DNA of 64,000 nucleotides, taken from the NCBI GenBank assembly GCA_020846535.1, contig JADLDR010000118.1, positions 105,589 to 169,588 of the forward strand. Reading direction: 5' to 3'. The notes beneath the pieces are model-generated. The model saw only the letters and a list, made by a program, of their open reading frames with translations. It searched no databases and was not told where the DNA came from. The translations under genes and the position numbers were made by a program. This DNA is from Armatimonadota bacterium (lineage in GTDB: Bacteria; Armatimonadota; JADLDR01). This document shows, one piece after another, positions 1 to 64,000 of the stretch (the stretch's first letter is position 1; each line of letters starts with the position of its first letter).

Positions 1-2
1 TC

Positions 3-641
3 AAGATATGGCGAGGCGGGCGGCTTACCCCCATTATCGATGAAATCCCCCAGGAAAGGGATTCCCGCTTCAATGACGTGATCGCCGACCCGGAGGGGCG
101 CGTCTTTTGCGGCACGATGGCCGTGGGGGAGCGACCGGGCAGGCTCTACCGGCTCGATACCGACGGGTCATTGACGCAGGTGCTGGACGGCGTGGAATGC
201 TCCAACGGGATGGGCTTCACCCCCGACCTCAAGCGAATGTATTACACCGATTCCCTCAAGCTGGAGATGTATCTCTTCGATTACGACCGCGCCACCGGGG
301 ACATCGCCAACCGGCGGCTCTTCGCGCGCGTCCCCGAATCCGATGAGGAGGGCCTGCCGGACGGCATGACCGTAGATGCCGAGGGCTATGTCTGGTCCGC
401 CCGCTGGGGCGGCAACTGTCTGGTGCGCTACACCCCGGACGGCTTTGAGGAGCGCCGCATCCGCTTCCCGGCCACGCGCGTCTCCAGCCTCACCTTCGGC
501 GGCGAGGACGACACCGATATTTACGTCACCACCGCAGGCGGCGACAACAAGGAAGAATGCGGCCCCGGTGCCGGCGCTCTCTTCCGCGTCAATGCCGGCA
601 TCCGCGGCGTAAAGGAATTCTATTCGAAGGTTTGTCTGTAG
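3..641 (+). CDS. SMP-30/gluconolactonase/LRE family protein (5' truncated by window edge)
   Basis: Frame 3 is open from the window edge: KIWRGGRLTPIIDEIPQERDSRFNDVIADPEGRVFCGTM; motifs RFNDVIADPEGRVF, ECSNGMGFTPD, YYTDS, PDGMTVDAEG typical of SMP-30/Gnl. Confidence 0.9.
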   Translation, partial: KIWRGGRLTPIIDEIPQERDSRFNDVIADPEGRVFCGTMAVGERPGRLYRLDTDGSLTQVLDGVECSNGMGFTPDLKRMYYTDSLKLEMYLFDYDRATGDIANRRLFARVPESDEEGLPDGMTVDAEGYVWSARWGGNCLVRYTPDGFEERRIRFPATRVSSLTFGGEDDTDIYVTTAGGDNKEECGPGAGALFRVNAGIRGVKEFYSKVCL

Positions 642-644
642 AGT

Positions 645-740
645 ATCGCGAGGAGCGCAGCAAAGACGATGCAGTCTGCGAGGAGCGAAAGCTCCGCGAC
701 AATCTCCAGTCTCACTCCAACGGGCAAATCTCTCATCAAC
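645..740. repeat. Dispersed TIR repeat family A, copy 1 (degenerate)
   Basis: gatgcagtctgcgaggagcg...gacaatctccagtctcactccaacgggcaaa(t)ctctcat matches the copy at 27353-27472. Confidence 0.6.
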
Positions 741-757
741 ACGAAAAGAGGGAACCC

Positions 758-1747
758 ATGAAAATCTGTATTGTGGGCGGCACAGGCAATATCAGCGCCA
801 GCATCGTCCGGCGGATCCTGGCGCTGGGTCATGAGGTGGTCTGCTTCAACCGGGGAAAGAGCGGGAGCGTTCCCGAGGGGGTGCGCGAGATTCACGGCGA
901 CAGGAGCGACCGGGAGGCGTTCGAGAAGGCGATGCAGGCCGAGAAGTTCGATGCGGCCATCGATATGATCTGTTTCAATAAAGCCGACGCGGAAAGCAGC
1001 ATCCGGGCGTTTCGGGGAGTGGGCCAGTTCGTGCAGTGCTCCACGGTCTGCACTTATGGGGTTCAATACGACTGGCTGCCCGCCGGAGAGGATCATCCCC
1101 TTCGCCCGATCACCGACTACGGGCGCGGCAAGGTGGAGGCCGACGCCGCCTATATGGAAGCCTACTACCGGGAGGGCTTTCCGGCCACGATCATCAAGCC
1201 TTCCACCACTTACGGGCCGAGAATCGGGCTGCTCCGTCAGGTGGCCTGGGAGTTCGGATGGGTGGACCGGGTGCGAAAAGGCAAGCCCATTCTGATCTGC
1301 GGCGACGGGCAGGCCATTCACCAGTTTCTCCATGTGGACGATGCCGCCCTCTGCTTTGCCGGCGTGCTGGGCAAGCCGAACTGCATCGGCCAGACCTACA
1401 ACATGGTGCGGCGAGGGTTCACCACATGGGCCGATTTTCATCGCACGGCCATGAAGGTTCTAGGGCGCGAGGTGGAGATGGTAGGCGTTCCTCTTGCCGA
1501 CCTGCTGGCCCTGAATGTCCCGAATGTCTCTATCTGCCGCGATATCTTCGCCCACAACGTCTGCTACAGCGCCGAAAAGCTCTTCCGGGATGTGCCCGAA
1601 TTCGTCCCGGCGGTCTCTTTAGAGAACGGGATGCGCCAGGTGGTAGAGACTATGGACAGGGAGGGCCGCGTTCCCGACTCCGACCAAGAAACCTGGGAGG
1701 ATGCCGTGGTCGAGGCGCAGCGTTCGGTCAGAAAGGCGAAAATCTGA
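758..1747 (+). CDS. NAD-dependent epimerase/dehydratase family protein
   Basis: MKICIVGGTGNISASIVRRILALGHEVVCFNRG Rossmann start; stop overlaps next ATG (TGATG). Confidence 0.9.
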   Translation: MKICIVGGTGNISASIVRRILALGHEVVCFNRGKSGSVPEGVREIHGDRSDREAFEKAMQAEKFDAAIDMICFNKADAESSIRAFRGVGQFVQCSTVCTYGVQYDWLPAGEDHPLRPITDYGRGKVEADAAYMEAYYREGFPATIIKPSTTYGPRIGLLRQVAWEFGWVDRVRKGKPILICGDGQAIHQFLHVDDAALCFAGVLGKPNCIGQTYNMVRRGFTTWADFHRTAMKVLGREVEMVGVPLADLLALNVPNVSICRDIFAHNVCYSAEKLFRDVPEFVPAVSLENGMRQVVETMDREGRVPDSDQETWEDAVVEAQRSVRKAKI

Positions 1748-2475
1748 TGCCCTCGCTTGAAGGAAAGATTGCCCTGGTGACCGGGGCCGGGCGGGGCATC
1801 GGCCAGGCGGTCGCCCGCCTGCTGGCCGAACAGGGCGCGGAAACCGTCTGCGCGGCCCGGACGGAGGCGCAACTGGAGGAAACGGTGGCCTCCATTCGCC
1901 AGGCAGGCGGCAAAGCGTTATCTCTTGCGGGGGATATCACCCAGGAAGCCTTTGTGGGCAGGCTGTTCGAGAGCATCCGGGGCCGGTTCGGCAGGCTCGA
2001 TATCCTGGTCAACAATGCGGGCATGGCCCCTTTCGGCCCGGTGGAGGAGCTTTCCGCCGAGAAATTCCGGCAATGTCTGGAGCTGAATGTCCTGGCCGTC
2101 TTCATATGCCTGCAGCAGGCGGTACGCCTGATGAAAGCAACCGGGGGCGAGGGCAAGATTATCAATATCGGCTCCGTCCGCTCCCACTGGACGGAAGCAG
2201 GCGATGGCGGGGCCTACAATGCCAGCAAATACGCTGTGCTGGGCCTGACCGAATCGGTGGCCCGCCAACTGCACGGCTCCGGCTGCCGGATCGCGGTCGG
2301 GATGGTCTGTCCCGGCGTTGCGGACACCCCGCTCACCAACCCCGCCCGCGAGCCGCGTCCCGACTGGCTGGCTCCCGAAACCGTCGCCCGGGCCGTCCTC
2401 CACGCCCTCACCGCCCCGCCCGATGTGAATGTCTTCGACACCACCCTCTTTCCGATGAGCCAGAGGCCGTGGTAG
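1747..2475 (+). CDS. SDR family NAD(P)-dependent oxidoreductase
   Basis: GKIALVTGAGRGIGQAVA, NNAG, YNASKYA catalytic motif. Confidence 0.93.
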   Translation: MPSLEGKIALVTGAGRGIGQAVARLLAEQGAETVCAARTEAQLEETVASIRQAGGKALSLAGDITQEAFVGRLFESIRGRFGRLDILVNNAGMAPFGPVEELSAEKFRQCLELNVLAVFICLQQAVRLMKATGGEGKIINIGSVRSHWTEAGDGGAYNASKYAVLGLTESVARQLHGSGCRIAVGMVCPGVADTPLTNPAREPRPDWLAPETVARAVLHALTAPPDVNVFDTTLFPMSQRPW

Positions 2476-2604
2476 TGGCAAGGGCCACCGTATCCGGGGT
2501 ATAATGGGGTAAAGATGAAGAGGCAGCGCGTCTTTTAGAACAGCATAGAGGCAGCGGCTCCTTCTCGTCAGCCGCATAAATGCAATCCCATCCAGGAGGC
2601 GTCC

Positions 2605-3000
2605 ATGAGCGAGCAGGATAACGTCCGATTGATTCAGGAAATTTATGCCGCGTTCGGGCGGGGCGATGTGTCCGCCCTGCTGGAGATGCTGGCCCCGGAT
2701 GTCGAATGGCTCTACGACGGGCCGGACACCATCCCCTGGGGCGGCCATCGGAGCGGCAGGGAGGAGGCCGCCCGCTTCTTCTCCAGCCTGGCCGAATCTG
2801 TGGATGTGAAGGAGTTCGGCGTCCACGAGTTCATCGCTCAGGCCGATAAGGTGGTCGCTGTCGGCCATGAAAAGATGCACGTAAAGGCCACAGGCCGCTC
2901 CTATCTGGCCCACTGGGCGCACGTTTTCACCGTCCGGGACGGCAAGGTGGCCCGCTTCCGCGAATATACCGACACGGCGGCGGTTGCAGCGGCTGTATAA
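2605..3000 (+). CDS. NTF2-like / SnoaL-type nuclear transport factor 2 family protein
   Basis: LIQEIYAAFGRGDVSALLEMLAPDVEWLYDGP...VFTVRDGKVARFREYTDTAAV. Confidence 0.88.
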   Translation: MSEQDNVRLIQEIYAAFGRGDVSALLEMLAPDVEWLYDGPDTIPWGGHRSGREEAARFFSSLAESVDVKEFGVHEFIAQADKVVAVGHEKMHVKATGRSYLAHWAHVFTVRDGKVARFREYTDTAAVAAAV

Positions 3001-3022
3001 ACCCCGGCTGCCGCCCACAAAC

Positions 3023-3051
3023 GCAGGGGCGACCCGATGGGTCGCCCCTGC
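3023..3051. terminator. Perfect 13-bp hairpin between convergent genes (member of GGGCGACCC-type palindrome family)
   Basis: gcaggggcgaccc-gat-gggtcgcccctgc. Confidence 0.55.
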
Positions 3052-3082
3052 CATGCAAACGGCCTGCTCATAAGGGCATGTC

Positions 3083-4474
3083 TTACCCGAATACCTCCCC
3101 CAGCACGCCTACCGCCCCATCCACCGCCATATCCAGGGCCTCCGGGACCAGTTTGGCCCAGTAGCGGGTGTTGGCTTCGTGGCCGCCGCGCCGGAGGGCC
3201 TCCCGGGTGGGGAGGTAGCCGACATAGTGGCTTGTGCAGTGGGCGATGTAAGTGGGGTACGCGGGCGAGGCCATCTTGATGCGAAGCTGCCCTTCCACGA
3301 ACGGCTCCCCGGGAAGGCCGACCAGGGCAATATCGCCGATACGAAGGGCCTGGATTTCATAATCGAGGTTGGGGCTGCGCCGGCGCATGAGATGAACGCT
3401 GATGACACTGGCAGCGCTGACCCATTCCCAAGTGGTCGCCGTTTTGCTCTCATCGCTCCAGACCGGCTGGGGATACTCCCTCAGGACGCGGGCCGCCTCC
3501 TCCATCTCTTGCGGCTCCAATTCGCGTAAGGGGATGGCGATCTCCTTGATCCGCGAATCCAGGGCCGCCCTGTCGGTGAAGGCCAGCGATTCTATCACCT
3601 TGAAGACGGTTTGCGCCAGCGCCCGGCCCATCCGCCGGTGGTCTTCCACATAATCCGGGTCGAAGGGAGGCCAGGGATTGATATTGCCGCAGGCCCCGTT
3701 CAGCACGAGCGCCACGCAATCCGGCCCGTAAGCCGCCCGGATCTCTTCCGAGAGCGCCCCGGGCCAGTCGGCGGAGACGATGGGCCTGGGGAAGACGTGT
3801 ACCGGATGGCAGGTGTAGTGCGCGATGACGGCCACCATTTTCATCCGGTCCGTCCGCAGGCATATCACCCCGAGTTCGGGGTCTATCGGGCCTTCGATAT
3901 AGCGGATGCCGGTCGGGCCGAGAGGCTGGGGCCATGTCGGGCCGGGCATGGATATCGTGCCGTCGCGCATGACCGCTCGCCGGTTGAAGGCCCACCGGCC
4001 CTCGATGCCGCTGCCCGATCCCACCTGCACCGGCTGGAGAGACTCCAGCGCCCGGCGGATCGCCTCCACTGCGCGGGCAGCGGCCCACTCGCTGTAGCGG
4101 TCGTTCCCGCCGAGCAGCCATTCGTGTTCCCGGGGGACGCCATCAAAATCCTCGTCCACCATGAAGTGGCCCAGCGAGGGCGCGGAATGGGTCTGCGTGG
4201 CATGAACCATCACCGCCTCCGGCTCCAGCCCGAACCGCTCCCGGGCGGCCTGACGGATCTGCCGGGTATAGGGTTCGGTCACGATGGTCACATCCAGGGC
4301 CAGGATGCAGAGCCGTTTCCCGCCGCTTTCGAGGACAAGGGCTTTCGCATAGAGCGGATCCCACACCAGTTTCGCGGGCCGATAGGCCCCGACCGCCCCG
4401 GCCAGATGCACCCCGGCCTCCGGCGTGATCTCCACTTGCGCCGCCCCGGCCCTCAATATCGCCTGATCCGTCAT
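3083..4474 (-). CDS. Neutral/alkaline non-lysosomal ceramidase-like N-terminal domain protein
   Basis: MTDQAILRAGAAQVEITPEAGVHLAGAVG...LALDVTIV...VMVHATQTHSAPSLG...NGACGNINPW. Confidence 0.8.
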   Translation of the reverse strand: MTDQAILRAGAAQVEITPEAGVHLAGAVGAYRPAKLVWDPLYAKALVLESGGKRLCILALDVTIVTEPYTRQIRQAARERFGLEPEAVMVHATQTHSAPSLGHFMVDEDFDGVPREHEWLLGGNDRYSEWAAARAVEAIRRALESLQPVQVGSGSGIEGRWAFNRRAVMRDGTISMPGPTWPQPLGPTGIRYIEGPIDPELGVICLRTDRMKMVAVIAHYTCHPVHVFPRPIVSADWPGALSEEIRAAYGPDCVALVLNGACGNINPWPPFDPDYVEDHRRMGRALAQTVFKVIESLAFTDRAALDSRIKEIAIPLRELEPQEMEEAARVLREYPQPVWSDESKTATTWEWVSAASVISVHLMRRRSPNLDYEIQALRIGDIALVGLPGEPFVEGQLRIKMASPAYPTYIAHCTSHYVGYLPTREALRRGGHEANTRYWAKLVPEALDMAVDGAVGVLGEVFG

Positions 4475-4532
4475 CGTTGTCCGCCTCCTCGATAAAGCCG
4501 CCGCCATAAGCGGTTTCGGCTGAGGCGTCTTT

Positions 4533-5336
4533 CTACGGCTGCAAGGCTTCCTCCTTCCGGCGGGCGGCGCGAGCGCGTTCTTGCCGGGGGGTCTGCTTCT
4601 GGCGGTTCCAGTAGAAATCCCTCGGTTCGGATCGCAGGACGCCGGGCAAGCCCAGCACCAGGACCAGGGCGCGGCGCGGGGTGTCTGAAAGATTCGGGCC
4701 GGTGTAATGCAGGGTGCGGTGGTGGTGGGCGGTCGCGCCGCCCGCGGGCAGAGGGCAGGCCACCGCAGTCGATATATCCGCTTCATCCATCTCCAGGCCG
4801 TGTACCTGGGGATTGTGGCCGATACAGTGGTGGGGCAGCACCTCCCAGCGGTGGCTGCCCGGCACGAACTGCATGCACCCGTTCTCCGGGGTGGCGGGCT
4901 GGAGCGGGATCCATATGCTGATCGAGGGATAATCCATCGCCCCGTCGCCGTAGGCTTCGTCCTGATGCCAGGGCGTCGCCGCGCCCGTCCGGGCCGGTTT
5001 CAGGATGGCGTGGTCGAACTGGAAAGCGGCCTCCTCCCCCATCAACTGCCGGGCAATCCCTGAGGCGCTGGCGTAAAACGATCCCTGTCTCATCTCCGGT
5101 GCGTACCTGGACGGATTCAGGATTTGTGGCAGGACCGCGTCCTTTCCCTCTTCATCCGTCCCGCCGAGGTCGAACTGGTCTCCCACCTCCCGACCGGCCT
5201 TTCTCTCGAACAGCCGGTCATAGATATCCTTCAGCCAGTCCACCTCCTCAGGTGTCATAATAGCGCCCAGCGCCAGGTAGCCCTCCCGGTGAAAGAAAGC
5301 GGTCTGTTCCGGTGTCAATCGAACCGCAGGCGTCAT
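4533..5336 (-). CDS. Phytanoyl-CoA dioxygenase (PhyH) family protein
   Basis: HREGYLALGAIMTPEEVDWLK...ATPWHQDEAYGDGAMDYPSISIWIPLQPATPENGCMQFVPGSH. Confidence 0.93.
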   Translation of the reverse strand: MTPAVRLTPEQTAFFHREGYLALGAIMTPEEVDWLKDIYDRLFERKAGREVGDQFDLGGTDEEGKDAVLPQILNPSRYAPEMRQGSFYASASGIARQLMGEEAAFQFDHAILKPARTGAATPWHQDEAYGDGAMDYPSISIWIPLQPATPENGCMQFVPGSHRWEVLPHHCIGHNPQVHGLEMDEADISTAVACPLPAGGATAHHHRTLHYTGPNLSDTPRRALVLVLGLPGVLRSEPRDFYWNRQKQTPRQERARAARRKEEALQP

Positions 5337-5581
5337 TTTCTCCCTCCTTCCGCTCGATCAATGGCGGTTGTTTTGCATCCAGGATAAAGGTTCGGCTAAA
5401 ATGACAAAAATTCCTTTTAGAAATATATCCGCACCGGGTGCCTCCATTGCGTCAAAATCCATCTCAAACAAACAGTTCATTTATGGAAAAACATTTTTAT
5501 AGAACCCATGCCAGGAATATTCCGGTCGGGAGGGACCGCATCACAGGCGCTGGCAGTGTTCGAAGAAAGGAGTGCCGGCTG

Positions 5582-6061
5582 ATGGGGGGCTATCGAGAGC
5601 TTTTCCAGGAGCTGCTCGGTCAGATGGATATCTTGAAGGAGCTTGCCGGGGATGAGCAGCCGGAGCTGGAAGACTTCATCCTGTTGGCCCAGGCCCGGCT
5701 CGATTTTACCGTTCTCGAAAATCTACTCGCACTTATCGATGAATACACCTATTTCGAGTTCGACCGGAGGCGGCAGAACGCCTCCCGTAAGGAGGAGTCC
5801 GAAGCCAGGCCGCCCCGCCACTGCGTCACCTGCGGCAAGCTGCTGACCGGAGCCAAGCGCAAATACTGCTCACGCATCTGCCAGTACGGGGGCGTTATCA
5901 ACATCGCCCGCCCGGAGTGCATCAACTGCGGCCAGCCTCTGAAGCGCAAAGCCAAGTGGTGCGCCGCCTGCCGCAAAGAGCACCTTCGCGAATACAACCG
6001 CGAATACGCCCGTGCCCGCCGCGCCCGCGCCAAAGGCGACCGGATGAAACGCGCCGCCTGA
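5582..6061 (+). CDS. Small zinc-ribbon protein of unknown function
   Basis: Two Cys clusters CVTCGK..CSRIC and CINCGQ..CAACRK followed by a basic Arg/Lys-rich tail; 159 aa. Confidence 0.6.
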   Translation: MGGYRELFQELLGQMDILKELAGDEQPELEDFILLAQARLDFTVLENLLALIDEYTYFEFDRRRQNASRKEESEARPPRHCVTCGKLLTGAKRKYCSRICQYGGVINIARPECINCGQPLKRKAKWCAACRKEHLREYNREYARARRARAKGDRMKRAA

Positions 6062-6104
6062 AATTCAATCGGCCCGGTCCGATTCGGATAGGCCTTTTCT
6101 TTTG

Positions 6105-6226
6105 AAGGTGTCGGTGCCGCCTGCGAGCGAAGCGATCTCCAGGCTAACAAAAGCACAAAGCTCTCTCAGATTGAAGGGTCTGGAGATTGCTGCCTCGCTC
6201 CGCTCCTCGCAAGGACAGCGATACCT
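6105..6226. repeat. Dispersed TIR repeat family A, copy 2
   Basis: gcgagcgaagcgatctccag ... ctggagattgctgcctcgctccgctcctcgcaaggaca inverted ends. Confidence 0.75.
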
Positions 6227-6311
6227 TCTTCTCATACTGGCATCCGGCCACAATCACCCGTCTCCTTTGACGCCCTGCCGCGCTGTATGCTATACTCTCT
6301 GAGGGTGATTT

Positions 6312-6761
6312 GTGGTGTTAGAGGATGCTTGGTTCGGTTCGCTGAAGCTGCTTTTACAGATCATCGTGATTGTCGTGCCGCTGATGATCGTCCTGGAGGT
6401 GTTGAAGGGGATTCACGCCTTCGAGTGGCTGGCGGAGCGTCTCCAGCCTGTCATGAGGAGGACGCCCCTTTCCACCAACGCTCTTTTTCCGCTGATCGTG
6501 GGGCTTGCCTTCGGGCTGACCTACGGGGCCGGGGTGCTGATTCAGGTGGCTCGCGAGGGGAGGCTGGGCCGTCGGGAGCTGCGGCTGATCCTGGCCTTCC
6601 TGGCGATGAGCCATGCGATGATCGAGGATACCATCTGGTTCGTGGCGCAGGGGGCGGGCTGGCTCTGGATGGTCTTCGGGCGGGTGGCGGTTTCTCTCCT
6701 CATCCTGGCCGCCCTGGGTCGGTGGCTGGGCGGCAGCGATGAGGCGGACCCGCAAGATTAG
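6312..6761 (+). CDS. Nucleoside recognition (Gate) domain / spore-maturation-like membrane protein
   Basis: Hydrophobic 149 aa; AFGLTYGAGVLI and MSHAMIEDTIWF motifs; GTG start. Confidence 0.7.
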   Translation: MVLEDAWFGSLKLLLQIIVIVVPLMIVLEVLKGIHAFEWLAERLQPVMRRTPLSTNALFPLIVGLAFGLTYGAGVLIQVAREGRLGRRELRLILAFLAMSHAMIEDTIWFVAQGAGWLWMVFGRVAVSLLILAALGRWLGGSDEADPQD

Positions 6762-7093
6762 GGGTTCCTGCGGGTCCGGATCTCCTGGTTGTCCGCTGTC
6801 TCCTGCCGGACGCGGGCAGTATCGTAGTCCGGGCGAGTCTCAGCCTGCCTGTCCTCCAGCTTGCTCAGGCGCGAGTCGAGGCGTTTGAGGGTGGCGTCGA
6901 ACCCCAGCAGGAATTCCTCGTAGTCGTTCTGAAGCTTTCTCAACTGATCGTTGGTCTGCCTCTGCTCCCGGATGGCCTCTTCCATATGCAGCCTTTGAAG
7001 CTTATAGCGGAGGATAAGCCAGACTGCCAGCAGCGGCGTTGAGACCGCCAGCAGAATCACCAGCACAAACAGCATTACGATAGTTTCCGTCAT
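6758..7093 (-). CDS. Small membrane/coiled-coil protein, paralog 1 (PspB-like topology)
   Basis: N-terminal TM helix followed by coiled coil with EEFLLGFDATLKRLDSRLSKLEDRQ shared with the two following ORFs. Confidence 0.75.
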   Translation of the reverse strand: MTETIVMLFVLVILLAVSTPLLAVWLILRYKLQRLHMEEAIREQRQTNDQLRKLQNDYEEFLLGFDATLKRLDSRLSKLEDRQAETRPDYDTARVRQETADNQEIRTRRNP

Positions 7094-7107
7094 TATGGCT
7101 CCTGAAA

Positions 7108-7428
7108 CTACGCCTCGATGCGGCGGACGGAAACCTTTTCCGGCTCCGCCGATACCGCCGCATCGGGCGCAGGGGAAAGCGTCTGGTTCGCCTGGGACTC
7201 GACCCGCGAGAGGCGGCCTTCGATCCGTTTAAGCCGGGCGTCGAACCCCAGGATAAACTGCTCGTAATCTTTGCGAAGTTCGTCGAGCTTGCGCTCCAGA
7301 TCCTCCCCGGCCCGCATTTTGGATTCCATTCGCATCTTCTCCAGCTTGAAACGCTGGCTCATGTAAACGATTGCCACCACCATGATAAACGGTGCCAGAG
7401 GAATCATGAGCGCCAGTTCGTTCTCCAT
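7108..7428 (-). CDS. Small membrane/coiled-coil protein, paralog 2 (PspB-like topology)
   Basis: MENELALMIPLAPFIMVVAIVYM...YEQFILGFDARLKRIEGRLSRVE. Confidence 0.75.
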   Translation of the reverse strand: MENELALMIPLAPFIMVVAIVYMSQRFKLEKMRMESKMRAGEDLERKLDELRKDYEQFILGFDARLKRIEGRLSRVESQANQTLSPAPDAAVSAEPEKVSVRRIEA

Positions 7429-7471
7429 CCGCCTCTCCTCACTCAACCCAACGAAACGCCTGCCGCCTGCT

Positions 7472-7786
7472 TTACCGCCCGGCCCGCCCCACCTGGACTT
7501 CTTCATTCCCGGCCTTTTCCACGGGCACGAACCGGGCCGAGGGTTCGGAATCGCCGATCATCTGCTGGCGCTCGGACTCCAGTCGGGCGATCCGGCTCTC
7601 CAGGCGCTTGAGGGTGGCGTCGAACCCCAGGATGAACTGCTGGTACTCCTCGTGCCAGGCATCGATTTTGCGCTCCACATCCTGATTGTTGCGCTGGGCC
7701 GTGGTCAGCTTCAGGCTTTCCAGTTTATACCAGTGAACGATAGCGACGATTGCCACCACCATCGCAAAAAGAGCGAATGCTGCCAA
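7472..7786 (-). CDS. Small membrane/coiled-coil protein, paralog 3 (PspB-like topology)
   Basis: MAAFALFAMVVAIVAIVHWYKLE...EYQQFILGFDATLKRLESRIARLESE. Confidence 0.75.
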   Translation of the reverse strand: MAAFALFAMVVAIVAIVHWYKLESLKLTTAQRNNQDVERKIDAWHEEYQQFILGFDATLKRLESRIARLESERQQMIGDSEPSARFVPVEKAGNEEVQVGRAGR

Positions 7787-7877
7787 TACTATTCACCTTC
7801 CTCCTTCATCATGCTGTCCGCAGAGGCGTTCCCCCGCTTCCTTCTTTCATAACGGAGAGCGCCCCTTGAAGGTTACG

Positions 7878-8222
7878 CTACCCGGGCGGCCATTTCATCT
7901 GTCGGCCCGCGAGAAGATGGATGTGTAGATGGTCGACGCTCTGTCCCCCGTGCGCGTTGCAGTTGATGACCAGGCGGAAACCGTCCTCTGCGAAGCCCTT
8001 GTCCGCCGCGACCCGGTTGGCCGCCAGCAGCATTCGGCCCAGGAGCCCGGCCTCGCTCTCGCCCACAGCCAATATATTCTCGAAATGGCTTCTCGGGATG
8101 ATCAGGATATGCGCCGGCGACTGCGGGTTGATATCGTAAAACGCCAGGATATCCTTATCCTCATAGACCGTCTGAGGGACGATTTCCTTCGCCGCCATCT
8201 TGCAGAAAACACAATCGGACAT
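7878..8222 (-). CDS. HIT (histidine triad) family protein
   Basis: CVFCKMAAKEIVPQTVYEDKDILAFYDINPQSPAHILIIP...SVDHLHIHLLAGRQMKWPPG. Confidence 0.97.
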   Translation of the reverse strand: MSDCVFCKMAAKEIVPQTVYEDKDILAFYDINPQSPAHILIIPRSHFENILAVGESEAGLLGRMLLAANRVAADKGFAEDGFRLVINCNAHGGQSVDHLHIHLLAGRQMKWPPG

Positions 8223-9564
8223 CTTCGGCTCCTTGGGATTGATTTTCGACAACCGACCCCCGGATTCCCTCGCCTGCCGCTTTTTCGGCTCGGACGGGCA
8301 CGATGGCCCCGCGCCGGGCCGTTCTCGCCTCGAAGGAGACGCGCAGGTAGTTGGGGGAAAGGCCGGAGGCCACGCCGGTTTCCGGGTCAAACTCCTCCAC
8401 CAGCACATCCAGGACGCGCCCGGTCTGGCTTTCCGCAAAACGGCAGCCCATCTCGGCGCTCAGGCGGATCAGGCGCTTGCTGCGGGCGGCCTTCACCGGC
8501 TCCGGCACGCTGTCGGGCAGGGAGGCGGCTGCCGTTCCGGGGCGCGGGGAATAGCGGAAAACGTGGATTTTCGCAAACCCCATTTCCTCCGCGAAGCGGA
8601 AGCTATTTTCAAAGGCTTCCTCGCTTTCCGCCGGGAAGCCCGCCATCATATCGGTAGTGATCGAAACGTCCGGCAGCCGCTCTCGCAAGCGGTCGGCAAG
8701 AGCGCGGAAAGATGCGGTGGTGTAGCGCCGGCGCATGGCCCTGAGAACCGTATCGTCTCCGCACTGCAAGGGCAGGTGGAAGTGCGGGCAGACCTTCGGG
8801 CAGGAGACAGCCGCCTCGATGATGCCATCGGAAACGTCCTTCGGATCTATCGAACTCAGGCGGATGCGCTCCAGCCCATCGATGGCGGCCAGGCCGGTCA
8901 TCAGGCTGGCAAGGTTACGGTAGGCCCCCAGGCGGATGCCGGTCAGTACCACTTCCTGATAGCCGCTTTCCACCAGCCGCCGCGTTTCCTCGAACAGTTC
9001 CTTCGCCGGGCGGAGCATGTTGCCGGGCCGGGAATAAGGGATGATGCAGTAGCTGCATTTCAGGGTGCAGCCGTCTTGAACCTTCAGGGTGGCCCGGGTG
9101 CGCTCGTATGGGTTTCCCTCACGGCCTAAAACGTCCGTGCAGCCGATTTCCGGGTTGGCCGGCAGCAGGGGCAGGTTCAGCACATCCCGGATATAGGCCC
9201 CTACCTCGTCTGCCAGGCGATCCTTTTCCCCGTGCCCCAGCGCCAGGGTGACGCCGGGCATGTGAAACAGGGCGTCCTTCTCCACATGGGCCAGGCAGCC
9301 GGTCGCAACCACAATCGGGCCGTTCTCGCCCCTTGTGCCGCGCCGGAGGGCGTATCTGGATTTCTGGCTGGCTTCCCCGGTCACCGCGCAGGTATTGACG
9401 ATATATACATCCGCCTCTTCGGGCCGGGCTACCACCTGAAACCCCAGAGCGCGAAACTGCTGCAATATCTGCTGGGACTCATACTGGTTCACCTTGCAGC
9501 CCAGGGTCGAGACGGCGACCGTCCGCGGCGCTTTTCGTTCCGGCATCCGATGCTCCTGTTCCAA
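8161..9564 (-). CDS. mtaB: tRNA (N6-L-threonylcarbamoyladenosine(37)-C2)-methylthiotransferase MtaB
   Basis: VAVSTLGCKVNQYESQQ, VNTCAVTGEA, radical SAM CSYCIIPYSRP, MAGFPAES; C-terminus overlaps the HIT gene start by 62 bp. Confidence 0.93.
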   Translation of the reverse strand: MEQEHRMPERKAPRTVAVSTLGCKVNQYESQQILQQFRALGFQVVARPEEADVYIVNTCAVTGEASQKSRYALRRGTRGENGPIVVATGCLAHVEKDALFHMPGVTLALGHGEKDRLADEVGAYIRDVLNLPLLPANPEIGCTDVLGREGNPYERTRATLKVQDGCTLKCSYCIIPYSRPGNMLRPAKELFEETRRLVESGYQEVVLTGIRLGAYRNLASLMTGLAAIDGLERIRLSSIDPKDVSDGIIEAAVSCPKVCPHFHLPLQCGDDTVLRAMRRRYTTASFRALADRLRERLPDVSITTDMMAGFPAESEEAFENSFRFAEEMGFAKIHVFRYSPRPGTAAASLPDSVPEPVKAARSKRLIRLSAEMGCRFAESQTGRVLDVLVEEFDPETGVASGLSPNYLRVSFEARTARRGAIVPVRAEKAAGEGIRGSVVENQSQGAEDVRLCFLQDGGEGNRPSDGL

Positions 9565-9822
9565 AACCCTTCCACCAGGCCCCTTCCCGGTGATGCTTAA
9601 AGATTATCCTCATTTTACTACACCCGTCCCGCCCCCGTCAATATCGCGTATCTCGGTCTAATGGCGTAGTTCTTCCTCCTCCTAAAGAGGCAAACAAAAA
9701 TCCGCCCCTTGCCTGTATTGATATCCAGGGAAAACGCCTATAATAAAGGTGATCAATGTAAAACCTTGCCTCTTCGTAATAGGGGACCCGTCGCCCGGCC
9801 ACTTGGGCGGCGGTTTTGTTTT

Positions 9823-10710
9823 TCAGGGGCGTCGGGCTGCGTGGACGGCGTCGGCAAGGCGGGCCAATTCGGGGAGGGAGAGCGTTTCGCCGCGCGTCAT
9901 GGGGCCGATGCCGGCCTTTGCCAGAACCGCGCAAACCTCATCTCGGGAGAGACCAATGCCTGCCGCCCCGGACAGAGCGTTGAGGAGGGTCTTGCGGCGC
10001 ATCTGGAAGATGCCTCGCACGACCGCAAAAAAGAGGGACTCATCGGCGACCTGCACAGACGGCTCCGGGAGCGTCTCGAAGCGCACCACGGAGGAATCCA
10101 CCTGCGGGGCGGGCATGAATACCGTTCGCGGGACCTCCAGGGCGATCCGGGGCCGTACGGCGTACTGGACGAACACGGTCAGGGCCCCGTAATCCTTTGT
10201 GCCCGGCCCGGCGATCAGCCTGCGGGCCACTTCCTTCTGCACCAGGAGCGTCCATGTCGAGAAATGTCGGCGGTGGGCCAGCAGCTTTTCCAGGACAGGG
10301 CTGGTGATATAGTAGGGCAGGTTCGCCGCCACATGTACCGGATCGCCCCCGAAATGCTCCTTCGCCAAGGCCGGCAGGTCCGCCGTCAGGAAATCCTGAT
10401 GGATGATCCGCACATTGGGCAAATCTCCCACGGTTTTCTCCAGCACGGGGAGCAAGACGGCGTCGATCTCCAGCGAAACGACCTTCCGGGCGGCCCCGGC
10501 CAGCGCCCGGGTGAGGGTTCCGATCCCGGCCCCGATCTCCAGCACACCGTCCTCCGACCCGATATCCGTCACCTCCACGATCCGCTTGAGTACATTGACA
10601 TCCACCAAAAAATTCTGCCCGAGTGCCTTCTTGAGGCGCAGGCCGTGCCGATCCATCAGGGAGCGCACATATGCGGGCGAAGTGAGGGAAGGTGTCATGG
10701 ACTCTCGCAA
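9823..10710 (-). CDS. rsmA: 16S rRNA (adenine(1518)-N6/adenine(1519)-N6)-dimethyltransferase RsmA/KsgA
   Basis: LKKALGQNFLVD, VLEIGAGIGTLTRALA, AANLPYYITSPVL. Confidence 0.97.
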   Translation of the reverse strand: MRESMTPSLTSPAYVRSLMDRHGLRLKKALGQNFLVDVNVLKRIVEVTDIGSEDGVLEIGAGIGTLTRALAGAARKVVSLEIDAVLLPVLEKTVGDLPNVRIIHQDFLTADLPALAKEHFGGDPVHVAANLPYYITSPVLEKLLAHRRHFSTWTLLVQKEVARRLIAGPGTKDYGALTVFVQYAVRPRIALEVPRTVFMPAPQVDSSVVRFETLPEPSVQVADESLFFAVVRGIFQMRRKTLLNALSGAAGIGLSRDEVCAVLAKAGIGPMTRGETLSLPELARLADAVHAARRP

Positions 10711-10723
10711 ACGAAAATAAAAT

Positions 10724-10747
10724 GGAGCCGCTGCGTTGAGCGGCTCC
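10724..10747 (-). terminator. Rho-independent terminator for the cold-shock gene
   Basis: ggagccgct-gcgttg-agcggctcc with an A/T-rich tract (aaaataaaat) on the minus-strand 3' side. Confidence 0.6.
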
Positions 10748-10835
10748 GTACACAGAACGCGGGAAACAGCCGTTTCTTGAGGTGCCCGGGCGGCTGTCTT
10801 ACGCTGTCCCGGATTTTGGCAAAAGGTTTTGCGGA

Positions 10836-11036
10836 CTAGAGAACTACCACGTTGGCAGCTTGCAGCCCTTTCGGCCCTTGCACTACTTCGAACTCAACCT
10901 GCTGGCCCTCGGCTAAGGTCTTGAACCCGTCCTTTTGAACTGCCGAGTAATGCACGAATACATCCTTGCCTTCTATGGTTTCGATGAAGCCATAACCCTT
11001 GGCATCATTGAACCATTTAACTCGTCCGGTCGCCAC
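10836..11036 (-). CDS. Cold-shock protein (CspA family), GTG start
   Basis: [42 protein letters not shown] ribosome-binding site just upstream. Confidence 0.95.
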
Positions 11037-11365
11037 TCTCCAACCTCCTTTGGGTACTTCTAAGTCGAAAGTCAGGAGGTTCGAAGGCTGACTTCTCACG
11101 ACACCATCCTTCAGACTTAGACTCTTGTGAGTTTCTTTGTATGCGGCACCTGTGACGCATTATAACACAATTGTTGAGCTTTGTAAAGACCCTTTGTGCA
11201 TAATACGGGCAGAATTTCTCAAAAAAGTCGCCCGCCCTGTGCGAAATTTTTTCACGCAAGCAGGAATAAACCGCCCGACAGCTAAAACCCATAGAAGAAA
11301 CACGCCCGTTTCGAGTTCTTCCGGCCCGCCTCGTCCGCCGGAGGCTCTACTGATAAGGAGGCATC

Positions 11366-12127
11366 ATGTCCGATTTAACCCCCTGCGTCCTGGCTTTCAT
11401 GGCCCATCCGGACGACATCGAATTCACCTGCGCCGGAACGCTCGCCCGGCTTTACAAGGAGTACGGCTGGCGCGTCGCGATGGGAACTTCCACGCCCGGA
11501 GACTGCGGCTCGATGGAGCTGCGGCCCGAGGATATCTCGCGCACCCGCCTGGGCGAAGCCCGCCGCTCCGCCGCCATGCTGGACGCGGACTTCTACTGCA
11601 TCGGTGGCCGCGACCTCTTCGTCTTCTACGACCGCCCGCACCTCCAGAGGGTCATCGAGGTGGTGCGAACGGTGCGCCCCACCATGGTCGTCACCCACAG
11701 TCCCAGCGATTATCTGCTGGATCATGAGGTGACCAGCACCCTGGTACGGGCCGCCGTTTTCTGTGCCTCGTGCCCGAATATCTTCACCGACGCCGCGGAT
11801 CCGCAGCCCGCCACCCGGTTTGTTCCCCATGTCTATTACGCCGACCCGATGGAAGGCCACGACATTTTCGGCAAGGATATCACCCCCGATTTCGTGGTCG
11901 ATATCACGAACACCATCGATCTGAAGGAGCAAATGCTCTGCTGCCACGCTTCCCAGCGCGAATGGCTCCGCGCCCAGCACGGCCTGGACGAGTATGTGAT
12001 GGGTATGCGAAGCTGGGCCGCCGAACGCGGCAAAACCATCGGTAGGCCCTTCGGCGAGGGCTTCCGGCTCCACCAGGGACACGGCTATCCCCATGAGGAT
12101 ATCTTGCGGAAACTGCTGGTCCCGTGA
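11366..12127 (+). CDS. PIG-L/LmbE-like deacetylase family protein
   Basis: LAFMAHPDDIEFTCAGTLARL; TPGDCGS; VTHSPSDYLLDHEVTSTLV. Confidence 0.93.
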   Translation: MSDLTPCVLAFMAHPDDIEFTCAGTLARLYKEYGWRVAMGTSTPGDCGSMELRPEDISRTRLGEARRSAAMLDADFYCIGGRDLFVFYDRPHLQRVIEVVRTVRPTMVVTHSPSDYLLDHEVTSTLVRAAVFCASCPNIFTDAADPQPATRFVPHVYYADPMEGHDIFGKDITPDFVVDITNTIDLKEQMLCCHASQREWLRAQHGLDEYVMGMRSWAAERGKTIGRPFGEGFRLHQGHGYPHEDILRKLLVP

Positions 12128-12200
12128 GGACCGATTGTAACGTATGCGCCCTTCCCAGCCACCGGAACTTTCGCTTGAGCAGGAACACACCTTAAATCGA

Positions 12201-12316
12201 TGTCCTTACGAGGGGCATAGCGACGCGGCAATTTCCAGTGCCACAAATGTCCAAGAAGGCTCGCCCATTAGTGTGATCCTGGAGATTGCCGCGTCACTAT
12301 GCTCCTCGTAAGGACA
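12201..12316. repeat. Dispersed TIR repeat family A, copy 3 (best preserved, 38-bp TIRs)
   Basis: tgtccttacgaggggcatagcgacgcggcaatttccag / ctggagattgccgcgtcactatgctcctcgtaaggaca near-perfect inverted repeat. Confidence 0.85.
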
Positions 12317-12376
12317 TATGCGCCAAAGCCTTGAACCCAGGAACCATGCCTTCTCTACTTTGTCCGGAGGCATTAT

Positions 12377-13246
12377 ATGTTTCGCCTCGCTCTCAAATCG
12401 TTAATTTTCATTCCCCTTATCCTCCTTGCCTCCGCCGCCCGGAGCCAAAGCCTTGTAGCTACCGCCTCCCCGGAGGCCGCCCAGCCGGGCGGCATTGCCG
12501 TCATTACGGTTTCCTCCCCGGCTGCGGATGCGATCCAGAAGATGGCGGTTCGCCTGCGAAACGAGTCGTTTGCAGGCTATCGCCTCGGGAGCGTCTGGAA
12601 AGCCGTTGTCGCCGTGCGCGCCCTGACGAAGCCAGGGGTCTTTCCGGCTGCTGTGACGGTCACAGGCCGGGACGGAAGCGAGACCGGAACGGCGGTGAAT
12701 GTGCGCGTCCTCCCTAGAGCCTTCCCGACGCAAAAAATCAGGGTGGCCCCTTCTAAATCGGGCCTCATGTCGCGGGATATCCTGGCCCGGGAATGGGAGA
12801 TTCTGGTCGCCGCGATGAAGGAAAGCCGCCCGGAGCCTCTCTGGGGGGGGAAATTTACCCTCCCCGTCGCCAGCCGGGTCACCTCCGATTACGGCAAGAA
12901 ACGCTACCTCAACGGGCGGCTCTGGGGCCAGCACTCCGGCATCGACCTTACGGGCAGCGCGGGCGTTCCAGTGAAGGCCCCGGCCCCCGGGCGCGTGGCC
13001 TATGCGGGCAAGCTCTGGATGCGCGGCAACACCATGATTATCGATCACGGCTTCGGCGTTTTCTCCCTTTTCAACCACCTGTCCGCATTTGATGCGGCCA
13101 TGGGGGAGAGTGTCCGGGCCGGCCAGCCGGTCGCCCGCGTGGGCGCTACCGGGCTGGTCACCGGACCGCACCTCCACTGGGAGGTTCGCATCGGAACGGT
13201 TCCCGTCAATCCCTGGCCCCTCGTCCGAAACGGCCTGCCCCTTTAG
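12377..13246 (+). CDS. Secreted M23 family metallopeptidase (LytM-like)
   Basis: N-terminal signal peptide; RVTSDYGKKRYLNGRLWGQHSGIDLTG, MIIDHGFGVFSLFNHLS, VTGPHLHWEVRIG. Confidence 0.92.
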   Translation: MFRLALKSLIFIPLILLASAARSQSLVATASPEAAQPGGIAVITVSSPAADAIQKMAVRLRNESFAGYRLGSVWKAVVAVRALTKPGVFPAAVTVTGRDGSETGTAVNVRVLPRAFPTQKIRVAPSKSGLMSRDILAREWEILVAAMKESRPEPLWGGKFTLPVASRVTSDYGKKRYLNGRLWGQHSGIDLTGSAGVPVKAPAPGRVAYAGKLWMRGNTMIIDHGFGVFSLFNHLSAFDAAMGESVRAGQPVARVGATGLVTGPHLHWEVRIGTVPVNPWPLVRNGLPL

Positions 13247-13255
13247 GCGGAGAAT

Positions 13256-15517
13256 ATGCCCATGAAATCCGGCCTACCGCTGCTTATCCTGCTGCTCTTT
13301 TCCGCTCCCGGATTCGCCTGGGGCAAGGAGGCACGCATGAACGAAGCATCGTCCTATCCCGATCCCTTCAATGTCGTCTGGACGGACCCCGGCCCGGACA
13401 GTTCGGCCTCCATGCCGCTCGGCAGCGGCGATGTGGGGCTGAATGTGTGGGTGGAGGCAGGTGGAGACCTCCTCTTTTACATCGGCAAAGCCGACGCCTG
13501 GAGCGGGCAGAACCAACTGCTTAAGCTGGGCCGGGTGCGCCTCTCCCTGGCCCCCAACCCCTACCGGCAAGGGCTACCCTTTCGCCAGACGCTCCGGCTG
13601 AGGCAGGGCGATATCGAGGTGCAGGCGGGAGAGCCGGATTCCACCATCTTGACCCGCATCCGGGCCGACGTGATCCTTCCGGTCGTATTTCTGGAGGTCG
13701 AGAGCCGCAAGCCGGTGGAGGTCCGGGTCAGCCTGGAAATGTGGCGCGAGACGGCGTCCCTTTCCGGAGAGGATCCGAATGTCGCCCTTCCCGCAGGCTC
13801 GGAAGATGCCGTTGTGCCCGGCAAAGACCGCATCCTCTGGTTTCACCGGAACCGGACATCGATTTATCCGGCCTCCATGCGCCTGCAAGGGCTGGGGAGT
13901 CTCCTCTCCGGCCTTCCCGATACGCTGATCCACCGCACCTTCGGGGGTATGATCCGAGGGGAGGGCTTTGTCGGCGAGACGCCTTATTCCCTGAAATCCG
14001 TGCAGCCGGGGAAGCGTTTCATCCTGGCGGTTCACCTCCTCACCATGCAGACCGATACGGCCCAAGAGTGGGCCGACCGGCTGGAGAAGCAGGCCGAGCG
14101 GGTGGAAGCTGTTCCCGCTGGAAAGGCGCGGAACGCCCACAATCGCTGGTGGGGCGATTTCTGGAAGCGGAGCCGGATCGGGGTGTCCGGGCCGGAGCCG
14201 GAGATCGAAACCCTGAACCGGGGGTACGCCTTGCAGCGGTTCATCAGCGCATGCGCGGGCCGGGGAGCCTATCCGATCAAATTCAACGGCTCGCTCTTCA
14301 CGGTCGATGCCCGGGAGCCGGGTGAGACGGGCGATGCCGACTACCGGCGCTGGGGCGGCTGCTACTGGTTCCAGAATACCCGGTTGGCCTACTGGCCGAT
14401 GCTGGCCTCCGGCGACTTCGACCTGATGCCGCCTCTTTTCAGGATGTACCGGGCTATGCTGCCCCTCGCCCGGGAGCGCACCCGCCTCTACTTCGGCCAT
14501 TCCGGGACCTTCTTCCCTGAAACCCTCGCCTTCTGGGGCCTCTACGCTGACGACAACTACGGGATGGAACGGGAAGGCAAGCCCGTCTCCCATGTCGATA
14601 ACACCTACATCCGGCACTATCATTCTGGCGCTCTGGAACTTCTTGCTATCCTGCTGGACTATTACGCCCACACGCGGGACGCCGAATTCATCCGGGAGAC
14701 GATCCTGCCCCTGGCGGGCGGGATTCTCGATTTCTACGATAAGCATTATCCCCGCGCCGATGGGAAGCTGCGCTTCGAACCGGCCCAGGCCCTCGAAACA
14801 TGGCAGGAGGCCGTCAATCCCCTCCCGGAAATCGCGGGGCTGAAGTGGGTTCTGGACGGGCTGCTGAATCTCCCGCCCGCGCAGACCGGGGCCGACCGGC
14901 GGGCCGCGTGGAAGCGGCTCCTCTCCGAACTCCCGCCCCTGCCCGCAGGCCGGGAAAACGGCCAGCCGTTCCTGAAGGCCGCCTCGGATATCCTGGCCCC
15001 GGCCATGAACTCCGAAAACCCTGAGCTTTACGCCGTCTTCCCCTATCGCCTCTACGGGGTCGGGAAGCCGGAGATCGCCGCCGCGGTCGAAACGTTCCGC
15101 CGGCGCATCTATCAGGGCAACGAGGGCTGGCGGCAGGATCCCATTCAGGCCGCCCTCCTGGGCCTGGCCGAACCGGCCCGGCAGATGGTACTGCAGCGAT
15201 TTTCCACCAAACACCCGGGCAGCCGCTTTCCCGCCTTCTGGGGACCGAACGCAGACTGGATCCCGGATCAGGATCACGGCACGGTCGGCCTCATGGCCCT
15301 TCAAACCATGCTTCTCCAGGCTGAGGGCCGCAAAATCCTGCTCTTCCCCGCCTGGCCTGAAAATTGGGATGTCTCCTTCCGCCTGCACGCCCCCTATAAA
15401 ACCACGGTGGAAGGCGTCTGCCGCCGGGGCAAGCTGGAATCCCTTCAGGTAACCCCCGCCAGCCGGAGGAAGGATGTTGTGCTGGGAAGCGGGATAGAAA
15501 CGGAAAAACCTTTGTGA
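13256..15517 (+). CDS. Secreted DUF5703/GH95-like six-hairpin glycosidase
   Basis: Signal peptide then FNVVWTDPGPDSSASMPLGSGDVGLNVWVEAGGDLLFYIGKADAWS; LGRVRLSLAPNPY. Confidence 0.75.
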   Translation: MPMKSGLPLLILLLFSAPGFAWGKEARMNEASSYPDPFNVVWTDPGPDSSASMPLGSGDVGLNVWVEAGGDLLFYIGKADAWSGQNQLLKLGRVRLSLAPNPYRQGLPFRQTLRLRQGDIEVQAGEPDSTILTRIRADVILPVVFLEVESRKPVEVRVSLEMWRETASLSGEDPNVALPAGSEDAVVPGKDRILWFHRNRTSIYPASMRLQGLGSLLSGLPDTLIHRTFGGMIRGEGFVGETPYSLKSVQPGKRFILAVHLLTMQTDTAQEWADRLEKQAERVEAVPAGKARNAHNRWWGDFWKRSRIGVSGPEPEIETLNRGYALQRFISACAGRGAYPIKFNGSLFTVDAREPGETGDADYRRWGGCYWFQNTRLAYWPMLASGDFDLMPPLFRMYRAMLPLARERTRLYFGHSGTFFPETLAFWGLYADDNYGMEREGKPVSHVDNTYIRHYHSGALELLAILLDYYAHTRDAEFIRETILPLAGGILDFYDKHYPRADGKLRFEPAQALETWQEAVNPLPEIAGLKWVLDGLLNLPPAQTGADRRAAWKRLLSELPPLPAGRENGQPFLKAASDILAPAMNSENPELYAVFPYRLYGVGKPEIAAAVETFRRRIYQGNEGWRQDPIQAALLGLAEPARQMVLQRFSTKHPGSRFPAFWGPNADWIPDQDHGTVGLMALQTMLLQAEGRKILLFPAWPENWDVSFRLHAPYKTTVEGVCRRGKLESLQVTPASRRKDVVLGSGIETEKPL

Positions 15518-16671
15518 TCGAATCCCGACGGGATGCTGCTGCCGTGGTCAGCCTGGTGATGGGGTGGATGTTTTTGTCCGGCATGATCGGAACCGGCATG
15601 ATCGGCCCCAACCGTTCCTCCATCGAGGGGGAATACGGGGTCAGCCATACCCTTTTCGGCCTGACGGTCGCGCTGATTCAGATCGGCAGCGCTGCAGGCG
15701 TGCTGCTGGCTGCCCCGCGCCTGCGTCGCTTCCCTCGCGTAAACCTCCTGATGGGCGGACTGGCCTTTCAGGTGGCGGGCTTTGTCTCGGCCTGCGCCAC
15801 CCGCAGCGTCTGGGGCGCGGTGGCCGGGTGGACGCTCATCACCCTGGACACGATCCTGAAGGCCATCACCAACTCCATCAGCGCCCGGCTCTGGGCGGAC
15901 AATCCCCGCAAGGGAGTGACCCTCCTGCATGGCTCCAACGGCATCGGGAAGGTCTTCGGCCCCCTGATCGCCTTCGCCTGCCTTTTCTTCTACTGGCGCT
16001 GGAGCTTCGCCGCGGTAGGGGTCATTACCGCGCTGGTGCTGCTGGCCTTATTCGCCCGCTACCGCAGCTTCAACGGGCTGGGGGCGCAGGAGAACCGGGA
16101 ACCCTCCCGTGCGGACAGGGCGGTCCTGAAGCGCCCCTTCTACTGGCTCTGCGTTATGCCCTTCGGGATGATCTCCGGCGGGGAGCTTGCCTTCGTGACC
16201 CTCCTGCCCCTCTTCTGTGAAAAGCAAAAGGACATGTCCCCCGAGGCGGCCAGCCTGATGCTGACTGTCCATCTCACCGGTCTGGCCGCAGGGCGCTTCA
16301 TCTCCGCCCTCTCCGGCGGGAAAGCCAGTAATGCGACCATTATCGCCGTCTGCCTGTCAAGCGGGCTGTTCGCCGCTCTCGCCCTGCTGACGGACAGCAT
16401 TCTTCTGCGGGCCGCCTGTCTTTTCTTCTGCGGCGGCCCCTTTTCCAGCACGTGGCCCACCTATTACGCCCAGGTCTCTCGCCTCCTGACCGGCCACCGG
16501 GAAATGCTCGATTTCGGCAGCAGCCTGAGCAACACGGTCGGCATCTCGATCTGCATCTTCGCCAGCAGCAAAATTGTCGATATCAACCTGATGGCCGCCA
16601 TACTCTTCGGCCCTGCTGTGCTATGGCTTTTCGGGATTCTCTTTTATTTAGGGCCGTATCTGAGAGGATAA
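15514..16671 (+). CDS. MFS transporter
   Basis: About 12 hydrophobic segments; GTGA overlap with upstream glycosidase stop. Confidence 0.8.
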   Translation: MIESRRDAAAVVSLVMGWMFLSGMIGTGMIGPNRSSIEGEYGVSHTLFGLTVALIQIGSAAGVLLAAPRLRRFPRVNLLMGGLAFQVAGFVSACATRSVWGAVAGWTLITLDTILKAITNSISARLWADNPRKGVTLLHGSNGIGKVFGPLIAFACLFFYWRWSFAAVGVITALVLLALFARYRSFNGLGAQENREPSRADRAVLKRPFYWLCVMPFGMISGGELAFVTLLPLFCEKQKDMSPEAASLMLTVHLTGLAAGRFISALSGGKASNATIIAVCLSSGLFAALALLTDSILLRAACLFFCGGPFSSTWPTYYAQVSRLLTGHREMLDFGSSLSNTVGISICIFASSKIVDINLMAAILFGPAVLWLFGILFYLGPYLRG

Positions 16672-16700
16672 GGTGGTTTCGTAGGGGCGCGCCTGCGTGC

Positions 16701-16941
16701 TTGCCCCATACGCATCCAGATCAGGTCTTCTGTCCCACCGAGGCGGGATTCGGGGCTTTGATAGACCGTTACCTAACCCCCCTGCCCCCTTCCCGAAGCG
16801 GGCAGGGGGAGGAGATGGCACCGTAAATGACCACACAATCTACTCCCCTCTCCCCGAAACGGGGAGAGGGGTTAGAGGAGAGAGGTAACCCCGCCCCCAT
16901 GACCGGAGGATCTTTCCCCTTATCTTGTCCCTATGGGGCAA
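16701..16941. repeat. MITE-like repeat family B, copy 1
   Basis: ttgccccatacgcatccagatcagg ... gaccgttacctaacccccctgcccccttcccgaagcgggcaggggg ... ctccccgaaacggggag ... tccctatggggcaa; aligns with reverse complement of 50927-51187. Confidence 0.7.
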
Positions 16942-16960
16942 CCCATCGGGTCGTCCTCCC
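16932..16960. repeat. GGGCGACCCATCGGGTCGCCC-type palindrome (degenerate)
   Basis: ggggcaacccatcgggtcgtcctccc. Confidence 0.5.
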
Positions 16961-17057
16961 AGGCGAAAGTCCTGGTAGCATCATGGCGGCGAGGCGGCCA
17001 CCTACAGGCCCCCTGGTATGACCCGACAAACAGAAATCCCCCCTAGCGAGGTGACAT

Positions 17058-18872
17058 ATGCCCGACCGGAACTCTCAAATCCATCTTCTGCTCCACGGCC
17101 AGGAAGTCCCGCCTCCCGAACGCATCCCGCTTCGCGCCGGGCCGGTCTCTCTGCGCTACGAGGGCGGCGACTTGCGCTATCTCAGGGTCGGTGGCAAGGA
17201 AGTTCTCCGGCGCATTTACGGCGCGGTCCGGGACGAAAACTGGCGCACCGTTCCGATGGAACTCCGGGAGGTGGAGCGCGATATCCGCCCCGATTCCTTC
17301 AGGATCGCCTACGATGCCCGCCACCGGCAGGGCGCGGTGGATTTCGCCTGGCGGTGCGTCCTTCAGGGCAGCCCCGATGGAACGGTGACCGTGGGCTTCG
17401 ACGGCAGGGCGCTTGCCTCGTTTTTGAAGAACCGCATCGGATTGTGCGTACTGCATCCCGTGCGCGAGTGTTCGGGGCGGCCCTGCACGGTTCGCCATCC
17501 GGACGGCTCTGCGGAGGAAAGCCGTTTCCCGGAGCGGATCTCGCCGCACCAGCCCTTTTTCGAGGTGGCGGCCCTCACCCATGAAGCGATGCCCGGCCTG
17601 CGGGCCGAGGTGAGTTTCGCAGGGGAGGTTTTCGAGACGGAGGATCAGCGCAACTGGACGGACGCCTCCAATAAAACCTATTCCATCCCGCTTTCGGTGC
17701 CCTACCCGGCCCTTATCGAAGCCGGAACGCGAATTCACCAGACCGTTACCTTTACATTGCGCGGCCCGATCCCCGAAGAACCACCGCCCGCAAGGGAATG
17801 CATTCTGGCTGTCGGGGAGTCCTCGGTCGGGCGATTTCCGGGAATCGGCGTTCGCCTGCCCTTCCCGCCGGTGGAATTGACCGACTTCGAGCGGGATTCC
17901 CTGCGCTCGCTGCATTTGACCCATCTCTGGGCCGATGTCGAAGGGGCAGACCCGGAATCACTCCGCCAGACGGCAGCCGCATCGGCGACTCTGGGTGTTC
18001 CTCTGCGGGTCTGTCTGCGTCTGTCGGAATTCCTGGCGGAAAGCCAACTGCGGGCCGTCCGCGCCCTCTATGACGAGATCGAACCGGCGGCAGCCGACTG
18101 GGTGGTTTTCCCCTCTTCCGGGCCGGTCGTCGCCCTGGCCCGCGCCATTCTGCCGAAAGGATCGCGCATCGGGGGAGGGAGCGACCGGGATTTCACGGAA
18201 CTCAACCGCAACCGCCCCGCGCCCGGGCTGCTCGATTTCCTCTGCTATGGCATCCATCCGCAGGTTCATGCCTTCGACGACACCTCCATCATGGAGACCG
18301 CAGAAACCCACGGCGAAACCCTTCGCACAGCCCATACCTTCGCCACAGGCGCTCCCGTATCCCCCGGCCCGATCCGCCTGGCCCCCGGCAGACCCGATCC
18401 CCGGCTCGACTCTCTTCTTGCCGCCGCCTGGACGGTGGGCAGCCTCCAGCAACTTGCCGAAAACGGGGCGGAATCCGCCACCTATTTCGAGGCTGCCGGA
18501 ACGAACGGGATCCTCCGGGATGGCCGGATCGTCCCCCTCTACCCCGTTCTGGCTCAGGCCGCCTCCTGGAAAGGCGCGGAAACGCTGCCGGTGTCGGTCA
18601 GCGATCCCCTGGCCTTCGCCGCCGCAGCCGTGCGGCAGGAGGGGCGACTCAGACTCCTCATCGCCAACCTGTCCCCGGATGAAAAGCAGGCCGCCCTCCG
18701 CTTGCCTGGCAAGGTTTCCGCAAAGGAATACCGCCTCTCGGCGGAGAATGCTCTCCGTATCATGCGGGAGCCACAAAGTTTCCGGCAGAACCCGCGAACA
18801 GTCGACGGAGAGGCAATGGAGCTTTCATTGTCGCCCTACGGGGTGGCGCTGTTGGAGGAAGATCATGCCTGA
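17058..18872 (+). CDS. apnL: Putative D-apionate lactonase (ApnL-like)
   Basis: 604 aa; RAGPVSLRYEGGDLRYLRVGGKEVLRRIYGAVRDENWRTVP...GFDGRALASFLKNRIGLCVLHPV, resembles the ApnL family; first gene of a coupled operon. Confidence 0.7.
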   Translation: MPDRNSQIHLLLHGQEVPPPERIPLRAGPVSLRYEGGDLRYLRVGGKEVLRRIYGAVRDENWRTVPMELREVERDIRPDSFRIAYDARHRQGAVDFAWRCVLQGSPDGTVTVGFDGRALASFLKNRIGLCVLHPVRECSGRPCTVRHPDGSAEESRFPERISPHQPFFEVAALTHEAMPGLRAEVSFAGEVFETEDQRNWTDASNKTYSIPLSVPYPALIEAGTRIHQTVTFTLRGPIPEEPPPARECILAVGESSVGRFPGIGVRLPFPPVELTDFERDSLRSLHLTHLWADVEGADPESLRQTAAASATLGVPLRVCLRLSEFLAESQLRAVRALYDEIEPAAADWVVFPSSGPVVALARAILPKGSRIGGGSDRDFTELNRNRPAPGLLDFLCYGIHPQVHAFDDTSIMETAETHGETLRTAHTFATGAPVSPGPIRLAPGRPDPRLDSLLAAAWTVGSLQQLAENGAESATYFEAAGTNGILRDGRIVPLYPVLAQAASWKGAETLPVSVSDPLAFAAAAVRQEGRLRLLIANLSPDEKQAALRLPGKVSAKEYRLSAENALRIMREPQSFRQNPRTVDGEAMELSLSPYGVALLEEDHA

Positions 18873-19905
18873 GAAGCTCCGTTTTGCGGTGCTGGGGGCC
18901 GGGTTCTGGGCGCACTACCAGATAGCCGCCTGGCGCGAGCAGCAGGGCGTCGAATGCGTCGCCGTCTACAACCGCCGCCGGGAGCGGGCGGAGGCCCTTG
19001 CCTCCGCCTTCGGCATTCCCCGGGTCTACGACAATCCCGATGAGATTCTGGACCAGGAGGCCCTGGATTTTGTGGATATTGTGACCGCGGTGGAGACCCA
19101 CCCGGCCTTCGTCGGCCTCTGCGCCAAGCGCAGGCTTCCGGTTATCTGTCAGAAGCCCATGGCCTCCACCCTGGAGGAGGCCGAAGGGATGGTCGCGACC
19201 TGCCGGTCGGCGGAGGTTCTCTTTCTGGTGCATGAGAACTGGCGCTGGCAGGCTCCCATCCGCGCCCTGGCCGCCGTCCTGAACGAAGGCCGGATCGGGC
19301 GGCCCTTCCGCGGGCGGGTCAGCTTTGTCTGCTCCTTCCCTGTGCTCGACAACCAGCCTTTTTTGAAGGAGCTAGATCAGTTCATTCTGACCGATATCGG
19401 CAGCCACATCCTGGATACGGCCCGCTTCCTCTTTGGGGAGGCCGACCGGCTCTACTGCGAGACGGCCCGTATCCATACCGACATCCGGGGCGAGGATGTC
19501 GCCACCGTGCTGCTGCACACCGAAAGGGGAGCCGCCGTCACCTGCGAGATGAGCTATGCAAGTCGCACCGAACAGGAGCGGTTCCCCCAGACCTTCATCT
19601 TTATCGAGGGAGAGAAGGGGTCGGCGGAACTGGCCCCCGATCACTGGGTGCGGGTCACCACCGCGGAAGGGACACACTCTCGCCGCTATCCCCCGCCCCG
19701 CTATCCCTGGGCCGACCCCACCTACGACCTGGTGCAGTCCAGCATGGTTCCCTGCCAGGCCGACCTCCTGCGGGCCGTCCGAGGGAAGGGCAACGCCGAA
19801 ACGACCGGCCCGGATAACCTCAAAACCATGAGGCTGGTCTTCGCCGCCTACGAATCCGCCCGCATAGGCCAGGCGGTGGCGATCAGCCGGGAGGAACCCC
19901 TATGA
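18865..19905 (+). CDS. apsD: Gfo/Idh/MocA oxidoreductase, putative D-apiose dehydrogenase (ApsD-like)
   Basis: LRFAVLGAGFWAHYQIAAWREQQGVECVAVYNR...VICQKPMA...HENWRWQAPIRAL...FILTDIGSHILDTARFLFGEA; overlaps upstream stop by 8 bp. Confidence 0.72.
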   Translation: MPEKLRFAVLGAGFWAHYQIAAWREQQGVECVAVYNRRRERAEALASAFGIPRVYDNPDEILDQEALDFVDIVTAVETHPAFVGLCAKRRLPVICQKPMASTLEEAEGMVATCRSAEVLFLVHENWRWQAPIRALAAVLNEGRIGRPFRGRVSFVCSFPVLDNQPFLKELDQFILTDIGSHILDTARFLFGEADRLYCETARIHTDIRGEDVATVLLHTERGAAVTCEMSYASRTEQERFPQTFIFIEGEKGSAELAPDHWVRVTTAEGTHSRRYPPPRYPWADPTYDLVQSSMVPCQADLLRAVRGKGNAETTGPDNLKTMRLVFAAYESARIGQAVAISREEPL

Positions 19906-20741
19906 AAACCGCTCTTTTCGGGGCCGGGGGCAAGATGGGCCGCCGCCTGACCCGAAACCTGAAGGACTCGGCCTATGAGATGCTTTATGTGGAGGTCAGC
20001 GAGCCGGGCATCCGGGCTCTGAGAGAGGCCGGGCTGGAACCCACCCCTCAGGCGGAAGTCCTGGCCGCCGCCGATGCCGTTATCCTGGCCGTTCCGGACC
20101 GGCTGATAGGCCGCATCGCGGACGAGATCGTTCCCGCGCTCCGGCCGGGCGCGATGGTCGCGCTCCTCGATCCCGCAGCGCCCCGGGCCGGAGATCTTCC
20201 CGGACGGGAGGATATCGCCTATTTCGTCACCCATCCCTGCCATCCGCCTGTCTTCAACGAGGAGAACGACCCCGAGGCCCGGAAGGACTACTTCGGGGGT
20301 GTCCGGGCCAGGCAGAACATCGTTTGCGCCCTCATGCAGGGGACGGAGGCGGATTACGCCCGCGGGGAAGCCCTGGCGAAGACGATGTTCGCCCCTGTAA
20401 TGCGGGCGCACCGTATCACCGTGGAGCAGATGGCGGTTCTGGAGCCTGCCCTGGCCGAGACCGTGGCCGCCTCCTGCCTGACCCTGATCCGCGAAGCGAT
20501 GGATGAGGCCGTAGGGCAGGGCGTGCCGGAGGAGGCCGCCCGGGATTTCCTCCTGGGGCATCTCAACATCCCCCTGGCGATCCTCTTCGGGGAGGTGGAT
20601 TCCACCTTCTCGGACGGGGCGAAGCTGATCATGCGCTACGGACAAGGCCGCCTCTTCCGCCCGGGCTGGAGAGAGCTTTTTACCCCGGAAAGCGTCCTCC
20701 GGCAGGTGAGGGTCATCGTGAACGGGAAGCTGCCGGAGTAG
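19902..20741 (+). CDS. apnO: Phosphogluconate-dehydrogenase-like protein, putative D-apionate oxidoisomerase (ApnO-like)
   Basis: MKTALFGAGGKMGRRLTRNLKDSAYEMLYVEVSEPGI...FVTHPCHPPVFNEENDPEARKDYFGG...ALMQG...LGHLNIPLAILFGEV; ATGA overlap with upstream gene. Confidence 0.72.
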   Translation: MKTALFGAGGKMGRRLTRNLKDSAYEMLYVEVSEPGIRALREAGLEPTPQAEVLAAADAVILAVPDRLIGRIADEIVPALRPGAMVALLDPAAPRAGDLPGREDIAYFVTHPCHPPVFNEENDPEARKDYFGGVRARQNIVCALMQGTEADYARGEALAKTMFAPVMRAHRITVEQMAVLEPALAETVAASCLTLIREAMDEAVGQGVPEEAARDFLLGHLNIPLAILFGEVDSTFSDGAKLIMRYGQGRLFRPGWRELFTPESVLRQVRVIVNGKLPE

Positions 20742-20744
20742 AAT

Positions 20745-21560
20745 ATGAAACCGGGCCTCGGCTCCTATACCTTCACCTGGGCGGTCGGCGTCCCCGGATT
20801 CGCGCCGGACAGGCCGATGGACGCCTTCGCCCTTCTGGAAGCGGCGGCGCGTCTGGAGGCAAAAGCCGTTCAGTTCTGCGACAACCTGCCGCTCTCCGGC
20901 CTGCCCGAACCGGAGTTACGGGCGCTCCGGGCGGAGGCGGACTCGATGGGCATCGCTGTAGAGGTAGGGACCCGCGGGCTGGATCCGGAAAACCTCCGGG
21001 CCTACCTGCGACTGGCCGCTCCGTTCGGCTGCCCGTTCGTGCGCCTGGTGATCGACCGGCCCGGAGACGAGCCTTCTCCAGAAGAGGCCCTTGCCCGCCT
21101 GCGCCCGATTCTGCCCGATTTCGCCCGCGCCGGCGTCAAACTGGCCGTAGAGAACCACGACCGCTTCCCGGCCTCCGTTCTGGCCCGGCTGGTGGAGAGC
21201 CTGGGAGCCGACCGGGCGGGGGTCTGCCTGGATACCGTCAACTCCTTCGGCTGCCTGGAAGGGCTGGAGGCGGCGATCCCAATCCTGGCCCCTTACACCC
21301 TGAACCTCCATGTCAAGGACTTCATCCTGCGCCGCATGAGCCACCAGATGGGCTTTATCATCGAGGGTTGCCCCGCCGGTCAGGGAAGGCTGGACATCCC
21401 CCGGCTCCTCGAACAACTGGCCGCCGCCGGCAAAAGCGAGATCAGCGCCGTTCTCGAACTCTGGACCCCGCCCGAAGCCACCCTGGAGGAGACCATTCGC
21501 AAGGAACGGAGGTGGGCGGAGGAGAGCATGGCGTATTTGCAAGGGGCAGTGAGAGGGTGA
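20745..21560 (+). CDS. Sugar phosphate isomerase/epimerase-type TIM barrel protein
   Basis: LAVENHDRFPASVLARLVESLGADRAGVCLDTVNSFGCLEGLE...LNLHVKDF; 3 nt downstream of apnO-like gene. Confidence 0.88.
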   Translation: MKPGLGSYTFTWAVGVPGFAPDRPMDAFALLEAAARLEAKAVQFCDNLPLSGLPEPELRALRAEADSMGIAVEVGTRGLDPENLRAYLRLAAPFGCPFVRLVIDRPGDEPSPEEALARLRPILPDFARAGVKLAVENHDRFPASVLARLVESLGADRAGVCLDTVNSFGCLEGLEAAIPILAPYTLNLHVKDFILRRMSHQMGFIIEGCPAGQGRLDIPRLLEQLAAAGKSEISAVLELWTPPEATLEETIRKERRWAEESMAYLQGAVRG

Positions 21561-21600
21561 CTCATCGGGTCGTCCTCTCAAGTAGGGTCCTGAAACCAAA

Positions 21601-22733
21601 ATGTACACACATCCCTTCAAATCCTGCGCCGAACGCCTTCCGCTCTGTCTGGCTCTTGCCGCTCTGCCTGCGGCGGCCCTGGCAAACGTCGGAGTACCCC
21701 TGATATGGGCGACTTCGGGCCAGTTGCTACTGATCAACATCATCATCGCCATGATGGTGGAGACGGTTGTGGCGGAACGCCTCTGGGGGAACCTGCGGCA
21801 TCCCTTCAGGCTGTTCCTGGCCGCGAACTATTTTTCTACCTTGTCCGGCTCGGCTTTCCTTGCCACGGGCGGGGTCTGGCTCTGGAACGTCATGATCGAC
21901 GAGGCTCCCCTCTACCGGGCGATCCCGGCGGCCTAGACGCTGTTTGCCCTGTCCTGGATACTATCGGTTTTGCTGGAGTGGCCGTTCTGCTTTTTCATGG
22001 TGGGCCGGGGCGAAGGCGCTTTAAGGAAAGCCCTTTGCATCTCACTGGCCGCGCAGGTCGCTTCTTATGCCATTCTGGTTCCCTATTACTATGTCTTCAG
22101 CAACGATACCCTGTACCGGAACATGGATATCCGGAAGGACCTCTCCTTCGTGAGGCGTCCTGCGCCGGTCGTCTATTATATCGGCCTCCGGGACGGCGAT
22201 ATCTGGCTCATCCGCGCCGACGGGACCGGCAGGCGGAAGGTTCGGGAGGCAAACATTACCGATCCCTATGCCCGACTCACTGTGCGGCCCCGTCCCGGCA
22301 ACCCAAAAGGCGATATCTGGCTCATCGTCAAAGACGGTTCCGCCCGCAGCCGGAATCCCTTACTGACCGAAGCAGCCTCCCGGTTCGCGCTGCATCCCGA
22401 TTATCTGGAAAGAGGATCGGAGAGGGATTCCGCCTTCAATTTCTCCTCCGGGCCGGACTTTCGCCCGGAAGGCAGGCGCGAGTGGACGATGTTCGGCGAT
22501 TTCTGGGGCGGATCCGGCACAGATGTCCGGCGAAACCGGCATGGTGTCTATAAGTTCGGTTTTGATTTGCCTTTTATGTTTTACGCCGCCCGCTGGAATA
22601 CGGGCAATTTCAACTATCTGCCCGGCGATTAGGCCGTTTTCCAGATGGGACCTCAGATTCTGGTCCTGGATATGCCCGGTCGGAAGATCGCACTCCTCAC
22701 CGCAGGGCGCGGGCCGGTGGCGGCGTATGAATG
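21601..22733 (+). pseudogene. Membrane protein of unknown function interrupted by two in-frame TAG codons
   Basis: Single reading frame (21601, 21970 and 22633 are in phase) with TAG at 21934-21936 and 22630-22632, ending TGA at 22731-22733. Confidence 0.7.
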
Positions 22734-22787
22734 AAGGGGAGCGTCAGGTGGGCTGTACCGCATCGATAACAGAACTTTTACGTGGGA

Positions 22788-22808
22788 GGGCGACCCATCG
22801 GGCCGCCC
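22788..22808. repeat. GGGCGACCCATCGGGTCGCCC-type palindrome
   Basis: gggcgacccatcgggccgcccc. Confidence 0.6.
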
Positions 22809-22863
22809 CATCACCATACTTTACCGCTCCTCTTGCCCGCTACAGAAAGGCCGCCGCACAACC

Positions 22864-23916
22864 ATGCGCTTCGTCATCAGATTATTCATCGTTATCTTCC
22901 TGATCCATGCCTGGCCTCTCCTGCCCGCCGGGGCGCAATCCCTGGAGTCGCAGATGGTGACGGTGGAGATGGGCGGCAGGCGGATCGTCGCCAAAGTCAT
23001 CAAGGCGAAGATGAGCCAGGTGCGGGTGAAGGTGGGGCTGGCGAAGGGGCTGGTGGGCCGGACGGAAGACCTGGCCGGGATCGCCCGGCGCTACGGGGCG
23101 GCGGCGGCCATCAACGGCTCCTTTTTCGACGCCTATACCCGGAGTTCCATCAAAAGCCCGCACCATACCCTCATCACCGGCGGGCAGGTGGCGCATCTGG
23201 GGAATGTTGGCACTCTGACGGGCTTCACGCCCGAGGGAGAGGCCGTGATGGAGCGGGTCCCGCTGACCATCGAGGGGAGCCGCGAGGGTCGGTTCACCTG
23301 GCCCTATCGGTGGTACGCCTACTGGGTGAACCGGCTGCCCACCGCGTCCACAGTGACGATTTTCACCCCGCAGTGGGGCCGGGCGACCGGGCTGAACGGG
23401 GGAACGCAGGTGGTCGTCTCCGGGGGGAGGGTGGAGCGCATCGCCAGAGGTTCCCAGCCGATTCCCTCTGACGGCTATGTCATCTATTTCCAGGGAACCG
23501 GCGAAACGATGCTCCGCGGCTTCCGGGTGGGCCAGGAGGCGGCCTACCGCATCATCCGCAAGGATGAGGGGAGGCTGGGGCTGTGGGCACAGGTGCAGGA
23601 GGCGGTGGGGGCCGGCCCCCGCCTGGTGGCCGACGGGCGGATCGCCCTGGACCCGCGCTCCGAGGGCTTTTCCAGCCCCAAGATTCTCAGCCTGTCCGGG
23701 GCCAGGAGCGCCCTGGGCATCACCCGCGACAACTGCCTCCTGATGGTCACCGCCAGCGGCACAGTGCGCGAGATGGCGGTCGTCATGCAGGCCCTCGGCG
23801 CTTACCAGGCGATGAACCTGGACGGCGGGGCCTCCAGCGGCCTCTGGCTTCAGGGCCGCTACCTCACCCGCCCGGGCCGCCTCATCAGCAACGCCCTGCT
23901 GATTCTGAGACGGTAG
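22864..23916 (+). CDS. Secreted phosphodiester glycosidase (NAGPA) domain protein
   Basis: Signal peptide; AAAINGSFFDAYTRSSIKSPHHTLITGGQ ... AYQAMNLDGGASSGLWLQG. Confidence 0.88.
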   Translation: MRFVIRLFIVIFLIHAWPLLPAGAQSLESQMVTVEMGGRRIVAKVIKAKMSQVRVKVGLAKGLVGRTEDLAGIARRYGAAAAINGSFFDAYTRSSIKSPHHTLITGGQVAHLGNVGTLTGFTPEGEAVMERVPLTIEGSREGRFTWPYRWYAYWVNRLPTASTVTIFTPQWGRATGLNGGTQVVVSGGRVERIARGSQPIPSDGYVIYFQGTGETMLRGFRVGQEAAYRIIRKDEGRLGLWAQVQEAVGAGPRLVADGRIALDPRSEGFSSPKILSLSGARSALGITRDNCLLMVTASGTVREMAVVMQALGAYQAMNLDGGASSGLWLQGRYLTRPGRLISNALLILRR

Positions 23917-23976
23917 CCATGGTGATTAAAGCAGGCCATCCGGCTGCTTTCGGATATCGCGCTCCTATGAAATCCT

Positions 23977-24957
23977 CTATCCCTTCCCATAGATCGCCCG
24001 GCTGCCGTGGGCGGCCTGCTGGGGCAGCGCCTCTTCTCTCTGAAGGAGACAGGCGTAGGCTTCGCGGTGGCGGGCATGGTACTGGCGGAAGCTTTCGATG
24101 CCGAATTCCGACTGAAGGCGGGACATCGTGATCTCCGGATCGGTCGGCTCAATCAGGAAGCGACCGTCATCCGGGTGGGAGCGGATTTCCACACGGCCCG
24201 GGTAAGCGTTCATGACTCGTTCCGGGATGCCTGCATTGAAATCGGTGTGGCAGACCATATAATCGAGGTTGATGTCGCGCCAGGCGATACTGGCATTGCT
24301 GTCGGTCCGGGCCAGGATGGTTCCGCAAGGATCGATAATGCGGGAGCTGTCGGAGAGAACGGAAGAGACCACATAAAAGTTGTGCAGGGCCGCATAGACC
24401 TGCAAGGGGAACCCGCCGTTGTAGGCGGAGGGCCAGAAAACCAGCCGTGCCTCCTGCTGTGCCAAAGAGTCCCAGCTTTCGGGGAAACCGATATCGAAAC
24501 AGATTTGAATCCCGATTCTCCCGAAGTCCAGATCGAAGACCGGCGCTTCCTTTCCGGGCATGTTTCCGCGCTCGAAAACGGTATAATCGTTGGAACTGGT
24601 GACCGGATGGATTTTATCGTATATTCCCAGCACACCCCCCGAGCGATCCAGCACTACCGCGGAATTATAGCAGACGCCCTCCCGCCGGGTGAATAAAGGG
24701 CAGATGACATAGCAGCGATGCTCTTTTGCGTACCGGGCAAAGAGGTCGGTGGTGGAGCCGAGAACCGGTTCCGCCACTTCCTCCGCCCGTTGGTAGGCTA
24801 CGGTGCCCATCGAAAAGGTTTCAGGCAGGCATACCAGATCCGGCTTCAGCTTCAGGGCGACTTCCAGGATTTGCCGAATATAATCCACATTCTTTTCCAC
24901 TGTATTTTCGAAATGGTGGCCCTGGCAGACGGTCACAATACGAGCGATGGTGTTCAT
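23977..24957 (-). CDS. Carbon-nitrogen hydrolase (nitrilase superfamily)
   Basis: KPDLVCLPETFS (Glu), YDKIHPVTSS (Lys), GIQICFDIGFPESWD (Cys). Confidence 0.92.
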   Translation of the reverse strand: MNTIARIVTVCQGHHFENTVEKNVDYIRQILEVALKLKPDLVCLPETFSMGTVAYQRAEEVAEPVLGSTTDLFARYAKEHRCYVICPLFTRREGVCYNSAVVLDRSGGVLGIYDKIHPVTSSNDYTVFERGNMPGKEAPVFDLDFGRIGIQICFDIGFPESWDSLAQQEARLVFWPSAYNGGFPLQVYAALHNFYVVSSVLSDSSRIIDPCGTILARTDSNASIAWRDINLDYMVCHTDFNAGIPERVMNAYPGRVEIRSHPDDGRFLIEPTDPEITMSRLQSEFGIESFRQYHARHREAYACLLQREEALPQQAAHGSRAIYGKG

Positions 24958-24992
24958 TTAGTCTCCTTATGATTCAAGCGCAAGCATTAACA

Positions 24993-27215
24993 TCAATACT
25001 GCACGATCACCCTCCGGTTGCATGGCACACAGGCAATTGCTGCTCCGCCAGAGGACTGTATAGTGACTGCTTCCTCGCCTGCATAAATGGCGGCAGGCGT
25101 GTCGGAGACAGCGATCTCTGCTTGACGCAGCGCGGGATGCTCCACAATGAAGGCCAGTTGCTTCTGGGCTTCATCCCATTGAGCGTCAGGTCGGAGGTTG
25201 CCTGATAAGGTGCAGAGAAGGCAGGGATGGTCCGGGTCGGGACGCACCCAGAGCGTCCTGAGCGATTCGCCGGGGATATCGAGGGTCATCTTTCCGATTT
25301 CCCCAGGCCCCAACGCCCGCCCGCCGATAAGCTGGCCGGTTTCGGGGCAGAAAATAAGGCTCGCTTCCCCGGCAGGCTGGAAAAAGCCCGACAAGGCCGA
25401 TAGGCTGACTGCCGCATCGCCGGGAACGGGGCGGGACAGGGTGAGAAGCGTTTCGCCGCTGTCCGGGCGGCGGTAGAGGCTGGGCTGGACGCCTTCCGCG
25501 CCGGGCAGGGGCGGGATTTCGAAAACGTTCAGGGCTTCGGTCCGGTCGATGCCGAAAGAAGCCAGCAGTCTGGCCCGGCGGGAGAGCAGATCGCGCTCCT
25601 CCGGGGTGCGGGCGTGGCTCATCACCTGCGGTCCCTGGTAGGCTTCGGTCAGGGCCAGCGTCTTTTCGGTCAGGCGGGGGATGTTGCCGACCAGAAGCAG
25701 GTTCCCGCTGCCGTAGCGGTGGGCATTGTGGAAGAGCCGGGTCGTGAGGCTTTCCGTTTCCTCCAGGTTGTGCCATTCCCCCAGCAGGCGGACATCGAAG
25801 TAATTGTTGAGCATGGCTATCGGCATGATGTTGCAGTTCGCCACGATGAGGCCGTTCCGCTCTGAGACCAGTCGGTGGGCGAAGCGGGCCATCCGCCGCA
25901 GCCCTGCCGCATTGAAGCGCCCATGCGGGCCGGCGCAGCCGTGCCGGTCGTTCCGGCAGACCATGCGGCCCGCCCAAAAATCGATACACAGCCCGTCGAA
26001 GGGCAGGGCCTTCCAGAAAGCGACCACTTCCTTCTCCCAGTGGGCCTGCCAGCCCTCTGCCCCGTAGCACATCAGATGGCTTCTGTAGTTGAATTCCGCC
26101 ACTGGCTCGATCCGCCACTCCCGCCCGGATCGGTCGAAGGCGGGCGCTCCGAATTCCATGTCCGTAAAGGTGATATAGGGGATGACCTTCATCCCGTAGC
26201 GGTGGCAGGTTTCGATGAATCGTGCTGCCTCATCCGGATGATCCGGGTGAGAATAATCGCCCGAGCGCCAGTTGGCTCTACCGATCACCAGATTGGCCCC
26301 GGCTGCCGACCATTCGGCGATCTTACTTTCATCGGGATGCCGCCATCCGCTGACGTACTGGTGCGGCCCCATCCACCAGACGCGCAGGTCGTTGGCGGAA
26401 GGCGGCATCTCCTTGCCGGGCAGGAGGGAGAGGTAGAAGGTATCGAAATAGCTCCATCCTTCGGGAAGCGGCTCGTAGAGATTTCGGAAGGCGAACGCCT
26501 CCCAGTGGGCGCTTTCCTGGGAGGCACCCAGACGCATCCGGTCGCCGGGCCGGCCCAGCGGGTCGCCGGTGGGGTAGGGACAGGTGTCCGTCCAGCCCCA
26601 GAAGGAGCGGTCGGAGTGGGGAAAGACGATATCCAGCCCGCCCCGGTCGCTGCCGAAGTGGAGCCAGGGGATAAAGCGCCCGCCCGCCTCGTAATCGCCT
26701 TCCGCCAGGTCGTGCGAGGCGGGCCGGCAGGTCGCCCACCCTTCCCCGTTATCCGTTTCATGAGTGATGAAGCGGCAGGCCGAACGGCGAACCATACCCC
26801 GGCCCAGGGAGAGCCAGCGGATCGCCGTATTCTCCAGCGCCCCGACCGTCACATCCACCTGAACCGTGCCGTCCTCGTCGAATCGGTAGCGAAGCTGCCA
26901 CCGGAGCGGCAGCAAGGCCCCGTCCACCCGGGCGAAGCGCCCTTCGCTTTCGATGAGGACGCATTCCGGCGAGGCCGAAACCAGCCTGGCCTGTGCATCG
27001 GGCGCGTGTCGGGCCGAATATTCGTCCGGGCGGGGATCGACCGCGCCGGAGGCCCACAGATCGGGGACCGGACGGGCCAGCCAGGGCTGTCCGCGCACCG
27101 AAGCCTGCTCGATCAGGCCGCTTGCGCGGGAGAGCGTATATTCCCAGATTCCGCCCCGGATGCGGTAATGCCGGGCGCTTTCCTGGAGGGTGATCGAATC
27201 GAAACGGCTCATCAT
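24993..27215 (-). CDS. Putative TIM-barrel glycoside hydrolase
   Basis: N-terminal beta-rich region then KVIPYITFTDMEF, FDGLCIDFWAGRM motifs; most likely start MMSRFDSI. Confidence 0.6.
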   Translation of the reverse strand: MMSRFDSITLQESARHYRIRGGIWEYTLSRASGLIEQASVRGQPWLARPVPDLWASGAVDPRPDEYSARHAPDAQARLVSASPECVLIESEGRFARVDGALLPLRWQLRYRFDEDGTVQVDVTVGALENTAIRWLSLGRGMVRRSACRFITHETDNGEGWATCRPASHDLAEGDYEAGGRFIPWLHFGSDRGGLDIVFPHSDRSFWGWTDTCPYPTGDPLGRPGDRMRLGASQESAHWEAFAFRNLYEPLPEGWSYFDTFYLSLLPGKEMPPSANDLRVWWMGPHQYVSGWRHPDESKIAEWSAAGANLVIGRANWRSGDYSHPDHPDEAARFIETCHRYGMKVIPYITFTDMEFGAPAFDRSGREWRIEPVAEFNYRSHLMCYGAEGWQAHWEKEVVAFWKALPFDGLCIDFWAGRMVCRNDRHGCAGPHGRFNAAGLRRMARFAHRLVSERNGLIVANCNIMPIAMLNNYFDVRLLGEWHNLEETESLTTRLFHNAHRYGSGNLLLVGNIPRLTEKTLALTEAYQGPQVMSHARTPEERDLLSRRARLLASFGIDRTEALNVFEIPPLPGAEGVQPSLYRRPDSGETLLTLSRPVPGDAAVSLSALSGFFQPAGEASLIFCPETGQLIGGRALGPGEIGKMTLDIPGESLRTLWVRPDPDHPCLLCTLSGNLRPDAQWDEAQKQLAFIVEHPALRQAEIAVSDTPAAIYAGEEAVTIQSSGGAAIACVPCNRRVIVQY

Positions 27216-27352
27216 GCCTCTTTCACTGCCGTAGGACCGACAGGTTTCGTATTCGACGGGCGGCTTCCCCTTCCTCTCTAAAGGAAATACAGACGGCTTC
27301 TCGAATATAATCAGGACTTTCACGCGGCTTCAAGGATAGAGCTGTAGTCGAT

Positions 27353-27472
27353 GCAGTCAGCGAGGAGAGCAGCGACACGCCAATCTCCAGACTCACGCCA
27401 TAGGGCAAAGCTCTCATGATATTTGCCAGTCTGGAGATCGGTTCGCCACTTCGCTCCTCGTAGGGCATACGG
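27353..27472. repeat. Dispersed TIR repeat family A, copy 4
   Basis: agcgaggagagcagcgacacgccaatctccag ... ctggagatcggttcgccacttcgctcctcgtagggca. Confidence 0.75.
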
Positions 27473-27583
27473 ACGAGCGTCCTGGATGATTCCAGGAACC
27501 CGATAACCCCATCGCTTTATCCCCGAAAAAATATCTCGAAACCTCCCTCCGGCCCGTAACCTTTAGGCCATTTCTCCGTTTCA

Positions 27584-28045
27584 ATGTACGAAACAATTAA
27601 TACAATGGAGCATTCCATGGATATCAAAGTCGATTTCGAGAGCGCGATGCCGATATACGCGCAGTTGGTGCGGCAGATCAGGCATGAGATCGTGCTGGGG
27701 AACCTCGCGCCCGGCGAGCAACTGCCCACTGTCCGGCAGTTGGCGGTCAATCTGCGGGTCAATCCCAACACGGTCTCGCGGGCCTATCTGGAACTGGAGC
27801 GCGCCGGGCTGATCTCGACGCGGCAAGGGAGGGGAACCTTTGTGAATGTGAGAGAGGAAGTTGTGGAAGCGGACAGGGAACGGCAGGACAGGCTGGAGGA
27901 GATCGTTCAAACTGTCCTGGGCGAAGCGGCCTTGCTGGGGCTGACCCCGGAGGAGTTCGTTCAGGCCGTTCAGGATTACATCGCGCGGCACAGCCGCGAT
28001 CTCATCTCAGAGGAGGCACGCAGAAATGGCACCATCGTCTTTTAA
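27584..28045 (+). CDS. GntR family transcriptional regulator (YtrA-like, short C-terminal domain)
   Basis: AMPIYAQLVRQIRHEIVLGNLAPGEQLPTVRQLAVNLRVNPNTVSRAYLELERAGLISTRQGRGTFV. Confidence 0.95.
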   Translation: MYETINTMEHSMDIKVDFESAMPIYAQLVRQIRHEIVLGNLAPGEQLPTVRQLAVNLRVNPNTVSRAYLELERAGLISTRQGRGTFVNVREEVVEADRERQDRLEEIVQTVLGEAALLGLTPEEFVQAVQDYIARHSRDLISEEARRNGTIVF

Positions 28046-28952
28046 AGGAACCGGCCCGTCCCAGGTAAAAAAAGGATCGGCGTCTCACATGCACCCGGCA
28101 GCGATCACCCTCGGAACGGTTCTGATCCTTATCGGTTCCGGCATTTCCGCTTATACGGACCACCCGGCCCCGGCGATAGCCCTGTCGGCCATCGGCGTCT
28201 ACCTGATGTTCGCCCTTCAGGTAGCGTCCCAGTGGGAGCGGGCCATCGTTTTGAAAATGGGACGCTTTGTGGGCCAGAGAGGGCCGGGGGCGTTCTGGAT
28301 CGTTCCCATCCGCGATACCGTGACCAGTTGGATCGATCACCGGATCCGGACCACCTCTTTCAACGCCGAGCAGACCCTGACCAAGGATACCGTTCCTGTC
28401 GACGTAGATGCGGTTCTCTTCTGGGTCGTCTGGGACGCGGAAAAGGCGGCTCTGGAGGTGGCGGACTACCAGCAGGCTGTCTTCTGGTCGGCCCAGACGG
28501 CCCTCCGGGACCTGATCGGCAAGACCTTTCTCTCCGATATGCTGATAGGTCGCGAAAAGCTGGACACCGAGCTTCAGCAGATCATCGACCAGCGCACCAC
28601 CGGCTGGGGCATCACCGTGCAGTCGGTCGAGATCCGGGATGTGATTATCCCGACTGCCCTTCAGGATGCCATGTCGCGTCAGGCGCAGGCCGAGCGCGAG
28701 CGTCAGGCCCGCGTGATCCTGGGCGACGCCGAGGCTCAGATCGCCCAGCGTTTCGTGGAGGCCGGGAAAGCCTATGAGAATAACCCGACCGCCCTCCACC
28801 TGCGGGCAATGAACATGCTCTACGAAGGTCTCAAGGAAAAGGGAGCCATGATCGTCGTCCCATCCACCGCCGTGGAGAGCATGGGCCTGGGAACCATCAG
28901 CGGACTGACCGCCCTCAGCGGCAGAGTCCCGGGCCAGGAAGAGGCGGTGTAG
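28026..28952 (+). CDS. Slipin / SPFH (stomatin-prohibitin) family protein
   Basis: QWERAIVLKMGRFVGQRGPGAFWIVPIRDTVTSWIDHRIRTTSFNAEQTLTKDTVPVDVDAVLFW; overlaps GntR stop by 20 bp. Confidence 0.95.
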   Translation: MAPSSFKGTGPSQVKKGSASHMHPAAITLGTVLILIGSGISAYTDHPAPAIALSAIGVYLMFALQVASQWERAIVLKMGRFVGQRGPGAFWIVPIRDTVTSWIDHRIRTTSFNAEQTLTKDTVPVDVDAVLFWVVWDAEKAALEVADYQQAVFWSAQTALRDLIGKTFLSDMLIGREKLDTELQQIIDQRTTGWGITVQSVEIRDVIIPTALQDAMSRQAQAERERQARVILGDAEAQIAQRFVEAGKAYENNPTALHLRAMNMLYEGLKEKGAMIVVPSTAVESMGLGTISGLTALSGRVPGQEEAV

Positions 28953-29081
28953 GCGGTAACATAAAACCGAGTAAGAGTCTGGCCGGGTACAAGGCTTTGA
29001 TAGTGGTACAAGGCTTTGATAGCGGGGTTACCCGGCCCTTTTTGAAAAGGCATGGCAAATCGAGGCATGAATCTGGGAGCC

Positions 29082-29114
29082 TGGGATCGACGGAATTTCA
29101 TTCCGTCGATCCCA
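29082..29114. repeat. Perfect 15-bp inverted repeat with 3-nt loop
   Basis: tgggatcgacggaat-ttc-attccgtcgatccca. Confidence 0.8.
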
Positions 29115-29184
29115 ACCGATCCTAAAGAGGCAACCCACCCTCCGTTCCGTGTCAAACGCCTCCCACCGTCAACAAGGAGAAACC

Positions 29185-29649
29185 ATGGAACCCAAAGTAT
29201 TCCCGATCATCCCCGGCTCCGCAGCGCCGGTCTGGATGCTCGGTGGAATCATCTCACTGATGCTGCTCCTGGCGGGCCTGTTCGCGGGCTTTCTCTATTC
29301 CGTGCGGCACGTCACCTTCGAACTCTCCGGGCAGGGCCTGCGCGTCCGGGGAGACCTCTATGGAAGGCGTGTGCCCCTGGAGGCTCTGCGGTCCCTGGAG
29401 GCCCGCCGGGTGAATCTGGAGAGTGAAGCGCAGTACCGGCCCACGCTCCGCACCAACGGCCTGGGGCTGCCCGGCTATCTGTCGGGATGGTTCAGGCTGA
29501 AGAACGGCGACAAAGCCCTGCTTTTCCTCACCGACCGGACGCGGGCGGTCTATATCCCGACGGCCCGGGGGTACTCACTCCTCCTGAGCGTGGCGGACCC
29601 GGACGGATTCCTGGAGGCGCTGAAGCAATCGGCTAAAAGAGCCGGATAA
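29185..29649 (+). CDS. Membrane-anchored bacterial PH-domain-like protein
   Basis: N-terminal TM helix followed by PH-like strands: VTFELSGQGLRVRGDLYGRRVPLEALRSLEARRVN...YIPTARGYSLLLSVADPDGFLEAL. Confidence 0.7.
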   Translation: MEPKVFPIIPGSAAPVWMLGGIISLMLLLAGLFAGFLYSVRHVTFELSGQGLRVRGDLYGRRVPLEALRSLEARRVNLESEAQYRPTLRTNGLGLPGYLSGWFRLKNGDKALLFLTDRTRAVYIPTARGYSLLLSVADPDGFLEALKQSAKRAG

Positions 29650-29701
29650 AGAGAACATCCCTTCTCTTGCCACCCTTTCTCGACATTATATGGAGATCGT
29701 T

Positions 29702-31795
29702 ATGCGCTTTATTCTCATCGGCTGGCTGCTGCTGTGCGCGGTTAGCGCCCCGGCGGAAGACCGCTATTACCGGATCGAAATTGCAGGCAAGCATATCGGT
29801 TACGCCCACGATATGCTGCAAAAAACCCCGCAGGGCGTGCAGGTGACCTTCCATACCGCCATCAAGGTCAGCCTTCTCGGCTCGCCTGCAGACGTTCAAT
29901 ATCAGGCGGTCGCCGATTATCCCGAAAAAGGCGGCAACCCCCGGCGTTTTTCCGCCACCGTGGAAGAGATGGGCCAAACGGCCACGGTGGACTGCCGGTT
30001 CGAGAAGAATCGGGTCAATGCCCGGGCCTCGACTTCGGGCAGCGAAACCCGAAAGCGGATCACCCTGCCACCCGGAACCGTTCTTTTGGAAGGCAATCTT
30101 CTGGGAACATGGGATAAGCTGCTCGCTGAGGTCGGTTCCTTCAAAGGCCGCAAGACGGCAACCGTTTTTGCCCCGACGGCACTCGCCATTCTTCCGGTCG
30201 CCTTCCGTTCTACCGGCAGGGCCTCCATGCGGATCCAGGGGAAGTCTCTGGCCTGCGACGTGCTGGAGGCGGCCATCGGGCCTCAGAAAGTGTCCCTCTG
30301 GGTGGACAGGGGATCCCGCCGCCTGGTGCGTCTCGAAGACCCTGCCCAGAAAGCGCGGGTCACTCTGGACGATAAAAGCGCGGTTGCCACCGTGGAGCGG
30401 GCCGAGGTGCTGAGCCGCGTCTTCGCGATTTCCGATGTGGTGCTGCCGTCCCCTCAAACCCTGGAACGCCTGAAAGCGAAGGTGCGCGTCAACGTAGTCG
30501 CCGAACGAATCACGCCCGCCTCTCTCCGCCGCCCCTACCAGCAATTCACGGGCAGGGTGCGCGGCAACACCGCCAACGGCACGTTCGCGATCCGGCGCTA
30601 CCGCTATGCGCCCCGGACTCCTTCCTCTCTGGCCCGGATGCCAGGCGCGGCCCGCCGGGCAGGTCTGTCCCGCTACCTGAAGCCGGAGGCCCGGATCGAA
30701 TCGGACGACCCGGAAATCAAGACCCTGGCCCGGCAGTTGGCAAAGGAAACCGATGACGCCTGGCAGGCCGCAAGCAAGCTTGCCGATTGGGTTTTCCGCA
30801 ACGTCCGCTATAAAATCACCGGAGCCTCGGCCCGCCAGGCGCTCCGATCTCGGGAGGGTGACTGCGGCCCCCATACCTTCCTCACTATCGCCCTCTGCCG
30901 GGCGGCGGGCATCCCGGCCCGCATGGTCGGAGGCGCGATGTACTCCCCGACCATCCTGGGGGGCAGCTTCGGCCAGCATTACTGGGTGGAGGTCTGGATA
31001 GGCAGGGACGGCTGGGTCCCCCTGGACCCCACCACTGGCGAGATCGGCACTCTCAGCCCGGCCCATCTTACCTTCTGGCGGCAGGGCTCTATCGGGTCGC
31101 TCTCGATCCGGGTGCTGGACTACGCCCCGAAATCCTCCCCGAAGCCTGTCGCGCTGGCCGTCCGTCCCCTCAAGCTGGCCGTCGGCCTGACCGAACGATA
31201 TAAATTCTTCATCGATGGGAAAGAGATCGGGGAGCAGACGGCCCGCGTGGAAAAGGAGACCGCCGATCCCTCCGGCCCGACCTACGAAATATCCCATGCT
31301 GCCCGCCTGAAAGTCTCCGAAAGCCTGACCGTGACCACCTCCGGCGCTTTGCGCCTGCTCGCATCCGGCCGGCCTCTCCACTTCTCCCTCGATGCCGACG
31401 TGGGCGGCCAGAAACAGAGCATAATCTGCCGATTCGACGGCGCGAAAGTGAAGGCAGACATCAAAACCGGGGAGATGGGGGCTGCCCGCACCCTGGATGT
31501 GCCCGAAGGCTCGTTCCTTATCGCCAACAACCTCATCACCGCCTTCTCCCTGATCACCCGGACGCTGCCCTGGGATACACGAAGCGAATTCAAGGTCCCC
31601 GTCTGGGCAGCCACCACCCTCCAGCCCCTTAACATCACCCTCAAAACCGTCCGCAAGGAGCAACTCCAGGGAAAAACCGTCTACGTGGTGGACGCCCGGC
31701 CCATCGGGGAAACCTTCTACGTCGCTGTGGAAGATGGGCGCATTCTGAAACTGGTGGACGCCCGCCAGAAACTGGAGGTGCGGGCCGAAGAGTGA
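29702..31795 (+). CDS. Secreted transglutaminase-like domain protein
   Basis: SREGDCGPHTFLTIALCRAAGIPARMVGG...QHYWVEVWIGRDGWVPLDPTTGE (Cys-His-Asp triad). Confidence 0.92.
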   Translation: MRFILIGWLLLCAVSAPAEDRYYRIEIAGKHIGYAHDMLQKTPQGVQVTFHTAIKVSLLGSPADVQYQAVADYPEKGGNPRRFSATVEEMGQTATVDCRFEKNRVNARASTSGSETRKRITLPPGTVLLEGNLLGTWDKLLAEVGSFKGRKTATVFAPTALAILPVAFRSTGRASMRIQGKSLACDVLEAAIGPQKVSLWVDRGSRRLVRLEDPAQKARVTLDDKSAVATVERAEVLSRVFAISDVVLPSPQTLERLKAKVRVNVVAERITPASLRRPYQQFTGRVRGNTANGTFAIRRYRYAPRTPSSLARMPGAARRAGLSRYLKPEARIESDDPEIKTLARQLAKETDDAWQAASKLADWVFRNVRYKITGASARQALRSREGDCGPHTFLTIALCRAAGIPARMVGGAMYSPTILGGSFGQHYWVEVWIGRDGWVPLDPTTGEIGTLSPAHLTFWRQGSIGSLSIRVLDYAPKSSPKPVALAVRPLKLAVGLTERYKFFIDGKEIGEQTARVEKETADPSGPTYEISHAARLKVSESLTVTTSGALRLLASGRPLHFSLDADVGGQKQSIICRFDGAKVKADIKTGEMGAARTLDVPEGSFLIANNLITAFSLITRTLPWDTRSEFKVPVWAATTLQPLNITLKTVRKEQLQGKTVYVVDARPIGETFYVAVEDGRILKLVDARQKLEVRAEE

Positions 31796-31948
31796 CAGGG
31801 GTCCCAAAGGGTTCTCCTATATATTTTGATGAGCGTGGTGCGAGAGAAGCCCCTCCTTCCTCAAAATCAAAAAGGATTTTCCTCCGGGCTGCCGAAAATA
31901 GGAGGGTTACACTCAAATCTATGTTTTCATTTGACCGGAGGCCATTGG

Positions 31949-33019
31949 ATGACCTATCGCGAGATGTTTCAACGCATCATGCACTACGGCGAGTTCGACC
32001 GGATGCCTGTGATCCACTGGACGGGCTGGACGGAAACCCTGGAGCGGTGGCATCGGGAAGGGCTGCCGCCCGATGTCAGCGAACATGCCTTTTTCGATGC
32101 CGTGCCCATGTGGAGCGGGATCGGCGTCAACCTAGACCTCTACCCCGTCTTCGAGGAGGAAGTGATCGAGGAGACGGACGACTACCGCGTTTTCCGGGCT
32201 GCGGACGGCGTACACCAGAAGGCATGGAAGCACAAAAGCAGCATCCCGCAGTACACCGATTTCACCCTCAAAAGCGCCGCCGACTGGCCTGTCTACAAGG
32301 CGCGACTCCAGCCCGACCCCGCCCGCATTCCCCGGGACCTGGATGTCCACATCCGAAACGTGGAAAACAGCGGCCTGCCCATCGCCGTAGGGGTCACCTC
32401 CCTGATGGGCTGGATTCGCAACTGGATGGGCGTGGAGAACATGTCCTACCTCATGTACGACGACCCCGATGTCTACGCGGATATGGTGGATACCCTGGCG
32501 ACCCTCACCTGCTGGGGCATCGATCAGGTCGTGCCCAAAATGACGGTCAGGCCGGATATGGGTTTCGGCTGGGAGGATATCTGCGGCAAAACTGGCCCGT
32601 TGGTCAGCCCCTCCATCTTCCAAAAGTGCGTGGCCCCGGGCTATCGCAAAATTCGCAGCAAGCTGGAGGAATACGGCATCGGCCTGCTGGGGATCGATTC
32701 GGACGGGGATGTCCGCCCGCTGGTGGGCCACTGGCTGGACGCTGGGGTGAACGTGCAGTTCCCGGTGGAGATCGGCACCTGGCAGTCGGATCCCGCTGTC
32801 CTCAAAAAGCATTACGGCAAAGACCTCCGCATTATCGGCGGGTTCAATAAGCTGGAACTGGAGAAGGGCCGGGCCGCCATCGATGCCGAGATCGAGTACC
32901 GCCTTCCTTTGATGAAAGCAGGCGGCTTTATCCTCATGCCCGACCACCTCATCACCCCAGGCACGCCGCTGGAGGACTACCGCTATTATCTGAACCGCAT
33001 CCGCGCCTTCCGGTTCTGA
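31949..33019 (+). CDS. Uroporphyrinogen decarboxylase (URO-D)-superfamily protein
   Basis: MTYREMFQRIMHYGEFDRMPVIHW...GLLGIDSDGDVRPLVGHWLDAGVNVQFPVEIGTW; no haem genes nearby. Confidence 0.82.
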   Translation: MTYREMFQRIMHYGEFDRMPVIHWTGWTETLERWHREGLPPDVSEHAFFDAVPMWSGIGVNLDLYPVFEEEVIEETDDYRVFRAADGVHQKAWKHKSSIPQYTDFTLKSAADWPVYKARLQPDPARIPRDLDVHIRNVENSGLPIAVGVTSLMGWIRNWMGVENMSYLMYDDPDVYADMVDTLATLTCWGIDQVVPKMTVRPDMGFGWEDICGKTGPLVSPSIFQKCVAPGYRKIRSKLEEYGIGLLGIDSDGDVRPLVGHWLDAGVNVQFPVEIGTWQSDPAVLKKHYGKDLRIIGGFNKLELEKGRAAIDAEIEYRLPLMKAGGFILMPDHLITPGTPLEDYRYYLNRIRAFRF

Positions 33020-33035
33020 CGGAAAGGTTTGAATC

Positions 33036-33986
33036 ATGCGTTATGCGCTGGGCCTCGATGGAGGCGGCTCCAAATGCGATGCGGTTTTGATCGATGAAAC
33101 CGGGCAGGTGATAGGGTGGGGCCGGGGCGGTCCCACCCACGGCCTCTACGATACCCCGGACGTCGTGACCGGCTCGACCGTCCAGGCCATCGAAGGGGCG
33201 CTGGGCCATCTGCGGGAGGCCGAGATATGGGTGGGCGGCGGCCTGCATGACGAACGGGTGCGGGCCGCAGTGGAGCAGTCCGGTCGGGTGGCGGGGATCG
33301 CCTCTGCGCACGAGGTTTCGACCGCCTTCGCCTCCGTCCAGCAGGAGTGGGGCCTGATCATCCTCTCCGGCACAGGGGCTTTCGTCCACGGGCGGACACC
33401 CGAAGGGAAGGACTTCCATATGGACGGCCTGGGGCCGGTGCTGGGCGATTACGGCAGCGCCCATGCGGTCGGCCTGCGAGGGCTTCGGGCGGCCTTCGCC
33501 TCCGGCTGGGCGAAATCCCGCCGGACCGCCCTGGCCGATACCGTCCCCCAGGCTCTCGGCGCGGCCAACCTGCGCGAGGTCTTCCACCAGGTCTATATCG
33601 AGAAAACGATGAGCCGCCGCCGCATCGCTTCCCTTGCCCGCCTGGTGGATCGAGAGGCCGAAGGCGGGGACGGCATCGCTCGCAAATGCCTCCTGGACGC
33701 CGCCGACGAACTTTCCGATCTGGCGGTCGATCTGGTCCGCGAGATGGAGATGGCCGCTCTGGCCTTTCCGATGATCGCTATCGGCAGCGTGGCGCAGAAC
33801 TCTCGCCTCTGGTGGGGCCGGGTCTGCGAGCGGCTCCACGCGGCCGCCCCCGCCTGCCAGCCGGTCGTTCCCCGCGTCCGCCCGGTGGTCGGAGCCGCGC
33901 TCCAGGCCCTTCGGGAAATGGGAATCCCCTGGACGCCCGAACTGCTGGATAGGATCGTCGAAACACAGAGGCCGTTTCTGGATTGA
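33036..33986 (+). CDS. BadF/BadG/BcrA/BcrD-type ATPase, N-acetylglucosamine-kinase-like
   Basis: MRYALGLDGGGSKCDAVLIDETGQVIGWGRGGPTH...ILSGTGAFVHGRT. Confidence 0.9.
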   Translation: MRYALGLDGGGSKCDAVLIDETGQVIGWGRGGPTHGLYDTPDVVTGSTVQAIEGALGHLREAEIWVGGGLHDERVRAAVEQSGRVAGIASAHEVSTAFASVQQEWGLIILSGTGAFVHGRTPEGKDFHMDGLGPVLGDYGSAHAVGLRGLRAAFASGWAKSRRTALADTVPQALGAANLREVFHQVYIEKTMSRRRIASLARLVDREAEGGDGIARKCLLDAADELSDLAVDLVREMEMAALAFPMIAIGSVAQNSRLWWGRVCERLHAAAPACQPVVPRVRPVVGAALQALREMGIPWTPELLDRIVETQRPFLD

Positions 33987-34036
33987 GGTTTCGCGGGAAA
34001 GCCTTGATGCATCCTACCCGACAAGGAGAAAGATTC

Positions 34037-34777
34037 ATGTTAGCTCATGAGTACGCGCAGGCCATGCGCGATAGCGTTACGAAAATCGAAGAGACACAGA
34101 TGGCAAACATCGACCGGGCCGCCGATGCCATCGCCAAAGCCCTCGCCAACCGGGGGGCGCTCTGGCTATATGGCATCGGGCACGGGGGCGAGCAGGATTT
34201 GACCCACCGCGCCGGGGGCTTCATGGCGACCAAAATCTTTTCGTTCGGCGTCCATGTCAGCAGCCCCATCGCCGAAGCCCTTCAGGGGCGGCCCCGCCCC
34301 GAGCCGATGGAAGCCGATCTGGAGCAGATCCGCTTCGCCGTCAAAATCAGCGAGATGCGGGCCGGCGATATCCTGATGCTGGCCTCGGTGAGCGGCAGGA
34401 ACCGCGCCCCTATCGAACTCACCCTGGCCTGGCAGGCGCAGGGCGGCATCGTGATCGCCATGACCTCCCTCGAATATACGGCCCAGGTCACCTCCGCCCA
34501 CCCTTCCGGCAAAAAGCTCTGTGATGTGGCCGATATCGTGATCGATAACTGCGCCCCCTTCGGCGACGCCTGCCTGGATGTGGAAGGCTACGGCTACAAG
34601 GTGCTGCCTATCTCCGGCGCGGCCCACATCGCCATCGGCTGGATGATCTTCGCCGAAACTATCGAGAAAATGCAGGCCCTCGGCAAGCCCCCCCACATCT
34701 TCATGAGCGCCAACCGCCCCGGCGGCATGGAGTACAACGACGAGGCCATGAAGGAATACAATAAGGTAGGGTATTAG
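34037..34777 (+). CDS. SIS domain (sugar isomerase) protein
   Basis: ALWLYGIGHGGEQDLTHRAGGFMATK...DILMLASVSGRNRAPIELTL. Confidence 0.88.
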   Translation: MLAHEYAQAMRDSVTKIEETQMANIDRAADAIAKALANRGALWLYGIGHGGEQDLTHRAGGFMATKIFSFGVHVSSPIAEALQGRPRPEPMEADLEQIRFAVKISEMRAGDILMLASVSGRNRAPIELTLAWQAQGGIVIAMTSLEYTAQVTSAHPSGKKLCDVADIVIDNCAPFGDACLDVEGYGYKVLPISGAAHIAIGWMIFAETIEKMQALGKPPHIFMSANRPGGMEYNDEAMKEYNKVGY

Positions 34778-34871
34778 GGGTTAGAGTGTAGGGCGTAGGA
34801 AGATCGTGCGATGCGTGTTCCGCACCTTAGCGCCGTTCTCGTCCCTATACCCTATACCCTTCGGAGGTGGA

Positions 34872-35951
34872 ATGTCTTCTCTTTTACGCGAGCATGCGGA
34901 ACAGCAGTTTGCCGAGGAGATTCGGCAACTGGCCCAGGCGGACACGCGGCCCAGGCCGCCGAACTGGAAGCTCTCGCCCTGGGCGGTGGTGACCTATATC
35001 GTTGGCGGGGATATCGGGAACCGGTTCGAGGTGACGCCCAAATATATCGGCAGCCGCCGCCTGGTGGAGATCGCGGTGGCGACCCTGGCGACCGACCGCG
35101 CTCTGCTGCTCCTGGGTGTGCCCGGAACGGCCAAAACCTGGATGGCGGAACACCTGGCCGCCGCCATCTCGGGCGATTCCACCCTGCTGGTGCAGGGCAC
35201 GGCGGGCACGAGCGAGGAATCGGTGCGCTACGGGTGGGACTATGCCCGCCTTCTCTCCGAAGGGCCGTCTCTGAGGGCGCTCGTGCCCAGCCCGGTCATG
35301 CGGGCCATGCAGGCCGGGAAGATCGCCCGCGTGGAGGAGCTGACCCGGGTTCCCTCCGAGGTGCAGGACTCCTTTATCACCATCCTGTCGGAGAAGACGC
35401 TGCCCATCCCGGAACTCGGCTCCGAGGCGCAGGCCGTCAAGGGATTCAATGTCATCGCCACCGCCAATGACCGCGACCGGGGCGTGAACGAGCTTTCGAG
35501 CGCCCTCAAACGACGGTTCAACACGGTGGTGCTGCCCCTGCCGGACAGCATCGATCAGGAGGTAGATATCGTCCAGCGGCGCGTGGAAAGCATCGGTCAG
35601 GCCCTCGAGCTGCCTGCCGAACCGCCCGCCCTGGAGGAAATCCGCCGGGTAGTCACCATCTTCCGGGAGCTCCGTGCCGGCGTAACGACCGATGGCAAGA
35701 CGAAGATCAAGACCCCGAGCGGCACGCTCAGCACGGCGGAGGCCATCTCGGTGGTCAATAGCGGACGCGCCCTGGCCGCCCATTTCGGGGACGGAAGCCT
35801 GACGGCGGGAGACCTTGCCGCCAGCCTGATCGGCGCGGTGGTGAAAGACCCCGTACAGGATCGGATCGTCTGGCTCGAATACCTGGAGACCGTCGTCAAG
35901 GAGCGCCGCGACTGGCGGGACCTATACCGGGCATGCCGGGAGGTCATGTAG
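34872..35951 (+). CDS. MoxR-type AAA+ ATPase
   Basis: Walker A LLLLGVPGTAKTWMAEHLA; ARVEELTRVPSEVQDSFITILSEKTLP; FNVIATANDRDRGVNELSSALKRRFN. Confidence 0.95.
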   Translation: MSSLLREHAEQQFAEEIRQLAQADTRPRPPNWKLSPWAVVTYIVGGDIGNRFEVTPKYIGSRRLVEIAVATLATDRALLLLGVPGTAKTWMAEHLAAAISGDSTLLVQGTAGTSEESVRYGWDYARLLSEGPSLRALVPSPVMRAMQAGKIARVEELTRVPSEVQDSFITILSEKTLPIPELGSEAQAVKGFNVIATANDRDRGVNELSSALKRRFNTVVLPLPDSIDQEVDIVQRRVESIGQALELPAEPPALEEIRRVVTIFRELRAGVTTDGKTKIKTPSGTLSTAEAISVVNSGRALAAHFGDGSLTAGDLAASLIGAVVKDPVQDRIVWLEYLETVVKERRDWRDLYRACREVM

Positions 35952-38212
35952 TGGGGCTGAGCGTTTTCGGCATCCGGCACCACGGCCCGGGGAGCGCCCG
36001 GAGCCTCCGGGCCGCCCTGGAATCGCTGGAGCCTGAAATCCTCCTGGTGGAAGGCCCTGGAGATGCCCAGGATGCGCTGCCCCTCATCGCCCACCCGCAG
36101 ATGGAGCCGCCCGTCGCCCTCCTCCTCTACATACCCGATGAGCCGAACCGCTCGGTTTTCTATCCGTATACGGTCTTTTCCCCCGAATGGCAAGCCCTCA
36201 CCTATGCCTTCTCCCGGAACATCCCGGCCCGCCTGATCGATCTGCCCCAGGCCCATCAACTGGCCCTTCCCGCCCCGGAACCGCCTCCACCGCAGGAGAG
36301 CGGAGGAGAGGGGGCCACCGGCCCGGGAGCCGTCCTCGCCGCCGACCCTCGCCAGGACCCTCTGACCTGGATCGCCCACGCCGCAGGCTACAGCGACGGG
36401 GAGCGGTGGTGGGAGAACCAGGTGGAGCAGCGCCGGGAGAGCGCCGATCTCTTCCAGGCGGTTCTGGAATTGATGTTTTCGCTACGTCAGGCGGTGGAGG
36501 CCGAAAGCACCCTGCCCCCCGACCCTGCGGAGGCGCTTCGGGAAGCTCATATGCGCCAATCCATCCGGGCCGCGCAGGAAGACGGCTTCAAAACCGTTGC
36601 GGTGGTCTGCGGGGCCTGGCATGCCCCTGTCCTGGCGCGGCTCCCCTCGCCCAAAGAGGACGCCGCCCTCCTGAAAGGGCTGCCGAAGGTGAAGGTAGCC
36701 GCTACCTGGGTTCCCTGGACGTACGGGCGACTGACACGCGAGAGCGGCTATGGGGCGGGGATCGATGCCCCGGGATGGTATCATCACCTCTGGTCGGCCC
36801 GGCAGCGTGTGGCCGTCGGCTGGATGGCGAAGGCGTCCCGCCTCCTGCGGGATGAGGATTTGCCCGGGTCCCCGGCCCATGTCATCGAGGCCGTCCGCCT
36901 GGCGGAGGCCCTTGCCGCCATGCGCGACCGGCCCTTGCCCGGTTTGCCCGAACTGACCGAGGCCGTCCGGACCGTCTTCTGCTCCGGCAGCGATGCGCCC
37001 ATACGCCTGATCCACGACCGGCTGATCATCGGAGATCGGATCGGCAAAGTGCCGGAGGAAACCCCGATGCTTCCCTTGCAGCGCGACGTCGAGCGGGAGC
37101 AGAAGCGCCTGCGCCTTCCCCCCGAAGCCCTGGCCCGGGACATCGATCTCGACCTGCGGAAGCCGGGCAACCTGGAGCGGAGCTACCTTCTCCACCGCCT
37201 GAACCTTCTGGGCATCCCCTGGGGCGCGCCCACCGAAACCTACGGTGCGAAGGGAACCTTTCACGAACTCTGGCGACTCCAGTGGACTCCGGAAATGGCG
37301 GTTTCTCTCATCGAGGCCAGCGTTTGGGGCAATACCGTCCGGGAGGCCGCGACTGCGCGGGCGCAGCATCTCGCCGATGGCGTTGCCGAACTGGCTCCCC
37401 TGACGGCATTGACGCAGAGCGTTCTCTGGGCCGACCTGCCCGAAGCCCTCGGCCCGCTGATGGCCCGGCTTCAGAGCCTTGCCGCCGTCACCAGCGACAT
37501 CCCCGCCCTGATGGAATCGCTGCCCGGCTTCGCGCAAATCCTGCGCTACGGCAATGTCCGCCAGACCGATACCGGCATGGTGGCCCATGTGGTGGACGGC
37601 ATCGTGGCCCGCATCGCCATCGGCCTCCCCGCCGCCTGCGCTTCCCTCAACGATGAGGCCGCGGAAGCCATGTTCGCCCGGCTGATAGGCGTCCACCAGG
37701 CGATCCACCTCCTCCAGAACGAAGGCCACCTGGCCGTCTGGAACCGGGCTCTCGAATCGCTGGCCGACATGCCGCGCCTCCATGCCCTCCTGGCGGGGCG
37801 CTGCTGCCGCCTCCTGCTGGAATATAACGTCTGGTCGGCGGAGGAAACGGCCCGGCGGATGGGCCTCGCGCTTTCCCTCACCGTCGATCCTGCGATGGCC
37901 GCCGCCTGGGTGGAAGGCTTCCTGCGCGGATCGGGCCTTCTCTTGCATAACGATATCCTCTGGAATATCCTGGACGGCTGGGTATCCTCCCTGCCCGGCG
38001 AGGCTTTCAACCGACTGCTGCCGCTCCTGCGACGCACATTCGCCACCTTCCCCGCCCCGGAGCGCCGCCAGATGGGGGAGCGTGCCAAGAAAGGGCCTGA
38101 ACGCGGGGGAGGACTCACGGGCGGGGCCGGAGAGGTGGATACCGAGCGAGCCGATCAGGTACTGCCCCTGATCGCCCGGCTGCTGGGGGTGGAAATGGAG
38201 CCTCAAAAATGA
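35933..38212 (+). CDS. DUF5682 family protein
   Basis: VGLSVFGIRHHGPGSARSLRAALESLEPEILLVEGPGDAQDALPLIAHPQMEPPVALLLY...VVCGAWHAPVL; between MoxR ATPase and VWA gene; true start may be GTG at 35951. Confidence 0.85.
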   Translation: MPGGHVVGLSVFGIRHHGPGSARSLRAALESLEPEILLVEGPGDAQDALPLIAHPQMEPPVALLLYIPDEPNRSVFYPYTVFSPEWQALTYAFSRNIPARLIDLPQAHQLALPAPEPPPPQESGGEGATGPGAVLAADPRQDPLTWIAHAAGYSDGERWWENQVEQRRESADLFQAVLELMFSLRQAVEAESTLPPDPAEALREAHMRQSIRAAQEDGFKTVAVVCGAWHAPVLARLPSPKEDAALLKGLPKVKVAATWVPWTYGRLTRESGYGAGIDAPGWYHHLWSARQRVAVGWMAKASRLLRDEDLPGSPAHVIEAVRLAEALAAMRDRPLPGLPELTEAVRTVFCSGSDAPIRLIHDRLIIGDRIGKVPEETPMLPLQRDVEREQKRLRLPPEALARDIDLDLRKPGNLERSYLLHRLNLLGIPWGAPTETYGAKGTFHELWRLQWTPEMAVSLIEASVWGNTVREAATARAQHLADGVAELAPLTALTQSVLWADLPEALGPLMARLQSLAAVTSDIPALMESLPGFAQILRYGNVRQTDTGMVAHVVDGIVARIAIGLPAACASLNDEAAEAMFARLIGVHQAIHLLQNEGHLAVWNRALESLADMPRLHALLAGRCCRLLLEYNVWSAEETARRMGLALSLTVDPAMAAAWVEGFLRGSGLLLHNDILWNILDGWVSSLPGEAFNRLLPLLRRTFATFPAPERRQMGERAKKGPERGGGLTGGAGEVDTERADQVLPLIARLLGVEMEPQK

Positions 38213-39387
38213 ACCAGGAAACCCGTTCCGCGCCGCAGGACGAACGCCTCCGGCGCTGGCGATTGATTCTGGGGGGCGGGGAGACGGATGGGACCGGATG
38301 CGCCCTGTCCGGAGCGGATATCGGCATCGACCGCACCCTCCAGGCGCTCTACGACTCCGACCGGTCCGGCGGGCTGGGGAGTTCCTCTCCCAATGTGGCC
38401 CGATGGCTGGGCGATATCCGCGCCTACTTTCCCACCTCTGTGGTCAGGGTGATGCAGCAGGACGCCCTGGACCGGCTGGGCCTGCGTCAGATGCTTCTGG
38501 AGCCGGAGATGCTGGAGGCCGTGGAGCCGGATGTCCACCTGGTCGCCACCCTCCTTTCGCTCGGACAGATCATGCCGGAAAAGGTCAGGGAAACGGCTCG
38601 GGCGGTGGTGCAGCGCGTGGTGGAGGAGTTGGAGAAGAAGCTGGCGAACCCGCTCCGGCAGGCCGTGACCGGCAGCCTGAACCGCTCGATACGCACCCGC
38701 CGCCCGCGCCACCGGGATATCGACTGGATGCGGACCATCCGGGCCAACCTGAGGCACTACCAGCCCGATCTCAGAACCGTCATCCCGGAAACCCTGATCG
38801 GCTACGGGCGCAGGCAGGGGGCCGTGCAGAGGGAGATCATCCTGTGCGTGGACCAGAGCGGTTCGATGGCGACTTCGGTCGTCTATTCCGGGGTCTTCGC
38901 TGCGGTGATGGCCTCGATCCGGTCGGTCAAAACCTCTCTGGTCGTCTTCGACACCTCGGTCGTAGACCTGACCCCGATGCTCCAGGACCCGGTGGACGTA
39001 CTCTTCGGAACGCAGTTGGGGGGCGGGACCGATATCAACCGGGCGGTCGCCTATTGCCAGGGGCTGGTGCGCGTCCCGCAGGATACGATCCTGATCCTCA
39101 TCAGCGACCTCTATGAAGGCGGAAACGCCGCGGAAATGTTCAAGCGGATGGCCTCTCTGATCGGCTCCGGCGTGCAGGTCATCTGCCTCCTCGCCCTCGA
39201 CGACCGCGGCGCGCCCGGCTTCGATGGCCGCGCAGCCCACACGCTCGCCGGCCTGGGAGCGCCCTCCTTCGCCTGCACGCCCGACCTCTTCCCCGACCTG
39301 ATGGCTGCCGCCATCAAGCGCCAGGATATCGCCGCCTGGGCCGCCGCAAACGATATCGTGATTGCACGGGGAGAAGGGGCGGAATGA
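38209..39387 (+). CDS. VWA (von Willebrand factor A) domain protein
   Basis: MIDAS ILCVDQSGSM; LGGGTDINRAVAYCQ; ILISDLYEGG; ATGA overlap with DUF5682 gene. Confidence 0.95.
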   Translation: MNQETRSAPQDERLRRWRLILGGGETDGTGCALSGADIGIDRTLQALYDSDRSGGLGSSSPNVARWLGDIRAYFPTSVVRVMQQDALDRLGLRQMLLEPEMLEAVEPDVHLVATLLSLGQIMPEKVRETARAVVQRVVEELEKKLANPLRQAVTGSLNRSIRTRRPRHRDIDWMRTIRANLRHYQPDLRTVIPETLIGYGRRQGAVQREIILCVDQSGSMATSVVYSGVFAAVMASIRSVKTSLVVFDTSVVDLTPMLQDPVDVLFGTQLGGGTDINRAVAYCQGLVRVPQDTILILISDLYEGGNAAEMFKRMASLIGSGVQVICLLALDDRGAPGFDGRAAHTLAGLGAPSFACTPDLFPDLMAAAIKRQDIAAWAAANDIVIARGEGAE

Positions 39388-39388
39388 C

Positions 39389-39420
39389 AAACTCGGGCCA
39401 GCATCCGGCCCGAGTTTTTT
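39389..39420 (+). terminator. Rho-independent terminator of the MoxR-DUF5682-VWA operon
   Basis: aaactcgggcc-agcatcc-ggcccgagttttttt, classic stem plus U-tract. Confidence 0.92.
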
Positions 39421-39428
39421 CATACGCT

Positions 39429-39854
39429 TCAGGAGGCGTTTTTGACGACCTTCATATCGCTGATGTAAATCCCCTGAAGGCCCCCCTGGCGGACGATATG
39501 GCCTTTCACGCTCACCGTATCGGCCATATGCTCGATCAGTTGATCTTTGGAAGCCTGGTGCTTTTCGCTGCCGAATGTTATATAGACATGGCTTTTGCCA
39601 TCCACGATCCCGATGGGGTTTCCGGCCTTCGCGCAGGCGATCCCGCAATCCTTGTGGCCTGCCCCCCGGGCTTTATGATCCATATAGCACCAGAGATCCA
39701 CCACTTCCCCTGTCACTGTCGCCTCTTTCGGTGCTTTCGCGGCCCTGGCAGCCTTCGGAGCGCCTTTGGCAGCCCATCCCACCACCGAGAAAACCACCGC
39801 CGCGGCCAGAGCGATTGCCAGCATGACAGCCAGCTTATTCCAGCGATTGCTCAT
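39429..39854 (-). CDS. Small secreted/membrane-anchored protein of unknown function
   Basis: Signal/TM N-terminus then VTGEVVDLWCYMDHKARGAGHKDCGIACAKAGNPIGIVDGKSHVYITFG. Confidence 0.8.
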   Translation of the reverse strand: MSNRWNKLAVMLAIALAAAVVFSVVGWAAKGAPKAARAAKAPKEATVTGEVVDLWCYMDHKARGAGHKDCGIACAKAGNPIGIVDGKSHVYITFGSEKHQASKDQLIEHMADTVSVKGHIVRQGGLQGIYISDMKVVKNAS

Positions 39855-39986
39855 TTCGAACCTCCTCACCAACGTTTTCAGGAAACGCTTTGAATGTGGT
39901 TTTTTATAATAATCGTATAAATCCGCTGGAATGGTTCCCGTCACGGCGAGGATGGGGTAATTTTTGGCCCGGGATGCCTTACTGCT

Positions 39987-41048
39987 TCACCATCTCTCCA
40001 GCCCGAACCGGCCACGGTAAGCGTTGACCACCGACACGTAGTTCTCCACCGGCACGCTGGCGGTGATGGCGTTGCTGGCGCAGAGGATATGTCCTCCGTT
40101 CCCCCACCCGGCCTCCAGGCAGTCCAGAGTATGGCGGCGCACGTACTCCACGCTGCCGAAGCTGAGGGTGGTTCCGCAGTCCAGGTTGCCGTAAAGGGTT
40201 ACCCGGTCGCCGACGGAAGCCTTCAGGCGGCGCATGTCCATCCCGGCATGCATATCGATTTCCAGATAGCCGTCCGCTTCGCACCCGGATGTGAAATCTT
40301 CCAGAACCGACCACAGGTTCCCGTCGCTGGCATTGACGGCCCGGCAGCCCGCCTCATGGATGCGGCGGGAGAGGATCCGCACCTGGGGGGCGATGAACTC
40401 CCGATAGGCCCGGGGCGAGATGAGAGGCCGGTTGCCCGCGAAATCGCCCCCGACCCCGATCTGATCGATCCCTAAAGCGATATACTTCTCGATCCACCCC
40501 AGCGCCGCTTTCGTCGCCAGGGCGAAATGCCGGCGGGCCGCCTCCGGGGCCAGCGCCATGGCTTCCATAAGATCGGTGTCCGCCCAGACCCCGTGTACAT
40601 AGGCCGGGGCGAGAATGGGAAGATCCAGACCGCGGCGATCCATCTCGTCCTTCAGGAACCTGTAGATCAGAAGCGTTTCGTCCGGCGGGGGCGCGGAATC
40701 GGCGTTTTGCTCGTTCCGGCGGTGAAGCCGCTCCACCGGGTCATCTGGCGGCGGCAAGGGCAGGGCCGTCGGCGCGGCGGCGGGCTGAGGCACGGGCGGG
40801 TTCGGGGTCACATAGAGCATATCGTGCCCCAGCAGGCAGGCCAGATCGAGGCGATCCACCGCCATCTGCCGGACAGCCTCCTCCCACCCCTTTTCGGCAA
40901 GAAGCGCGGGCCAGCGGGCCGGATCGCCTGCATAAATGCGTCCCAGCAGCGCATCGGCCACCGGCGACAACAGCACATATTCGAACATCGGCGTTCTGTC
41001 CGGCTCGCGGTGGCTCAAGGCCGCCTCGATGCGCTCGCGTGAGGTCAT
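39987..41048 (-). CDS. Uroporphyrinogen decarboxylase (URO-D)-superfamily protein
   Basis: MTSRERIEAALSHREPDRTPMFEY...YIALGIDQIGVGGDFAGNRPLISPRAYREFIAPQVRIL...VTLYGNLDCGTTL. Confidence 0.9.
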   Translation of the reverse strand: MTSRERIEAALSHREPDRTPMFEYVLLSPVADALLGRIYAGDPARWPALLAEKGWEEAVRQMAVDRLDLACLLGHDMLYVTPNPPVPQPAAAPTALPLPPPDDPVERLHRRNEQNADSAPPPDETLLIYRFLKDEMDRRGLDLPILAPAYVHGVWADTDLMEAMALAPEAARRHFALATKAALGWIEKYIALGIDQIGVGGDFAGNRPLISPRAYREFIAPQVRILSRRIHEAGCRAVNASDGNLWSVLEDFTSGCEADGYLEIDMHAGMDMRRLKASVGDRVTLYGNLDCGTTLSFGSVEYVRRHTLDCLEAGWGNGGHILCASNAITASVPVENYVSVVNAYRGRFGLERW

Positions 41049-42734
41049 AGTTTCTCTCCTGCCAAAGCAGCCGCTTCCGGCAAATCCTTTTGCAGCGCCG
41101 AATTCGGCAGAATCCAGAGCCTGACATCGGCCCGCTTCACCTCCGCCAGTTCTGCGGGGGAAAGCGTCTCTCCCAGGATGAACATGCCCGCGCTTCCCTT
41201 TGCTTCCGCCGGGCTGCCCACAAAACGGATCGTGTAGCCTGCTTCGGCGGCGGAGGCGAGCGTTTTCGCCCAGAGCCGCCGCGTCATGTAGCGGTTGTAT
41301 TCCATCAGATTCCACTCTTCCCCGAAGGGAAGATAAACGGCGAGAGGCGTGCCGTTGGCCGGGGCCGGTAGGGGGACGCATCGACGTATATCCGGTACAT
41401 CAGGGGTGTCATTTCCCACCAGTGGAGGAGGCTGCCCGCCCCCCGGTGCCGCGCGGCCTCGATAAACTGGCGGATATGTTCGGCCCGCATCGCCTCCGGG
41501 AAATCCGCCCCTTCGCTGATGCCGAACTCCTCGATGACCACCGGGCGCGGGCGGCCCGGCAGGGCGCGGCGCAGACTTTCCACCAGCAGCAGCGCGTGGT
41601 GGGATATCTCCGGGCCGTTGATCCACAGATCGTAAGTGTGGGGCGACCAGTAATCGTAAACCTGATCCCCGGCCCGCCCCCGCAGCAGGCGCGGGTTCCC
41701 GTGGCTTAAAGTGATCGGGTGCTTCGGATCGGCCCGGCGCACCATGCGGGCGCGGGCGATCAGGCTGTCCGCCAGAAGCGCGTTGGCATAGGCAAAGAAA
41801 TCGTGGGCCGGGCGGTTGCTCTGCTCCTGGCAGGCGATCACCCGGATGCCGTGCGCCCGGCAGTGGGCCACGGTCCGGTGCAGACGCCGGTAGGCTTCCT
41901 CGTTCCACACACCCGGCAGCGGAGCGAACCAGCAGTCGGAGATCAGCACCCGGACGGTATTCATCCCGGAATCGGCCATCCGTTGTAAAATGCGGTTTTG
42001 CTCCTCACTGCTCAGGGTGATCAGATAGGGCTGGTTGTTGCCGAAGGGATAAAAGGGCGCACCGTTGGCTGTCGTAAATCCTCGTCCGGCGGCGCCCACC
42101 CGCACGAATCCATCCTCCTGCAGCTGCCTTGCCGCCGCCGATTCGCGCTGTCCGGCGGCCCGATAGGGCGCTTGGGCAGGCAAAGCGATGGCCGCGCCCG
42201 TCCGGAAGGCCATTTCGACAGATTCGCCTCGCCGGGCGGGCGGATCCAGGCAGATCTGGGCCGAGAAGCCTTCCCGGTCTTTCACCAGGAAAAAGCCGTG
42301 ATGGTCCCGGCCGGCGATCCGGATGCGGCTCCGCTCCCGACCCCTTTCCGCCTGAATCCACCCGGGCGTTCCGATATCCCAGAACCATATCAACTGGCCC
42401 GGCCTGGCCCCTTGAAGCCGTAGGTCAGCGATTTCGTTTCCGGCGCGATCCGGAATTCCACCCCCAACCGCCCGGTCCAACCCTCCTCCAGTCGGGTTAT
42501 TCTCACTTTGAAACTTTGCCCGTTCCGCTGCCATTCCACCCGGAAGGCGTTCCCCAGCGTCCCTTCCTCCCTGATGCCCGCCGGGGCCTCAATCGCAGGC
42601 GTTTGCAGGCTTTCCCAACTGCCCAGCCAGGCAAAGGTGCGGACGCTTTGCAGTGGCACGTTTCGCGCCGAAGGGGCAGCATGGGCCGATGCGAACGAAA
42701 AGCAGGCCAGCAGCATATACCATTTGCGGGCCAT
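41045..42734 (-). pseudogene. Secreted GH5/GH42-like glycoside hydrolase broken by two frameshifts
   Basis: Homology-like text runs MARKWYMLLACFSFASAHA...KSLTYGFKG | PGQLIWFWDIGTPGWIQ...MYRIYVDASPYRPRP | ANGTPLAVYLPFGEEWNLMEYNRYMTRRLWAKTL... across three ORFs, shifts near 42410 and 41370. Confidence 0.75.
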
Positions 42735-42738
42735 CGCT

Positions 42739-44844
42739 CTACTCCACCACCAGCCAGGTGATTTCTTTCGGCCCCAGGCGCACCGGCGCTTGGATATGGT
42801 ATTCACGGTCTAAAATGTACTCCTTTATCCTTCCTCCATCGAAGCGCACGCTCGCCCTGTCGGTCAGGCCCGTGTAGTAGAGGGGGAGCCGGATAGTTTG
42901 CTTGAGTTCCCGGTCGGTGGGATTGTAGAACATCGCCAGGCCGCGCTCTTTCAGCCGCGAGTTGACGTGCAGGACGCAGTCGATGGATCTCCCGTCCGGG
43001 CGGCGGACATGGATGATATCCGAGTCCAGGATCAGGCGGTGTTTCTTATAAAAACTCACCCATTTTTTCACGACCGCTCTGGTTTCCTTCGTGTCGAAGA
43101 GCCGCGGGCCGCGGTAGCATGCCTGCACGCCGCTGCCGAAATTCTGGGCCAGGTGCCACTCGTATTCCTTCAGATGGGCGGAGAGCGGCTCGAAGGTGGC
43201 GGCCTCTCCGCCCCCGTGGTATTCCACCAGCGGCACGAACATCCACCCCATGCTCGGCGCCTTCTCGAAGGTGCCGTCATAGATGTTCTGTCGGGCGATC
43301 AGGATTTGCCGCCAGCGAGGCAGGCTGAAATTGTCCTCCCGATAGCCCATCCCGCACTTGTTGCTGCCGTTCAGGTAATAGGAGTCGGGCGAGTTGATAT
43401 AGATACCGCGCTTCCGGCATTCATGATAGAAATTCACACATGCTTGCCACTGGCGAAGCTGGGAGTCCTTCAATCCCCGGTGATGCTTGTACTCGGTGGA
43501 GGCGCAGACATCGCCGTGGAAGGGGCCGTCGGTCTCGATCACATCCATGCCGGTCTTATCCATGAAGTCGAGGACGCGGCGAAAGTAGCTGTCGGCCCAT
43601 TCGCTCGCAAGGCATGCGCTCTGCCCGAACTTGCTCCCCGGCTGGCCTGTTTCCGGCGAGATGCAGTTGTTCTCCGGCCCGGCATCCCGTGAGGCGCACA
43701 TCAGGGTATAGCCCCCGATCTCGATCCCTTTCCGGTGGGCGTAATCCACGTCCGCCTTGAAGCGGACGATGCAGTCCGGATCCTCGCTTTCGATATCGAA
43801 CCCGCTCCAGAAGGTCAGGATAACCATGTCGAAGCCCACCTCGGCGCACTGATCGACCGCCCGCCTCACCGACACCGAATCGGAACTCCGCACATGCATC
43901 AGGATCGGATTTTCGGTGACCTGCGGGGCGAGCGCCCGCACCATCCGCCGCCGGCCCAGCCCCCTGCGCTCGCGGTCGTCACTGTCGTGGAGAAGCTCGA
44001 AGGTGCGGAAAGAATCGAACCGCTCGCCCGGCCTCAGAGCGACTCCCGGCCCGAGCGGGTCTTTGCTGGTCATCAAAAGGGGCATCCGGTAGAGGAAATC
44101 GATCTGGGTCTTGTAGTCTGGATCCGGTCCCCAGTGGGTGGTGTCCATCCCGTCGAACACATAATCGCTCTCGACATGAAGCCTCTGCTTCTCCTGCTCC
44201 GTGACCGCCAAGATCTCCCCCACGACCGATTCCAGCAGGATTTCTCTGCCGCTCCTGTTTTCGATAGAGAGCCATTTCGAGAGGACCGGCATCCCTTCGT
44301 ACATTTCGTAATGGACGGATACCGCAAGGCCGTCATAGAGGGGCAGCCAGCTCTCCGGGGGCCGAAACCGGAAGGTCAGGGACAGACCGGCGGGAGGCCA
44401 AGGGCGCTTTTCGGAACGGCGCTTCGGCTTCCAGGGATAGCGGGCGGCAGGCTCACCTATCGTACAGCCGGCGTATTGAAACGCTTCCGGGCTGGAAGTC
44501 ATCTTTCCGATCCAAGCCGGGTCGAGATAGGCGTAATCGGGCTGCCCTTTTAGCCCGCCCACCTCCGCCCGCCTGCCATCGATCACCAGAACCGCCTCCG
44601 GCTTCACGCCCCGCAAGATGCCGACTCCCGCGGTCAGGTTCCGATAATCGATGGTCGCTAGATTGGGCGCTGTGCGGAACGTCCGGCTGATCAGCCCGTT
44701 GGAGAGGGCGACCTCCCCATCCCTTTCCTCGGCCCGGACAGCCTTCTTGACGGAAGCCACCAGCCAGTCCGGGTTTTCCCCGGCGGCGACGAGCGACGAG
44801 AGCAAGCATAAGATAATGACAATAACTATGATAAGAATTAACAT
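42739..44844 (-). CDS. Secreted alpha-galactosidase-like TIM-barrel glycosidase
   Basis: Signal/TM start MLILIIVIVIILCLLSSLVAAGE; FDMVILTFWSGFDIE, KTGMDVIETDGPFHGDVCAS. Confidence 0.65.
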   Translation of the reverse strand: MLILIIVIVIILCLLSSLVAAGENPDWLVASVKKAVRAEERDGEVALSNGLISRTFRTAPNLATIDYRNLTAGVGILRGVKPEAVLVIDGRRAEVGGLKGQPDYAYLDPAWIGKMTSSPEAFQYAGCTIGEPAARYPWKPKRRSEKRPWPPAGLSLTFRFRPPESWLPLYDGLAVSVHYEMYEGMPVLSKWLSIENRSGREILLESVVGEILAVTEQEKQRLHVESDYVFDGMDTTHWGPDPDYKTQIDFLYRMPLLMTSKDPLGPGVALRPGERFDSFRTFELLHDSDDRERRGLGRRRMVRALAPQVTENPILMHVRSSDSVSVRRAVDQCAEVGFDMVILTFWSGFDIESEDPDCIVRFKADVDYAHRKGIEIGGYTLMCASRDAGPENNCISPETGQPGSKFGQSACLASEWADSYFRRVLDFMDKTGMDVIETDGPFHGDVCASTEYKHHRGLKDSQLRQWQACVNFYHECRKRGIYINSPDSYYLNGSNKCGMGYREDNFSLPRWRQILIARQNIYDGTFEKAPSMGWMFVPLVEYHGGGEAATFEPLSAHLKEYEWHLAQNFGSGVQACYRGPRLFDTKETRAVVKKWVSFYKKHRLILDSDIIHVRRPDGRSIDCVLHVNSRLKERGLAMFYNPTDRELKQTIRLPLYYTGLTDRASVRFDGGRIKEYILDREYHIQAPVRLGPKEITWLVVE

Positions 44845-44907
44845 GATGGCTCCTTGCAACTACCTGCCCCAGTCTTACAAGATCACCCGGTTACGCAGGG
44901 TTATGGT

Positions 44908-45275
44908 CGGGGCTTTGAGAGACAGTTACCTACTCCCGGCCCCTATACGTTATATCGTCCGCGACAGTGTCTGCTTCAGGACCAAGGCCCCCGAGACATT
45001 GCTCTCCCGGGAAGAACTGCCCGCTTGTGGCCCCCCCCCGAACGAGTGGCGCGGCGAGCGTCGTTAGAGGGGCGCGTAGTGGGCGCACTGCCAGCCCCAA
45101 CAGGGGAGGGCATCATGATCTCCTGAATAGGGCGGATCAGCCGCAGAAAGTTGGCCTCTTGGATGCGACCAGACTTGGTGAAGGTGAAGCGGAAAGGGGG
45201 AGAGGATCGGGCGTAAGGGAACGTAGCCTCTCTTCACGAAACGGGGAGAGGGGGCAAGGGAGAGAAATAATCCAG
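44908..45275. repeat. Degenerate/composite remnant of repeat family B
   Basis: tcggggctttgagagacagttacctactcccggccc resembles 16752-16790; ...ctcttcacgaaacggggagaggggg... resembles 16845-16880. Confidence 0.45.
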
Positions 45276-45336
45276 CCTCCATCGCTGGCCGCGATTGTCG
45301 ACACATCCACTTTTCATCTCCCCTCACACCACATCC

Positions 45337-48201
45337 TCAGCGATTCATCTGCTCAAGGATCGCCTTCAATTTCTTCAGTTCGCTGCCGAAAGCGGCCCAG
45401 TCACCCTGACGGCTGGACTGCTCGGCGCGGTTGTAGTGGGACATGGCCTGGGAAGCCAGGCTACTTGTATCCGCGGAAGGGGCCGGACGCAGAGCGCCTG
45501 CGGTGATAGGCGAAGGCCGGACCGGGGCGGAGGGTCGGCTGCCGAAGATGCGGTACAGGGCTTCCTCAAGGGTCTGCTCCATCACCACCTGGCTACCGTA
45601 GACCACCACCACCCGCTTGAATTCCGGCATCTGCGCCCCGCGAGAGGGGAGCGGGGTCGGAGCGGGCATCCCGGGCTGGGCGAAAGGGAAGGCAACGGCA
45701 GGAGCGGAATCGCCTCCTTTGGTTTGCAGATAGAGGGGCCGTATGTAGATGAGCGACTGCTCGATGGGCAGCACCAGAAGGTTCCCCCAGATCACCTGGC
45801 TTCCCTGCTGGTTCCAGAGTGTCAACTGGCTGGAAATCTGGGTATTTTGTTTGATACGCGACTCGATCTGTTCTGGCCCGAAGAAGAGCTTGCTCTTTGG
45901 GAAGCGGTAGACAATCAGTTTTCCATAGTCATCCGGGTCGCTTTTGGCGCACATCCAGGCTGACATGTTCTGTTTGCTAGCAATAGTGAACGGCCACATG
46001 ATGATGAATTCTTCCTGCTTCTCCCCGGGCAGGCGCATGATGTTGTAGTAGGGCTGCATCAATTCGGTTCCCGCCTCCATCAATTGCCCCTGCTGCTGGC
46101 TGTAGGCTTGCTCTTTCGGGATATTCCAATCGTCCTCCCGGTTATAGAATACTTGGGGATCCTGGACGTGGTAGCGGCAATATTTATCGCCCTGGATTTT
46201 GAACAGCAGTTCAGGGTAGCGAATGTGCGCCAGGAGGCTCTTGGGCATCCGCTCGCGAGGCAGAAACAGGTCAGGAAATATCTTCCGGTAGGTTTGCAGG
46301 AGCGGGTCTTCGGGATCGAAAACATAAAACCGGCAGGTTCCGTTGTAGGCGTCCACAACCGCCTTGACCGAGTTGCGAATATAGTTGTCCTTCCGCACCG
46401 AATAGGGCGTGGCATAAGGATAGCCCGGCGAGGTAGTGTAGGCATCCACGAACCAGTAAAGCCTGCCGTCAGCGACCACCAGGTAGGGGTCGGGATCGTA
46501 TTCCAGGAACGGGCAGATTTGCGTCAGGCGGTCTGGGATGCGGCGATGAAACAGCACGCGGCTTTCGGACGTCAGGCTGCGGTTAAGAAGAATCTTGAGG
46601 CTGTTGAACCGGCTGGCGAAAGCGATCTTCCTTCCGAGGGATCCGACAGGAACGCCCCCTTCCCCCTTGTAAACGGTGCGAGCCACCTGCCCCTCCGTAT
46701 CGCCGATGGGATAGTCGAACTCCTCCTCGGTAGTACGGACGAAGCTGTATTCGCTGGAAAGCTCTCCATAGTACAGCTCCGGCCTTTTGACCGGAATATC
46801 GGGAGGAGTCTCAGGCGGGATATTTTTGATGAGGAAGACCGGCATCCCCTCGGGGCTAACTTGGTTCACAGGACTCATCGCCAGCCCGTACCCGTGCGTG
46901 TAGATCATATGCTCATTGATCCAGGTGCGGTTCAGAAGGGCATCGTAATTCATTTCTCGCGGGGAGAGGAGCATCTGCCGCAGTTCCCCGTTGAGAATAT
47001 AGCGGTCAATATCTATATCGCTAAAACGGTAATACTGCGTTATACCCTGAAGTTGGCCGTAGGTAGCTAGAGCGGGTCGGTGGTCCCAGAGGCGGGCGTT
47101 TTTCAGGGTCAATTCGTTGCGCTGGAGGTCTGCGGAGGTCAAATCCTGGTCACCGGGGAAGTCGTGAGGCTCCACCTTATCCAGCCCGTAGGCCATGCGC
47201 GTGAATTTGATGTTATGGGCAATATAAGGCTCTTCCCGGTTGATCTCGTTCGGCGTGACGGACAACTGCTGCACCAGGCCGGGCACAACGCTGCCCGCCA
47301 TCGACAGTAAAAGCCAGAATCCCAGCCCTCCGATGAGTGGCTTCCAGCTCCGGACAAAGACATTGGCGATCAGCAAAAGGCCGCAGGCTACCGCCACGAT
47401 GAAAAGAGAGTTCAGAAACCACATCCGGGCATGGATATCGGTGTAGCCCGCGCCGTAGAAGAAACCGTGATCGGAGAAGAGGAGACCATAGGTTTGAATC
47501 TTATAGCCGAACGCTTTTCCGATCAGGGACAGGCCGGCCAGGACGGAAAGATGCTCCCGCACGTTCGGGGCGATCCTCACCTCCGGCCACTGGAACTGGG
47601 TTTCAGTGGCCCGCCCGATCAGCCGCAGAGCGCCGTAGAAGCTGTAAAGTACGGCGGTCGACATGATGGTCAGGATGAGAACAAAGGTAGCCCACTGGGT
47701 GAGATAATTATAGAAGGGAAGGGTGAAGATATAGAAGGACACATCCTTCTGGAAGATGGGGTCCTGTACGCCGAAGGGAGTGGCATTGCGGAAGCGGAGG
47801 TAATCGTCCCAGCGGGTGGCGGCCTCTGTGGCGATGAGAAAGCTCATCAACGCCGAGGCCGCCACCACGATCTTGCCGATATACGGCTCGAAGATATTAC
47901 GCTCCGGGATATCCAGGATGCGGCCCTTGATGAAACGGATTGTAGGCGGGGCCAGCCTGCGCGTCAGGGCCGCGTTCACGGTCAGGATGATGAAGAAGAT
48001 CAGGCCCATGGCCACGCCCATCTTCGCCTTTGTCGCCAGAGTGGTCGAAAAGACTGAGCTGTAGCCGACCTCCCTGAACCACAGCCATTCGGTGTAGAGA
48101 TAAAGGCTGCGCCCTCCGAAAATCATGATCAGGAGGGCGATCCCGGCCAGCGGATATAAGACGCGCTGCCAGTTGGGCATACGATACGTTTCACCGGACA
48201 T
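45337..48201 (-). CDS. UPF0182 family multi-pass membrane protein
   Basis: 954 aa; multiple TM N-terminus then PYIAHNIKFTRMAYGLDKV...NRTWINEHMIYTHGYGLAMSPVNQVSPEGMPVFLIKNIPP...IRYPELLFKIQ. Confidence 0.97.
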   Translation of the reverse strand: MSGETYRMPNWQRVLYPLAGIALLIMIFGGRSLYLYTEWLWFREVGYSSVFSTTLATKAKMGVAMGLIFFIILTVNAALTRRLAPPTIRFIKGRILDIPERNIFEPYIGKIVVAASALMSFLIATEAATRWDDYLRFRNATPFGVQDPIFQKDVSFYIFTLPFYNYLTQWATFVLILTIMSTAVLYSFYGALRLIGRATETQFQWPEVRIAPNVREHLSVLAGLSLIGKAFGYKIQTYGLLFSDHGFFYGAGYTDIHARMWFLNSLFIVAVACGLLLIANVFVRSWKPLIGGLGFWLLLSMAGSVVPGLVQQLSVTPNEINREEPYIAHNIKFTRMAYGLDKVEPHDFPGDQDLTSADLQRNELTLKNARLWDHRPALATYGQLQGITQYYRFSDIDIDRYILNGELRQMLLSPREMNYDALLNRTWINEHMIYTHGYGLAMSPVNQVSPEGMPVFLIKNIPPETPPDIPVKRPELYYGELSSEYSFVRTTEEEFDYPIGDTEGQVARTVYKGEGGVPVGSLGRKIAFASRFNSLKILLNRSLTSESRVLFHRRIPDRLTQICPFLEYDPDPYLVVADGRLYWFVDAYTTSPGYPYATPYSVRKDNYIRNSVKAVVDAYNGTCRFYVFDPEDPLLQTYRKIFPDLFLPRERMPKSLLAHIRYPELLFKIQGDKYCRYHVQDPQVFYNREDDWNIPKEQAYSQQQGQLMEAGTELMQPYYNIMRLPGEKQEEFIIMWPFTIASKQNMSAWMCAKSDPDDYGKLIVYRFPKSKLFFGPEQIESRIKQNTQISSQLTLWNQQGSQVIWGNLLVLPIEQSLIYIRPLYLQTKGGDSAPAVAFPFAQPGMPAPTPLPSRGAQMPEFKRVVVVYGSQVVMEQTLEEALYRIFGSRPSAPVRPSPITAGALRPAPSADTSSLASQAMSHYNRAEQSSRQGDWAAFGSELKKLKAILEQMNR

Positions 48202-48204
48202 ATA

Positions 48205-49317
48205 TTAAAGCACTTCCTCCACAGGGGTATAGGGCATCCGGAAGAGGTCGGAAATCTCCTTGTAGCAGACATTTCCCTGAACCACATTCAGCCCCAGCCG
48301 GATCGCCTTTCGCGCTTTCGCCGACTCCCGGTAGCCTCTGTTCGCCAGTTTGAGAACATAAGGGAGGGTCGCGTTGGTCAGGGCGTAGGTGGATGTGCCC
48401 GCTACCGCTCCCGGCATATTCGCCACGCAGTAATGCACCACACCGTCCACGATATAGGTGGGCTGCTGGTGCGTGGTGGGGCGGGAAGTCTCGATACAGC
48501 CGCCCTGGTCGATAGCCACATCCACGATCACAGCACCGGGCTTCATCAGAGAGAGCATCTCGCGAGTCACCAGGACCGGGGCCTTCGCCCCGGGCAGCAG
48601 CACCGCCCCGATGACCAGATCGGCCTCCTTGAGCTTTTCACGGATATTGACGCTATTGCTCATGAGAGTGGTCACATTCGGGGGCAAGATGTCCTCCAGG
48701 TAGCGCAGGCGATCCAGGTTGATATCCAGCACCGTCACCCGCGCTCCCAGCCCGGCGGCGATCAGGGCCGCATTACTGCCCACCACGCCCCCACCGATGA
48801 TCATGACATTGGCCGGGGCCACGCCGGGAACGCCGGCAAGCAAGATGCCGCGCCCCTCGAACGGGCGCTCCAGGTATTTGGCCCCTTCCTGGACGGCCAT
48901 CCGGCCCGCCACCTCGCTCATCGGAGTGAGGAGAGGCAGAGAGCCGTTCTCCTCCTGCATCGTCTCATAGGCGATGCAGACGGCCTTCCGTTCGATCATG
49001 GACTCGGTCAGTTCCCGGCTGGCCGCAAAATGGAAATAGGTAAACAACACCTGGCCGGGGCGTATCAGGGCGTATTCCTCCGGCAAAGGTTCTTTCACTT
49101 TGACAATCATCTCGGCCCGGGCGTAGACATCGGCTGCGGTGGGGCATATCGTGGCCCCGGCGGCTTCATAGTCGCTGTCCGGGATGCCTGTCCCCAGCCC
49201 TGCCGACGCCTCGGCCAGAACCGAGTGTCCTGCCTTGATCAGCGATTCCACACCGGCCGGCACCAGAGCCACCCGGTATTCCGAGGGTTTGATTTCCTTC
49301 GGCACTCCGACAATCAT
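48205..49317 (-). CDS. ald: Alanine dehydrogenase
   Basis: MIVGVPKEIKPSEYRVALVPAGVESLIKAGHSVL...LLTPMSEVAGRMAVQEGAKYLE...GVAPANVMIIGGGVVGSNAA...NMPGAVAGTSTYALTNATLPY. Confidence 0.98.
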   Translation of the reverse strand: MIVGVPKEIKPSEYRVALVPAGVESLIKAGHSVLAEASAGLGTGIPDSDYEAAGATICPTAADVYARAEMIVKVKEPLPEEYALIRPGQVLFTYFHFAASRELTESMIERKAVCIAYETMQEENGSLPLLTPMSEVAGRMAVQEGAKYLERPFEGRGILLAGVPGVAPANVMIIGGGVVGSNAALIAAGLGARVTVLDINLDRLRYLEDILPPNVTTLMSNSVNIREKLKEADLVIGAVLLPGAKAPVLVTREMLSLMKPGAVIVDVAIDQGGCIETSRPTTHQQPTYIVDGVVHYCVANMPGAVAGTSTYALTNATLPYVLKLANRGYRESAKARKAIRLGLNVVQGNVCYKEISDLFRMPYTPVEEVL

Positions 49318-49390
49318 TCATGCCTCCTTACCATGATGCAGCATCCGTGCGAGGCACGGCAGGCCCTGTCGGGGCGGATCCGGCCTGTTT

Positions 49391-50350
49391 CTAGCCTTCC
49401 GGTTCCAGCGCCAGGCAGAGCGCGCCCAGGATGCCCCCATCGTCCCCCAGTTCGGCGGGCACGATGTCCGCAACCCGGGCCAGGTCGCGCATGGCACGCG
49501 CTTTGGCGACGCGGCGTGCCGGCTCGAAAAGAAGATCCCCCACCTTCGAGACGCCACCACCGATCACCACGCGCTTGGGGTTCAAAATATTGATGATATT
49601 CGCCACTCCCAGGCCCAAGTATTTTCCGGTTTCCTCCCAGATGTCCAGGGCCAGCGAGTCGCCCATGCGGGCCGCCTCTGCGGCGACCTGGGCATCGGCT
49701 TTGGCGATATCGCCGCCGACCATCTCCAGCATTTTCGAGAACCGCCCGCCCGCCAGCTTTTCGCGGGTGCGCCGGGCGATGGCCGTGCCCGAAGCCAGCG
49801 ATTCCAGGCAGCCCCAGTTGCCGCAATTACAGCGGGGGCCGTCCGGCAGAATGATCTGATGGCCGAACTCCCCGGCATTATCGTCCGTGCCGTGATAGAC
49901 TTTGCCTCCGGCGATGATGCCTCCGCCGATGCCGGTGCTGACCGTAAAATAGGCGAAATCCTCGAAGCCCCGTCCTGCCCCCAGCCGCGCTTCTCCCAGG
50001 GCGGCGGCATTGGCGTCATTCTCCAGAAGGGTTTTGCAATCGAACTCTTCCGCAAACAGATCCACCAGGGGCAGCCCGTTCCAGCCGGGCAGGTTCGGCA
50101 CGGTCAGCACCACCCCGGTTCTCCTATTGAGGGGGCCACCACATCCGATACCGATAGAGGAAAGGGATTCTACAGGGACGCCGGTTTCCTTGAGGAGCCG
50201 GTGCAGCGCGTTCTTCATATCTTGCACGACAGGCAACGGCCCTCTCTCCGCCTTCGTATCGAAGCGGGCGCGGCCTCTGATGTTCATCTGTTCGTCCGCC
50301 ACTGCGACAATGATCTTGGTTCCACCGATGTCGATGCCAGCAATAGCCAA
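49391..50350 (-). CDS. ROK family sugar kinase (glucokinase-like), probable TTG start
   Basis: AIAGIDIGGTKIIVAVAD; ENDANAAALGEARLGAG; STGIGGGIIAGGKVYHG; CNCGNWGCLESLASG. Confidence 0.93.
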   Translation of the reverse strand: MAIAGIDIGGTKIIVAVADEQMNIRGRARFDTKAERGPLPVVQDMKNALHRLLKETGVPVESLSSIGIGCGGPLNRRTGVVLTVPNLPGWNGLPLVDLFAEEFDCKTLLENDANAAALGEARLGAGRGFEDFAYFTVSTGIGGGIIAGGKVYHGTDDNAGEFGHQIILPDGPRCNCGNWGCLESLASGTAIARRTREKLAGGRFSKMLEMVGGDIAKADAQVAAEAARMGDSLALDIWEETGKYLGLGVANIINILNPKRVVIGGGVSKVGDLLFEPARRVAKARAMRDLARVADIVPAELGDDGGILGALCLALEPEG

Positions 50351-50524
50351 GCCCAGGCTCCCTTCTTCAGCGGTTTCGCTGAAGCAAATTGGACATCTCA
50401 TTCATTATAGCATCTTTCGGAAGGGGCGGTCAATTTGAGAGGATGAGAGGGAAGGATCTGCATGGCCTCGCAAATCGCGGCAGGAAAGCAGGTAGTATCA
50501 TGTGATTGAGAATGCGACCAGCTT

Positions 50525-51840
50525 CTATATGCTGTATTGGGAGCGGTGGTAATCGCTGACGGCTCGCTCCCAGTTGATGAGGGCATCCAAATGGCTGTCG
50601 GGCGTCTCGATCCGGAATTCCTCCCGGCGGCTGTCCCAATAGCGGCAGGCCGCCTGAAGGCTCTTTTCAGGAGCGGCTATCAGCCGGGCGAACCGGCTTT
50701 CTGGCTCCAGGGCCCGCCTGATATAGTTGTGGAACCACAGCTTTTTCAAAGCGTCGCGCTCTTCGGGCCAAACGGAGGCAGGGAGCATATCGAGCCGGGC
50801 CATCGTTATCCGGGCGCGATCCTCATCGTAGCGAGTCACTCCCCAGGCGGCCGCGATATGATAGGTCCTGCGCGGCGCATCGGCGATGAACTGTGCCTGC
50901 TGGCCGTAACGGGCTGTCAGGGCGCGCCCCATAGCGATCCAGAGAAGGAGAAAGATCCTCCGCTCCTGGGGGAGGGGTGACCTCTCTCCCCTGGCCCCTC
51001 TCCCCGAAACCCAGGGGATGCGTCGGAGCGCCTCCGGGGAGAGGGGGATAGATCGTGCGTTATTTTACAGCGCCACCCACTCCCCCTGCCCGTTTCGGGA
51101 AGGGGGAGTGGGGGTTAGGTAACGGTCTCCCCAAGGCCCGCCCCCCGCCCCGGCGGGACCGGCAGCCTGATCTGGATCGCTATGGGGGCTGTCAGGACGC
51201 TCCCCTGCCCCTCCTCGTCCCAGCCTGCCATGACCAGGCCGTCCGGCAGGTTGGGTTCGGTGATGCGTGCCGTATTGCTGGCGACCTCCACCTTATTGGC
51301 GTTGGCCTCCGAAGCCACCCACCAGATGCCGCCGTACTGCCAGGCCAGCCTTATATCCTGATCGAACTCCACCCGGCAGACCAGGCCGTGCCCCTCCATC
51401 GTGGGCGCGATGCGAACCGATATCTTCCATCCGCTGCCGTTGAGGCGATAGTCGGTGTATCCGGGTCGAAAATCAGCCTTTGCGCCGGGAAGCGTATCGA
51501 GCCAGACGATCTGGCCGTCAGGGGCGAGGACTCCCAGGCGCAGAGTTCCCATGCAAGGGTCGACATTGCCTCCGGGCGCATCGGGCCGGGGCCACAAGGA
51601 AATATACGGTCCTCGGAGTAGCAGCCGTTGCCGGTAACGGTATCCATCATAAAGAGGGGCGCATCGCCCGCCCAGACGCGGTTTTGCCCCTGCACGATAG
51701 GCCGGTTCAGGCGGCGGGCGCTGCCGGTGATGGTGAAGCCTCCGCCCTTCAAGCAGGCTCGATAGCCCCTCTGCCGTCACCGGGGCCATGAAGAGCGAGC
51801 GGCCCAGCAGGATGCTGGTATCCGTGTCCGGAGTTTTCAA
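50525..51840 (-). pseudogene. Glycosidase-like gene split by a MITE-like insertion and frameshifts
   Basis: Text runs ...WDEEGQGSVLTA | (insert) | LTARYGQQAQFIADAPRRTYHIAAAWG...; further frame changes near 51540 and 51750. Confidence 0.7.
50927..51187. mobile_element. MITE-like repeat family B, copy 2, inserted in a coding sequence
   Basis: 17-bp perfect terminal inverted repeats ccccatagcgatccaga (50927-50943) / tctggatcgctatgggg (51171-51187), flanked by near-direct repeats ctgtcagggcgcg / ctgtcaggacgct. Confidence 0.75.
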
Positions 51841-51912
51841 CGATTCGAGCGGGGCCGGCAGAAACGTGACCTCCGACTTGATAACGCGCAGGCCGCGCGT
51901 TATTTCCTCTTC

Positions 51913-52968
51913 CTATCGGCTGACAGCCTCCTGTTCTGCCTGCAAAGCCGCCGCAAAGCGGGAGACCGGCTTTTCTTTGGAGAGAAGTGTCGGCCCCAAA
52001 GCCCTGACCGAGACGGGCTTCCGCTCGACAGGCATCTCCTCCACGTACGCTCCCTCCACAGGAAACGACTCGCCCGTTCCCGCTGTATCGGTTAAAAATG
52101 CAGCCGTTTTCTCTGCGTCCGCCTCTATCGAAAGATCCACTGGCCCGGCTGTCCGCAAGAAGGGAACGCCATATATGCGGGTGTAGCGATTATCTCCGGG
52201 CGGGCTGACCATGCGGGCGCGGTTGGCGTTTTCCCGGCTCAAGTAATTCAAGATATTACCGAAAAGTTGTTCCAGATTGGGCCGGTATAAATCCCTGTCT
52301 GTGGTAAAGTCGGGCAGCCGCCAGCCTACGAAGAGGATCCGGCCCTGACCGAAGCGATATTCTACCAGGGACCGCTCCCCCAGCCCGGCGTTACCTTCGA
52401 CCAGAAGGTCGCCTGTAGGAGAACTGGAGCCGTAGAAATCGGCCAGCGCGTTGCCGCCGAAGGCGGTCAGCAGGACAGGCTTTCCTGTATCCAGGCCGGA
52501 AAAGATCGGATGATGCCTGTATTTTTCCCGAACCAGGACACCGCTTGTAAAAGCGCTGTCCGAGGGGGGAAGGATGCGAAAAGGCGAGGTTTCAACGCCG
52601 GTGCCGTTGAGTATGCGGCCTGCGGCCCCGGAAAGAAGAAGCACCCCGCCGCCCAGCACATAAAGGCGTAAATCCTCACAGGCCGCTTCGCCCAGGAGCG
52701 CCGCCCCCGGGCCGTCTCCCTCATGATACCAGACGACATCGAACTCCTCAGGCGCGTAGATGCGCCTTCCATCCGCCTGCCATCCGCCTGCCGCCGCTGG
52801 CTTCAACCGGAAAACCGAGCCTTGCGTCCGGGCAGAAGCCAGGGCGGCGGCATTCCGCTTCGGTGTCTCTTTCGGCAGCGCGGGATCGATGGATCCGATG
52901 CGAAGCTGAGCCTGAACGGGCATAAGAGCGTTGAGCCAGAGCAGCGGGATCAAATGGCGCAGGAGCAT
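51913..52968 (-). CDS. Secreted protein of unknown function with GATase-like region (possibly the N-terminal part of the disrupted gene at 50525-51840)
   Basis: Signal peptide MLLRHLIPLLWLNALMPVQA; EEFDVVWYHEGDGPG...LRLYVLGGGVLLLSGAAGRIL; stop is TAG at 51913-51915, frame stays open after it. Confidence 0.55.
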   Translation of the reverse strand: MLLRHLIPLLWLNALMPVQAQLRIGSIDPALPKETPKRNAAALASARTQGSVFRLKPAAAGGWQADGRRIYAPEEFDVVWYHEGDGPGAALLGEAACEDLRLYVLGGGVLLLSGAAGRILNGTGVETSPFRILPPSDSAFTSGVLVREKYRHHPIFSGLDTGKPVLLTAFGGNALADFYGSSSPTGDLLVEGNAGLGERSLVEYRFGQGRILFVGWRLPDFTTDRDLYRPNLEQLFGNILNYLSRENANRARMVSPPGDNRYTRIYGVPFLRTAGPVDLSIEADAEKTAAFLTDTAGTGESFPVEGAYVEEMPVERKPVSVRALGPTLLSKEKPVSRFAAALQAEQEAVSR

Positions 52969-53012
52969 GGCGTATTCCTTTCCGGTGTGCCGCGCAGTGA
53001 TTCGGGGCGGCA

Positions 53013-53036
53013 GAGGGCGACCCATCAGGTCGCCCT
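53013..53036. repeat. GGGCGACCCATCGGGTCGCCC-type palindrome
   Basis: agggcgacccatcaggtcgccct. Confidence 0.6.
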
Positions 53037-53159
53037 TCCAAGCAAACACCCTGATGATATCAAATGGAATTTGGTATCGTGTATGGCAACCCGGCCCCTC
53101 AATCTTTGCATAGCCATCGTACTCAGATGATGACCGCATCGTTTCTATCCGAACTTACC

Positions 53160-54419
53160 TCACCCTATCAGCTCGTCCGCATGTTCCCTGACCTTGCAGA
53201 CAGCGTCCAGCATAGCGTCCATATCTTCCGGGCCGCCCAGGAAAATGCTGTGGCTCATACTGACGCCTTCCTCGCGGAAGATGCGCTCGCACTGGGGGCA
53301 CTGGATTTTGGAATAGTCGGGCGGCTCAATGCCCTGCGGCCAGACGACCGGGCCGAAGTTGCGCTCCAGGAAGAGGGGGTTCTGGTAGATGGGATGGAGA
53401 TGGCCCAGGTGGCAGGGGACACCTTCCGCGCCGAGGGCTTCCATGAATCTATCGCGCGTGACGCCTTCGGGCCACTCGTCTTTCAGGAACCGCCAGTGGT
53501 AGAAATAGAAGACCCATCGCTCCAGCCCGGGAACGCGCTCGATGGGGGCCACGCCGGGGATGCCCCGCAGTCCGTCCTCGAAACGCCGGGCGTTGGCGTC
53601 GCGGGCGTTGGCCTGCTCATCGAAGCGGGAGAACTGGGCCAGGGCGACAGCAGCCTGCCATTCAGTCATCCGGAGGTTGCTGGCAACCATGTGGAATTCA
53701 TAGAAGGGCCTGCCGGGCATCCGCCCGATGTGGTGAAAGCTGAAGGCTTTCTTTGCGAATTCCTCGTTATCGGTCAGCAGGATGCCGCCCTCCCCGCAGG
53801 TGAGGGTCTTCCCCATCTGGAGGCTGAAAGAACCCATATCGCCCCGCGCTCCCAGTTTCTTGCCCTGGTAGATGGTGCCGTGTGCGTGGGCGCAGTCCTC
53901 CAGCACAAACAGGCCGTGCTTTTTCGCGATGGCGTTGATGGCATCCATATCGCAGGGGTAGCCCGCGTAATGCACGGGCATGATCCCCACGGTGCGCGGG
54001 GTGATGGCCGCCTCGATAGCCGCCGGGCTGATCTGATAGGTTGCAGGATCGATATCGACGATGATGGGGATGGCGTTGACCAGAATGATGGCCGTAGCCG
54101 AGGCTACAAAGGTTACGGCTGGAACGATCACCTCGTCTCCGGCCTTGATCCCGAGGGCTTTCAGAGCGCATTCGAGGGCCTGGGTGCCGTTGGTGACCGC
54201 AATGCCGAAACGGGCGTCCTGGTAGGCGGCAAACTCCTGCTCGAAGCGAACCACCTTCGATTGGCTGCTCTCCGCCTCGCTGTATCCCCCGCGCCACCAC
54301 TTTCCGGAATTCAGCACTTCATCGAGATAACGCTTCTCCAGATCGCCGTAGATCGGCCAGGCTTTCCCGAGAGGCCGGTTGACCGCCTTACTGCCGCCTT
54401 TGATTGCCAGATGAGCCAT
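53160..54419 (-). CDS. DegT/DnrJ/EryC1/StrS family aminotransferase
   Basis: WWRGGYSEAESSQSKVVRFEQEFAAYQDARFGIAVTNGTQALECALKALGIKAGDEVIVPAVTFVASATAI; LEDCAHAHGT; SFSLQMGKTLTCGEGG. Confidence 0.95.
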   Translation of the reverse strand: MAHLAIKGGSKAVNRPLGKAWPIYGDLEKRYLDEVLNSGKWWRGGYSEAESSQSKVVRFEQEFAAYQDARFGIAVTNGTQALECALKALGIKAGDEVIVPAVTFVASATAIILVNAIPIIVDIDPATYQISPAAIEAAITPRTVGIMPVHYAGYPCDMDAINAIAKKHGLFVLEDCAHAHGTIYQGKKLGARGDMGSFSLQMGKTLTCGEGGILLTDNEEFAKKAFSFHHIGRMPGRPFYEFHMVASNLRMTEWQAAVALAQFSRFDEQANARDANARRFEDGLRGIPGVAPIERVPGLERWVFYFYHWRFLKDEWPEGVTRDRFMEALGAEGVPCHLGHLHPIYQNPLFLERNFGPVVWPQGIEPPDYSKIQCPQCERIFREEGVSMSHSIFLGGPEDMDAMLDAVCKVREHADELIG

Positions 54420-54489
54420 GAGAAACCTCCTTGAGAATGGTATGTCAATCAGTTTGTAAAAGTTGGTCGAAAAATCATGTACAATCTTT

Positions 54490-54515
54490 AGGGGGCGATC
54501 CACCAGTCGCCCTCT
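54490..54515. repeat. GGGCGACC-type palindrome (degenerate)
   Basis: agggggcgatccaccagtcgccctct. Confidence 0.45.
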
Positions 54516-54617
54516 ACAGCATAGGATGCGTGCCCCGATTCAGTCCCACACCTGAAGGCCCGCCTCCATTTGCCCCCGGATTTGCTGGGCGATATCCTCC
54601 GGGCCGGCGAAAAAGAA

Positions 54618-57600
54618 TCAGGTTTCATACAGTTTCATCTCCACCGGCCACTCGGAGACATGGCAGGCAGCCTGCTCTCCGGTGAAGAGGTCGAAAACGG
54701 TTCCGGCAGGCCAGGGCCGGCGGATGTGCTTGCCGCCGGGCCGCCGGGCGTGGACAAGGATCAGCTCTGCGGCGGCGGGGATCAGGTCGTCGGTGTCGAG
54801 ATAGAGATGTTATCCGCTGTCTTCCCGATGGCGCGGAGCAGGGCGTTCGGGAGATAAGGCGCGGAGCAGAAGAGCCTGGTGTAGCCGTCCATCCGGCGGA
54901 CGATCAGGCCCGGTTCCTGTAAAGCGTCCAGGAGGCCCAGGACTGTTATATCGCTTCCGGGACCTTCCGCATAAAAGAGAGGGCCGACGGCCCTCGTCCC
55001 GGCATCATCAAAATCGTGTGGGCCTGTGCCGAAGCAGGAAAGGGTTCCGCCGTCCGCTGAGGGAGGGCGGCTCCAGGGATGGCTGCTCGGGATCAGGGAT
55101 ATGCGGGGCAGGGCTTCCATGTTCGCCGCACGCAGGCGAAATCCGGCGATGCGGGAGGCCCGGTCCAGGTCGAAAGCGGTGGTATCGAGATTGACCACCC
55201 CTGGCGCTCCCAGCCAGATAAGGGCAGCCCTGCGTTTCCGGACCAGGACGATCAGGGACTGGGTCTGCCGGTCGGAGAGAGTGAAAGCATTCGTGACCAT
55301 CAGCACGCGGTGGGCAGGCATATCGGGATGGGAGGCGTCCTCCACGTGGCATACCTCGCAGGCCATGCCGCAGTGCGTCCAATGCAGCCGCCGGACCTCG
55401 TAATGCATCGGACAGATCAGACGGTTGGAGGCGGGCTGATGAAAGCCGGCCCGGTTATCGAGGAATATCCCCATTCCGGGCGGTGTGGAGCGGTCGGCAT
55501 GGACAACGCCCCGCCCGACCGACTGAAAGCATTTGACCGTCTCGATATGCTCTGGCAGGCTGTACATCCCGTCATTGATCTCGTGCCACCATAAGGCTCC
55601 CCCTTTGAGGAGAGAATAGCCGGTATCGCGCAGCAGAATCCGGATGTCCCGCCAGGGAGATTCCGGGCTGCGCCAGAGGCTTCCGACCGGGTGTTCTTCA
55701 TGGGCGTTGGCGACAAGACGGGTGCGGGTATCGAAGTCTCTTAGCCACATCTTGCTTGCCAGCCGCAGCATTCCGAGAGGGATCATGGAGGAGGTGTCCC
55801 CTCTGCCGGGGTCGCGGAGGGCGTAGGAGGCGGGAGACTCGAACATATCGAGGTCCGGGCTGGCCGTCGCTTTTTCAAAGGACTCTTTCATCAGGTGGTG
55901 GATCATGAAGGCATGCAGGTCGCAGTCCAGCACGGCCCCCAGCGGCGAGGCTGTCAGAGATTCTCGGCTGGCTCCCCGCTTCGCCGCCCCGGCCCAGCAG
56001 TAATCGGCAGTCCGCCTCCGGGCCGGGGAGCGCAGGCGGAACCATTCCATCTGCAGCCGTTTGATTCGATCCGGGGGCCGGGCCGTTTCGAAAGTCACAT
56101 CCGAGTCGCTCCAGGCGCGGCGAAGCCGTTCTTCATCTTCGGCGTAATATTCGCGCAGCTTGCGGCGAAAATAAGCGGCCATCGCCAGGCTGAAGTCGCC
56201 GCAGAACCAGTTTCCGGCCAGGAACGGATCGACTGCGGGGCCGTTTTCCCCGCACTGGCCGGCCCCGATCTGGGAGAGCATGACGCGCCCCTGGAATCGG
56301 GTATGCGGATGCCGCGCTATAGCCTCCGCATAACGGGCCGAATCCTCCCGCCATACCGGGGAGGCCCAGGAGGGGTCGCGCACCGCTACCTTATCCCAAT
56401 CCACAGGCCGGTCGTAAGTGGTCGTCTCGTCAGGATGCCGTGCGATCCACTCTGGCGCGGGCTGCATGGACATCATGCAGGCTCCGAGCGCCTTCGGATG
56501 GCGGGTAAAGACCTTTTCGAACATGGCTGCGATAGGGCCAAGATCGAAGGCTCCCTCCGGGCCGACCTGGAAAGGAACACAAGAGAACATGACGATTTCC
56601 GGCTCCGCTTTCCCGAAGGAAGGATAGCCCCGGGGAGCCTTCCGAAAAAGAACGGCCCCGCCGTGTATCAGCCTGCCATTGATGAATATAGTGAGAGCGC
56701 CCCTTGGTTGTGAATATGAGTTTCTAAGTCCCTTACTCGTGCCATTGATGAATATAGTGAGAGCGCCCCTGTAAAGCCTGCGCTTCGCAATAACCTTTGT
56801 CCCCTCCCAGGACGGATATCCGGTCATTTTCTCATTGCTCCAGTCTGACCACGGCAGAGCGTTCCGTCCTGCCCAGCGGGCCTTGGCGCGCCTGATGTCC
56901 GGGTCGTAGCACTGCGCCTTGAGATACAGCGCCCGTTCGTCATAGGTCATGTAGGCCTGGGTGGTGGGATAGGAGAGGAAGATGCTCATCCACGAAGGTT
57001 CCGCCGCCGGCCAGGGGCAAAGCATAGCGCACCCAGGCGGGATCGGAATGGGCCAGCGGGCCAGAGCCGGGCGGGGCCGGTGTGCGCTTTATAGATACAG
57101 TAGCGCGGATCGAGGACAGCTTCTCAGGCGCGTAGGAATCCAGCACACCCTGGTTTAAGGAGACCATGCCGCGCTGTGCAAGCTGCCGGTAGAGTTTCAG
57201 GTATCGGGCGTGAAGAGGGGTATAGGCCTGATGCTCCGGAGTCTCTTCGCGGTAGTAGGCAAGCTGACCGCGCTGAAGCGCAATAAACGCTTCGGCAAAA
57301 TCGAGGCACAGGGATTGATCCTCAATCCGGGCCGATTCCGGCGTGCCGGGCGGAACCAGGGCCTCCGCTTTTTCCAGGTCCTTTCGGGGAACGGCGAAGG
57401 TCTCGTCCGCCCAGATCGCCCAGGTGACGAGCGCCGAATGCAGCCCGGCTTCCGTGCAGAAGCCTTTCCATCGGCGGTAATATGCCTGCATCGCCCCGGA
57501 AGTCCTGCCGTAGAGGGCATCGCAGAAGCAGCGAACGATCCCCTGCGGGGTCAGGCGGCTTTCCCAGGCCACTCTCAGGGCCGCATAGTTTCGCAACCCC

Positions 57601-58773
57601 TCGGGGCCGGACGTATAGACACCGCCACAGGTCAAGCCCTGAGCGCCTCGGGCGGCCAGGTAGCGGGCCGTTTGTAACGTGCGACGGTAGACATTGGCAA
57701 AGGGAAGGCCCATGTAGCCGCCGTACAACCCGTAATAATCGTAGACAAGGACATGGGAGGCGATTTTCTACCATCCTTCTAGCCGGAGCCGGGCATCGCG
57801 GGCCAGCGGAGAGCGAGTATCGGTGTAGGAGTGAAACATGCAGTTCGCGCTGTCCGCCAGCACCACCACATTCGACTCGCACCTCATATCGGGGGGAGGA
57901 TCGAGCGTTTCGAGATAGGCGTCAAAGGCTACATTTCTGCCGGGGTGGGTTCGGGTGACCTCGCGGGCGACGGCGTTAGCGAAGGCGACCATGTAGCGGC
58001 CCCTCCCCGGAAACAGGATCGGGCGCATCGAGTTTGCGGCACTCCGCACAGGCGCATTTCCCGGCCCTATCGTTGTTGAAGAAAGAGACGGCTTGAAGCC
58101 CGGGGCTTTCACTCAGAATTCTCCGCGAGCGTTCCACGGCCAGGCGGACCACATCGGGATTGGTCGTGCAGAGCTGCCAGCCTTCCGGCTCGGTGGCGGA
58201 CCGCTTGCCCCAGATTTCGCTGTAATACTTCGGGTGGATTTTGAAATAAACCTCCGGCGGCGCGATGCCAGCATGGATATGGCGATGCTCGATGGCCGTG
58301 CCGCCGTAGTGGTTCCACCGCTCGAATTCGGCCAGGGGCGCGGAATCTACCTCCCCTGCCACGTAGCGGAAGACGGCATCTTGCGTTCTCCGGTAGGGGT
58401 CGTCGTCGTTTCCGGCGATCACGAAATCGGAACCGACGTACCGCAGGATGATCGCCTCGTCCCGGGAGCCGGTTCCTTTCGGCCCGGCCACACCCAGCGA
58501 TCTCGCCGATGCGCTGTCCCCTACCAGGAGGCGCGACCCGGCGGGGCGGCACTTCTCGGGCGCGACCGGCGCCTCTGCACCTGTGGCTTCCCGGATAGTC
58601 TCCTGAAGATCGCGGACGGCCCGCAGGACTTTTTCCGGGGCCTTATCGGCGATGACAATGGAAGCGGCGGGCTTCCCATCTCTCACAATCTCGATAGGGG
58701 GCTGGCCTGCTGCGGCCTCTCGTTCCATCAAAGCTATCATCAGGCAGCCGATCAGGATCGTATAGCTTTTCAA
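54618..58773 (-). pseudogene. Large DUF4838/glycoside-hydrolase-like protein gene, heavily decayed
   Basis: Continuous protein text across five frame blocks: IEIVRDGKPAASIVIAD...NNDRAGKCACAECRKLDAPDP | RGRYMVAFANAVAREV...LRLEGW(TAG)KIASHVLVYDYYGLYGGYMGLPF... | AAEPSWMSIFLSYPTTQAYMTYDERALYLKAQ... | HLYLDTDDLIPAAAELILVHARRPGG...; shifts near 58018, 57005 and 54810. Confidence 0.75.
56674..56770. repeat. 66-bp-offset in-frame tandem duplication (31-bp exact repeat)
   Basis: tgccattgatgaatatagtgagagcgcccct at 56674-56704 and 56740-56770; protein RGALTIFING occurs twice. Confidence 0.92.
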
Positions 58774-58775
58774 GG

Positions 58776-59906
58776 CTAACCTCGATCCTGCCGCTGATAA
58801 TATTTCAGCCCTTCCACGAAGGTTTTCATGTTTTCCCAGGGAATGCCGGGGCAGATGGAACTGGACGCGCCGAGGAAGAGGCCGGTTTTCGGGCCGTTCG
58901 CCACCAGCCATTCCATCTCGCGCTTCACATCGCCGGGCGTGCCCATCGGAAGGGTGCGGGTGACGGAAACGCCGGCGACAATGAGGAGGCTCTCCCCGTC
59001 TCGGGTTTTCATGCGGCAGATTTTCTCGTAATCCATCCCGTCCTCGTACTGGAAGCCCTGGAATCCGTGCAGGCCGCATTCCAGGAGGCGGGGAACCATT
59101 TCCATCAGATTGCCGTCGCAGTGCCAGATCATGCGGACTCCGGTTTTCAGCATCGGCTCCAGGCTGCGGGCGAAGTGGGGGAACCAGAGCTTATCGAGGG
59201 TTTTGACGTGAACGAGCGTGCCGCGGGAGTCTGCCATGTCGTGATCGATCCGGTGGAGAGGAGGCAGATCGTTTTCCTCAAAGGCCCGCGCCACGGCCCG
59301 GTTGATGCGCCGGGCGTAGTCGGCCTGCAAGGAGAAGTGCTTTTCCATGACTTCAGGATAGAGAACATAGGCCATAAAGTAGTTCGCGTAGCCGTAGCTG
59401 CCGTAGGCGAAGCCCGGAAAGCTGATATAGCCGTAGGGCGTTTTCAAAATATCCGGCCCCAGCGATTCCTGGATCTCGGCCTCGCTTTTCGCGATGCTGC
59501 GGGCGTAAGATTCTTCATCGAAATCGAGCGCGGCCTGCCGCAGTGCGGGGAAGACAAATTTCTCCATATGCTCCACCACGGCTTCCGGAGAATGTATCTC
59601 CATATCGTTGAGAACGATCTTTTCCGCCCCGGTGGTGGCTCCCCTTTCAGCCCCCTCGTATCCTTTGCTGCCCATGGAGAGCGGGTTCTCCGGGATATAC
59701 TGATCCAGCATGCAGGTTCCCGCCGCTCTCTGGAAATCGTTGTAGACCTTTACAGGCGATTTCATATAGTCGCCGGGCGATGCCCCGGCGATGCGCTCGA
59801 TATGGTCGTGCTCCATCGGGTTCAGAAGCCAGCTCGGAATGCCTTTGACCGGCTTCATCAAAATCGTGTCCAGCGCAAGCTGCGCCCTTTCGGATGTCAC
59901 TTTCAT
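58776..59906 (-). CDS. Uroporphyrinogen decarboxylase (URO-D)-superfamily protein
   Basis: MKVTSERAQLALDTILMKPVKGIPSWLLNPMEHDHIER...MIWHCDGNLMEMVPRLLECGLHGFQGFQYEDGMD. Confidence 0.82.
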   Translation of the reverse strand: MKVTSERAQLALDTILMKPVKGIPSWLLNPMEHDHIERIAGASPGDYMKSPVKVYNDFQRAAGTCMLDQYIPENPLSMGSKGYEGAERGATTGAEKIVLNDMEIHSPEAVVEHMEKFVFPALRQAALDFDEESYARSIAKSEAEIQESLGPDILKTPYGYISFPGFAYGSYGYANYFMAYVLYPEVMEKHFSLQADYARRINRAVARAFEENDLPPLHRIDHDMADSRGTLVHVKTLDKLWFPHFARSLEPMLKTGVRMIWHCDGNLMEMVPRLLECGLHGFQGFQYEDGMDYEKICRMKTRDGESLLIVAGVSVTRTLPMGTPGDVKREMEWLVANGPKTGLFLGASSSICPGIPWENMKTFVEGLKYYQRQDRG

Positions 59907-59923
59907 TCTTCTGGATAGCCCCC

Positions 59924-61159
59924 TTATAGACCTTGATGTCCCATTTCTTCCCATATCTGTCGCGCGTAGGCGACCGCTTCGGGCGAGGGTTCAACTTTGC
60001 CTTTGATGCTAGGCCAAGGCTGGCCGGGCCGCCGGTCCTCCGGGAAGGGAGACCAGTCGTCGTTTTCGTACCGCTTCCGAACTTCCTCGCGGCGAAAATC
60101 CGGGATCTCGAAGGGCGCTCCGTTTTCCAGGCAGGAGCGCCAGCCCTGGATGCCCACCAGGGTCATTTCCAGGCCGCGGTATACGTCCAGATAGGGCTGC
60201 TCGTTCTTCCGGATCGCTTCGGCGAAGAAATAGTTGGTGAAAAAGTCTCCGCCGCCATGCCCGGCCCGACGGGCGAGGTCGGCGTGAACCGGGAAATCGG
60301 GAGCATAGATTTTCTCGCCGACATCGCCTTCGCGCCTGTCCCATTCCTCATGCACGATCCTCAGGCTGCTCCTGTCGCCGGTGCGGAGGTTTTCCATCAG
60401 GCCGCGCGAGCCGTGGAACCGATACCAGATGCCTTCGCCTCTCAGGGTCAGTCCCATCAGCCGGGCCACCGAACCGTTGTCCATCCGGCAGATGGCGACG
60501 AACCCGAAATCGCCGGTCTTGACGTGCAGCCTTTCCGTGTCCTGCTCGGACTGCGGGATGCTCAGGGCGTTGATGCTGACAGGCCTGGTATCTGTCACAT
60601 ACATGATCGGAGACATGGCGTGAGTGCAGTAATAGGTGGGCGGCAGGTGGTTGCGCCAGTGGTTCAGGCCGGGAGACAGCCGGTTTTTGAACTCGGAGGT
60701 CCCGGGGTGGTTGTATTCCCCTTCCGCATATTGAATCTCCCCGATCTCCCCGGCCCGATAGAGCCGCCGCATCTCCTGGTTGTAGGTGAAAAAGGCGTAG
60801 TTTTCGGCGAACATATAGATTTTGCCGCTTTTCTCCACCGCTCGCGCCAGCGCCGCGCCCTCCCCAGGCGTCTTGCAGGCGCTGGTCTCGCTCATCACGT
60901 GCTTGCCCGCCTCAAGCGCCTCGATGGCGAACGGGGCGTGCTGGTGAAAGTAGTTCGCCAGGATGACGGCATCCATATCATGCTCCAAAAACTTGTCGTA
61001 GTCCGTGTAGGTGGCGACATCGTACCGTTTTCCCGCCTCCAGGAGCTTTTCTTCCCAGGTATCGCACAGGGCGACCAGTTCCATCCCCACATACCCGGCC
61101 CCTGCCGCGAACCCCATCCCGCGCCCGACCCCGATGACCCCGACCCGGATGTTCGCCAT
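59924..61159 (-). CDS. Gfo/Idh/MocA family oxidoreductase
   Basis: IRVGVIGVGRGMGFAAGAGYVGMELVALCDTWEEKLLEAG...VILANYFHQHAPFAIEALEAGKHVMSE. Confidence 0.92.
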   Translation of the reverse strand: MANIRVGVIGVGRGMGFAAGAGYVGMELVALCDTWEEKLLEAGKRYDVATYTDYDKFLEHDMDAVILANYFHQHAPFAIEALEAGKHVMSETSACKTPGEGAALARAVEKSGKIYMFAENYAFFTYNQEMRRLYRAGEIGEIQYAEGEYNHPGTSEFKNRLSPGLNHWRNHLPPTYYCTHAMSPIMYVTDTRPVSINALSIPQSEQDTERLHVKTGDFGFVAICRMDNGSVARLMGLTLRGEGIWYRFHGSRGLMENLRTGDRSSLRIVHEEWDRREGDVGEKIYAPDFPVHADLARRAGHGGGDFFTNYFFAEAIRKNEQPYLDVYRGLEMTLVGIQGWRSCLENGAPFEIPDFRREEVRKRYENDDWSPFPEDRRPGQPWPSIKGKVEPSPEAVAYARQIWEEMGHQGL

Positions 61160-61361
61160 TTATTCGACCTCCCGATTCACAAAAATACCCGCCGCGGTCT
61201 ACTTCGAGGCCGGGCGGGAGAGTCCTTTTTCAAATGAAAGATGATTCTGCGGTGGGGTTTCTATTTTCAACCACCGCTGAGTACCGATCAGAACGGATGA
61301 ACACGGATAAACACTCTGCCTTTATCGGTGTTCATCGGTGGTTAGAAACACAACCCCTGCC

Positions 61362-62615
61362 TCACTTGCCGGCCCCGCACCAGCGGGTGAGAAAGAGGGC
61401 GATGGCGAGGGCCGCGTCGCGCATTTGGGCGATTTCGATGGATTCGCCGGTGGCGTGGGCCTGGGCGATGTCGCCTGGGCCGAAGACGATGGCAGGCATC
61501 TGTCCGCGGTGGTGGTAGAGGCGGGCGTCGCAACTGACGTTCCAGCCGAAGACCTCGGAGGGCAGCCCGGAGGAACGACAGGCTTCCGATAAAGCCGACA
61601 CCGAAGGGTGATCCGGATCGGTGCGGTAGGCGTCGTTGTGGAGCTTCGGGAATTCGAGGGTGATATGCTCTTTCGTCCAGGGGTCCCGGATCGATGCGAG
61701 CAGGGAGGCCATCTCGGTTTTGATGGCGCTCATGGGTTTATTGGGGAGGAAGCCGACGCCTCCCTCCAGCACGGCGCTTCCGGGGACGGTGGCGGGCCAG
61801 TCCCCGGCCCGCATGATCCCGATATTGACCTGAACGGGTCGTTCGTACCGCTCAAAGAGGGGAATCCCCTGGCTTTCGGCCACCAGGCGGATTTCGTATT
61901 CCTGGAGGAGCCGGATGATCTCCATCGATTTCTCGATGGCGTTGATGCCCTCATGCTTGCGGCCCATGTGGACCGAGCGGCCCTCCACACGAATGCAAAA
62001 CCAGATCGCGCCCCGGTTGGCCGGGTGGATATGAAGCCGGGTTCCTTCCAGGATCAGGGCCGCGTCCGCTCTCGGCCCGTCCATCAGGAGAGCCAGAGCG
62101 CCGTTTCCCCCGAACTCCTCCTCGATGGCGATCTGGGTGATGACATCGCCCCGGAGCCGAACGCCCGCCCGGTCGAGAGCGCGGAGCGCCCAGTAGAGGG
62201 TGACGACCTGGCCTTTGGCGTCGCAGGCCCCTCGCCCGAAGACCTTGCCTGCCTCCACTTTCGGAATGAAGGCTTCCTCCCAGCCGACCGCCGGGACGAC
62301 ATCCACATGGGACTGCATGATCAGGCTCCGCCCCTGGCCGCCGCCTTTGCGAGTGTGCGCCAGGTTGTGGCGGCCCTCGTAATGGAGTTCGCGCTCCGCA
62401 AAGGTGTAGTCCGGGTCTTCCTTGATGCCGGGCGGGATGGGGAGCAGGCTCGTTTCCCCGGAAAGCGCCCGGAAGCGTCCGGCGAGGAATCGAATGGCCG
62501 GTTCCTCTTCCCCGGGCAGGCTCGGGTAACGGATCAAATCGCACAGGAGGCCGACTGATTCCTCTTCCGACTGCCGGACAGCCTCCATCAGCCTCTCTTG
62601 AAATCTATCGGGCAT
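61362..62615 (-). CDS. M20 family metallopeptidase (ArgE/DapE-like)
   Basis: LIMQSHVDVVPA; GRGACDAKGQVVTLYWAL; AIEEEFGGNGALALL. Confidence 0.93.
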   Translation of the reverse strand: MPDRFQERLMEAVRQSEEESVGLLCDLIRYPSLPGEEEPAIRFLAGRFRALSGETSLLPIPPGIKEDPDYTFAERELHYEGRHNLAHTRKGGGQGRSLIMQSHVDVVPAVGWEEAFIPKVEAGKVFGRGACDAKGQVVTLYWALRALDRAGVRLRGDVITQIAIEEEFGGNGALALLMDGPRADAALILEGTRLHIHPANRGAIWFCIRVEGRSVHMGRKHEGINAIEKSMEIIRLLQEYEIRLVAESQGIPLFERYERPVQVNIGIMRAGDWPATVPGSAVLEGGVGFLPNKPMSAIKTEMASLLASIRDPWTKEHITLEFPKLHNDAYRTDPDHPSVSALSEACRSSGLPSEVFGWNVSCDARLYHHRGQMPAIVFGPGDIAQAHATGESIEIAQMRDAALAIALFLTRWCGAGK

Positions 62616-62675
62616 GGCATCAGGCTCCTTTGAATAATAGGAGATGACGTAGGACAAGATGAGCCGTGTCCCCTG

Positions 62676-63389
62676 CTATTCTTTCCATCCCATCACCACC
62701 GATACCACGCCGAAGGTGAGGGGCAGTATCTGGATATCTCTCAGGCCGGCGGAGGCCATGATCTGCGACTGTTCGGTCTCGGTGGGGAAGGTTTGGAGCG
62801 ATTCGGGCAGGTAGGCATAGTGGTCGCGGTTCCCGTGGATCATTTGGCCCATCAGGGGAACGATTTTGCTGAAATAGAGGAGGTGATAGAGATGTTTGAA
62901 CGGAAAGCGGGTCGGGCGCGACAGGTCCAGGGAGGCCACGCAGCCGCCCGGCCTGACGACCCGGCTCATCTCGGAGACGGCCTGCGGGATATCGGACACA
63001 TTCCGCAGCCCCCACCCCACCGCAACCCCATCGAAGGTATTGTCGGGGAAGGACAGGCGGAGGGCGTCTCCCAGGATCATCTCGACCGGACACCGGCGGC
63101 CCGCCACCTTCTTTTGCCCCAGCGCCAGCATTGGCAGGCTGAAATCCACCCCGGCCACAAAGCCCTTCGGCCCGACCGCCCGGGCCAGTTCGATGGCGAA
63201 ATCGCCTGTGCCGGCGCACACATCCAGGGCACAGCCACCCTCCGGCAGCCGCATCCGCTTTACGGCAAAACGCCGCCACGCCTTATGGCGGCGAAAGGTC
63301 ATCAGGGTGTTGAGCAAATCGTAGGTGGGGGCCAGGGAATCGAACATCCCTCGCACCCGGCGGGCTTTGTCATCCGGGGAAGTGTTCAT
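62676..63389 (-). CDS. ubiE: Demethylmenaquinone/ubiquinone C-methyltransferase
   Basis: MFDSLAPTYDLLNTLMTFRRHKAWRRFAVKRM; ALDVCAGTGDFAIELA; VAVGWGLRNVSDIPQAVSEMSRVVRPGG. Confidence 0.96.
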   Translation of the reverse strand: MNTSPDDKARRVRGMFDSLAPTYDLLNTLMTFRRHKAWRRFAVKRMRLPEGGCALDVCAGTGDFAIELARAVGPKGFVAGVDFSLPMLALGQKKVAGRRCPVEMILGDALRLSFPDNTFDGVAVGWGLRNVSDIPQAVSEMSRVVRPGGCVASLDLSRPTRFPFKHLYHLLYFSKIVPLMGQMIHGNRDHYAYLPESLQTFPTETEQSQIMASAGLRDIQILPLTFGVVSVVMGWKE

Positions 63390-63470
63390 CGGCAGTCAGC
63401 AGGCTCTTCAGGCGTTGGGCGTTTTTTTTATATTTCCCCAAAACGAAGGGCATTCCTGCCGGCTCCGCAC

Positions 63471-63502
63471 AAAAAATGGGCCTGTGCGCTCCACAGGCCC
63501 AT
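63471..63502 (-). terminator. Rho-independent terminator
   Basis: aaaaaatgggcctgtg-cgctc-cacaggcccat; minus-strand stem followed by U-tract, downstream of the 63558-63851 gene. Confidence 0.85.
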
Positions 63503-63557
63503 CGAGGTTACGACTCTTTACCCGACCGCCTTATGATGAGATCATCTCTCACAGGCT

Positions 63558-63837
63558 TCAGGGGAAGAGCGGGGAGTTGGTCAGTTTCCAGTGGTTGCCG
63601 CCCGGATCGGTATACTCGACGATCCACGTCAGATCGGTGTTGGCAACCGGCTTGCTTCGGTCGATGCGGAGCGAGAACGTATCCGCGGACGTTACCTTTT
63701 GGCCCGCAGCAACCGTTCCGAAGACAACTGCGCCGTCCAGCGCCTGGACATTGCTGGGCCAGTTGTTGAGGGTCGCCTTGACGTTGGTGGACTCTCCGTT
63801 CCCCCGGTTTTCTATAGTGAATTTCCGGCATGGTTCA
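63558..63837 (-). pseudogene. C-terminal fragment of a secreted Ig/CARDB-like domain protein, truncated by the element at the right edge
   Basis: KFTIENRGNGESTNVKATLNNWPSNVQALDGAVVFGTVAAGQKVTSADTFSLRIDRSKP; N-terminus runs into the TIR at 63838. Confidence 0.65.
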
Positions 63838-63998
63838 AGTGAGATGGACACTTTTGGAAAACATTCCGGGGCAGAATGGTCATCACACCCCGCAATAACC
63901 CTTGGGGAGGGCTATTGCCAGCGAAAAACGTTCCTATGGGACGGTCTGCAAGCCCCAAAAACCTTCTGGCCTTTTGAAAAAGTGCCCATCTCACTTTC
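63838..63998. mobile_element. TIR-flanked element or end of an insertion sequence (continues or terminates at window edge)
   Basis: aagtgagatggacacttttggaaaa (63838) versus reverse complement of ccttttgaaaaagtgcccatctcacttt (63971-63998). Confidence 0.6.
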
Positions 63999-64000
63999 CA

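Follow-up and report, generated by a model that had tools for sequence, protein, structure and literature searches.

D-apiose is a branched sugar of plant cell walls. Two oxidative routes for its breakdown were reportedly described by Carter et al. in 2018, one ending in the decarboxylase OiaC, and the other in the kinase OiaK and the RuBisCO-like protein OiaX. The operon analysed here resembles the OiaC branch in its trunk of ApsD, ApnL, and ApnO, followed by one predicted decarboxylase, with neither a kinase nor a RuBisCO-like protein in either case, but differs from it in its non-proteobacterial host, its divergent ApnL, and the lack of linked genes for an ABC or TRAP transporter, a Dak-type kinase, a TPI-like protein, or RpiB. 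The first three enzymes are also common to the OiaK/OiaX branch, as found in Rhizobium sp. K102 (L010) and Roseibium (L011), which has a 3-oxo-isoapionate kinase and a RuBisCO-like decarboxylase where the present operon has a TIM barrel. A rhodobacterial strain with the ApnL, ApsD, ApnO, OiaK, and OiaX genes has been reported to grow on D-apiose (PMC11747546), and the RuBisCO-like proteins act on 3-oxo-isoapionate-4-phosphate, as cited in PMC6302742.

The window, that is, the whole stretch of 64,000 nucleotides under analysis (G000:C118:105589-169588), belongs to an Armatimonadota assembly of 6.14 Mb in 253 contigs, with a completeness of 96 and a contamination of 8. The operon occupies positions 17058-21560 and consists of four co-directional genes, all on the + strand. 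Genes 1 and 2 overlap by 8 nt, given that gene 2 starts at the ATG at 18865, while genes 2 and 3 share an ATGA (19902-19905), and genes 3 and 4 are separated by a gap of 3 nt. The preliminary description of this DNA had reported this layout in the same terms, together with the absence of a kinase and a RuBisCO-like gene, and the operon itself indeed has neither. All four proteins have relatives in the databases, and the same combination of genes was found again in the Chloroflexi MAG L002 and, within the phylum, in further genera (L049, L050, L051, L070), so the operon is not a product of chance.

The operon is read here as an oxidative pathway for D-apiose, the last step of which is a direct decarboxylation, with predicted substrates, products, and stereochemistry, at a probability of roughly 0.8. 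This reading is based on homology, gene order, conserved residues, and the replacement of OiaK and OiaX. The ApsD-like enzyme would oxidize D-apiose to D-apionolactone, the ring of which would be opened by the ApnL-like enzyme to yield D-apionate. The ApnO-like enzyme would then oxidize the D-apionate and move its hydroxymethyl group, forming the beta-keto acid 3-oxo-isoapionate, which a metal-dependent TIM barrel of the OiaC type would decarboxylate to L-erythrulose.

Gene 1 (17058..18872, + strand, 604 aa) encodes the ApnL-like protein, a putative D-apionate lactonase. It matches no Pfam family, and its sole NCBIfam match is the ApnL model, NF049900 (E 1.4e-79), with a score of 268 bits. As the curated cut-off is 750 bits, the protein is a divergent homologue rather than a formal equivalog. 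The proteobacterial control protein, from Roseibium, scores 919 bits, whereas the gene 1 homologues of L002, L003, and L050 reach only 290-350 bits, which indicates that the model favours proteobacterial sequences. The protein retains 37/37 invariant columns in an alignment of 13 ApnL homologues that includes both the proteobacterial ApnL and the window protein itself. These columns are concentrated at approximately residues 189-208, where they make up most of the block G-x-x-F-E-x-E-D-Q-R-x-W-x-D-x-S-x-K-T-Y. The AlphaFold model of the product, with a mean pLDDT of 54, was left out of the interpretation. The model match and the retained columns support the prediction of a divergent D-apionate lactonase.

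Other forms of this step may exist elsewhere in the phylum. Some families carry a short ApnL homologue (L053-L058, L062) of approximately 500 aa, about 100 aa shorter, in which the invariant block is kept, and the clusters of genus g93 have no ApsD homologue. In four genera, a protein of approximately 248 aa with an Amidohydro_2 domain (PF04909) adjoins ApnO in clusters that lack ApnL (L074:7272-8021, L075:8844-9590, L077:1162-1899, L078:7269-8015, and L079:8937-9680), and this protein may be a replacement lactonase.

Gene 2 (18865..19905, + strand, 346 aa), a member of the Gfo/Idh/MocA group, combines the domains PF01408 and PF22725, and is approximately 40% identical to the rhizobial ApsD. 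Its best solved structures are those of the 5uhw group (E 4.8e-80), far ahead of the next best (8e-19). The record of 5uhw reads only “oxidoreductase protein”, although it is taken here to be the D-apiose dehydrogenase, ApsD. In 12 homologues, K97 of the C-Q-K-P motif, D177, and H181 are invariant. Gene 2 is thus predicted to encode an ApsD-like D-apiose dehydrogenase, closest to the 5uhw group, with the catalytic lysine and histidine in place.

Gene 3 (19902..20741, + strand, 279 aa) encodes a Rossmann and PGDH_C protein (PF16896, E 2e-61), for which the best solved structures are 5t57 (E 6e-93), presumably ApnO, and 3c24. It is 54-57% identical to the ApnO proteins of rhizobial operons with an annotated OiaX, and these relatives are located in OiaX/OiaK/ApsD/ApnL operons. 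The protein is predicted, from its sequence, to be a D-apionate oxidoisomerase orthologous to the ApnO of the OiaX/OiaK operons. The earlier assignment of the first three genes to ApnL, ApsD, and ApnO is supported by these matches: the best named matches of genes 1 and 3 are ApnL and ApnO, and the residues invariant in the respective families are present.

Gene 4 (20745..21560, + strand, 271 aa) encodes a TIM barrel of the PF01261 family (E 7.7e-20), and has no NCBIfam match, which includes the lack of a match to any OiaC model. Four residues, E136, D163, H189, and E238, are invariant in 19 homologues and lie at the metal-ligand positions expected for the xylose isomerase-like fold. The structure model, built from two sequences, has a mean pLDDT of 69 and matches the structures of UlaE and D-tagatose 3-epimerase. 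The fold and the Glu-Asp-His-Glu metal site are shared with these xylose isomerase-like barrels, and with IolI, but identity in the fold matches is only 15-19%, and the context of gene 4 points to a decarboxylase. The TIM-barrel tree with outgroups has long branches. OiaC itself (EC 4.1.1.120) is taken here to be a protein of the PF01261 fold, and gene 4, as a metal-type TIM barrel, fits OiaC on the basis of this fold and of its gene context, making it a candidate 3-oxo-isoapionate decarboxylase.

The distribution of the TIM barrel in the phylum bears on its role. In a sample of 291 genomes, ApnO is present in 34 and absent from 257, and the ApnO neighbourhoods are of two kinds, with either the TIM barrel or OiaK and OiaX. 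When whole genomes are counted, the TIM barrel is found in 23 of the 34 ApnO genomes, an OiaX-like RuBisCO-like protein in seven, both in none, and neither in four. The probability of this mutual exclusion (Fisher one-sided, p 6e-5; approximately 1e-3 by the same arithmetic per genus, with the TIM barrel in 16/24 genera, OiaX in 5/24, and an overlap of 0) overstates the independence of the genomes, because those of one phylum are kin. Both types of branch are found within families f6 and f8, and the well-supported branches of the ApnO tree imply that the branch type changed at least twice. The ApnL/ApsD/ApnO trunk is combined with OiaX and OiaK, and not with the TIM barrel, in a Pirellulales MAG (L003) and in several relatives. 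At E<1e-50, homologues of gene 4 are found in 21 ApnO-bearing genomes and in 0/257 of the others, while at E<=1e-20 they are found in 23 ApnO genomes and in nine others.

Given the mutual exclusion and the restriction of the close homologues to ApnO genomes, the TIM barrel is tied to ApnO and stands in for OiaK and OiaX. As the replacement of the kinase and the RuBisCO-like decarboxylase is exact, the TIM barrel is predicted to consume the same intermediate. The proposal made in the preliminary description, that the TIM barrel could act on 3-oxo-isoapionate and so substitute for the kinase/RuBisCO-like branch, thus gains the backing of the 34 genomes. A RuBisCO-like protein encoded elsewhere in the genome (C171, L046) was considered as a possible OiaX, and was set aside, being nearer to the type III models, with only 184 bits to OiaX.

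For L-erythrulose, the product of the OiaC route, a Dak-family kinase would be expected. The Dak1 kinase (PF02733) was not found in the genome of the window or in 19 relatives, while the control genomes were matched, so that these 20 genomes lack the established way of using this sugar. On a Pantoea plasmid, the TIM barrel and ApnO are adjacent, and are accompanied by dihydroxyacetone-kinase-type, TPI-like, RpiB, and transketolase genes, the set that would be expected for a route through L-erythrulose. It is tentatively suggested, at somewhat less than even odds, that the decarboxylating branch of the phylum processes L-erythrulose by a non-Dak route with a new enzyme, and that an amidohydrolase replaces ApnL in some families. 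In another genome (G015), an OiaC-like TIM barrel lies between an SDR and a ribulokinase in a single run (L110:6719-9960, on C48), on a contig separate from ApnO, which is a possible hint at the use of L-erythrulose. The FGGY kinase of this run was rejected as the L-erythrulose kinase, given that it is a ribulokinase orthologue and that the genome of the window has only a distant one, which makes it a weak lead. On contig C178 of the genome of the window, an SBD_N kinase, a PdxA-type dehydrogenase, and a LarA/DUF2088-like third gene are found together (L047:7409-10869) and resemble a module for tetronate or another acid sugar. The SBD_N kinase was also rejected as the kinase of the pathway, since it sits with PdxA and the third acid-sugar gene, and is probably involved in tetronate metabolism.

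The nature of the substrate is suggested by the genes that adjoin related operons. When the unassigned neighbours were clustered, the most recurrent extra family, with the widest spread over genera, was the apiosidase family PF13204, which adjoins operons of both branch types (L003, L050, L051, L066, L070, L071, and L072). At E<=1e-40, PF13204 is found in 30/34 ApnO genomes and in 114/257 others (p 7.5e-7). The contig that carries the present operon has no apiosidase, and the approximately nine PF13204 genes of this genome lie elsewhere in the assembly. The product of one of them, on contig C190, shares 50% identity with the apiosidase that adjoins the L003 operon. The recurrence of PF13204 and the likeness of the C190 protein therefore favour D-apiose over another branched sugar.

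Two genes upstream of the operon had been described as a GH95-like glycosidase (13256-15517) and an MFS transporter (15514-16671) consistent with sugar uptake. Both genes are present, and the product of the former combines DUF5703_N with a weak GH95 catalytic domain, and is close to the solved, unnamed DUF5703 structures 9hmb (E 6.5e-162) and 9hyq. Neither gene was among the recurrent neighbours of related operons in the clustering, where the apiosidase recurs instead, so that their link to the operon is unsupported and they do not appear to be a conserved part of the system. Nor does any conserved transporter accompany the operon among its relatives. The 386 nt that separate the operon from the MFS gene contain a perfect 12-bp inverted repeat (16845..16871), which is not followed by a T run and is a candidate terminator or boundary. 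Rfam searches and folding of the upstream region gave nothing above noise.

The operon is flanked by the two identical copies of a 14-nt direct repeat, CATCGGGTCGTCCT, which lie at 16944-16957, 100 nt ahead of gene 1, and at 21563-21576, 2 nt past gene 4. No further mismatch-free copy was found in the parts of the genome examined, and the repeat has no significant RNA fold and no Rfam family.

The divergence of the trunk enzymes might indicate that the same chemistry acts on another branched sugar or aldonate, such as hamamelose or another C-branched aldose. The low ApnL score (268 vs 750 bits), the limited identity of gene 2 to the rhizobial ApsD, and the lack of an adjoining apiosidase would all be compatible with this, but the apiosidase is the top recurrent neighbour of related operons, also where these carry the TIM barrel, and the genome encodes several proteins of this family, one of them half identical to the operon-linked enzyme of L003, which makes another substrate quite unlikely. 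It is very improbable that the four genes are chance neighbours that belong to no common pathway and merely form a generic cluster for sugar oxidation, given that, while the Gfo/Idh/MocA and PF01261 families are very common, the reading frames here overlap, the same specific subfamilies recur in many genera and in three phyla, and the mutual-exclusion counts and ApnO-restricted homologues of the TIM barrel contradict such an origin.

A further alternative concerns the last step only, in that the TIM barrel may isomerize, epimerize, or otherwise cleave 3-oxo-isoapionate, and thus feed a different downstream route. The PF01261 family is composed mostly of isomerases and epimerases, the solved folds that appear closest in the structural comparison are ketose 3-epimerases, and the family of the L-erythrulose kinase was missing from 20/20 genomes. 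This is nevertheless considered unlikely, given the exact replacement of a kinase and a RuBisCO-like decarboxylase by the TIM barrel, the ready decarboxylation of beta-keto acids, and the location of the Pantoea homologue with the genes expected for the use of L-erythrulose.

Direct decarboxylation by gene 4 is thus retained as the preferred reading. The pathway itself is already known, and the novelty lies in the lineage and in the comparisons between genomes, which strengthen the assignment of the TIM barrel as the decarboxylase beyond what the window offers by itself. The operon would extend D-apiose catabolism to a phylum distant from the Pseudomonadota, in which the enzymes were assayed. 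The phylum also provides a clean comparative test, in which a single TIM-barrel decarboxylase, on the one hand, and a kinase with a RuBisCO-like protein, on the other, would represent alternative solutions to one step, both types of branch being linked to apiosidases, which release apiose from plant material.

Follow-up and report, generated by a model that had tools for sequence, protein, structure and literature searches.

What might a bacterium do with three overlapping genes encoding a MoxR AAA+ ATPase, a protein of the DUF5682 family and a VWA protein, and are these three genes the whole of the system? The question is raised by a locus of an Armatimonadota bacterium that lies in a stretch of 64,000 nucleotides, hereafter the window. 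DUF5682 is not named in the literature that we searched, which describes no function for it, and a preliminary description, made from the letters of the window, had taken the locus for a minimal module built around a possible enzyme. The features on which our analysis rests are collected in Table 1.

Table 1. Features of the MoxR-DUF5682-VWA operon, in positions of the window
Feature	Position	Strand	Basis
Shine-Dalgarno-like GGAGG ahead of the MoxR ATG	34862..34871	+	sequence
MoxR AAA+ ATPase, YehL subfamily, 359 aa	34872..35951	+	Pfam AAA_5, E=2e-37
DUF5682 protein, alpha/beta domain, predicted to be TraB/Ere-like, and after it a region made up largely of helices	35951..38212	+	PF18934
DUF5682 N-terminal domain, predicted TraB/TIKI/Ere-like, residues 1-300, with His11, Glu34, Arg197 and His224	35951..36850	+	model and conservation
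DUF5682 C-terminal helical array, about residues 447-714	37289..38092	+	DSSP on the model
VWA (CoxE-like) protein, 392 aa	38209..39387	+	PF05762 VWA_CoxE, E=3e-52
Intrinsic terminator between convergent genes	39389..39420	+	RNA fold and sequence

The three overlapping genes and the strong terminator that closes them lie where they had first been described. The stop codon of the MoxR gene (TAG, 35949-35951) overlaps a GTG at 35951, forming TAGTG, with a GGGAGG about 7 bases upstream of the GTG, and an ATGA at 38209-38212 joins the stop of DUF5682 to the start of the VWA gene. DUF5682 probably starts at this GTG, which gives 753 aa, and not at an ATG at 35933, which would give 759 aa: the conserved N-terminus of the family begins at the GTG, the codon overlaps the MoxR stop, and the GGGAGG stands in front of it. 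The resulting protein matches PF18934 with 913 bits, covering all 727 positions of the profile. The terminator has an 11-bp stem (AAACTCGGGCC/GGCCCGAGTTT) followed by a run of T, with a folding energy of -22.3 kcal/mol (z = -3.5 against shuffled sequences); a simple terminator scan did not list this hairpin. Sitting between convergent genes, it may serve both strands.

Some features of the surroundings deserve mention in their own right. The terminator region is common to the operon and the convergent gene (39432-39944, minus strand), which encodes a 171-aa protein with no Pfam match. A direct repeat, CCCTATACCCTATACCC (34843-34859), stands in the short stretch that precedes the MoxR gene, with TAGGG-like runs some 60 bases before it and only a copy with three mismatches elsewhere in the window. 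Another gene on the minus strand (42742-44859), adjoining cellulase-like and URO-D-like genes, encodes a 706-aa protein with no Pfam match at E 0.001.

As judged from their sequences, the MoxR and VWA proteins retain nearly all of their functional motifs. In MoxR these are Walker A (GVPGTAKT), a Walker B-like RVEELTR, sensor 1 (IATAN) and the Arg finger (RRF); Walker A and RRF are intact, and in Walker B a Glu-Glu pair (residues 155-156 of the window's protein) replaces Asp-Glu, as it does in all 15 aligned members of the YehL type, YehL included. The MIDAS of the VWA protein is complete in the alignment (DxSxS-T-D: D215-x-S217-x-S219, T274 and D300). Together with DUF5682, they are homologues of yehL, yehM and yehP of Escherichia coli K-12: MoxR is 41% identical to YehL over 360 aa (E=4e-80), with no significant match to RavA (E=0.5), and the VWA protein is 37% identical to YehP. 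YehL gives its name to a MoxR subfamily (PMC3893208, PMC11432383).

To place the locus among its relatives we scanned one genome per species, which yielded more than 560 relatives of DUF5682 distributed over many phyla, and retained the 80 closest loci, which tilts the survey towards loci of the same subtype as the window's. The neighbours were marked by tblastn for five families and counted only over loci with enough flanking sequence. Linkage of DUF5682 to MoxR and VWA, which had been named beforehand as the test of the initial reading, holds: among these best 80 of more than 560 relatives, MoxR is directly upstream in 63/72 loci and VWA directly downstream in 57/67, DUF5691 lies upstream in 59/66 and a SWIM zinc-finger gene in 49/56, and the full order SWIM-DUF5691-MoxR-DUF5682-VWA is found in 45/51. 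Outside the five genes, no extra neighbour recurs in over 7 loci; the recurrences seen looked like the product of chance or shared lineage. In two otherwise canonical operons, a gene is inserted between MoxR and DUF5682, of 784 aa in Variovorax (L088:3670-8001) and of 241 aa in a Verrucomicrobiaceae MAG (L043:4079-4801).

The window shows three of these five genes, and the preliminary description concluded that the module is minimal, SWIM and DUF5691 being absent. They are indeed absent at the locus, but both are present in the same genome, side by side on another contig (C41), with scores of 453 bits for DUF5691 and 628 bits, against the family profile, for SWIM. There they form a two-gene operon (C41 40597-43435; L107:7580-10520, minus strand) that has neither MoxR nor VWA beside it; a gene resembling glycoside hydrolase family 42 lies 20 bases downstream of the pair. 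The operon is therefore split, not minimal. Since the genome is metagenome-assembled, in 253 contigs and with an estimated contamination of 8.4%, C41 might be a contaminant, in which case the organism would have only the three-gene module and the evidence from gene order would mislead. We judged the membership of the contig by composition and copy number, and find such contamination very improbable: the GC content of C41 is that of the window (about 0.63), of 55 loci it is the closest to the window in tetranucleotide signature (r=0.90, against 0.82-0.84 between parts of the window itself), and each of the five genes occurs in exactly one copy in the genome. Further evidence against it comes from the rest of the phylum, where every genome whose DUF5691 match exceeds the cut-off has DUF5682 too.

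Indeed, across 201 genomes of the phylum, DUF5682 is found in 19 and above-cut-off DUF5691 in 17, and 17/17 of the latter have both (P=9e-23, phylogeny being ignored in this estimate). Wherever else in the phylum DUF5691 is clearly matched, it shares a contig with DUF5682 and is no more than a few kb away, except for pieces cut by contig ends. We also searched the whole genomes of nine other organisms in which DUF5682 stands alone or with an incomplete set. In these dispersed or partial-locus genomes a YehL-type MoxR was recovered in 9/9, and DUF5691, VWA and SWIM in 8/9 each; all five genes are present in 7/9, and the two exceptions may be incomplete assemblies. That the set is kept whole even where the operon has broken up says more for a common function than adjacency alone would. 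The five genes, in short, travel together.

They do so in more than one arrangement. In E. coli K-12 the yehL-yehM-yehP-yehQ operon has the same order of MoxR, DUF5682 and VWA and also includes a SWIM gene; it differs from the SWIM-DUF5691-MoxR-DUF5682-VWA order of the window's lineage, split here, in that SWIM (YehQ) is downstream and DUF5691 is missing. More distant relatives within the DUF5682 family occur in the window's own phylum: locus L155 in genome G006 and L156 in G068 carry a divergent DUF5682 in a layout like that of E. coli, SWIM being downstream. At least two layouts therefore exist, and G006 carries both subtypes. In the open literature that we searched we found no function for yehLMPQ beyond its mention in lists of subfamilies. 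A natural disruption is on record in one E. coli strain, in which yehM is broken by an insertion of the IS5 family (NZ_CP137737.1, 1867916-1871259).

What kind of protein, then, is DUF5682? An AlphaFold2 model of the full protein, with 62 aligned sequences as input (pLDDT 91.1, pTM 0.87), shows an alpha/beta N-terminal part followed by a helical array. A Foldseek search of the PDB with the full-length model returned only helical-repeat noise; the N-terminal 300 residues were therefore modelled (pLDDT 88.8, pTM 0.88) and searched alone. EreC (6xcq), 2qgm, 3b55 and 2rad then appear at ranks 2, 4, 11 and 13 (E 0.16-1.1), and they account for the three sequences of the erythromycin-esterase family, the full number picked up in the PDB by the Ere profile; four such chains among the top 13 have a probability of about 4e-17, assuming seven in the library. 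Ranks 1, 3 and 9 are chains of the Tetrahymena complex IV, which has a TraB-family subunit (PMC10060162), and we infer that they are this subunit. The PDB matches are individually weak (E 0.02 to 1.1), and the only structure match significant by itself comes from a library of viral structures, where a TraB family protein ranks first (E=1.4e-4, probability 1.00). At the level of sequence, a DUF5682 profile found nothing in the PDB, and hhalign of the N-terminal domain against an Ere alignment and against YbaP stayed below significance (E 0.09 and 0.29), with alignments that pair the RExxM and late-His motifs. The Pfam TraB family itself is nearly absent from the phylum. Taken together, the matches of the confidently modelled N-terminal domain in two structure libraries support a TraB/TIKI/Ere-type alpha/beta fold for it, in line with the guess of a TraB/ChaN/erythromycin-esterase fold in the preliminary description.

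The motifs IRHHGPGSA, EGPGDA and CGAWHAP, taken early to suggest an enzyme, are present in DUF5682 and strongly conserved, and the protein has a conserved His/Glu/Arg/His set. We counted conservation in 78 sequences that include YehM and relatives down to about 25% identity: E34, R197 and H224 are kept in 78/78 and H11 in 77/78. In the model, the first His follows strand 1, the Glu is on strand 2, the Arg is in a helix (RExxM) and the second His comes after a late strand. In the TIKI-fold endopeptidase a His/Glu pair, a late His and a basic residue are essential (PMC6254334), and by analogy the order and secondary-structure setting of the DUF5682 residues match that catalytic His/Glu and basic residue. 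However, 78/78 sequences carry Ile or Val at position 8, which in Ere proteins is the first Glu of GExxH, so that DUF5682 could be inactive; YbaP, a TraB protein, carries GSIH and likewise lacks this Glu. From its sequence, activity as a hydrolase is plausible but not certain. DUF5682 would thus resemble the TraB/TIKI/Ere/ChaN superfamily in predicted fold and in the placement of these four residues, and it differs in its long helical C-terminal region, in its tie to a MoxR-VWA pair and in the Ile or Val that stands for the first Glu.

How could such a protein work with its neighbours? The closest analogies are NorQ/NorD, CbbQ/CbbO and RavA/ViaA, in which a MoxR ring and a VWA adapter with a MIDAS are likewise encoded in one operon; our module differs in its MoxR, which is of another subfamily, and in having a putative hydrolase as the partner instead of a known metalloenzyme. 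In NorQ/NorD the MIDAS is required for the activity of the client and not for binding to the ATPase, and ATP hydrolysis is needed for the maturation of the client (PMC9976466). By analogy, the MoxR ring would act together with the VWA protein and spend ATP hydrolysis on remodelling DUF5682 or on feeding it a substrate, while the MIDAS would hold an acidic patch of DUF5682 or of its substrate, as has been proposed for NorD. Remodelling could open the TraB-like active site to a protein or peptide substrate, or mature the enzyme, and the zinc-finger SWIM protein and DUF5691 might be a scaffold or receptors for substrates. We give an even chance to this general reading, in which the window holds the MoxR-DUF5682-VWA half of a split five-protein module and a MoxR/VWA chaperone remodels or gates a TraB/TIKI-like putative hydrolase with the assistance of SWIM and DUF5691. 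What speaks against it are the weak PDB matches, the lack of a significant profile alignment with Ere or YbaP, the missing first Glu and the Glu that takes the place of Asp in the Walker B of MoxR. A more specific form would be a cytosolic protease or hydrolase of the TIKI/TraB type that a MoxR-VWA AAA+ machine loads or gates, SWIM and DUF5691 being the receptors for its substrates. This form is tentative, and we would call it possible rather than probable.

It could also be that nothing is cleaved at all. MoxR and VWA would then form a machine for cofactor insertion or assembly, whose client, be it DUF5682 or an outside enzyme, is built, and DUF5682 might be an inactive scaffold with a TraB fold. 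In those characterised MoxR-VWA pairs whose clients are known, such as NorQD and RavA-ViaA, the client is indeed matured or modulated, the missing first Glu of GExxH fits an inactive protein, and ChaN, a TIKI-fold protein, binds haem. Yet the invariance of Glu34, Arg197 and His224, and near invariance of His11, over such distant sequences exceeds what a pure scaffold would need, and the neighbour search of the loci found no recurrent metalloenzyme neighbour, so that we consider this possibility somewhat unlikely.

The other alternative starts from the context of biological conflict that the preliminary description had mentioned: the operon might be an anti-phage system of the MoxR-vWA ternary type in which DUF5682 is a toxic effector restrained by the chaperone. 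Ternary conflict systems of MoxR, vWA and a third component do exist, and Kaur et al. (PMC7159879) stress three of their features, namely variable effectors, a rapid evolution and the presence of paralogous copies. The window's MoxR has a weak, below cut-off match to the bpMoxR model, and the patchy presence of DUF5682 in the phylum (the 19 of 201 genomes given above) would suit such a role. Against it, the module has no VMAP, iSTAND, FtsH or beta-propeller third component, DUF5682 being the only candidate; the same genes recur without fused domains or swapped effectors, and none of 65 VWA relatives has a C-terminal effector domain, the tail after the match having a median of 2 aa and a maximum of 85. 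Across phyla, MoxR keeps an identity of about 73% to the window's copy, which is the opposite of fast evolution, and there is one set per genome examined, G006 excepted. PADLOC reports no system beyond a weak similarity of the ATPase motifs to IetA, IMG/VR yielded no relative, and yehM is present in 5311/5426 complete E. coli genomes (98%), almost always in the chromosome. A role in conflict is not supported, and we regard phage defence as quite improbable; the role of the module is probably in cellular maintenance or the handling of stress. Mobile elements were likewise rejected as its main habitat, since besides the result for IMG/VR a DUF5682 relative occurs in only 36/72,556 plasmid records and one phage record gives a distant match. 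The latter, an unannotated 14-kb Bacteriophage sp. record from human faeces (MT835988.1, 10644-12755), encodes a DUF5682 protein with 28.6% identity at 94% coverage and may be bacterial DNA deposited under a phage label.

The five-gene module is widespread and already known as genes, albeit uncharacterised, and the copy in the window is another member of it. The fold assignment, the four named residues and the retention of the genes when they are scattered turn an anonymous operon into a testable hypothesis of a hydrolase coupled to an AAA+ machine, which can be tried in E. coli K-12, a species in which 98% of the complete genomes carry yehM. If the reading of a gated hydrolase is true, nearly all E. 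coli would carry, in YehLMPQ, an ATP-dependent hydrolase system that had so far gone unrecognised.
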